Assembly (NCBI GenBank): GCA_009785345.1
Contig: WQWL01000022.1
Location: forward strand, 1-32,559
DNA length: 32,559 nucleotides
Reading direction: 5' to 3'
From: Oscillospiraceae bacterium
GTDB taxonomy: Bacteria; Bacillota; Clostridia; Oscillospirales; Oscillospiraceae
Shown: positions 1 to 32,559 of the stretch, one piece after another
Position numbering within the stretch: position 1 is the first letter of the stretch
How the letters are laid out: each line of letters starts with the position of its first letter
Notes under the pieces: generated by a model
Database searches by the model: none
Told to the model about the DNA's origin: nothing
What the model saw: only the letters and a program-made list of their open reading frames with translations
Program-made: the position numbers and the translations under genes

Positions 1-45
1 CTAAAGAAGGCAAGGAACGATACATCCAACCCTTGCCCTCTTTAG
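1..45. repeat. Imperfect hairpin at window edge
   Basis: Bases 1-15 (CTAAAGAAGGCAAGG) and 31-45 (CCTTGCCCTCTTTAG) are inverted copies with one mismatch, around a 15-base loop. The window starts inside or at the edge of this structure, so its true left end is unknown. It could be the terminator of the gene upstream of mnmG (often mnmE) or part of a dispersed intergenic repeat. No clean T-run follows, so I favour a repeat. Confidence 0.5.
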
Positions 46-80
46 AAAAGAGGGTGCCGTCCGCAGACGGCGGGTGATTT
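36..80. repeat. Bipartite double-hairpin repeat, copy 1
   Basis: There are two adjacent hairpins. The first has an 8-bp stem (CCCTCTTT, 36-43, with AAAGAGGG, 47-54). The second is GC-rich (GCCGTC, 56-61, with GACGGC, 66-71). They are followed by GGGTGATTT. The same architecture and the same GGGTGRTTT-like tail recur at 14878-14917. Hairpin base pairs differ between copies while the layout is kept, which looks like a structure-conserving dispersed palindromic family. Confidence 0.6.
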
Positions 81-112
81 GATAAGGCAAGATTCCTTAA
101 GTTGCTTGCATT

Positions 113-177
113 GGGCGATCGTCTCGATTGCCCGCAGCTAAATCACGTACGACCACGGGCGACCGAGACGGTCGCCC
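113..177. repeat. Two GGGCGAYC hairpins in tandem
   Basis: GGGCGATCG (113-121) pairs with CGATTGCCC (125-133) with one G-T pair. GGGCGACC (157-164) pairs perfectly with GGTCGCCC (170-177) around a 5-base loop. The two hairpins share a stem-base sequence, so they look like duplicated units of one short palindromic repeat. They lie 40-100 bases before the mnmG start and would be in its leader if transcription starts upstream. Confidence 0.55.
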
Positions 178-218
178 CTACAAAAGCAACCCAACCTCTA
201 ACATGTAAAGGAACAAAC

Positions 219-2102
219 ATGGATTTTGAAGCAGGGATATATGATATAGCGGTTATAGGCGCGGGGCATGCTGGTATTGAGGCATCCCTGGCTGCTGCAC
301 GTATGGGCATGAAGACCATCTGTTTCACGATAAATCTTGATTCTGTTGGAAATCTGCCATGTAATCCAAATATTGGAGGCACCGGCAAAGGACATCTGGT
401 TCGCGAGCTTGATGCACTTGGTGGAGAAATGGCGAAATGTGCAGACAAAGCCTGCATACAATTTCGTCTGCTCAATCGTGGCAAAGGTCCGGCAGTACAT
501 TCTCCACGTGCTCAAACCGATAGGCGTAAATACCAAGAATTGATGAAACACACCCTGGAGCGTCAAGAAAATTTAACATTGAGGCAGGCAGAGATTGTCG
601 ATATAGGAGTTGAATCATCATCAGGACAATCACAAGTAAGCTTCGTGAAAACACACACGGGAGCGATTTTTCGCTGCAAAGCGGTGATTGTATGCACGGG
701 AACATATCTTGCAGGTTGTACAATCATTGGAGAAGTTATAGCCGAAGGTGGACCGGATGGCATGTTTGCTGCAACAAAGTTGGGTGGGAAATTGAGCGAG
801 CTTGGCTTAAATCTCCGTAGATTTAAAACAGGTACACCACCGCGGATTAATGCTCGAGATGTAGATTTTTCAAAAATGGAAAAACAACAAGGCGATAAGC
901 CGCCGCCTCCTTTTTCCTTTGAGACAGATGAACCGGTAGTCAACAGCGTTGAATGTCATCTAACATATACAAATAAAAAAACTCATGATATTATACGCAA
1001 AAATCTTCACAGAAGTCCAATGCATTCTGGTGCAATAGAGGGTACAGGTGCAAGATATTGTCCGTCAATTGAGGACAAAATAGTGCGTTTTGCAGATAAG
1101 GAGCGACATCAGATTTTCCTTGAGCCAATGGGGCAAAATACTGAAGAAATCTATTTGCAAGGTTTTTCTTCATCAATGCCTGAAGAAGTCCAGCTTGAAA
1201 TGATTCGCACAGTACCCGGTCTCGAGAATGTTGAAATTATGCGTCCTGCATACGCCATCGAATATGACTGCGTAGATCCATTGGAGCTGTCACCCACACT
1301 TGAGCATAAACAAATAAGTGGACTGTATGGAGCAGGACAGTTTAATGGCTCAAGTGGCTATGAGGAAGCAGCAGTTCAGGGTTTTGTTGCCGGAGTAAAT
1401 GCTGCTTTGAAGTTAAATGGTGAGGAATCTCTTGTTATAAGCCGAAATGATGGATATATTGGAACGCTTATAGATGACTTAGTAACAAAAGGAACTAATG
1501 AACCGTATCGCATGATGACATCGCGGACAGAGTATAGATTACTACACAGACAAGATAATGCCGATATTCGTATGTCGCACTTCGGAAATCGAGTTGGACT
1601 TATTTCAAATGAACGACATAAGCGAGTGCTTGATAAATACAAGGCTGTTGAAGATGAGATAAAACGGCTTGAAAGCACTTTCCTGCCCCCATCTAAAGCG
1701 TTGAAGAATTTACTTGATTCACATGATATGCCGAATGCAGAAAACGGAATCAGTTTAGCTTCGTTACTTCGTCGCCCTAAAATGACATATTATGATATTG
1801 CAACTCTTGAACCACTAGGGAGACAAAACTCACTATCATCTGAAATTCGTGAGCAAGTGGAAATATCTATAAAATATTCCGGTTATATCGAGCGTCAACA
1901 ACGCCAGCTTGATGAATTAAAGAGAATGGAAAGCCATAAAATCCCGACCGATATTGATTATGAATTAGTGAAAACGCTTCGTATTGAAGCGCGGCAAAAG
2001 CTTAACGCCATCAGACCGCAGAACCTTGGACAAGCAACACGCATATCCGGCGTATCTCCCGCGGATGCGGCAGCATTAATGATATATTTGAAAAGTATAT
2101 AA
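219..2102 (+). CDS. mnmG: tRNA uridine-5-carboxymethylaminomethyl modification enzyme MnmG (GidA)
   Basis: FAD-dependent subunit of the MnmE-MnmG complex, which installs the carboxymethylaminomethyl group on wobble U34 of several tRNAs. The protein is 627 aa, the usual family length. It opens with the dinucleotide-binding glycine motif GAGHAGIEAS near residue 14. The family blocks NPNIGGTGKGH, RGKGPAVHSPRAQTDR (split here for reading), FKTGTPPRI and the SGYEEAA region are present, as is the helical C-terminal tail. I chose the ATG at 219 because it has AAAGGA at 207-212 and places the FAD motif at the normal distance. An upstream in-frame ATG at 102 would add 39 residues encoded by hairpin repeat DNA and is unlikely. 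A dus-family gene follows after 21 bases. MnmE may lie just upstream, outside the window. Confidence 0.95.
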   Translation: MDFEAGIYDIAVIGAGHAGIEASLAAARMGMKTICFTINLDSVGNLPCNPNIGGTGKGHLVRELDALGGEMAKCADKACIQFRLLNRGKGPAVHSPRAQTDRRKYQELMKHTLERQENLTLRQAEIVDIGVESSSGQSQVSFVKTHTGAIFRCKAVIVCTGTYLAGCTIIGEVIAEGGPDGMFAATKLGGKLSELGLNLRRFKTGTPPRINARDVDFSKMEKQQGDKPPPPFSFETDEPVVNSVECHLTYTNKKTHDIIRKNLHRSPMHSGAIEGTGARYCPSIEDKIVRFADKERHQIFLEPMGQNTEEIYLQGFSSSMPEEVQLEMIRTVPGLENVEIMRPAYAIEYDCVDPLELSPTLEHKQISGLYGAGQFNGSSGYEEAAVQGFVAGVNAALKLNGEESLVISRNDGYIGTLIDDLVTKGTNEPYRMMTSRTEYRLLHRQDNADIRMSHFGNRVGLISNERHKRVLDKYKAVEDEIKRLESTFLPPSKALKNLLDSHDMPNAENGISLASLLRRPKMTYYDIATLEPLGRQNSLSSEIREQVEISIKYSGYIERQQRQLDELKRMESHKIPTDIDYELVKTLRIEARQKLNAIRPQNLGQATRISGVSPADAAALMIYLKSI

Positions 2103-2123
2103 ACATTATGGTATATTATCACT

Positions 2124-3092
2124 ATGACAAAAATAGGAAATATAGTAATTGATTCAAAATTGGCACTTGCACCAATGGCCGGTGTCACAGACCTTGCGTT
2201 TCGCACAATATGTCGTGAACTGGGAGTAGGGCTTACATACACAGAGATGGTTAGTGCAAAAGCACTTGTGTATCAGGACGGCAAAACACTCGGTTTGATG
2301 AAACTTGGAGAGAACGAGCATCCTGCAGCGGTGCAGATATTCGGTAGCGATGCATCTTGTATGGCAGAAGCTGCAGCTAAGGCTCTTGAGGTTTCCGGAG
2401 CGGACTTCATTGACATAAACAGCGGATGTCCTGTGAATAAAATAGTGAAAAATGGCGATGGTAGTGCTTTAATGAAAGACCCTGATAAAGCAATGAAAAT
2501 AATCGAAGCCATTAAAAAAGCTATAGACGCACCTGTAACAATTAAAATTCGTAAAGGTTGGGATAAGGGTAGTGTCAATGCTGTGGAATATGCAAAAATG
2601 GCAGAAGAGGCAGGAGTTTCCGCAATAGGCGTACACGCACGTACACGTACCCAAATGTATTCCGGAAAAGCAGACTGGGATATTATACGAGATGTAAAAC
2701 GAGCGGTAAATGTACCGGTGCTCGCAAATGGCGACATTTTCAGTGCAGAGGCAGCAGCAAAAATATTAAAGCATACAGGTGCTGATATTGCTATGGTAGC
2801 ACGTGGTGCGATGGGCGATCCTTGGATTTTCCAACAAGCAAAAGCGTTACTCGCTGGTGAAGATGTTCCTGAGTATCCACCAATAGGCGAGCGTGCCGAA
2901 ACTGCTCTAAGGCAATTTGAGCTTGCAGCTGAACAAAAAGGTGAGCGTGTCGCCTGTCTTGAAGCGCGAAAACACTACTCATGGTATCTGCGTGGCGTAC
3001 CCCACTCGGGATATTTTAAAGAAAAAATTGCAAAAGCCGCCACAATGGACGATTTACGTGAGATAACAGAAGGTATTAAAAGAGAACTCTAA
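2124..3092 (+). CDS. dusB: tRNA-dihydrouridine synthase, DusB/NifR3 type
   Basis: FMN-dependent TIM-barrel enzyme that reduces uridine to dihydrouridine in tRNA D-loops. The 322-aa protein starts with the flavin-binding motif LAPMAGVTD. It carries the substrate block INSGCPVNKIVKNGDGSAL with the catalytic cysteine, then TIKIRKGWD, VHARTRTQMYSGKADW and VLANGDIFS, all in the standard order. The C-terminal helical RNA-binding region is present. No clear Shine-Dalgarno sequence precedes the ATG, which lies only 21 bases after mnmG, so translation may be coupled. The stop codon overlaps the next start by one base (TAATG). The DusB subtype is inferred from the NifR3-like sequence. The exact uridine modified cannot be read from the DNA. 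Confidence 0.93.
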   Translation: MTKIGNIVIDSKLALAPMAGVTDLAFRTICRELGVGLTYTEMVSAKALVYQDGKTLGLMKLGENEHPAAVQIFGSDASCMAEAAAKALEVSGADFIDINSGCPVNKIVKNGDGSALMKDPDKAMKIIEAIKKAIDAPVTIKIRKGWDKGSVNAVEYAKMAEEAGVSAIGVHARTRTQMYSGKADWDIIRDVKRAVNVPVLANGDIFSAEAAAKILKHTGADIAMVARGAMGDPWIFQQAKALLAGEDVPEYPPIGERAETALRQFELAAEQKGERVACLEARKHYSWYLRGVPHSGYFKEKIAKAATMDDLREITEGIKREL

Positions 3093-3688
3093 TGGAAAGA
3101 GAAATAGAAAACAAGTTAATACAAAGAGTCGTTAACGGTGACACAAATGCGTTTGAAGATTTGGTTCTTGCCAATCAGAAAAACGTATATAATCTTGCGC
3201 TGAAAATGACTCGTAATGAAGATGATGCACTTGACCTTTCCCAAGAGGCGTTTGTTAAGGCATATCAACAATTGAGTTTCTTCCGTGGTGACAGTAAATT
3301 TTCAGTTTGGCTATATAGGCTTACATACAACCTATGTATAGACTTTTTGCGAAAACAATCAAAACAGACAACAGTCTCACTTGACTACAAAGACGATGAT
3401 AATGAAGTAGTATCATTTGAAATACCGGACTTGCGCGACCTCCCGGAAGATAGCGCAATACGAAAAGAGATGCGAAAAACAATTGAACAGAGCATTGAAG
3501 AACTCACAGAAGATCATAGAGAAGTGCTCATTATGCGTGAGATCACAGGAATGAGTTACGATGAGATAGCAGTAACGTTGAAATTGAGCGCAGGTACCGT
3601 GAAATCTCGAATAGCAAGGGCAAGAATAAAACTCATAGAAAGCTTAAAAGAAAAAGGAACTTATCCGGAAAATTTTCGTCTAACATAA
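3092..3688 (+). CDS. ECF-type RNA polymerase sigma factor
   Basis: Alternative sigma factor of the extracytoplasmic-function class (SigW/RpoE-like), 198 aa. Region 2 spans roughly residues 15-90 and contains the core-binding DALDLSQEAFVKAY block and the -10 recognition segment with WLYRLTYNLCIDFLRK. Region 4 spans about residues 130-190 with the helix-turn-helix block MSYDEIAVTLKLSAGTVKSR. No region 1.1 or 3 is seen, as expected for ECF factors. The start codon overlaps the dus stop by one base (TAATG). The next gene encodes a zinc-finger anti-sigma factor, the standard partner. The triggering signal and regulon are unknown. Cotranscription with tRNA-modification genes is unusual for a stress sigma factor. 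Confidence 0.93.
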   Translation: MEREIENKLIQRVVNGDTNAFEDLVLANQKNVYNLALKMTRNEDDALDLSQEAFVKAYQQLSFFRGDSKFSVWLYRLTYNLCIDFLRKQSKQTTVSLDYKDDDNEVVSFEIPDLRDLPEDSAIRKEMRKTIEQSIEELTEDHREVLIMREITGMSYDEIAVTLKLSAGTVKSRIARARIKLIESLKEKGTYPENFRLT

Positions 3689-3770
3689 TAAGAAGTAATT
3701 TATTTTGAGATTACTACTATTTTTAACGGTAGAATTGCGTTTTAAAACTATCGAAAGGAACATTCACAGC

Positions 3771-4697
3771 ATGAAAGAGTGCACAAAAATTTATGAATTG
3801 TTGAGTGCGTATTCTGATAACGAAGTTACCGACTCAGAAAGACTCTTAGTGGACAGACATCTTGCAGCATGCAAGGACTGCTCTGCTATGCTTGAGATGT
3901 TCCGTGATATATCAGACGCAGTAAGTGAACCGCATATGGAAGTGCCGGAAGCATTGCGTATTGGCGTGATGAATAGGGTGAAAAGTGAAAGTGTTTTGGA
4001 AAATCTTGTAGTTTCTGAAGCTAAGGATAAGCATCGCAAACGATTTGGAATAATGCTGACGAGATTTGTACCCATTGCAGCATGCTTGGCTGTTGTGGTG
4101 TTGGTGTGGCAATTTTGGGGCAATACAGGAAGTATCGATTTTGTAGTAGAAGCGCCTGTAGAAATGATGGACATGGCTCCTGAGGAAGCAGCACCCGAAG
4201 CTGTGGTCGATGAGTCAATAATGGATGATGCAGTATGGGCTGAACATGAAGTGATGGATATGGATATGGATATAGCTGATGCCGATGACGAACGCCTTCA
4301 TATGAGAGCGGGAACCGGACTATACGCAGCGCTCTATGGCGACTTGGCAGGTGAAGCGGAATATGATGCAACATATGTAGATCAGGAATTATTTACATTC
4401 CGTGCAGAAGTATTAGAGTTAACGGATGTTTTAGTGCTAGAATTTAATTACAATTATGAGTTTCTTGAAGCAATACTACTAGTTTCAAACATAACCCCTG
4501 TTCGACACCCCGGAATCGGAGGCAGTTATCTTATTGTGAGAAATGATTATATTACCGTGCTTGATATAAATGATGAAATAATATCCCCAGAGGATATTCC
4601 GGTAGGCGCAATTGTAGATATCACATTTTTTGGAGAGATACTCATAACATATCCATCCATCATCTACCATGTAACTGCTATTCAGATAGTTGAGTAA
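3771..4697 (+). CDS. Membrane-anchored zf-HC2 anti-sigma factor with acidic linker
   Basis: Probable anti-sigma factor for the preceding ECF sigma gene, 308 aa. An N-terminal anti-sigma domain contains the zinc motif H-x3-C-x2-C (HLAACKDC, about residue 30). One membrane helix follows (about residues 97-115, PIAACLAVVVLVWQFW). Next comes a Met/Asp/Glu-rich linker with a stuttering MDMDMD stretch. The last ~100 residues form a beta-rich domain ending in IPVGAIVDITFFGEI and YPSIIYHVTAIQIVE, a pattern I associate with DUF3221-type small OB-fold domains (tentative). The ATG at 3771 is preferred over an upstream in-frame start at 3705 because AAAGGA lies at 3755-3760 and the zf-HC2 domain then begins normally. 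A strong terminator follows the stop codon. Confidence 0.85.
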   Translation: MKECTKIYELLSAYSDNEVTDSERLLVDRHLAACKDCSAMLEMFRDISDAVSEPHMEVPEALRIGVMNRVKSESVLENLVVSEAKDKHRKRFGIMLTRFVPIAACLAVVVLVWQFWGNTGSIDFVVEAPVEMMDMAPEEAAPEAVVDESIMDDAVWAEHEVMDMDMDIADADDERLHMRAGTGLYAALYGDLAGEAEYDATYVDQELFTFRAEVLELTDVLVLEFNYNYEFLEAILLVSNITPVRHPGIGGSYLIVRNDYITVLDINDEIISPEDIPVGAIVDITFFGEILITYPSIIYHVTAIQIVE

Positions 4698-4703
4698 AAA
4701 AGC

Positions 4704-4737
4704 AAAAAAGCAAGGGAATGACGCCCTTGCTTTTTTT
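4704..4737 (+). terminator. Rho-independent terminator after the sigma/anti-sigma operon
   Basis: The stem AAAAAAGCAAGGG (4704-4716) pairs with CCCTTGCTTTTTT, starting at 4724, around a 7-base loop and is followed by a T-run to 4737. It lies 7 bases after the anti-sigma stop codon and ends the mnmG-dus-sigma-antisigma transcript. Confidence 0.92.
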
Positions 4738-4764
4738 GACAGAAAGCTCATTTCGTGATAAAAT
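4736..4764 (+). promoter_or_regulatory. Sigma-A-type promoter for dnaE
   Basis: A perfect -35 box TTGACA (4736-4741) is separated by 17 bases from TAAAAT (4759-4764), a 5/6 match to TATAAT. The -35 box reuses the last T residues of the terminator's T-run, so terminator and promoter overlap. Transcription would start near 4771, giving a leader of about 40 bases before dnaE. Confidence 0.8.
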
Positions 4765-4810
4765 TTGAAGGGAAAACAGCCTGGAAATGGCAACGAAATG
4801 AGAGCATTAT

Positions 4811-7800
4811 ATGGGATTTACACACTTGCATGTTCATAGTGAATATAGCCTGCTTGACGGTGCGTGCAGAATACGTGATTTAGTTGCACGAGTGAATGAA
4901 CTCGGGCAAAAAAGCATTGCGATAACAGACCATGGTGTTATGTATGGTGTTGTCGCATTTTATAAAGAAGCAATAAAAGCCGGAATCAAACCGATTATCG
5001 GCTGTGAAGTCTATGTTGCAGCGAGAACACGCTTTGATACGGACTACGAAATTGACTCAAATCGCCATCACTTAACACTGTTATGTAAAAATGAAAAAGG
5101 GTATAAGAACCTCTGTCTTTTAGTCAGTGCATCTTTTACAGAGGGTTTTTATATTAAACCTCGCGTTGACATGGAGCTTCTCCGTGCACACAGCGAGGGT
5201 CTCATTGCGTTATCCGGCTGCCTTGGTGGTGAGATTCCAAAGCTGCTTATGGATAACAAATATGAAGAGGCGAAAGCAAAAGCTCTGGAGTTAAGAGATG
5301 TCTTTGGGGATGGCTCGTTTTATTTAGAAATGCAAAATCATGGACTTACCGAGCAACCCGATGTAAACAGAGGGCTGGTTAAAATACATAGAGAAACAAA
5401 CATCCCCCTTGTTGCGACAAATGATGTGCATTATATTAATCGCAGTGACGCTGAAATTCAAGATGTGCTCATGTGCATCCAAACAGGAAAATCCATCGAA
5501 GATGCGGATAGAATGCGTTTTGAATCACAGGAGCTATTCTTAAAGTCTGAAGAAGAAATGCGAGCTGTCTTTCCTGACTACCCCGAAGCATGCGACAATA
5601 CAGAGAAAATTGCTGAAATGTGCAACTTTGACTTTGATTTCTCTGAATACCATATGCCAGAGTTTACACTGCCGGACGGTAGAGATAATGCAGGTGAGTA
5701 TCTACGCGAGCTTTGTTTGATAGGGGCGAAAAAACTCTATGGTGAAGAAAGGCAAGATGTGATAAAGCGGCTTGATTATGAGCTGAATATGATATCTGAC
5801 ATGGGGTTTAACGATTATTTTCTCATAGTTGCAGATTTTATCGAATATGCAAAAAAAAGCGCAATCCCCGTTGGACCGGGACGCGGCAGTGGTGCAGGCA
5901 GTATTGTTGCATATTGCCTTGGAATTACGGCAGTTGACCCATTAAAATACAACACATATTTTGAGCGCTTTTTGAACCCTGAGCGCATAAGCATGCCTGA
6001 TTTCGACATTGATTTTTGTGAGAGAAGGCGCAGTGAAGTAATCGAGTATGTCAAAGGAAAATATGGTGTGGACAGGGTTGCACAAATAGTTACGTTTAAC
6101 ACACTAAAAGCAAAAAATGCAGTGAGAAGCGTATCGAAAGTTCTTGCTCTGACCTTCCAAGAAGAAAATGAACTGGCAAAAGAAATACCAAATATACTGA
6201 ATATTACTATTGCAGAAGCACTCAAAACATCGAGCAACATGCGTTCAATGTATGAGAATGATTCGCGGGTGAAGCGTGTGATCGATACTGCAATGGCACT
6301 TGAAGATATGCCGAAAGATTCCGGCACACATGCGGCGGGTGTTGTTGTAACGAAAATGCCTGTGTGCGAATACGTGCCACTGACGCTATCAAAGAAAGAC
6401 AACTCAATAGCAACACAATATTCAATGAATACCCTTGAAGAGCTGGGTCTTTTGAAAATGGACTTTCTCGGCTTGCGTAATCTCACGGTTATTGCAGATG
6501 CGGTGAAGCAAATCCAAAAAGCAGAACCTGACTTTACGATTGAAAGCATCCCTGACGATGATGCATCCACATATGAGATGCTATCAAAAGGAAGTACATC
6601 AGGTGTGTTCCAACTGGAATCCCAGGGCATGACAAATGTTTGTGTCGGGCTGGGTCCGAAAAGTATTGAGGATATAACTGCGATTATTGCACTATATCGT
6701 CCAGGACCGATGGAATCCATACCACGCTTCTTAGAAAGCAGCAATAATCCAAAGAAAATTACATATAAACATCCAATGCTTGAGTCAATTCTTTCTGTTA
6801 CATACGGCTGTATAGTCTATCAGGAACAGGTGCTGGAGATATTGAGGAAGCTGGGTGGATTCTCTTTGGGGCAGGCGGATATGATACGTCGTGCAATGTC
6901 AAAAAAAACAGCTGATGTTATTAACCGCGAGAAAAAAACATTCATAGACGGAGACCCTGAACGCAATATTTGTGGAGCGGTAAAAAATGGAGTTCCAAAA
7001 GAGATTGCGGCAAGTATTTATGATGAAATATTTGCATTTGCCAACTATGCGTTTAATAAAAGTCACGCTGTAGCGTATGCAATCATATCTTATCAAACGG
7101 CATACTTGAAATGCCACTATCCAGAAATCTATATGGCTGCGCTCCTATCATCAATTTTAGGTTCTCCTGAAAAGGTGGCAGAGTATACCCATGAATGTCG
7201 AAACTTGGGTATTGCGCTTTTACCACCGAATATAAACGAATCTGATGCGATGTTTACTGTTTCGGGTGATAATCTGCGATATGGTCTCGCTGCAGTTAAG
7301 AATATCGGTCGTGGCTTTATACAAAATGTGGTTAACAACCGTAATGAAAATGGTCTCTTTAAAAGTTTTGATGATTTTTGTAAACGAATGTATGGCGGAG
7401 ATTTGAACCGTCGTGCACTTGAGAGCTTGATAAAATGCGGATGCTTCGATGGACTGGGTGCGAACAGAAAACAACTAATGATGATTTGTCAAACAGTGAT
7501 AGATGGAGTAGCAGACCACAATCGTCGAAATGTAGAGGGACAAATTGATTTGTTCGGGATGTCGGGTGATCTAGGGGAGGAGGATAATCTAAATTACGGA
7601 GGGATGGAGCTTCCTGATGTTGAGGAGTACAAAAAAGGTGAACTGACAAGAATGGAGCGCGCTGTAACCGGATTGTATTTGTCCGGACATCCCATGGATG
7701 ATTATAGGGATGCAGTGAAGCGCTTAGATGTTGTGAATATTGGGAATATATTTGCGGATTTTTCTCGTGAGGAAGGTAGTGCAGTGTTTAGGGACAACCA

Positions 7801-8377
7801 AAAAGTGGCTCTTGCAGGTATTATTGAGTCAGTAAAGACCAAGCCAACTCGCAATAATTCATTGATGGCATACTTAACACTTGATGATGGAACGGGAAGC
7901 ATGGAAATGTTGGCGTTTCAAAGGACAATTGATGAATCTGGTGGATATATGCAGGTAGAATCATTGGTGATTGCATATGGCAGAATATCAGTTAGGGATG
8001 AAAAAGAACCGCAAATTGTACTGGAAATGCTTAGACCGATAACTGATGCCGAAAACCTAACTGCACCAAAACAGGAAATCACAAGCCAAAACCAAAGAAG
8101 CGCTTACAACTCAAATTCAAACGACGTCAATACGAGCATCGACACTAGGAGTGCAGAATCAAAGACGGATAAAACACTATATGTGAAGCTTCGAAGTGAA
8201 GATAGTCCTGAGTATGAACGCTTAAAAAAGGTGCATATGATGTTTCCGGGCAATCAACGTATGGTTATTCATTTTAGTGACACAAAGAAAAATGTGGGAG
8301 CAAAATGTGTAATCCACGACGCATTTATAGAAGAATTACGCTCAATGCTCGGTGAAAATAATGTAGTGATTCGATAA
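4811..8377 (+). CDS. dnaE: DNA polymerase III alpha subunit DnaE
   Basis: Replicative C-family DNA polymerase, 1188 aa. The N-terminal PHP domain starts with HLHVHSEYSLLDG and keeps what look like all the metal ligands (HVH, TDHG, GCEVYV, HHL, SGCLGGE, NDVHY). The palm contains GPGRGSGAGS, then PDFDIDF (Asp 397, 399, 401), and later the KMDFLGLRNL block with the third catalytic acid. A helix-hairpin-helix region near residue 830 and an OB-fold domain (about residues 980-1070) follow, then a ~100-aa tail. The length fits the DnaE1 or DnaE3 class rather than PolC. The ATG has only a weak purine stretch upstream (GAGAG). A near-consensus promoter precedes it. The intact PHP site suggests a possible proofreading nuclease, which E. 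coli DnaE has lost. Confidence 0.95.
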   Translation: MGFTHLHVHSEYSLLDGACRIRDLVARVNELGQKSIAITDHGVMYGVVAFYKEAIKAGIKPIIGCEVYVAARTRFDTDYEIDSNRHHLTLLCKNEKGYKNLCLLVSASFTEGFYIKPRVDMELLRAHSEGLIALSGCLGGEIPKLLMDNKYEEAKAKALELRDVFGDGSFYLEMQNHGLTEQPDVNRGLVKIHRETNIPLVATNDVHYINRSDAEIQDVLMCIQTGKSIEDADRMRFESQELFLKSEEEMRAVFPDYPEACDNTEKIAEMCNFDFDFSEYHMPEFTLPDGRDNAGEYLRELCLIGAKKLYGEERQDVIKRLDYELNMISDMGFNDYFLIVADFIEYAKKSAIPVGPGRGSGAGSIVAYCLGITAVDPLKYNTYFERFLNPERISMPDFDIDFCERRRSEVIEYVKGKYGVDRVAQIVTFNTLKAKNAVRSVSKVLALTFQEENELAKEIPNILNITIAEALKTSSNMRSMYENDSRVKRVIDTAMALEDMPKDSGTHAAGVVVTKMPVCEYVPLTLSKKDNSIATQYSMNTLEELGLLKMDFLGLRNLTVIADAVKQIQKAEPDFTIESIPDDDASTYEMLSKGSTSGVFQLESQGMTNVCVGLGPKSIEDITAIIALYRPGPMESIPRFLESSNNPKKITYKHPMLESILSVTYGCIVYQEQVLEILRKLGGFSLGQADMIRRAMSKKTADVINREKKTFIDGDPERNICGAVKNGVPKEIAASIYDEIFAFANYAFNKSHAVAYAIISYQTAYLKCHYPEIYMAALLSSILGSPEKVAEYTHECRNLGIALLPPNINESDAMFTVSGDNLRYGLAAVKNIGRGFIQNVVNNRNENGLFKSFDDFCKRMYGGDLNRRALESLIKCGCFDGLGANRKQLMMICQTVIDGVADHNRRNVEGQIDLFGMSGDLGEEDNLNYGGMELPDVEEYKKGELTRMERAVTGLYLSGHPMDDYRDAVKRLDVVNIGNIFADFSREEGSAVFRDNQKVALAGIIESVKTKPTRNNSLMAYLTLDDGTGSMEMLAFQRTIDESGGYMQVESLVIAYGRISVRDEKEPQIVLEMLRPITDAENLTAPKQEITSQNQRSAYNSNSNDVNTSIDTRSAESKTDKTLYVKLRSEDSPEYERLKKVHMMFPGNQRMVIHFSDTKKNVGAKCVIHDAFIEELRSMLGENNVVIR

Positions 8378-8434
8378 ATACGCTCAATAAGTGTGAATGA
8401 ATGCACGATATTGAAAGTATGGAGGTGAAACACT

Positions 8435-10039
8435 ATGAAGATAAGTTTTTATGGTGCTGCGAGAGAAGTGACGGGGAGTTGTTTCTGTGTTGAGGTAGAT
8501 GGTAAGCGTGTGCTGATTGATTGTGGACTTCAACAGGGAGCGGCAAATGGGTTTGGTCAAACCTTTCCATTCCACCCCGGCGAAATTGATTATGTCATTG
8601 TGACCCATGCGCATATTGACCATTCCGGCAGGCTTCCATTACTTGTAAAGCAAGGTTTTAAAGGGAGCATATTTGCTACCGAACCGACATGCAAACTACT
8701 GGATATTATGCTCAGAGACAGTGCGCATATTCAAGAGTTAGAAGCGCAATGGGCTAGTCGAAAAAATAATCGTTCAGGTGATGTTGCGGCAGAGCCGCTA
8801 TATACAATGGAAGATGCACTTAGAGTGTTTCCTCTATTAGTACCGTGTGTTTATAGTGATGAAATAGTAATAGATGAAGCAATATCATTTTTATTCACCG
8901 ATGCCGGGCATTTGCTCGGTTCAGCTTATGTTGAAATGTGGCTTAATGATGGAAATAAGAGGAAGAAAATTGTATTCTCGGGAGATATAGGCACTCCCGG
9001 ACATCCTTTGATTCGTACTCCTGATATTGTTGATGAAGCGGATATTGTAGTAATGGAATCAACATATGCGGAGAGAAGTCATGCTCGTTATTTTGATACG
9101 GTTGCGGAGCTTGCAAATGTAATAGAAACGACACTCTCAAAAGGTGGAAATGTGGTTTGCCCGTCATTTGCGATCGGGCGCACACAGGAATTGCTCTATT
9201 ACATTCGGGAGATAAAGGAACGTAATCTCGTTCGTAGCATGCCTGATTTTCCTGTTTATGTTGATAGCCCTCTTGCTAATGCAGCTACGAGACTATATTC
9301 AGAGGTACTGACGGATTATCTTAACGAAGATACACTAAAATTAATAGAAGCGGGTGTTGATCCATTATCGTTTGATGAATTATATATTGTTGATACTTCT
9401 GAAGAATCTAAAAGATTAAATGATGATAAGACTCCGAAAGTCATTATTTCGTCCAGCGGCATGTGCGATGCCGGCAGGGTACGCCACCATCTTAAGCATA
9501 ATTTGTGGAGACCGGAGTGCGCGGTTGTATTTACAGGCTTCCAAGCACTAGGAACACTAGGACGTACAATCGTTGATGGTATAGTGTCTCGTGTCTCATT
9601 GTTTGGAGAAGAAGTCGCAATTCGTTGCCAGATTCATAACTTCCGTAATATGAGTTCGCATGCTGATAGAGAAGAACTGATGATGTGGGTAAACCGCTTT
9701 AAGAAAAAGCCTGAATGTGTTTTTGTAGTTCACGGTGAAGAAGAGGCGTGTGCAACGTTTGCATTGAAATTGGTGGAACAAGACTATCTTGCGATTGCAC
9801 CAAAGTATACATCAATATATGATTTAGAGACTTATGAGGCGAAATTTGAGGGTCGTGATCTTCAAAGACGCAGTGATATTGAGCGATCAGAGCGGCGCGA
9901 TTCTCCGGTATTCCAAAGACTGATGCTCGCAGGTATGCGACTAATAGAGGTCATTTCACGCAACAAGGGCGGAACAAACAAAGACTTGGCAAAATTCGCA
10001 GATCAAATAGATGCATTATCAAGCAAATGGGATCGGTAG
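8435..10039 (+). CDS. Metallo-beta-lactamase/beta-CASP family RNA nuclease-like protein
   Basis: Predicted zinc-dependent nuclease of the CPSF73/Cft2-like beta-CASP family, 534 aa, cytoplasmic. The motif HAHIDHSG (His58, His60, Asp62 and His63 region) gives the HxHxDH metal site. DAGHLLGSA and FSGDIG supply the later MBL motifs. The beta-CASP signatures are the acidic motif MESTYAER (about residue 210), SSHADREEL (about residue 408) and VVHGEEEA. A strong GGAGGTG lies 9 bases before the ATG, 57 bases after dnaE. Bacterial members of this YhfK/Cft2-like group are often of unknown substrate. It is distinct from RNase J, which has a longer C-terminal domain. The specific RNA target is not readable here. 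Confidence 0.88.
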   Translation: MKISFYGAAREVTGSCFCVEVDGKRVLIDCGLQQGAANGFGQTFPFHPGEIDYVIVTHAHIDHSGRLPLLVKQGFKGSIFATEPTCKLLDIMLRDSAHIQELEAQWASRKNNRSGDVAAEPLYTMEDALRVFPLLVPCVYSDEIVIDEAISFLFTDAGHLLGSAYVEMWLNDGNKRKKIVFSGDIGTPGHPLIRTPDIVDEADIVVMESTYAERSHARYFDTVAELANVIETTLSKGGNVVCPSFAIGRTQELLYYIREIKERNLVRSMPDFPVYVDSPLANAATRLYSEVLTDYLNEDTLKLIEAGVDPLSFDELYIVDTSEESKRLNDDKTPKVIISSSGMCDAGRVRHHLKHNLWRPECAVVFTGFQALGTLGRTIVDGIVSRVSLFGEEVAIRCQIHNFRNMSSHADREELMMWVNRFKKKPECVFVVHGEEEACATFALKLVEQDYLAIAPKYTSIYDLETYEAKFEGRDLQRRSDIERSERRDSPVFQRLMLAGMRLIEVISRNKGGTNKDLAKFADQIDALSSKWDR

Positions 10040-10091
10040 GGGTTGAAAAGCAGCTAGTGGTCTGCGTCGCCTTTTTCCGTCTGCCGTTGTT

Positions 10092-10144
10092 GAAAAGCCT
10101 TGAAATACCACTGGTATTTCAAGGCTTTTCGCCTAGATAGGCGA
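10092..10144. terminator. Bidirectional hairpin between convergent genes
   Basis: A perfect 18-bp stem (10092-10109 with 10113-10130) closes a 3-base loop and ends in TTTTC on both strands. Directly next to it a second hairpin (TCGCCT, 10129-10134, with AGGCGA, 10139-10144) is flanked by a run of six A, which is a T-run for the minus strand. Genes converge here, so the pair probably terminates the beta-CASP gene on the plus strand and the DUF2284 gene on the minus strand. Confidence 0.75.
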
Positions 10145-10150
10145 AAAAAT

Positions 10151-10693
10151 TCAACACAACATCAAAAAACATGATGTATACGCGATACGTTCCGGTCCAT
10201 AGTTGTATTGTAGACCATTGTCTGTGCAGACCTTACTGACGAACAAACCGCAAGCTTCCATGGATACTTCCATTTTATCCGGAAAGCGACAAGGCTCATT
10301 TGGATATGTGCAGCTCTTACATATTTGACACATACCTGCACCCATTGCTAAAAACTGTTTTTGCTCTGCACTAAGCTTATCTTTCATTTTTCCGAAATTT
10401 TCTTTGTGATGCTTTCCAGCTGCTATCATCCCTTCCCAGTCCAAGCTATCTTCGATTATGCCGACAGTTTGCACGAGTATACCGGTTATATAATTTTTGA
10501 CCATTTCACCCATTTCTTCTAAGGATGTACAAGCAGGCGGACATGACCACGACTTGTCGTAATTTTTGCATTGTTCTGCATTACACATATCGCGAACTTC
10601 CTGCATAAATTCAAGAGTTGATATGTCTAGCTCTGCATAATTTGTAAAGCCACAATTTTTTGCTCTTTCTGCTAATTCATTGTATGTTGCCAT
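10151..10693 (-). CDS. DUF2284 cysteine-rich metal-binding protein
   Basis: A 180-aa protein with 13 cysteines. The N-terminal half has C-x4-C-x8-C-x3-C in CNAEQCKNYDKSWSCPPAC (residues 37-55), whose W-x-CPP core is the hallmark of the DUF2284 family as I know it. The second half has CQICKSCTYPNEPC (122-135), a ferredoxin-like C-x2-C-x2-C-x6-C spacing, followed by further Cys at 148, 156, 175 and 180. This supports binding of one or two Fe-S clusters or other metal. The function of the family is unknown. AAGGAAGG lies just upstream of the ATG. It sits 45 bases downstream of a RACo-like ATPase gene on the same strand, suggesting cotranscription and a possible redox role with it (inference). 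Confidence 0.82.
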   Translation of the reverse strand: MATYNELAERAKNCGFTNYAELDISTLEFMQEVRDMCNAEQCKNYDKSWSCPPACTSLEEMGEMVKNYITGILVQTVGIIEDSLDWEGMIAAGKHHKENFGKMKDKLSAEQKQFLAMGAGMCQICKSCTYPNEPCRFPDKMEVSMEACGLFVSKVCTDNGLQYNYGPERIAYTSCFLMLC

Positions 10694-10738
10694 TTTTGCC
10701 TTCCTTTTCTACTTCTCTCTACACACGCTGTAACTACA

Positions 10739-11932
10739 TCAAAACATCATTTGCTCGACAAATTTATCGTTGAAAAACGTCATTGACGACAGCTCTATAT
10801 ACTCGCAATTGTCGCGTATTTCTTCTAATTGCTTTTTCGCTTCTTTTGAGCCAAGTGCCAATACAGCACCCTCTCCAGATGTATTTCCACATGCTGTTGC
10901 TACCTGTAGCATGCTTGTTGGAAAAATGCCGACTCTCGCTGCACTTTGCAAATCTAAATAGCTCCCAAATCCACCCGCCAGTGCGAGTGTTTTCACTTCA
11001 TCAGCTGAAATGCCCGCGTAGTGCAGCAACACTTCTACTCCTGCAGCGATAGCAGCTTTTGCTAACTGAAGCTTCCGTATGTCACCGGCAGTAATATAAA
11101 TTCCATCATCTTTCGACAGATAAAACTTGTCCGTGTCAAGCAGGCGTCCTGTCTCATCGACAATTTCCATATCAAGTAATGCCGCAAGTGTATCAAGTAA
11201 GCCTGAGCCACAAATGCCCTCTGGCGTGCCTCCGCCTATTACAGTAAATTCAATGTTTTTCTGATCTCTCCCCCGTGTAGCATGGTCGATAGCTCCAGGT
11301 TTTGCTATCATGCCCATTGTGATTTCTGCACCTTCAAATGCCGGACCTGCAGCTGTTGCACAGCAGTAGTAGGTGTTTTTGTGCTTCAGAACAATCTCAC
11401 CATTTGTGCCAATATCGATAAACAGAGCGGGAGTATCCAGCTTATCAAATCCTGCAGCAAGCAACCCAGCAGTTATATCACCGCCAACATACGCTGATAT
11501 TGCGGGTGTGTAGTAGATTTTTGCGCCCTCAGCAACAGGCAGCTTCTCCCAAACAGGTAACTCCTCACCAAACAAGCTTGTAGGCGTAAACGGTGCAACA
11601 CCCATGCCTACAGGAGAATAACCTGCCACTAAATGTTGCATGATAGTATTTGCTGCAATGGATATGCTCTCTATCTGACCCGGATCTACACCGACAGATT
11701 GACACAGCTTAATAATCATTCTAGATATCTGCTCACGAATGAGCTTCGTAAGTTCATCATGTCCATTTTCTGCACAAAACTGAATGCGCGCCGTAACATC
11801 AGCTCCGTGTACAGATTGAGAATTAACCTCGCTCAGTACCGCAAGCTTATCACCAGTTTCAACATCTATAAGATAAAGAACAACCGTTGTTGTCCCAATA
11901 TCTGTTGCTATACCTAATGAATTATTTGGCAA
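10739..11932 (-). CDS. ASKHA-domain ATPase, RACo-like corrinoid activator lacking the ferredoxin domain
   Basis: A 397-aa protein matching the C-terminal ATPase part of RACo-type reductive activators of corrinoid proteins (DUF4445 family). The ATPase motifs are DIGTTTVVLYL (residue ~11), IDIGTNGEIVL, AGPAFEGAEI, GICGSGLLD and LALAGGFGSYLD. Known RACo proteins are about 600 aa or more and carry an N-terminal 2Fe-2S domain. Here the protein starts directly at the ATPase fold. The start is a TTG at 11932 with AAAGGA about 9 bases upstream, and no in-frame upstream extension encodes a ferredoxin. No corrinoid protein or methyltransferase lies in the window. The downstream Cys-rich DUF2284 gene could supply electrons in trans (inference). 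Confidence 0.83.
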   Translation of the reverse strand: MPNNSLGIATDIGTTTVVLYLIDVETGDKLAVLSEVNSQSVHGADVTARIQFCAENGHDELTKLIREQISRMIIKLCQSVGVDPGQIESISIAANTIMQHLVAGYSPVGMGVAPFTPTSLFGEELPVWEKLPVAEGAKIYYTPAISAYVGGDITAGLLAAGFDKLDTPALFIDIGTNGEIVLKHKNTYYCCATAAGPAFEGAEITMGMIAKPGAIDHATRGRDQKNIEFTVIGGGTPEGICGSGLLDTLAALLDMEIVDETGRLLDTDKFYLSKDDGIYITAGDIRKLQLAKAAIAAGVEVLLHYAGISADEVKTLALAGGFGSYLDLQSAARVGIFPTSMLQVATACGNTSGEGAVLALGSKEAKKQLEEIRDNCEYIELSSMTFFNDKFVEQMMF

Positions 11933-11973
11933 TGTACCACATCCTTTCTCGACTATTAGCTCTTAAATTCTAG

Positions 11974-11995
11974 ATTCTGCGACTTCGCGCAGAAT
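11974..11995. repeat. Short intergenic hairpin (ATTCTGCG type)
   Basis: ATTCTGCG (11974-11981) and CGCAGAAT (11988-11995) form a perfect 8-bp stem with a 6-base loop. It directly abuts the block at 11995-12016 that recurs at 19021-19042. It is upstream of the TTG-started ASKHA gene and is probably part of a dispersed repeat. A regulatory role in the leader is possible. Confidence 0.5.
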
Positions 11996-12016
11996 GACGT
12001 TAGTTTTCATAGACTA
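11995..12016 (-). repeat. Dispersed repeat block, copy 1
   Basis: Read on the minus strand, these 22 bases (starting TAGTCTATGAAAACTAA) are identical to 19021-19042 on the plus strand. Similarity extends a few bases further with mismatches. Both copies are intergenic. Confidence 0.6.
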
Positions 12017-12027
12017 GTTGGCATTAC

Positions 12028-12055
12028 TCCCCTAACCCCTAAGCCCTAGCCCCTA
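12028..12055 (-). repeat. Heptamer TAGGGNN tract, copy 1, starting on the miaB stop codon
   Basis: On the minus strand the sequence is four exact 7-base units: TAGGGGC, TAGGGCT, TAGGGGT and TAGGGGA. The first TAG is the miaB stop codon (12053-12055). A second tract with the same unit lies at 31482-31512 and also begins on a stop codon. Confidence 0.75.
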
Positions 12056-13462
12056 GGAATCGCCGAATAGTGACCAGTTGTTGCAATGAGATATCTTAGC
12101 CTCAACGAAATTGCCAACTAATGACGGCTCACCGGTTAAATGCACTAATCTTCCGCCATTTGTGCGAGCCTTTAGCGGATACTCTGCATCTTTTGCCTCC
12201 CCGTCAACCAAAACACGAACGACTTCACCAATATACTCTTCGTGCTTTCTTTCAGAAATCTCATTTTGTAAGTCTACAAGCTTTTGAAACCTAACTTGCT
12301 TCTCTTCTCTGGATACATCGTCATGCAGTTTCGCCGCTGCTGTGCCGGGGCGCTTTGAGTATAGGAACGTAAACATCGCCTCGAATTGCGCTTTCTCCAC
12401 AAGCTCTAACGTATCATTAAACTCTTCTTCAGTCTCACCCGGATACCCTACAATTACGTCACTCGTTATTACAATATCAGGTATAAACTCACGTGCAATA
12501 GCGATTTTCTCAAGATATTCTTCTTGTGTATAGCCACGATTCATGAGTTTCAAAATTCGGTCATTGCCCGCTTGAAAGGGTAGATGTATATGATGAGCAA
12601 CCTTTTCACATTCTGACATGGCTTTGAATAGCTCTCTTGATGCATCTTTCGGATGGCTTGTCATGAAGCGAATCAGAAAATCTCCTTCAATTTCATTAAT
12701 TTGACGCAATAGGTTTGCAAAATCATTCTCTCCTCCGGCAAAGGAGTTAACGTTTTGCCCAAGTAAGGTAATATCCTTATATCCTAAGGCAACAAGAGAA
12801 CATGCTTCTTCCAGTATTGCATCGACACTGCGGCTTCGCTCTCTGCCTCGCACATATGGAACAATGCAGTATGAACAGAAATTATTACAACCATTCATGA
12901 TTGTAAGCCACGCCTTGACTGTGCCATCTCTATGGGTTGGCAACCCCTCGGCAATCATTCCTTCATCACTATCTGATTCAAATATGCGCTTCTTCTCAAT
13001 TAGCGCTCTCAAAAGCAACTCAGGAAACTTCCATATTTTGCTTGGCGGAAATATAAGACCTACATGTTTGTATGATTGCTCAATCTTCTCAACAGACTCA
13101 GGCACTGCTGCAAGGCAACCGCAAAACACCACAAGCTGGTTTGGATTTGCCTTCTTTGTGTGAGTAAGCGCGCCAATATTGCCCAACACGCGGTTCTCAG
13201 CATTTTCACGTATTGCGCAAGTGTTTACAATGGCAACATCTGCTTCATTCTCATCATAGGTTATATCATAGCCCATTTCTACAAGCATACCACGAAGCTT
13301 CTCGCTATCCGCCTCATTTTGCTGACAACCATAAGTATCCACATAAGCCTGCGGCTTCTCCTGCCTGGTCTCTGATACCTCACGCACTCTATCCATAATT
13401 AACCGCTGCTGTTGCAGATCATTCTCATGCACTTGAACATTACTATCTTCTCTTTTACTCAT
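12053..13462 (-). CDS. miaB: tRNA-2-methylthio-N6-dimethylallyladenosine synthase MiaB
   Basis: Radical SAM methylthiotransferase that converts i6A37 to ms2i6A37 in tRNA, acting after MiaA (also in this window). The protein is 469 aa. The N-terminal UPF0004 domain carries its three cluster cysteines in DTYGCQQNEAD, NTCAIRENAE and FCGCLA. The radical SAM motif is GCNNFCSYCIVPYVRGRE (C-x3-C-x2-C). A TRAM domain forms the C-terminus. The ATG at 13462 is preferred because AGGAGGT lies just upstream and the UPF0004 domain follows normally. A longer in-frame start at 13606 lies inside an inverted-repeat element and would encode nonsense sequence. About 70 residues precede the UPF0004 domain, longer than E. 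coli MiaB but common in Clostridia. The stop codon is the first base triplet of a heptamer repeat. Confidence 0.94.
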   Translation of the reverse strand: MSKREDSNVQVHENDLQQQRLIMDRVREVSETRQEKPQAYVDTYGCQQNEADSEKLRGMLVEMGYDITYDENEADVAIVNTCAIRENAENRVLGNIGALTHTKKANPNQLVVFCGCLAAVPESVEKIEQSYKHVGLIFPPSKIWKFPELLLRALIEKKRIFESDSDEGMIAEGLPTHRDGTVKAWLTIMNGCNNFCSYCIVPYVRGRERSRSVDAILEEACSLVALGYKDITLLGQNVNSFAGGENDFANLLRQINEIEGDFLIRFMTSHPKDASRELFKAMSECEKVAHHIHLPFQAGNDRILKLMNRGYTQEEYLEKIAIAREFIPDIVITSDVIVGYPGETEEEFNDTLELVEKAQFEAMFTFLYSKRPGTAAAKLHDDVSREEKQVRFQKLVDLQNEISERKHEEYIGEVVRVLVDGEAKDAEYPLKARTNGGRLVHLTGEPSLVGNFVEAKISHCNNWSLFGDS

Positions 13463-13478
13463 ACTACCTCCTACACTA

Positions 13479-13658
13479 GCAGTTAACACTAATGTGATTT
13501 TGCATTTATCTAGTGGAGCAAAATTAGCGATTGTTGATGAAATTTCAGATAAGGGCTTTGCACTGTCTGAGCGAAGCGAGTTTGCAAAGCCCCTGAAATG
13601 AGCCATACAATCGCTTTTTGCGGAACTTTAAATGCAAAATCACATTAGTGTTAACTGC
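13479..13658. mobile_element. 180-bp MITE-like element with 30-bp perfect inverted repeats
   Basis: Bases 13479-13508 and 13629-13658 are exact reverse complements over 30 bases. Inside them further stems stack in register: 13518-13523 with 13616-13621, 13526-13534 with 13607-13615, 13542-13548 with 13593-13599, and 13553-13562 with 13583-13592. About 62 bp can pair around a 20-base loop. It encodes no plausible protein. TTAA sits symmetrically near both ends (13483-13486 and 13651-13654) and could be a target duplication, but it is also part of the palindrome. It lies in the miaB leader, 17 bases before the miaB start. It may be a non-autonomous transposable element or a large structured RNA. 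It also accounts for most of the ~300-base gap between the two genes. Confidence 0.72.
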
Positions 13659-13702
13659 GCACCCATTCTACCATTATCACGTGGAAAAAACAATGGTAAC
13701 AC

Positions 13703-13731
13703 TTGATTATAGAGTGTAAACATGGTAGTAT
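13703..13731 (+). promoter_or_regulatory. Candidate promoter for the alanine-racemase-like gene
   Basis: TTGATT (13703-13708) is 17 bases from TAGTAT (13726-13731), each a 4/6 match to the sigma-A boxes at ideal spacing. Transcription would begin near 13738, which fits translation from the ATG at 13770 and excludes the longer in-frame start at 13722. Confidence 0.4.
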
Positions 13732-13769
13732 TGAGTGTCATTGCAAACTTGAGAGGTGGGAATGTTTTA

Positions 13770-14837
13770 ATGAAAAACTTAATCATTGATTTGAGGGTGG
13801 TTAGAAACAACCTGCGAGCAATCAAAGACCAAGCTGAAGGCGTACACGTATTTGCCGACCTAAGTGCCAACGCCGGAGGAATGGGGCTGCTTAAAGTTGC
13901 AATGTTTTTACGTGATGAAGGAATCCGCAATTTCGTAGTGTCCGATCCAAGCGACGCAAAACTCCTTAGGCAAAACAATTTTACCAAAGAACGAATAATG
14001 ATGTTACGCAGTACAGCAGACCCTAATGAAATTTCTGAAATGCTGTCATATGGAGTAATCTGCACAGCCGGCTCATATGACGCTGCAGTTGCAATCAATG
14101 GCATTGCAGAATCGCAAAACATGGTTGCAGACATTCAGGTCATGATTGACACAGGACTCGGATGTTATGGTTTCCAACCATCAGAACTCGATAAGGTTGC
14201 AGCAATTTATAAATATATGTCGAGCCTTAATGTAATAGGAACGTTTACAACACTTGCGTCATCTTGGCGTAGCAAAAAGAAAACAACTGCTCAATTAGAT
14301 AAATTCAATGAAGCACTGGACAGAATCATCGAAATGGGATTTGAACCCGGAATCGCCCATGCCATTGACTCTGCTGCATTATTTAAATATCCAAACATTG
14401 AGCTTATGGACGCAGTACGTGTCGATACTGCACTTACCGGTAGAATTCCCGGCAAGTCCGTAAACGGATTATCTCGTGTAGGTTACATTGAAGCAGGTCT
14501 CGAAGAAGTGGGCTGGCACCCAAAAGGACACTCAATTGGAGCTGAACGTGGGTTTGTAACAAAAGCTCCAACAAAAATCGCAATACTATCCGTTGGCTAC
14601 TATCATGGTTTCGGGGTAGACAGATATATTGTTGAGAGAAGCCTATTTGATATCGCCAGATGGCGACGTAGAAAGACATTTGTTCGAATAAATGGAAATA
14701 AAGCAAGGGTTCTCGGTAGCGTCGGACTCATGCATACAATGGTAGACGTAACAAACATTGACTGTACGGTCGGTGATATTGCGTTGCTTGATGTTGACCC
14801 TGTAAATGTGAAAGGGCTGCCAATCGTATACAGATAG
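13770..14837 (+). CDS. Alanine racemase-like protein lacking the PLP lysine
   Basis: A 355-aa protein with the two-domain layout of alanine racemase. The N-terminus MKNLIIDLRVVRNNLRAI fits the barrel start, and VMIDTGLGCYGF, AHAIDSAALF (residues 196-205) and AVRVDTALTGRIPG match Alr blocks. At the position of the PLP lysine (VVKANAYGHG in Alr) it reads VFADLSANAGGMG, with Phe28 where Lys is expected. The GYADG block carrying the second catalytic Tyr reads GYYHG (Tyr277). It is therefore probably not a normal racemase. It could be a pseudoenzyme, a regulator or an enzyme with altered chemistry. GAGAGGTGGG precedes the ATG at 13770. A bipartite repeat and mutL follow. Confidence 0.72.
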   Translation: MKNLIIDLRVVRNNLRAIKDQAEGVHVFADLSANAGGMGLLKVAMFLRDEGIRNFVVSDPSDAKLLRQNNFTKERIMMLRSTADPNEISEMLSYGVICTAGSYDAAVAINGIAESQNMVADIQVMIDTGLGCYGFQPSELDKVAAIYKYMSSLNVIGTFTTLASSWRSKKKTTAQLDKFNEALDRIIEMGFEPGIAHAIDSAALFKYPNIELMDAVRVDTALTGRIPGKSVNGLSRVGYIEAGLEEVGWHPKGHSIGAERGFVTKAPTKIAILSVGYYHGFGVDRYIVERSLFDIARWRRRKTFVRINGNKARVLGSVGLMHTMVDVTNIDCTVGDIALLDVDPVNVKGLPIVYR

Positions 14838-14877
14838 AGACCCAATAAAAGTAATTAATGAATCTTAGAGTCAAATT

Positions 14878-14917
14878 CCCCTCCATGGAGGGGTGGCGCG
14901 TAGCGCCGGGGTGGTTT
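14878..14917. repeat. Bipartite double-hairpin repeat, copy 2
   Basis: A perfect 16-base palindrome CCCCTCCATGGAGGGG (14878-14893) is followed by GGCGC (14895-14899) pairing with GCGCC (14103 bases downstream of window base 800, i.e. 14903-14907) and then GGGGTGGTTT. It has the same two-hairpin plan and the same tail as 36-80. It lies between the alanine-racemase-like gene and mutL. Confidence 0.6.
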
Positions 14918-14947
14918 ACAGTTATTCAAAGAATGGAGTATTCATAG

Positions 14948-16876
14948 TTGCCAAAGATTTTTGAACTTGATCAACATGTTGCTGATCTTATAGCAGCGGG
15001 CGAGGTTGTCTCTCGCCCTGCTTCTGCAGTTAAGGAGTTATTAGAAAACTCTATAGACTCAGGTGCAAGCATTATAACTGTTGAAATCTCGTCAGGCGGA
15101 ATGACGTATATTCGTGTTACCGATAACGGTTGCGGTATTGCACCGGAAGATGCACAGACCGCGTTTCTTCGACACGCTACGAGTAAGTTGCGTGACGCTC
15201 AAGGATTAGAATCAATCGGCACACTCGGATTTCGAGGCGAGGCTCTTGCAGCAATTGCCGCTGTTTCCCGCATTGAGCTTCTTACAAGAGCGCAAGGTGC
15301 AGATGAAGGTATATCCCTTACATTAGAGGCCGGAGAAGTTGTAGACATGTCACCGGCTGGTTGTCCTGAGGGCACAACAATTATCGTCCGTGATTTGTTT
15401 TTCAATACACCCGCTCGACTAAAATTTATGAAATCAGACAGAGCCGAGGGTTCGAGTATATCATCTGTTGTTTTAAAAACCGCACTGTCGCGTCCTGATG
15501 TCTCCATACGTTTCATAAAAGATGGTAAAACCGAATATCATACCCCGGGAGATTCACGCGTTGACTCCTGTATTTATAGTTTACTTGGAAGAGAAATTGA
15601 AGCAGGCTTTATAAGTGCAGAGTCCTCTGATGAAACTGTCTCCGTTGAGGGATTTGTTTCACTACCCGAATCTGCACGCGGAAATCGAAGCTATCAGTTT
15701 TTCTTCGTTAACGGTAGGGTGGTTCGCTCATTGCTTCTCCAATCAGCACTGGAACAAGCATATAAGAATCGTCTCCAAACCGGACGCTTTCCCTCTTGCG
15801 TACTTTACATAACTACAAAAGCCAATAACGTCGATGTTAATGTTCATCCTGCAAAAACCGAAGTTAAATTCATTTCGGATAAACAAATTTTCGACGGAGT
15901 TTATTATGCGGCACTGGGGGCATTAGAAAAATCTCAGAACTTCAATCCAAGTGAATCCATTGAACACAATTTACCAAAAGAGATATTACGTACATCAACA
16001 TTCAACAGTAACGAGAATAATGCGAACTTCGGAACAAGTTCCAGTTACAAAGCTCCCTCTGGTCGTGGAAGTGCAGGAAAAGGTGGCGGTTTCAAGGTCA
16101 TGCAAGCTGATGAATTTCGTAATTCTCATATTTCTGAGTATACGAGATCATTTGGCTCAAAGGATAATCAAACAAAAAGCCCAGGTCCACATTCGTACAC
16201 AGAGCCTTCAAATAAGCAGAGCTCCTATCAGCCTAAAGTTGATTCTCGCAACTCACTATCTCCTGTTTCTTCAAACAAAAACACACCTGCTAATAGTGCT
16301 ACAACACCGATCCATGACACATTCCGCGTCATAGGCGAAGCCTTGAATGTATATATAATCGTAGAGCACAAGGGCAGCGTTTGGTTCATTGATAAACATG
16401 CTGCACATGAACGTCTTCACTTCGATGCACTAAAAAGCACTTCATACGATCCAATGTCAGAATCACTACTTACCCCCGTTGTATGCCGAATCGGTCATGA
16501 AGATGCATCTCTCCTGCTAGAGCAAGCAGACTTCTTGGAAACGTTAGGATTCTCAGTAGAAAGTTTTGGTGAAGACGCAGTTGCAATTAGACATATACCA
16601 TCAGAAATAGATATCTCTGATACCGAGTCTGTGCTATCAGATTTATGCCTGCAGCTTAAACAGAGCGGCATCGCAGAGCCTGCACAGCGAGATAGTATCT
16701 TTAAGGTTATTGCTTGCAAGGCTGCAATAAAAGCAGGTCGTTCTTCCGATATCAATGAGCTTGAATCTCTTGCCTCAAATGTTATCTCCGGCGACGTGTC
16801 GCAATGTCCCCATGGACGTCCTGTTATTTTTGAGATGACAAAAGCAACCTTAGATAAAGGTTTTGGTCGAATATGA
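14948..16876 (+). CDS. mutL: DNA mismatch repair protein MutL
   Basis: GHKL-ATPase mismatch repair protein, 642 aa. The N-terminal ATPase has ELLENSIDSGAS, VTDNGCGI, GFRGEALAAI and FFNTPARLKF, with VNVHPAKTEVKF closing the transducer domain. A ~110-residue polar Ser/Asn/Lys-rich linker (about residues 340-450) leads to a C-terminal endonuclease domain. That domain has DKHAAHERLHFD (usual form DQHA-x2-E-x4-E, so Q to K and the last E to D), ACKAAIKAG and CPHGRP, so the nicking site appears mostly kept. Translation starts at TTG 14948 with GGAG about 10 bases upstream. It overlaps miaA by four bases (ATGA). MutS is not in the window. Confidence 0.95.
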   Translation: MPKIFELDQHVADLIAAGEVVSRPASAVKELLENSIDSGASIITVEISSGGMTYIRVTDNGCGIAPEDAQTAFLRHATSKLRDAQGLESIGTLGFRGEALAAIAAVSRIELLTRAQGADEGISLTLEAGEVVDMSPAGCPEGTTIIVRDLFFNTPARLKFMKSDRAEGSSISSVVLKTALSRPDVSIRFIKDGKTEYHTPGDSRVDSCIYSLLGREIEAGFISAESSDETVSVEGFVSLPESARGNRSYQFFFVNGRVVRSLLLQSALEQAYKNRLQTGRFPSCVLYITTKANNVDVNVHPAKTEVKFISDKQIFDGVYYAALGALEKSQNFNPSESIEHNLPKEILRTSTFNSNENNANFGTSSSYKAPSGRGSAGKGGGFKVMQADEFRNSHISEYTRSFGSKDNQTKSPGPHSYTEPSNKQSSYQPKVDSRNSLSPVSSNKNTPANSATTPIHDTFRVIGEALNVYIIVEHKGSVWFIDKHAAHERLHFDALKSTSYDPMSESLLTPVVCRIGHEDASLLLEQADFLETLGFSVESFGEDAVAIRHIPSEIDISDTESVLSDLCLQLKQSGIAEPAQRDSIFKVIACKAAIKAGRSSDINELESLASNVISGDVSQCPHGRPVIFEMTKATLDKGFGRI

Positions 16877-17829
16877 GTAGCAGGTCTGGCGCGAACAACA
16901 CAAATATAATTATAATAACAGGACCAACTGCAACCGGAAAAACAGCTCTTAGTGTAGAGTTGGCTAAAATGGTTCATGGCGAAATAGTCTCCGCTGATTC
17001 AATGCAGGTATATAAACACATGGATATCGGTACCGCAAAGCCGTCAAGAAGTGAGATGGGTGGCATTCCTCATTATATGATTGATTGCATCTCACCTGAA
17101 GATGATTATTCTGTAGCTCGTTACGTTAGAGATGCTTCAAAATGTGTTGATGATATTATAGAGCGAGGAAAGACCGTAGTCTTAGTCGGAGGTTCCGGAC
17201 AATATATAGATGCCCTAATTGCAGGGCGAGTATTCTCCTCTCGTGGCGACCACGAGCTAAGAAAAGAACTTGAGCACGAGTATGATAATATCGGTGGCGA
17301 GGCAATGCTCATTAAATTGAGCTCATTTGATTCCGACGCTGCCCAGCGCCTTTATCCAAACGATAAGAAGCGAATCGTTCGGGCAATAGAGACCTTTATA
17401 ACAACAGGCAAAACCATTTCTCAACATGATGAAGAAACCAAAGCGATTCTGCCTCGATATGCAGCAACAAAGTTTGCATTAACATATGCAGACAGAGATG
17501 ATTTATATACGAGAATAAACCAACGCGTTGATGAGATGATATCACAAGGACTTCAAGATGAAGTCAAGAACTTGCTTGACATGGGGATAACGCAAAGATG
17601 TACCGCTATGCAAGCCATTGGATATAAAGAAATCTCTGCTGCTATTGTGAATAATTCAAATATAAATGATGCTGTTGAGCAAGTAAAAATGGAGTCGCGT
17701 CGCTATGCCAAACGTCAGCTTACATGGCTTAGACGTGATAAAGATGTCAAATGGATAACTTGGGATGGCATTGCTGATACCATATTCGCTGTCGAAATTA
17801 TAACAACAGTCTATAATGGCAGAGATTAA
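16873..17829 (+). CDS. miaA: tRNA dimethylallyltransferase MiaA
   Basis: Transfers a dimethylallyl group to A37 of tRNAs reading codons that start with U, giving i6A, the substrate of MiaB (12053-13462, minus strand). The protein is 318 aa, typical length. The P-loop GPTATGKTALS lies at residue ~16, followed by SADSMQVYKHMDIGTAKP, the VLVGGSGQYIDAL block, and in the C-terminal half AMQAIGYKEI and RRYAKRQLTWLRRD. The ATG overlaps the mutL stop as ATGA, so translation is likely coupled. mutL-miaA is a widely conserved gene order. Confidence 0.96.
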   Translation: MSSRSGANNTNIIIITGPTATGKTALSVELAKMVHGEIVSADSMQVYKHMDIGTAKPSRSEMGGIPHYMIDCISPEDDYSVARYVRDASKCVDDIIERGKTVVLVGGSGQYIDALIAGRVFSSRGDHELRKELEHEYDNIGGEAMLIKLSSFDSDAAQRLYPNDKKRIVRAIETFITTGKTISQHDEETKAILPRYAATKFALTYADRDDLYTRINQRVDEMISQGLQDEVKNLLDMGITQRCTAMQAIGYKEISAAIVNNSNINDAVEQVKMESRRYAKRQLTWLRRDKDVKWITWDGIADTIFAVEIITTVYNGRD

Positions 17830-17843
17830 TATACGAGGACAAT

Positions 17844-19001
17844 ATGAAGCGAAGTGATTTTTTTATAAGATTAACGACCGGTGTGATTTTTCTCGCTGTC
17901 GCGTTCTATGTAGGCGTTTCTCTATATAATGCGATTGTCAATACATTCGTTACAACATCTGCAATGAATTATACCATCGAGGAAACCTTAACTACGCGTG
18001 GTTATATAGTCCGAACTGAAACCGTTGCCCAGGACTACGGTGTTTCTGTTCTTCCCACTGCCGGTGAGGGAGAAAGGGTGGCTGCAGGACAAGCTATTGC
18101 CGTTGAATATATGAGTCCCGCTGCTCTTGAGGCCGCAAGTGAACTTCACTCTCTTCGTATGATGCTATCACAATTAGAATCCACTCGCAGTGATGATTAC
18201 TCATCAAGCTTCGATGCGATACGTGAGCTTTCATCTGCTGTTAATACTCATGATTTTAGTAATCTTGCAGAAATTTCAATGTCTGTTGAAACAAGTATCT
18301 TTGCTGCTGATACTGATATTTCAGCATTACAACACCAAATCGCAAACCTTGAAGGTAGGGATGATGGCACTAGAACCATTGTCGCACAAATGGCCGGAAC
18401 TTTTTCACATGTTGTTGATGGTTTTGAACATATAGTTCCGAGCACAGTTTACCAGATGGGTCCTCGTGAATTGGTTGCAAGCTTTAGTACTCCTCAGCAA
18501 ACGCACGGGTTCGGCAAACTTGTAACCGAGCATAGGTGGTATTTTGCAGCCATCGTGGATTCGAGTGAAGCTTCACAACTTTCTCAAGGTGACACAAAAC
18601 CTGTACGATTTTCTGGTGCTTTTAACGAAGAGGTCAACATGACGATAGAAAACATAAGCAATAGTGAAGATAATCTTGTTGTCGTTTTGTTTTCCAGTGA
18701 TAGAGGTATACATAATGTGACACCTATGCGTTCGCTTCATGCTGAAATTGTTATGAATGTTGTTTCCGGCATACGTGTTCCAAAAGATGCAATTCATCTT
18801 GATGATGACCTCAATACATTTGTTTATCTTCAAACAGCGGGATTTGCGGAACGTGTTGCTGTAGAAATACTTGACCCTCCGGGAATAGTTGGCGACAGCT
18901 ATCTTGTCCGTGATGGTATAGAAACAGGTTCACCACTGAGGGTTGACTCTATAATTATAGTAAGAGCAAATGATTTATACCATGGCAGGGTTATTGGGTA
19001 G
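17844..19001 (+). CDS. HlyD-like membrane-anchored adaptor protein
   Basis: A 385-aa protein with one N-terminal membrane helix (about residues 8-30, FFIRLTTGVIFLAVAFYVGV) and an extracytoplasmic remainder. The segment after the helix (TLTTRGYIVRTETV, then PTAGEGERVAAGQAIA) looks like a lipoyl/barrel-sandwich half-motif of HlyD-family periplasmic adaptors. A short helical segment (about residues 90-150) and a beta-rich C-terminal part ending in an IIVRANDLYHG stretch follow. Similar proteins occur beside yggS/sepF in Clostridia and are annotated as HlyD-like, but no transporter is adjacent here, so function is unknown. GAGGAC precedes the ATG, 14 bases after miaA. Confidence 0.7.
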   Translation: MKRSDFFIRLTTGVIFLAVAFYVGVSLYNAIVNTFVTTSAMNYTIEETLTTRGYIVRTETVAQDYGVSVLPTAGEGERVAAGQAIAVEYMSPAALEAASELHSLRMMLSQLESTRSDDYSSSFDAIRELSSAVNTHDFSNLAEISMSVETSIFAADTDISALQHQIANLEGRDDGTRTIVAQMAGTFSHVVDGFEHIVPSTVYQMGPRELVASFSTPQQTHGFGKLVTEHRWYFAAIVDSSEASQLSQGDTKPVRFSGAFNEEVNMTIENISNSEDNLVVVLFSSDRGIHNVTPMRSLHAEIVMNVVSGIRVPKDAIHLDDDLNTFVYLQTAGFAERVAVEILDPPGIVGDSYLVRDGIETGSPLRVDSIIIVRANDLYHGRVIG

Positions 19002-19020
19002 ATAGTATGGCAATGTCAAA

Positions 19021-19042
19021 TAGTCTATGAAAACTAACGTCA
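19021..19042 (+). repeat. Dispersed repeat block, copy 2
   Basis: Identical over 22 bases to 11995-12016 in the opposite orientation. It lies in the 103-base gap before yggS. A shorter direct repeat (GTCAAATAG followed four bases later by ATGAAAA-like sequence) is also seen at 19015 and 19039. Confidence 0.6.
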
Positions 19043-19104
19043 AATAGCGCATGAAAAAACATGATTTTAAGAATCTCGCTGATAGTATAGAGGAAAGAAG
19101 TTTT

Positions 19105-19791
19105 ATGAATATAGCTGATAACATTAAAAGAGTACGTGAGAATATAGCTGAAACTGCTATAAAGTGTGGGCGAAATCCAGAGGATATAACACTCGTAGCT
19201 GCCTCCAAAACACAGCCCGTCCATTATATTCAGCAAGCCATTCTTGCGGGTGTCGACGCTGTTGGTGAAAATCGTGTTCAGGAAATGCTTGAAAAACACT
19301 CTCACTCTGCGTATGAGGGAGCGCCGCTTCATTACATAGGTCATCTGCAATCTAATAAAGTTTCAAAAATCGTAGGTGTTTGTGATTTGATCGAGTCTGT
19401 TTCTTCAACATCTCTTATTAGTGCCATTGGAAAAAAGGCTGTTTCAATGGGAATCAATCAAAATTGTCTTATTGAAGTGAATATTGGAAGAGAACCGCAA
19501 AAATCTGGAATTCTGCCTGAACAATTGGATGAAGTCCTTGAATTTGCTGCAAATACGGCAGGGATACATGTACTTGGTTTAATGGCAATCCCTCCAATTT
19601 TTGATGTTTCTGAAAAGAGTTGTAACTATTTTGACATAATTTTTAAGCTTTTTGTTGACATGAGAGCAAAAAAATATGATAATGTCTCTGTGCGATTGCT
19701 TTCCATGGGAATGAGTGACAGTTATGTCGATGCTATTTTAGCTGGCTCAAATATGGTTAGAATTGGCTCTGCGCTCTTTGGTGAGCGCTAA
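19105..19791 (+). CDS. yggS: YggS family pyridoxal phosphate homeostasis protein
   Basis: Single-domain PLP-binding TIM-barrel protein (COG0325, YlmE of Bacillus), 228 aa. It starts with NIADNIKRVRENI and carries the PLP lysine in VAASKTQP. GENRVQEM, LHYIGHLQSNK, LIEVNIGREPQKSG, GLMAIPP and LSMGMSDSY follow, all in family order. It buffers free PLP rather than catalysing a known reaction. The ATG at 19105 has AGAGGAAAG upstream and gives the family's length. An in-frame ATG at 19051 would add 18 residues overlapping a short repeat. The yggS-sepF-divIVA order is the usual Gram-positive division cluster (ylmE-ylmF...divIVA). Confidence 0.93.
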   Translation: MNIADNIKRVRENIAETAIKCGRNPEDITLVAASKTQPVHYIQQAILAGVDAVGENRVQEMLEKHSHSAYEGAPLHYIGHLQSNKVSKIVGVCDLIESVSSTSLISAIGKKAVSMGINQNCLIEVNIGREPQKSGILPEQLDEVLEFAANTAGIHVLGLMAIPPIFDVSEKSCNYFDIIFKLFVDMRAKKYDNVSVRLLSMGMSDSYVDAILAGSNMVRIGSALFGER

Positions 19792-19816
19792 CTAGTATGA
19801 ACTGGTTCATACTAGT
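19791..19816. repeat. 12-bp perfect inverted repeat after yggS
   Basis: ACTAGTATGAAC (19791-19802) and GTTCATACTAGT (19805-19816) are exact inverted copies separated by TG. The repeat begins on the last base of the yggS stop codon. No T-run follows, so it is not a standard terminator. It could be an RNA-processing hairpin or a protein-binding site. Confidence 0.55.
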
Positions 19817-19861
19817 GCACTAGGCAATAAGCTTCAAAATATAAAGGGAGGTCTCCTGAAG

Positions 19862-20326
19862 TTGGGATTATTTAATGAGTTAAAAAAGCTTGCAAAGCCG
19901 TATGATGACGAGGAAGACTTTGACGACTTCCAACCTAAGATGACAGAGGAACTACCATTGCCTCCGAAGACTCCTGCGCAAGCAAGGAGTTCGTATGGTG
20001 CCTTTGAAGAGCATCGTAGCAACAACAAAGTCGTGAACATACATGCGACAGCACAACTCAAAGTAGCATTGTTCAAACCTGAGAAGTTTGAAGCCGCTGC
20101 TGAAATTGCAGATAATTTGCGTGATAGACATACTGTTGTCTTAAACCTTGAGCAAACTAACAAGGACATTGCGCGTAGACTTGTTGATTTTCTTAGTGGT
20201 GTTGCCTATGCACAGGAAGGCAAAATTAAGAAAGTCGCAGTAAACACATACCTTATAACGCCATATAACGTCGATCTACTCGGCGATTTAATTGACGAAC
20301 TAGAGAATAATGGGCTATACTTCTAG
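19862..20326 (+). CDS. sepF: Cell division protein SepF
   Basis: Membrane-tethering and bundling partner of FtsZ in Gram-positive bacteria, 154 aa. The N-terminus MGLFNELKKLAKPYDDEEDF fits the amphipathic membrane-binding helix plus acidic linker. The core from about residue 55 (VVNIHATAQLKVALFKPEKFEAA) through RHTVVLNLEQTNKDIARRLVDFLSGVAYA to the end is the DUF552 fold. The start is a TTG at 19862 with a strong GGGAGGT nine to ten bases upstream. It is followed after 90 bases by divIVA. Confidence 0.93.
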   Translation: MGLFNELKKLAKPYDDEEDFDDFQPKMTEELPLPPKTPAQARSSYGAFEEHRSNNKVVNIHATAQLKVALFKPEKFEAAAEIADNLRDRHTVVLNLEQTNKDIARRLVDFLSGVAYAQEGKIKKVAVNTYLITPYNVDLLGDLIDELENNGLYF

Positions 20327-20416
20327 TTAGAACTCTTATACCGTCTTACAGATAAACACACATGTGGGTACTGATACCAACTGTGATAAATTTTATACCG
20401 AAAGGAATGAGTGGTA

Positions 20417-21337
20417 ATGCTAACTCCTCAAGAAATTAATGAAAAAGGTTTTGACAAAGCCGTATTTAACGGATACGACATGGGGGATGTTGATGATTTT
20501 CTTGAAATAGTATCCAATGACTATAATGCTTTATATAAGGAAAATGCGATTCTAAAAGGAAAGCTGAAAGTCCTTGTTGAAAAGGTAGAGGAATATCGTT
20601 CAACCGAAGATGCTATGAGGATGGCTCTGCTCACTGCTCAACGTATGGGTGATGATATAACCTCAAAAGCAAGTAAGCAAAGAGATGAAATGCTTCAAAT
20701 CGCTGAAGACGAAGTGCGTGCTAAGTATGATGAAATTGCTGGTCGTTGTGCTGATGAAGAAATGCGTCTTACATTGGCAACAAAAGAAACTGCCAAGTTC
20801 ATCGAGCTTTCACAAGCAATTATGCGTAAGCATGCAGAATTTCTCGACAAATTAGAAAGCGCCCGTCGTGTAGTTAAGCCCCCCAAGGGTGGTGCAAGCA
20901 AAGCTTCTGCACCCCAAAGCATGTCTACAACCCCTGCAATGAGAGCTCCCAAGCCTGCCACAAAACCTGCGGCTCCTGCAAAACCCATTGCACCTGCAAA
21001 GCCCGCGCCTCAACCGGAGAAACCACACTCGATCTCTGAAACAACGCAACCGATTCCGGATATTTCAAAGCACGACGCTGATATTGATGATATTGCTTTA
21101 CAAATTGGCTCCATTGTCGAAGAAATTTCTGATGATGAAAAGTCATCCGGACCACCAGTTGATGTCGCAAAGCCTTCTGAGCCAATGGCTTCTCCGCAAT
21201 CACTCTTTGATACCGATCATGGTTCAGATATTCCATATGATGCCCATGAAGATCTTGTAAGTCAAGACACTTCACCAAGACCAAAATTTGATTTTGACGA
21301 TTTAAAATTCGGTGCAAACTTTGACTTAGAGGACTAA
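20417..21337 (+). CDS. divIVA: Cell division initiation protein DivIVA
   Basis: Curvature-sensing coiled-coil protein at poles and septum, 306 aa. The conserved N-terminal lipid-binding domain reads LTPQEINEKGFDKAVFNGYD followed by DVDDFLEIV, and coiled-coil sequence runs to about residue 150. The next ~60 residues are a Pro/Ala/Lys-rich low-complexity linker with PAKPAPQP-type repeats, and the C-terminus is acidic. The family core is ~160 aa, so half of this protein is the disordered extension, as in many Clostridia and Actinobacteria. ATG 20417 is chosen because GAAAGGA lies about 10 bases upstream. The in-frame GTG at 20411 is too close to it. Confidence 0.93.
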   Translation: MLTPQEINEKGFDKAVFNGYDMGDVDDFLEIVSNDYNALYKENAILKGKLKVLVEKVEEYRSTEDAMRMALLTAQRMGDDITSKASKQRDEMLQIAEDEVRAKYDEIAGRCADEEMRLTLATKETAKFIELSQAIMRKHAEFLDKLESARRVVKPPKGGASKASAPQSMSTTPAMRAPKPATKPAAPAKPIAPAKPAPQPEKPHSISETTQPIPDISKHDADIDDIALQIGSIVEEISDDEKSSGPPVDVAKPSEPMASPQSLFDTDHGSDIPYDAHEDLVSQDTSPRPKFDFDDLKFGANFDLED

Positions 21338-21373
21338 TTACCAGTTAATCCGTGACTAATTTTCGAAATATTT

Positions 21374-21400
21374 GCGGTCGGGATTCACCCTCGACCGCTT
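21374..21400 (+). terminator. Weak terminator candidate after divIVA
   Basis: GCGGTCG (21374-21380) pairs with CGACCGC (21392-21398), with two more G-C pairs inside, followed by only three T. It may attenuate between divIVA and ileS. The divIVA-ileS gap is 106 bases, too short for a normal T-box leader. Confidence 0.4.
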
Positions 21401-21443
21401 TGCAATCAAATCTCGTTATCCTAACTGAAAGGACAATAATACC

Positions 21444-24263
21444 GTGTCTCAAGATTATAATGAAACAATACTGCTGCCAAAAACTGACTTTCCAATGCGT
21501 GCCGGTCTTCCGAAGCGCGAACCGGAAATGCTAAAAACTTTTTATGAAAAAAGGATTTATGAGAACTTAATTGAGAAGAACGCAGGAAAACCAAAGTATA
21601 TTCTTCACGACGGACCTCCATTTTCTAATGGTGATATTCATTTAGGTCACGTTCTCAATAAGGTCTTAAAAGATATAATCGTTCGCGAGAAAAACATGTC
21701 CGGTTATTGTGCACCGTATACACCTGGTTGGGATAACCATGGCATGCCAATTGAGAGTGCTATAATTAAGAAAAATAAACTCGACAGGAAAAGCATGTCT
21801 ATTCCTGAATTCCGTGATGCTTGCCATGCGTTTGCTGCCGAGTATGTTGATAGGCAACGAGAGCAATTTAAACGATTGGGAGTAATTGGCGACTGGGATA
21901 ACCCTTATCTGACAATGAACCCTACATTTGAAGAGCAAGAAGTTCGCGTGTTTGGAAAAATGTATGAAAAGGGATATATCTATAAAGGACATAAACCCGT
22001 TTATTGGTGTCCTTCCGATGAAACCGCCCTTGCAGAAGCTGAGATTGAATATGCTGATGTGCCATGCAAGGCAATCTATGTGAAGTTTAAAATAAAAGAT
22101 GACAAAGGTGTCCTTGACGGTATTGAGGGCAAAGAAAATGCAAATGTGCTAATTTGGACAACTACTGCTTGGACTCTTCCGGGCAACCTTGCAATAAGTT
22201 TCGGTCCTGATATTGAATATGCTGTTTGTAAAGCAAACGGCGGAATATATGTCGTTGCCGAGAAACTTGCTGAAACCGTGTTTGAAAAAGCCGGTATCGA
22301 TAAATATGAAGTTTTGAAAAAACTACCCGGCAGAGCTTTTGAGCTTGCGACAACGCAACATCCGTTTTATGACCGTGAGTCACTTGTCATTCTTGGCAAC
22401 CATGTTACAGTCGATGCTGGTACTGGATGTGTTCATACTGCACCGGGGCATGGTGTTGATGACTACAATGTTTGCAGAAAATATCCACAACTTCCAATGC
22501 TCATGCCTGTGGATCCTCGTGGAGTTATGACTGAAGAAGCTCTTCAATATGCTGGAAACCACTACTCTAAAGTCAACGATATCATTGTTGATGATCTTGC
22601 ACAAAGTGGCGCCTTATTTGCCGCCGAAGAAATCGTTCACTCTTATCCACATTGCTGGCGTTGTAAAAAGCCTGTTATTTTCCGTGCTACAGAGCAGTGG
22701 TTTGCCTCTGTAGATGCCATGAAAGATACAGCTATTGCCGCATGTGAAGAAATAGAATGGAATCCTACATGGGGCAAAGAGCGCATGATTGCCATGTTGA
22801 TTGAGCGCTCAGACTGGTGCATCTCGCGTCAAAGGCATTGGGGCTTACCGATACCTGTTTTCTATTGTGACACATGTGAAAAACCTGTATGTACCCCCGA
22901 AACTATCGAATCAGTAGCAACAATTTTCGGACAAAAAGGTTCAAATGCATGGTATGAATCAGATGCTGTTGACCTGTTACCGGATAACTTTACTTGTCCT
23001 CACTGTAGTGCAACGGGTTTCACAAGGGGTACAGACTCTTTGGATTGTTGGTTTGATTCCGGCTCTACACATGCTGATGTACTAAGTTCTGGTAATTTCC
23101 CCGGACTACAATTTCCTGCTGATTTATATATAGAAGGTGGCGACCAATACCGTGGCTGGTTCCAATCTTCTATGCTTACAAGTATTGCAGTCAATGGCGT
23201 TGCGCCATATAAGAGAATTATTACACATGGATGGACTGTCGATGGTGAAGGAAAAGCAATGCATAAATCTCTCGGTAATGCAGTGCCTCCGGATAAGGTT
23301 TTAAACACCTATGGTGCGGATATACTCCGTTTGTGGGTCGCATCTTCTGATTATAGGGTAGATAATCGCGTTTCTAATGATATTTTAAAGCAGCTTTCCG
23401 ATATATATCTCAAAATTCGTAACACCGCTCGCTTCATTCTCGGCAACTTAAATGCGTTTGATCCCAACAACTTGGTTGATTTTGATGATATGCCGGAACT
23501 TGAGCGATGGGCGCTAACGCGACTAAATCGATTGATCGCAAATGTAAATACTGCTTACGAGAAATATGAATATCACACCATATATCATGCTATCCATAAT
23601 TTCTGCACAGTCGAAATGTCGAACTTTTACCTTGATATCATTAAGGATAGATTATACTGTGACGACGAACATGGATTGTCTAGACGTAGTGCACAAACAG
23701 CTATATACGTCATTTTAGATGCTTTGGTGCGCATGTTAGCTCCTATTCTCGCCTTTACAACTGAAGAAATATGGGCTATAATGCCTCATCACAAAGATGT
23801 AGAGCTTGAAAGCGTTCTTTATAATTCTATGCCTGTAGTAAATACAAAATATGCATTCTCGCCAGAGTTCGAAGCCAGATGGGATTCGTTGCTACGTTTG
23901 CGAACAGATGTCTACAAAGCTCTTGAGCTTGCTCGTACAGAAAAAGTAATCGGTAAGTCTCTCGAAGCTGAGGTTACAATATATCTAGATGATGCCGCTT
24001 CTGAGACCTTCAAAAACATTGCAGATATGGATTTTCGTGCCTTGTTCATCGTTTCTGGCGTGAATGTCGTCGAAAACAATAATGCGACCATTGATGGTCA
24101 TATCGGAGTCGAGTTTCCAGGTGCGACTATTACAGTCAGTACCAATAATGAGGCAAAGTGCGTAAGATGTTGGAAACACGATGCGGATGTAGGTGAAAAC
24201 GCAGAACATCCCGAACTTTGTCCACGATGTGCCAACGTCGTTTCAAACGTAGGGCATCTCTAA
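21444..24263 (+). CDS. ileS: Isoleucine--tRNA ligase IleS
   Basis: Class I aminoacyl-tRNA synthetase, 939 aa, the bacterial type. The HIGH motif reads GDIHLGHVLNK (about residue 60). The CP1 editing domain has LIWTTTAWTLPGNLA and HTAPGHGVDDY. The KMSKS loop reads GEGKAMHKSLGN, so the first K-M-S-K residues vary, as in other clostridial IleS. The WCISRQRHWGLPIPVF block and anticodon-binding helices follow. The C-terminus has a CxxC pair plus a second CxxC (CVRCWKH and CPRC), forming the zinc finger. Translation starts at GTG 21444 with GAAAGGAC upstream. No T-box specifier or antiterminator was recognised in the 106-base leader. Confidence 0.96.
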   Translation: MSQDYNETILLPKTDFPMRAGLPKREPEMLKTFYEKRIYENLIEKNAGKPKYILHDGPPFSNGDIHLGHVLNKVLKDIIVREKNMSGYCAPYTPGWDNHGMPIESAIIKKNKLDRKSMSIPEFRDACHAFAAEYVDRQREQFKRLGVIGDWDNPYLTMNPTFEEQEVRVFGKMYEKGYIYKGHKPVYWCPSDETALAEAEIEYADVPCKAIYVKFKIKDDKGVLDGIEGKENANVLIWTTTAWTLPGNLAISFGPDIEYAVCKANGGIYVVAEKLAETVFEKAGIDKYEVLKKLPGRAFELATTQHPFYDRESLVILGNHVTVDAGTGCVHTAPGHGVDDYNVCRKYPQLPMLMPVDPRGVMTEEALQYAGNHYSKVNDIIVDDLAQSGALFAAEEIVHSYPHCWRCKKPVIFRATEQWFASVDAMKDTAIAACEEIEWNPTWGKERMIAMLIERSDWCISRQRHWGLPIPVFYCDTCEKPVCTPETIESVATIFGQKGSNAWYESDAVDLLPDNFTCPHCSATGFTRGTDSLDCWFDSGSTHADVLSSGNFPGLQFPADLYIEGGDQYRGWFQSSMLTSIAVNGVAPYKRIITHGWTVDGEGKAMHKSLGNAVPPDKVLNTYGADILRLWVASSDYRVDNRVSNDILKQLSDIYLKIRNTARFILGNLNAFDPNNLVDFDDMPELERWALTRLNRLIANVNTAYEKYEYHTIYHAIHNFCTVEMSNFYLDIIKDRLYCDDEHGLSRRSAQTAIYVILDALVRMLAPILAFTTEEIWAIMPHHKDVELESVLYNSMPVVNTKYAFSPEFEARWDSLLRLRTDVYKALELARTEKVIGKSLEAEVTIYLDDAASETFKNIADMDFRALFIVSGVNVVENNNATIDGHIGVEFPGATITVSTNNEAKCVRCWKHDADVGENAEHPELCPRCANVVSNVGHL

Positions 24264-24274
24264 AACCCACCACC

Positions 24275-24297
24275 AACCTAATAGACACTAGGTTTTC
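24275..24297 (+). terminator. Possible weak terminator after ileS
   Basis: AACCTA (24275-24280) can pair with TAGGTT (24289-24294) around an 8-base loop, followed by TT. The stem is short and AT-rich, so termination would be inefficient. Most of the 85-base ileS-lspA gap holds nothing else recognisable apart from the GGAGGT site of lspA. Confidence 0.3.
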
Positions 24298-24348
24298 AGA
24301 TGCACCCATTAATTTACGCAGTAAACACCACACTTGGAGGTAAAAAAT

Positions 24349-25167
24349 ATGCTCGCTTTTATTTTTGCAGCACTCATAGTCATACTTGATCAATTTTTCA
24401 AAAGCTGGATTTCCCGTACCTTGTATATTGGAATTCAAGATGGACCGGTAATAATTCCGGGCGTTCTCGGGCTTACATACTGGGAGAATGATGGTGCTAT
24501 GCTAAATATTCTATCAGGTCAACAGTGGCTTCTTGCCGGTATTGCTTTTGTTGCCGCCGTGGTCTTAATTCTGATTATATTGAGATATAATGAAGGTTTT
24601 TGGGGCACACTTGGATTGGCTTCCGTTCTCGGTGGTACTGTAGGAAACCTTGTAGACCGCATTTTCAATGATGGCGCAGTTATTGACATGTTCAGAACGC
24701 TATTTATTACCTTTCCAATCTTTAACATTGCCGACATCTTCATAACATTAGGATTTATTACGTTTCTTATTCACTTTATTTCTCTATCCTTCAAAGACAA
24801 GGATAGAGAGCCAGTTAAAAATGACTACTATGATGATGACTATGACGATGAGTACAATGATGGATATGATGAATTTCCGGAAATCAACTCCATAGTCGGT
24901 GCAGATTCCGAGCATGACAATATGCAATCTCAGTATAGCCAAGCAGAACAATACACCCCGGATTCACAGTATTCAGAATCTGATTATTATGCACCTGATA
25001 TTGATTTAGCGCTGATAAACGATTATGACTCAACCACAGATGTAACCCCAGATTCTTCTCACTCGCTGTATGATTTAGAATCAGAAATTGGTTCGCTTGA
25101 AGATTATAATTTGGATGATATTAGTGTTGATGATTTGCTGCGAGAGTACGGTCTTGACGACGATTAG
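24349..25167 (+). CDS. lspA: Lipoprotein signal peptidase LspA with acidic C-terminal extension
   Basis: Aspartyl peptidase II that removes signal peptides from prolipoproteins in the membrane. The core (about residues 1-150) has four membrane helices. VILDQFFKSWI (first helix), the GLTYWENDGAML loop, GGTVGNLVDRIFNDGAVIDMF and FPIFNIADIFITLG supply the two catalytic aspartates. The core is followed by ~120 residues that are strongly acidic and Tyr/Ser rich (YYDDDYDDEYNDGYDEF and later DYN-type stretches), absent from typical 150-170-aa LspA. With the N-terminus inside, four helices place this tail in the cytoplasm. ATG 24349 is used because GGAGGT lies just upstream. The in-frame TTG at 24334 overlaps that site. 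Confidence 0.9.
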   Translation: MLAFIFAALIVILDQFFKSWISRTLYIGIQDGPVIIPGVLGLTYWENDGAMLNILSGQQWLLAGIAFVAAVVLILIILRYNEGFWGTLGLASVLGGTVGNLVDRIFNDGAVIDMFRTLFITFPIFNIADIFITLGFITFLIHFISLSFKDKDREPVKNDYYDDDYDDEYNDGYDEFPEINSIVGADSEHDNMQSQYSQAEQYTPDSQYSESDYYAPDIDLALINDYDSTTDVTPDSSHSLYDLESEIGSLEDYNLDDISVDDLLREYGLDDD

Positions 25168-25179
25168 AGGAGCATAAAA

Positions 25180-26136
25180 TTGCCTAGCAATTATAAAACT
25201 GAAACAATTATATGTGTATGTGAAAATGGCGGGGAACGGCTTGATGTCTTCCTCGCCTCTAATCTTTGTGGGCTAACAAGAAGCGCCGCTCAACGGCTTT
25301 TAGAAGCCGGACGTGTAACGTTAAATGGCAAGCCTGTGAAGAAAAACCATATTATCTCTGCAAATGAGCACTATACCGTTATACAAGATGAACCTGAAGA
25401 TTCTGTCATTCTAAAGCAGGACATTCCTCTTGATATAGTTTTTGAAGATGATGATGTAATAGTCGTGAATAAGCCAAAGGGCATGGTTGTACATCCCGCT
25501 CCGGGTCATCCGGATGGCACCCTAGTCAATGCACTTCTCTACCACTGTGGTGACAGCCTTTCAGGCATTGGTGGCATTATACGCCCCGGTATTGTGCATA
25601 GAATTGACAAGGATACTTCAGGACTTATCATTGCTGCAAAAAATGATTATACACATGTTTCTCTTGCGGAACAGCTATCTTCACGAACTCTAACAAGGGA
25701 ATATCAAGCCATAGTATGCGGAAACATTAAGAGCGATAATGGGCGCATTGATGCGCCTATTGGTCGTCATCCAACGGATAGAAAAAAACAAGCTGTTATA
25801 CCTGAAAGTGTCAACTCACAAACCAATAGTAACTCACGTCCTGCGATAACCCATTATGATGTCATTGCAAGATATGGGGGATACACGCATGTCTGGTGTC
25901 GTTTAGAAACAGGGCGCACCCACCAGATACGTGTTCATATGGCACATGTTGGTCACCCTGTTCTAGGTGATATTGTATATGGGCGAAAAAAGCCGGATTT
26001 AGGTATGTCGAGTCAATGCCTACATGCATGGAAATTAGAATTTATGCACCCTACGAACAATGAGTCCGTTGAACTATATGCTGATTTACCTGATTATTTT
26101 GTCAAAATCCTATCAAAGTTGGAGAAGCAGTGCTAA
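25180..26136 (+). CDS. rluD: RluA/RluD-family 23S rRNA pseudouridine synthase
   Basis: Converts uridine to pseudouridine in large-subunit rRNA. The protein is 318 aa. An N-terminal S4 RNA-binding domain (LDVFLASNLCGLTRSAAQRLLEAG region, residues 15-60) is followed by the catalytic domain with VVNKPKGMVVHPAPGH and PGIVHRIDKDTSGLI (catalytic Asp in HRIDKDTSG). RTHQIRVHMAHVGHPVLGD is also present. Translation starts at TTG 25180 with AGAGGAG about 8 bases upstream, 12 bases after lspA. The lspA-rluD order is common in Firmicutes (ylyB). Whether the target matches E. coli RluD positions is not readable, so the symbol is by family. Confidence 0.88.
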   Translation: MPSNYKTETIICVCENGGERLDVFLASNLCGLTRSAAQRLLEAGRVTLNGKPVKKNHIISANEHYTVIQDEPEDSVILKQDIPLDIVFEDDDVIVVNKPKGMVVHPAPGHPDGTLVNALLYHCGDSLSGIGGIIRPGIVHRIDKDTSGLIIAAKNDYTHVSLAEQLSSRTLTREYQAIVCGNIKSDNGRIDAPIGRHPTDRKKQAVIPESVNSQTNSNSRPAITHYDVIARYGGYTHVWCRLETGRTHQIRVHMAHVGHPVLGDIVYGRKKPDLGMSSQCLHAWKLEFMHPTNNESVELYADLPDYFVKILSKLEKQC

Positions 26137-26594
26137 TGCATAATCATGAAGAATACATGCAAGAAGCTCTTTTGCTTGCACATGAAGCAAAAGCCGATGG
26201 GGAAGCTCCTATCGGATGCGTCATCGTCGATGCCTCTGGAGCTATCATCGGGCGCGGACGAAATCGAAGAGAAAAAAATATCTCCGCAATTGCACATGCG
26301 GAGATTGAAGCTATCGATGACGCTTGCAAAATACTCGGAGATTGGAGACTTACTGGCTGCTCACTCTATGTCACATTAGAGCCATGTCCAATGTGTGCCG
26401 GAGCTATAATCATGTCACGAATTGATAAGCTGTATTATGGTGCTCGTGAAGAACTGACCGGTTCATGCGGCAGCGTCATAAACTTGTTCATGGAACCCTA
26501 TGGTCACTCTACTCAAGTAACAGGTGGTATTCTCGAAAGTGAATGTAGCGCTGTTTTGAAAGAGTTTTTTAAACAGCTTCGTCGAGCCAAATAA
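26136..26594 (+). CDS. tadA: tRNA adenosine(34) deaminase TadA
   Basis: Zinc deaminase that makes inosine at wobble A34 of tRNA-Arg(ACG), 152 aa. The catalytic HAEIEAI and the zinc-binding PCPMCAGAI stretch are both present in standard spacing, preceded by GEAPIGCVIVDASG. The C-terminal LYYGAREELTGSCGS and NLFMEPY fit the family. ATG 26136 overlaps the rluD stop (TAATG) and lies about 10 bases after GGAG. A GTG at 26130 is also in frame but too close to that site. Only nine bases separate its stop from the end of the convergent radical SAM gene, and no hairpin is visible between them. Confidence 0.94.
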   Translation: MHNHEEYMQEALLLAHEAKADGEAPIGCVIVDASGAIIGRGRNRREKNISAIAHAEIEAIDDACKILGDWRLTGCSLYVTLEPCPMCAGAIIMSRIDKLYYGAREELTGSCGSVINLFMEPYGHSTQVTGGILESECSAVLKEFFKQLRRAK

Positions 26595-26603
26595 ATTCGA
26601 ATA

Positions 26604-28199
26604 TCATTGGATATGATGAATCTTATACAATTCAGTTACAACATCACGATCGTGACTGTCTACAAAAACTCCTTTGCCTGAACTTAATACCGCATATTCA
26701 TGTCGCCCAACTTTCCGTTTTAGTTGCACCTCTGCTTCTGCTTTCACAAGTTCCCGTCGACTGTCTGTATTTTTCATGAACGACGGAGCATTTTTGCCTT
26801 TTACCATACTCAGCCAGTCGCATATCATACAGTCGGTCAAGATTTTTTTTTCGACACCTTGTAGTTCAGTGCAAAACTCGTACACTTGCCTAACATACTG
26901 TTCGAGCTGTGTGCCATGATTCGGAAAAGCGTCTCCAAGCATGTTAAAAAAAGTAAATGCATCTAGTTTTGAGGCTGTCAGGACGTATTCTATTGTTAAT
27001 AAAAAGCGACCTTTATTGTATGTGCGTTGCAATGCATTTTCTGTTCGTCTAAGAACGTCCAAATCCTCTGCACTTAACCACTTTGTGTTTAACACTTCAT
27101 AAGGTGGTTGTTTATTATATTGAATACCCAGTTCTTCTGCCCGCTCACGAAGCACGCTACCATGCAACAGCTTCAGAAAACCTAATTGCAATGTGTGTGC
27201 TTTTAGCGAAAATGCGCGACTGAAACTTTCTTTAAAATTAACAAGCGCTTCATAAGGCAATCCTGCAATTAAGTCCACATGGATATGTATGTTTTGTGCC
27301 TTTAGAAGTGCTTTTACGTTTTTCTCTGCTTTATTTATGTCAGTCTTTCTGGATGAAGCATCCAGTGCGGGTTGATAAAAACTTTGCAGACCAATCTCCA
27401 ATTGAATGCGACCTGGGGGTGCTGTCGCCAGTAGAGATATTGTGCGTTCATCAAACAGGTCTGCTGCAACTTCAAAGTGGAATCGGCAAGTCGTGTCCAT
27501 GCTTATTATATACTCAAGCAAATCAAATGCACGCTCTGCATTGCAGTTAAATGTTCTGTCAACAAATTTGACTATATGTGTATCCGACTGTGCGAGTTTT
27601 TCTATTTGTGTTTTAATTGTGTCAATAGGAAAATTCTTTACACTTTCTCCCGCGGATAAACAAAAAGCACACTTGAAAGGGCAGCCACGTGACGCTTCAA
27701 TATAAGAAATTTTATTTCCTAACGCTTGAAAGTATGTTTCTGTGAATGGGTCAACAGGTTTTTCATCTTGTAGATGTTTTCTTCGATATATTTTGTTTAC
27801 TGCTTTTCCATCACCAACTTCATCTAAAAACATGGGGAAGCCGTACTCGCCCTCGTCGGGGAGCACATAATCTGCACCCAGGTTAAGCCAATAATCCGGA
27901 TTGTGCGAAGCTTCTGGTCCGCCCAAAACAATCAATGTATTAGGATTTCGCTCTCTCAGCTGCTCCAGTATTGAAGGCAACACTCCTGCGTTCCAAATGT
28001 ATGTTGATATTCCAATAACATCAGGGTCATATATTGTGACGCTGTTTACTATATCATCGATTTTTTGGTTTATTGTTGTCTCGACCACATTTACAGCATG
28101 TTTTGTTTTACCATATTCGCACATACCTGCGGCGATTGTCCATACAGATAGTGAGGAATGCATATATTTTGCATTGATTGCAAGTAATACGACATTCAT
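26604..28199 (-). CDS. B12-binding-domain radical SAM protein (DUF4080 type)
   Basis: A 531-aa protein. Residues 1-135 form a cobalamin-binding-like Rossmann domain (VVLLAINAKYMHSS, DPDVIGISTYIWN, LIVLGGPEASHNPD). The radical SAM core follows with GCPFKCAFC (Cys173, 177, 180), then YIISMDTTCRFHFEVAA, the RIQLEIGLQSF block and VDLIAGLPYE. The C-terminal third (about 370-531) resembles the DUF4080 extension. BchE-like relatives include methylases and ring-forming enzymes, but the substrate here is unknown. The gene starts 4 bases after the glutaredoxin-like stop, with no strong ribosome binding site, suggesting coupling. It is the last gene of the four-gene minus-strand set. Confidence 0.88.
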   Translation of the reverse strand: MNVVLLAINAKYMHSSLSVWTIAAGMCEYGKTKHAVNVVETTINQKIDDIVNSVTIYDPDVIGISTYIWNAGVLPSILEQLRERNPNTLIVLGGPEASHNPDYWLNLGADYVLPDEGEYGFPMFLDEVGDGKAVNKIYRRKHLQDEKPVDPFTETYFQALGNKISYIEASRGCPFKCAFCLSAGESVKNFPIDTIKTQIEKLAQSDTHIVKFVDRTFNCNAERAFDLLEYIISMDTTCRFHFEVAADLFDERTISLLATAPPGRIQLEIGLQSFYQPALDASSRKTDINKAEKNVKALLKAQNIHIHVDLIAGLPYEALVNFKESFSRAFSLKAHTLQLGFLKLLHGSVLRERAEELGIQYNKQPPYEVLNTKWLSAEDLDVLRRTENALQRTYNKGRFLLTIEYVLTASKLDAFTFFNMLGDAFPNHGTQLEQYVRQVYEFCTELQGVEKKILTDCMICDWLSMVKGKNAPSFMKNTDSRRELVKAEAEVQLKRKVGRHEYAVLSSGKGVFVDSHDRDVVTELYKIHHIQ

Positions 28200-28203
28200 A
28201 CGA

Positions 28204-28467
28204 TTATTGTTCTAATGCAGCATCGAATACCGCTTTGACTTTCTCCAAGCTTGCAGCCCCTTCATGTAACTTCTTATCATCTACATAGTATGTCGGGACA
28301 TAGTAATAGTCGTATTTATCAGCAATTTCCGGATGTGCATCTTCTTCAACCATTGTTATGGATAGTGCTCTATACTTCTCGTCTTTTTTCATTAAATCAT
28401 TCATCCATCCAATGGCTGCCCTGCAGTACGGACAGGTTTCTTTATAAAACATTGTTATCTTTTTCAT
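28204..28467 (-). CDS. Glutaredoxin-like thiol-disulfide protein
   Basis: An 87-aa thioredoxin-fold protein. The CPYC active site (residues 12-15, TCPYCRAAIGW) and the cis-proline segment YVPTYYVDDK match glutaredoxins. The last part (LHEGAASLEKVKAVF) fits the glutathione-type helix region. Many Clostridia lack glutathione, so the reductant may be thioredoxin reductase or another thiol. AAGGAGAA lies just before the ATG. It sits between the two dehydratase-like genes upstream and the radical SAM gene downstream, all on the minus strand. Confidence 0.85.
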   Translation of the reverse strand: MKKITMFYKETCPYCRAAIGWMNDLMKKDEKYRALSITMVEEDAHPEIADKYDYYYVPTYYVDDKKLHEGAASLEKVKAVFDAALEQ

Positions 28468-28526
28468 GAGATTCTCCTTATCATATGTACTATATTGTAT
28501 CGCTTCAACAGCGTGAAATCAAGCTC

Positions 28527-29585
28527 TCATCGTTTCCCTTTTCTCATATAAATCATATCCTGAAATGCTTCTAAACGAGTCTGTACTCCTGTTTCACTGG
28601 TTTGGGTATCAAAGCTAAAATATAAAATAGGAATTTCATAGTCTTGACTAATGTTTTGCAAAATGGTCATCGCATCAATTTCCGGCATGCATCCAAATGA
28701 TTTGACATGTATCAGACCATCATAATCTCTTTTCGCAAAATTAAGAGCCGCATTAATCGTGTCAACCCCGGTAGCGCCGATATCATATCGAACATAATGT
28801 TGAACTTTTTTAAGTATTTTTGGAACTCTACGATGAAATACAGTACTAGAAATATTCATGTTTCGAGTAACGTATATCTTCATAGCGGCAAGCTCTTTTT
28901 CTAAGAAGTGATTGGAAAAAGGCTCCATAATTGTATAATATTCGCCTATAATGCCTACTTTTAACAGATTCTTCGGCAAATCAGTTTTGACATTCTTGAT
29001 TTTTTTCGTATGATATGCGCATAATTGTTTTAGTTCTTTTTTACTTTCCACATGCTCGATATCTGCCAAAAAAACATTGTATAATTGCTCGAAAGTGCCT
29101 GGTTCTGTCTCAAACCCTATATTTCTACGAATATATATTTCAAGCTCGTCCATTTTTTCTACCATGGCAACTGCTACTAGCAAAGTTTTAACTAAAGTTT
29201 CTATGGTGAGATTTTCATTATAGCTCTTTATGATTTCCCAGACAGACTTCGGGTTTTTCATATTTATTTCTGCTAGATTAATCATCGTAAATTCATATCC
29301 CATATCCCGCAATATCTGCTCATGTAGCTCTCCGTAATATCCCAAACGACATGGTCCTCCAAATTGAATGAGTGTATCAGCACCCATATCAAGGGCTTCC
29401 ATGTAGTTTCCCATAATATATTTAAAAGGAGCGCATACAAAATCCGGACTGTGCATACTGCCTAATTCCAAAGTCCTCTTTGTATTTGCGGGTGGTGTTA
29501 CAGTTTCTGCATTGAAAACATTCTTTATGAAATAGCGAAACGGAACCTCATAGTTTCCTATTCGCGGAAAGCTTATTTTTCGCAT
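28527..29585 (-). CDS. 2-hydroxyacyl-CoA dehydratase-like protein (COG3581-type), second member of a paralogous pair
   Basis: A 352-aa protein of the acyl-CoA dehydratase activase-related group. Three cysteines sit in SPDFVCAPFKY (Cys51), QFGGPCRLGYYGELHE (Cys79) and VKSFGCMPEID (Cys299), the three-Cys pattern expected for a 4Fe-4S cluster in HgdB-like folds. The last segment, SFDTQTSETGVQTRLEAFQDMI, resembles the end of the preceding gene's product (VDEHDGTAGMETRIESFVDII), showing the two are paralogues. GGGGGTG precedes the ATG, and its start overlaps the upstream gene's end by 13 bases. No activating BcrA/BadF-type ATPase is next to it. The substrate is unknown. Confidence 0.78.
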   Translation of the reverse strand: MRKISFPRIGNYEVPFRYFIKNVFNAETVTPPANTKRTLELGSMHSPDFVCAPFKYIMGNYMEALDMGADTLIQFGGPCRLGYYGELHEQILRDMGYEFTMINLAEINMKNPKSVWEIIKSYNENLTIETLVKTLLVAVAMVEKMDELEIYIRRNIGFETEPGTFEQLYNVFLADIEHVESKKELKQLCAYHTKKIKNVKTDLPKNLLKVGIIGEYYTIMEPFSNHFLEKELAAMKIYVTRNMNISSTVFHRRVPKILKKVQHYVRYDIGATGVDTINAALNFAKRDYDGLIHVKSFGCMPEIDAMTILQNISQDYEIPILYFSFDTQTSETGVQTRLEAFQDMIYMRKGKR

Positions 29586-30505
29586 CCGGGCACCCCCTTT
29601 TGCTTGAAACGGATTATATCTACAAAACTTTCTATTCGTGTTTCCATGCCTGCGGTTCCATCATGTTCGTCCACAACAAGGCTTATAATCGGTTTATCCT
29701 TTGTGCGTCTTATGATAATTTCGTTTACTAATGAATCCGGTCCGCAAGGAAAGGTCGTAAGTAATATAATTCCATCTACATCTTTTTTATACAGCTCCAG
29801 AGCTCCCAATAGTTCTTGATTATAGCTCCATTTCAAAGTAGGACTGATTTCTTTTGCTTTCAATGTCGCCGCTCTGCGCTCTACAATTTCAGCAATAATC
29901 GGAGTACAGTCAAGTGCGCGTAGGTAATTCAAAACAGGCTGACCAATGTAGCGGTCGTTAATATTGTAGCTGTGTGAAATAATCAATATTTTAAGATCAT
30001 CGCTTTTATTGAGTAGTTCATTTTGTTCCTGAAGATGACGCTCACCCATCATTTTTTCGGCTTGCTTTGCCATAAAATATGCTCGAAGTATGCTAAAGCG
30101 TTTCTTTCTTAATCTACGCCCCATTTTTAAAAAAGCCATAAACTCCGTTTTGTTCTTTGCATAGTCTATGTTGTAGTCTAGTATTTTTATATCTCTATCT
30201 CTAAATATATTTTGAACCACGTCATATGCAGACCAAAGCTTCGAACAGACTATTTGGTCTTTTGCATATGTTGCTACACGGGGTATTAGTATGTAGTCGC
30301 ACTTGCCGATAAGCCATTCCACATGCCCAAGATATATTTTTGATGATAAACAACTCTCGTCTATAGAATGATTTGTTCCGGATTGAATTATCGCTTTGTT
30401 TGTATCCGGGCTTAATACAATTTCGAAACCAAGCTCTCGAAAAAATGTTTCCCATAAATATCCATATCTGTAGTATAGAAATGCTTTTGGAATACCAATC
30501 TTCAT
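29573..30505 (-). CDS. 2-hydroxyacyl-CoA dehydratase-like protein (COG3580/DUF2229-type), first member of the pair
   Basis: A 310-aa protein that begins MKIGIPKAFLYYRYGYLWE, the start I associate with DUF2229/COG3580 proteins. Cys52 (ESCLSSKIYLGH), Cys87 (DQIVCSKLW) and Cys254 (TFPCGPDSLV) could hold a 4Fe-4S cluster. The end VVDEHDGTAGMETRIESF is family-typical. In many Clostridia this region is fused with an ATPase activase into one ~1,400-aa protein; here it stands alone. ATG 30505 has AAAGGAATGAG upstream. An in-frame start at 30535 would add 10 residues but has no better site. It is the first gene of the four-gene minus-strand set. Confidence 0.78.
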   Translation of the reverse strand: MKIGIPKAFLYYRYGYLWETFFRELGFEIVLSPDTNKAIIQSGTNHSIDESCLSSKIYLGHVEWLIGKCDYILIPRVATYAKDQIVCSKLWSAYDVVQNIFRDRDIKILDYNIDYAKNKTEFMAFLKMGRRLRKKRFSILRAYFMAKQAEKMMGERHLQEQNELLNKSDDLKILIISHSYNINDRYIGQPVLNYLRALDCTPIIAEIVERRAATLKAKEISPTLKWSYNQELLGALELYKKDVDGIILLTTFPCGPDSLVNEIIIRRTKDKPIISLVVDEHDGTAGMETRIESFVDIIRFKQKGVPGCEK

Positions 30506-30686
30506 GTGCTCATTCCTTTGTATAACTTTTGTCAAATTTGTCTGAGATTTATACTCGCTGATTAAATCTTAGCATACAACAACTTACAAGTCTACTTTTC
30601 TCAGCAAAACACTAGCACTACCTGTCCTGTTTGTGATAATATATGCGTATAAAGTTGATTTATAAATATTTTGGAGGGCGATTTAT

Positions 30687-31484
30687 ATGAGTAACGAGAC
30701 ACGTAATGAAGGTTTATGGGAAGAAATTAATACGAACCGTGATTTTATGAAATGTCCGGATTTTTCAAAATTTATGCCAAACAGCGACCAATCCAAGGAA
30801 TTGCCACAACCTCCACTTCATCCGAAAGCAAAAGGTGAGGTGATAGAGATTTCAGCAGACTTTGAAAAAGCTGTCACAACTGATTCGTATACAAAGTTAC
30901 TTGATGTACGCCGTAGCTTACGCACATACGATCCGGATAAAGCTATGACAAAAGACCAACTTGCATTTTTGCTTTGGAGCACACAGGGCATACAAGAAGT
31001 TCGTGGCGGTGGTTATGCCGCACTTCGTCCTGTACCCAGCGGTGGAGCGAGACATCCTTTTGAAACTTACTTCTTCGCAAGAAATGTTGAAGGCTTGAAC
31101 CCCGGTATTTATCGCTATCTGCCGGATGAGCATATTGGTGAAAAGAAAGTCTCCGTTGAGTTTATTACATCATTATCCAATCATGAGGAAAGTGTCAGTG
31201 AAATGCTCGCCGATCAGAAATGGGCAATACATGCACCGGTCGTTGTATATTTAACATGCATTGCATATCGTGCGGAATGGCGCTACTCGACCATGGCACA
31301 TCGCGTAATCTTGATTGATTTAGGCCATGCAGGACAAAACCTAATGCTTTCAGCAGAAGCAATGGGGCTTGGTAGTTGCTGTATAGCAGCTTATGATCAA
31401 AAGCTGTGCGATGACGCTTTGGGTGTAGATGGCTATGAAGAATATACTGTCTACGCTTGCACGGTCGGTAACGCCAAGGCTTAG
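30687..31484 (+). CDS. SagB-type nitroreductase-family oxidoreductase
   Basis: FMN-dependent oxidoreductase of the SagB/ThcOx branch of the nitroreductase fold, 265 aa. The first ~60 residues are variable. RRSLRTYDPDKAMT starts the core. PVPSGGARHPFETYF and the AGQNLMLSAEAMGLGSCCIAAYD block are typical of SagB-like dehydrogenases. SagB proteins of azoline-peptide clusters sit beside a cyclodehydratase, but none is near, so this is probably a stand-alone member of unknown substrate. GGAGGGC lies 10 bases before the ATG. The TAG stop codon is the first unit of a TAGGGNN repeat tract. No convincing promoter was found in the 181-base divergent gap (30506-30686). Confidence 0.83.
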   Translation: MSNETRNEGLWEEINTNRDFMKCPDFSKFMPNSDQSKELPQPPLHPKAKGEVIEISADFEKAVTTDSYTKLLDVRRSLRTYDPDKAMTKDQLAFLLWSTQGIQEVRGGGYAALRPVPSGGARHPFETYFFARNVEGLNPGIYRYLPDEHIGEKKVSVEFITSLSNHEESVSEMLADQKWAIHAPVVVYLTCIAYRAEWRYSTMAHRVILIDLGHAGQNLMLSAEAMGLGSCCIAAYDQKLCDDALGVDGYEEYTVYACTVGNAKA

Positions 31485-31512
31485 GGGTTAGGGTCTAGGG
31501 CTTAGGGGTTAG
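31482..31512 (+). repeat. Heptamer TAGGGNN tract, copy 2, starting on the nitroreductase stop codon
   Basis: Four exact 7-base units TAGGGGT, TAGGGTC, TAGGGCT and TAGGGGT, then TAG. The first TAG (31482-31484) is the stop codon of the SagB-type gene. It is the same unit as 12028-12055 and is placed the same way relative to the gene. Confidence 0.75.
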
Positions 31513-31542
31513 TCTTAAAATAATCAATCGGAGAAATGTTTA

Positions 31543-32193
31543 ATGCGAATGCGAAGAAAACCAAATTTGACAAGTCGTACCGAAAAATGTGCGCATTTAC
31601 TTATTGAAGATCCTAAAACTCTTCGAGGTCGCTGGCTTGATGAGTATAATGCTCATAGCGAATTCTGTGTTAATGAATTGCATGTTGAGTTGGGGTGTGG
31701 GAAAGGTCAATTTACTGTCGAAACTGCAAAAAATGAGCCTGATGTATTGCTTGTTGCACTTGAGAAAATCTCAAATGTTCTGGTCATTGCTCTTGAGCGA
31801 ACTGAGCAAGAGCAACTTCAAAATGTGCGATATGTAAACAAGCTTGCGGACTATTTAGATGAGTATTTTGCCGATGATGAAGTCAATCGTATTTATATTA
31901 ATTTCTGTGACCCTTGGCCGGCAAACAGGCACAAAAAGCGTCGCTTAACTGGTGAAACTTTCTTGAATTTATATAAGAAGGTGCTACATTCGGGCGGTGA
32001 GATACATTTCAAAACAGATAACTTGCCACTCTTTGAGTTTTCGCTAGAAGAGTTTGAGCGATGTGGTTTTGCTGTTTCTGAGGTAACACGAAACTTGCAC
32101 GAACATGGTCCAGTCGGCGTAATGACTGATTATGAAAAAAAGTTTCATGACCAGGGCATGCCAATTAATCGGTGTGTGGCAGTTGTGAAGTAG
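31543..32193 (+). CDS. trmB: tRNA (guanine-N7-)-methyltransferase TrmB
   Basis: SAM-dependent methyltransferase that makes m7G46 in tRNA variable loops, 216 aa. It starts MRMRRKPNL, a typical clostridial TrmB N-terminus. ELGCGKGQF is the SAM-binding motif, and INFCDPWPANRHKKRRLT is the signature block with the catalytic Asp. A conserved GGEIHFKTDN segment and the C-terminal TDYEKKFHDQGMPI follow. GGAGAAA lies 8 bases before the ATG. A 13-bp hairpin follows 43 bases after the stop codon. Confidence 0.94.
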   Translation: MRMRRKPNLTSRTEKCAHLLIEDPKTLRGRWLDEYNAHSEFCVNELHVELGCGKGQFTVETAKNEPDVLLVALEKISNVLVIALERTEQEQLQNVRYVNKLADYLDEYFADDEVNRIYINFCDPWPANRHKKRRLTGETFLNLYKKVLHSGGEIHFKTDNLPLFEFSLEEFERCGFAVSEVTRNLHEHGPVGVMTDYEKKFHDQGMPINRCVAVVK

Positions 32194-32236
32194 TCGCATT
32201 GTATTTGAGTAACGCATCGTAAAAACGATAAAAAGC

Positions 32237-32271
32237 CAAAACCGATTGCTTTTTTTGGGCAATCGGTTTTG
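32237..32271. terminator. Terminator hairpin after trmB
   Basis: CAAAACCGATTGC (32237-32249) pairs perfectly with GCAATCGGTTTTG (32259-32271) around a 9-base loop that is itself T-rich. It stands between trmB and a convergent minus-strand gene, so it may serve both. The T-run after the stem is short on each strand. Confidence 0.65.
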
Positions 32272-32387
32272 TAGATATATAGGGTCTCGAGTATTGAGTA
32301 AATCCAGTTGTTATACTCATTTTCAGACGCAGCATATCCTTTCAAAATATGCTTCGATGTGCAAAAAATTTGTGCGTAATTCTCTAA

Positions 32388-32559
32388 TCAGCTGATTGTT
32401 ACAGAACCGGCTTCCATGATGCCTGTTATCCCGCCTGAGTGCATAAATGGATGAACGGAAGTTATATTTGCTACACTACCCGCTGGCGTGTTTGGTGCCA
32501 CATCAAAGCGGAAGTATACATATACATGAGCACTTGGATTAGCACCTGCTCTAGTTGAC
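32388..32559 (-). CDS. C-terminal fragment of a probable extracellular beta-sandwich protein (partial)
   Basis: An open frame on the minus strand enters from the right edge and ends at TGA 32390-32388, giving 56 residues. It reads YVYFRFDVAPNTPAGSV near the middle and ends EAGSVTIS. The alternation of hydrophobic and small polar residues, the F-x-V-x-x-x-x-P-A-G pattern and the terminal G-S-V-T-I strand resemble the last strands of cohesin-like or other surface beta-sandwich domains. The resemblance is weak and the rest of the gene is outside the window. The 32272-32387 stretch downstream of it holds a 7-bp inverted repeat (AGCATAT at 32331, ATATGCT at 32347) and nothing else recognisable. 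Confidence 0.5.
   Translation of the reverse strand, partial: STRAGANPSAHVYVYFRFDVAPNTPAGSVANITSVHPFMHSGGITGIMEAGSVTIS

Follow-up and report, generated by a model that had tools for sequence, protein, structure and literature searches.

The long palindrome just upstream of miaB in the window (the whole stretch of 32,559 nucleotides that we analyzed, contig WQWL01000022.1 of the Oscillospiraceae bacterium assembly GCA_009785345.1) is one copy of an element that is repeated, dispersed, and geneless, with an asymmetric core whose stems covary and with outer arms that change faster than the core while keeping their pairing. It fails two classical tests for a MITE, conserved ends and target duplication. 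The reading that we consider probable is that it is a non-autonomous, MITE-like foldback element, that it has spread within genomes, and that the folded strand of its core is recognized. What defines a classical miniature element is its conserved ends; this family looks like the opposite case, with a conserved center and free ends. It offers dozens of natural replicates of hairpin arms that change fast yet stay matched, and therefore could be used to test whether perfect palindromes are kept up by selection on a folded strand or by template switching. It could also be used to test which enzymes move such hairpins.

The preliminary description of this DNA reported perfect 30-bp ends, and this is what we observe: 13479-13508 and 13629-13658 are complementary at 30 of 30 nucleotides, 120 nucleotides apart, and form the top entry among the inverted repeats of the window. 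When 13465-13675 was folded as single-stranded DNA, its energy was -59.4 kcal/mol versus -20.4 (sd 3.1) in 200 shuffles, with a z of -12.5 and none of the 200 shuffles as good, which rules out a chance palindrome. The inner stems, described earlier as stacking in register, do so but are broken by internal loops, and the minimum free energy structure has 72 pairs, compared with the about 62 paired bases given earlier. The parts of the element are as follows.

13479..13658, + strand (the orientation of covariance model R1): whole foldback element, from the fold, the inverted repeat, and R1
13479..13508, + strand: left outer arm, the most variable portion between copies
13511..13630, + strand: core, conserved and asymmetric, with limits set by hand (R1 match 13511-13631)
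13526..13538, + strand: core helix 1, left side, pairing with 13602-13615
13542..13548, + strand: core helix 2, left side, pairing with 13593-13599
13553..13556, + strand: core helix 3, left side, pairing with 13589-13592
13557..13588, + strand: apical region, well conserved, with GCGAAGC at 13571-13577
13589..13592, + strand: core helix 3, right side
13593..13599, + strand: core helix 2, right side
13602..13615, + strand: core helix 1, right side
13629..13658, + strand: right outer arm, matching the left arm at every base in inverted orientation

A 26-mer of the 30-bp end, searched with up to three mismatches, found just the two arms of this copy in its own genome, so it is the center and not the arm that is the repeat. 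BLAST with the center gave matches in 8 of 60 genomes (its own included), all in one genus of the 42. The genome itself holds three copies, which rules out a single-copy palindrome: the one beside miaB, one on contig C59 (91% identical over the core), and one on C17 (80% over part of the core); a fourth row in that search is the palindrome matched to itself and is not a copy. R1, built from 21 cores, gave 73 matches in 11 of the 19 draft genomes of the genus, with 1 to 17 copies per genome, and matched its own genome only among 150 genomes of the family, where the filters were stricter and weak matches may be lost. We cut out, oriented, and analyzed 56 of these matches and set aside 17, namely 13 that cover the apex alone (4 in G016 and 9 in G018), three at contig ends (C13, C304, and C57 of G015), and one partial match (C11 of G006). 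When GTDB species genomes were scanned with a pattern, 11 stretches came back, with hosts named as Oscillospiraceae MAGs; of these stretches, six (L055, L056, L057, L060, L061, and L065, at 107-127 bits) belong to the family, and among the other five L063 shares its apex and architecture. Going by isolate names, we read the hosts as coming from termite guts. Carriage by a phage or plasmid was rejected, since plasmids, phages, and viral contigs (the last searched with two patterns) gave no match. A literature search, with most subscription papers beyond its reach, found no description of the element.

The same anatomy recurs across the copies. Inverted flanks with a score of at least 12 surround the core in 47 of 56 copies versus 3 of 2536 mismatched cross-genome flank pairs, and the arms are 17-42 bp long. 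Of the nine copies that miss this score, G006h reaches 11, two are situated at contig ends, G007e has a hairpin insertion in its left side, and G003b, G013n, and G015o appear to be degraded or rearranged. In G013o and G013p a long loop insertion had misplaced the ends, and both pass after end correction (scores of 22 and 16). Under a milder penalty, 48 of the 56 copies score at least 11, with a median arm length of 27. Ten of these 48 have perfect arms, and the earlier claim that perfect ends imply recent insertion is thus only partly right. The core between the arms is asymmetric; it includes unpaired stretches that are conserved, and its apex reads GAGC-GAA-GCGAG. The element is about 180-210 bp in size, longer where the apical loop is extended, and many G013 copies have extra palindromic extensions in the apex. 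The heptamer GCGAAGC is an unusually stable DNA mini-hairpin.

Covariation in the core supports one fold. With kinship ignored, the 21 cores show 82 double-changed cells versus 19.9 in shuffles, and 95.9% of cells pair, as against 35-45% when the pairing is slid. G-U pairs are scarce in the core helices (9 cells outside pair 61-74), which fits copying at the DNA level as well as selection on RNA.

The arms behave as the fast-changing, pairing-constrained portion of the element. Our first idea was that they derive from host flanks, and we keep it as a rival, now weakened by homologous arms within the same genome: the core would insert, and one flank would be copied in inverted form by a template switch, making a new palindrome at each site. 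The absence of conserved ends and of a clear target duplication speaks for it, as do copies whose cores are about 90% alike while their arms are far less so (50% for G000a and G000b, 62% for G005a and G005b). Against it, arms exceed outer flanks in identity in G013 (10 of 16 copies: arms 64-66%, core 92-98%, outer flanks 36-42%), in G015 (12 of 14 copies: 47-48%, 77-80%, and 36-38%), and in G007 (4 of 8 copies: 89%, 95-98%, and 36-37%), and a G015 subfamily has inner and outer arm ends in common with a variable middle between them. In G006 (7 of 8 copies) the identity of the arms barely exceeds that of the outer flanks. On balance we think that host-sequence arms are unlikely. Arms are shared among some G013 copies and, at 89%, among the four G007 copies, and therefore a change of arms is not needed for each move.

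How the arms change bears on what keeps them paired. Among 106 same-genome pairs with a core identity of at least 85%, we counted 779 two-sided arm changes, 666 of them from one Watson-Crick pair to another, and 310 one-sided changes, and in the 14 close pairs (arms at least 88% alike) there were 37 one-sided and 5 two-sided changes; the pairs overlap, and these counts are therefore not independent. On the strand of the element, arm mismatches comprise 61 G.T, 16 A.C, and 28 others (p 2e-7, kinship ignored). The excess of G.T over A.C persists at 40 to 16 with one count per genome and position (p 0.002) and at 28 to 6, with 14 ties, when scored by element. It is seen in each copy-rich genome (12:2 in G006, 10:2 in G007, 19:6 in G013, and 18:5 in G015), and the copy-poor genomes give 1:0 in G005 and in G016 and, in the opposite direction, 0:1 in G004. 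The G.T pairs are uneven between the two sides, with G on the left in 42 and T on the left in 19. Selection on a single folded strand predicts such an excess, which suggests that the fold is important in single-stranded form, and part of the excess could be mutational bias. A strand bias linked to genes is less likely, given that the copies lie in mixed orientation to genes.

We can put these observations together in a mechanism. The element would spread by moving or being copied within host genomes, and the folded single strand of the core, rather than the ends, would be recognized by a candidate mobilizing enzyme. The arms would then have only to pair, so that their sequence could drift. One-sided changes, mostly to G.T, would come first, and the other side would be matched later, either through a compensatory mutation or through a replication template switch from one arm to the other. 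Template switching in replication is, in the accessible part of a published account (PMC8794818), a way to mirror changes between the sides of a stem.

The preliminary description had proposed a MITE with a possible TTAA target, mobilized by a transposase with matching ends. Part of this holds: copies are dispersed beside different genes, element presence is patchy, and contexts differ between copies, with neighbor orientations (from mechanical ORFs) of 11, 11, 10, and 8 for the four combinations and one neighbor uncalled in 16 copies. Our results do not support the target or the transposase. Across 48 copies there is no clear target duplication: direct repeats of at least 5 flank 2 of 48 (4.2%) versus 1.7% of control pairs, and the mean flanking direct repeat is 1.52 versus 1.42 in controls, with arm ends so fuzzy that duplications of 2-3 bp would be missed. 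End profiles of the same 48 copies give no conserved end sequence, arms are shared only within some genomes rather than forming conserved terminal inverted repeats, and the 14 bases to each side of the arms have nothing in common across copies. No transposase with matching ends was seen in the 19 draft genomes.

A MITE of the usual sort, belonging to a DDE insertion sequence that is missing from these genomes or assemblies and having terminal repeats that have decayed, could have the size, dispersal, and intergenic location that we see, and the genomes are drafts. The lack of conserved bases at the ends and of a clear target duplication argues against it. So does a left-half model, R2, in the 19 drafts: every R2 match lay on an R1 copy or at a contig end, and none was a split copy with the halves of the core apart, though the search scored at most 150 candidates per genome and found only 2 of the 8 G006 copies. 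We regard such a MITE as improbable, about on a par with host-sequence arms or a little below.

Evidence on past movement of the MITE-like foldback element comes from its sites. Clean orthologous empty sites, which the earlier proposal named as support for a MITE, were not found; relatives are about 65-72% identical in miaB, and so the spacers align poorly. A search with G007 flanks likewise gave no clear empty site. One composite context in G013 is more informative. It carries the core in one orientation in copies G013d and G013o and inverted between the same flanks in G013i and G013l, which suggests recombination across the arms. In C2, at about 82.6 kb, an internal deletion has left the arms. 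The context without the element is seen in C33, which may be a true empty site or the product of deletion or excision, and C1, with a shorter junction, looks like a deletion. With no mobilizer, conserved ends, or clear target duplication found, we infer movement from dispersal.

We then asked which enzyme families accompany the element in the drafts. IS200/RAYT and IS110 were rejected as mobilizers, since neither is associated by its presence with the element (Fisher p 1.0 for IS200/RAYT and 0.66 for IS110), and PF01797 (Y1 transposase) had no match in the copy-rich drafts G013, G015, G006, and G007. Reverse transcriptases follow the element weakly: they occur in 6 of 10 element-bearing versus 1 of 9 other drafts (p 0.057), and the rank correlation with copy number is 0.54 (p 0.018), this being one family among three that were tested. 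For this test G016, G018, and G006 counted as 1, 0, and 8 copies, with apex-only and partial matches omitted. Among eight reverse transcriptase matches, the five longest intact frames were scanned; these look mixed, and none passes an NCBIfam cut-off. Those of L210-L213 (in G013, G008, and G006) we take, from a motif, to resemble the reverse transcriptases of diversity-generating retroelements; the three of them that were scanned fall below NCBIfam cut-offs. A bolder form of the favored reading is an "inside-out" mobile hairpin, in which the folded core strand would be recognized, the ends would be free to be any that pair, and the enzyme would be of a kind new to such repeats. We put this forward tentatively, with the somewhat greater frequency of reverse transcriptases in element-bearing genomes as a weak lead to the enzyme.

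The covariation and the one-strand pairing bias could instead mark a family of trans-acting structured RNAs, each copy with its own promoter. However, the stretch of 14 bases flanking the arms shows no common promoter, and copy numbers differ between genomes, from one to seventeen. At the 8 copies scanned with Rfam 15 (that of the window and 7 others), nothing reached a gathering score; the region of the element in the window resembles, as a long hairpin, the microRNA precursor family RF04133 MIR2646, at 34.5 bits versus a gathering score of 245, which is most likely a hairpin artifact, and the only hit over its gathering score, GA-cis in L064, is not located at a copy. We consider trans-acting RNAs quite unlikely.

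The copy in the window sits beside miaB, and the features of that locus are as follows.

12053..13462, - strand: miaB, start inferred from AGGAGG at 13472-13467
13665..13693, - strand: weak candidate miaB promoter (TTGTTT, 17 nt, TAGAAT), found by eye
13770..14837, + strand: alanine-racemase-like gene, the divergent neighbor, start inferred, below the curated alr cut-off

The identity of miaB is given by TIGR01574 (454.6 bits versus a cut-off of 355.3). The gene likely starts with the ATG at 13462 (- strand), which puts the edge of the element 17 bases away, as had been described. The mechanical ORF starts within the element at 13606 and is probably an over-extension; the frame is open upstream over 13463-13606, and therefore automated gene prediction may lengthen MiaB by about 48 residues. 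Apart from this over-extended frame, the element has no coding content. By eye, the TTGTTT/TAGAAT pair has a counterpart in G002 with identical spacing; a promoter scan gave four other sites (shuffle mean 1.3), with this pair not among them, and a terminator scan of 13400-13850 gave no intrinsic terminator. A real promoter at this site would place the transcription start close to the element's right edge, and the hairpin would then lie immediately ahead of the Shine-Dalgarno sequence in the miaB mRNA.

A cis-acting RNA of the miaB leader, the other reading offered in the preliminary description, is consistent with this position between the weak promoter-like site and AGGAGG, with the covariation of the core, and with a pairing that looks favored on one strand. 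It is undercut by the other copies, which adjoin other genes in all orientations, and by the strand, as the miaB mRNA would bear the one opposite to that on which pairing seems favored. Furthermore, of the 16 relatives in which miaB was matched, seven show, by eye, a miaB-alr spacer in synteny, and none of these seven spacers is among the R1 matches, which makes the presence of the copy at miaB probably incidental. A role of the element in miaB control is not supported, and we hold a cis-acting RNA to be the least likely of the readings; the copy probably sits in the miaB leader and adds a hairpin there as a by-product. Two relatives, by eye, have different palindromes near the miaB start (L035 in G016 and L047 in G012), and R1 lists no match at these.

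Returning to the MITE-like foldback element, we find it closest in behavior to bcr1-type repeats, resembling them but with a conserved middle and free ends. Copies of bcr1 have flanking direct repeats, whereas the element has no clear ones. In the accessible parts of their descriptions, bcr1 repeats of the Bacillus cereus group are intergenic and MITE-like, 147-167 bp long, predicted to fold, and often in UTRs (PMC3446304, PMC2267715); the likeness to our element, which is intergenic, MITE-like, and folding, is one of description, and fast-changing arms around a fixed core are absent from those parts. The REP/REPIN systems (GTAG-tagged palindromes with RAYT transposases) are likewise short dispersed palindromes, and an E. 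coli RAYT recognizes single-stranded REP DNA, according to the part of the report available (PMC3733652). As far as these partial sources go, REPs are 20-40 bp with a GTAG end, whereas the element is 180 bp, and its end profiles (48 copies) have no GTAG/CGTC tag at one end. Unlike in REP/RAYT systems, Y1 transposase genes do not track its copy number. The attC sites of integrons are single-strand hairpins with variable stems and conserved unpaired bases, and the element is like them in hairpin form, with no attC core-site motif recognized in it by eye.

The apical region at 13557..13588 is common to other repeats in G016, G018, and a Lachnospiraceae MAG (L063). In L063 the apex motif stands on another stem at 4856-4899, with long matching arms, and in G016 and G018 it occurs in other repeats (L129-L135), which perhaps form a wider family. 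Further repeats occur in some genomes. In G013, a second palindromic repeat (GGTCATAAAATCATTCC...GGAATGATTTTTATG, e.g., L149-L170) is the sole basis of 37 of the 46 flank-context matches, and in G007 another abundant repeat (CACCCGCC...AAAGAGGGCTT, L187-L206) lies beside element copies and makes up most of the 48 flank-search matches. Within the window, a 31-bp repeat in inverted orientation (11995-12025 and 19012-19042, 94% complementary), near the end of miaB and before a YggS-like gene, is perhaps another dispersed small repeat. A TAGGG-rich motif also has inverted copies at 12032-12055 and 31489-31512, and similar TAGGG/GTAGGG runs flank some of the G007 copies.
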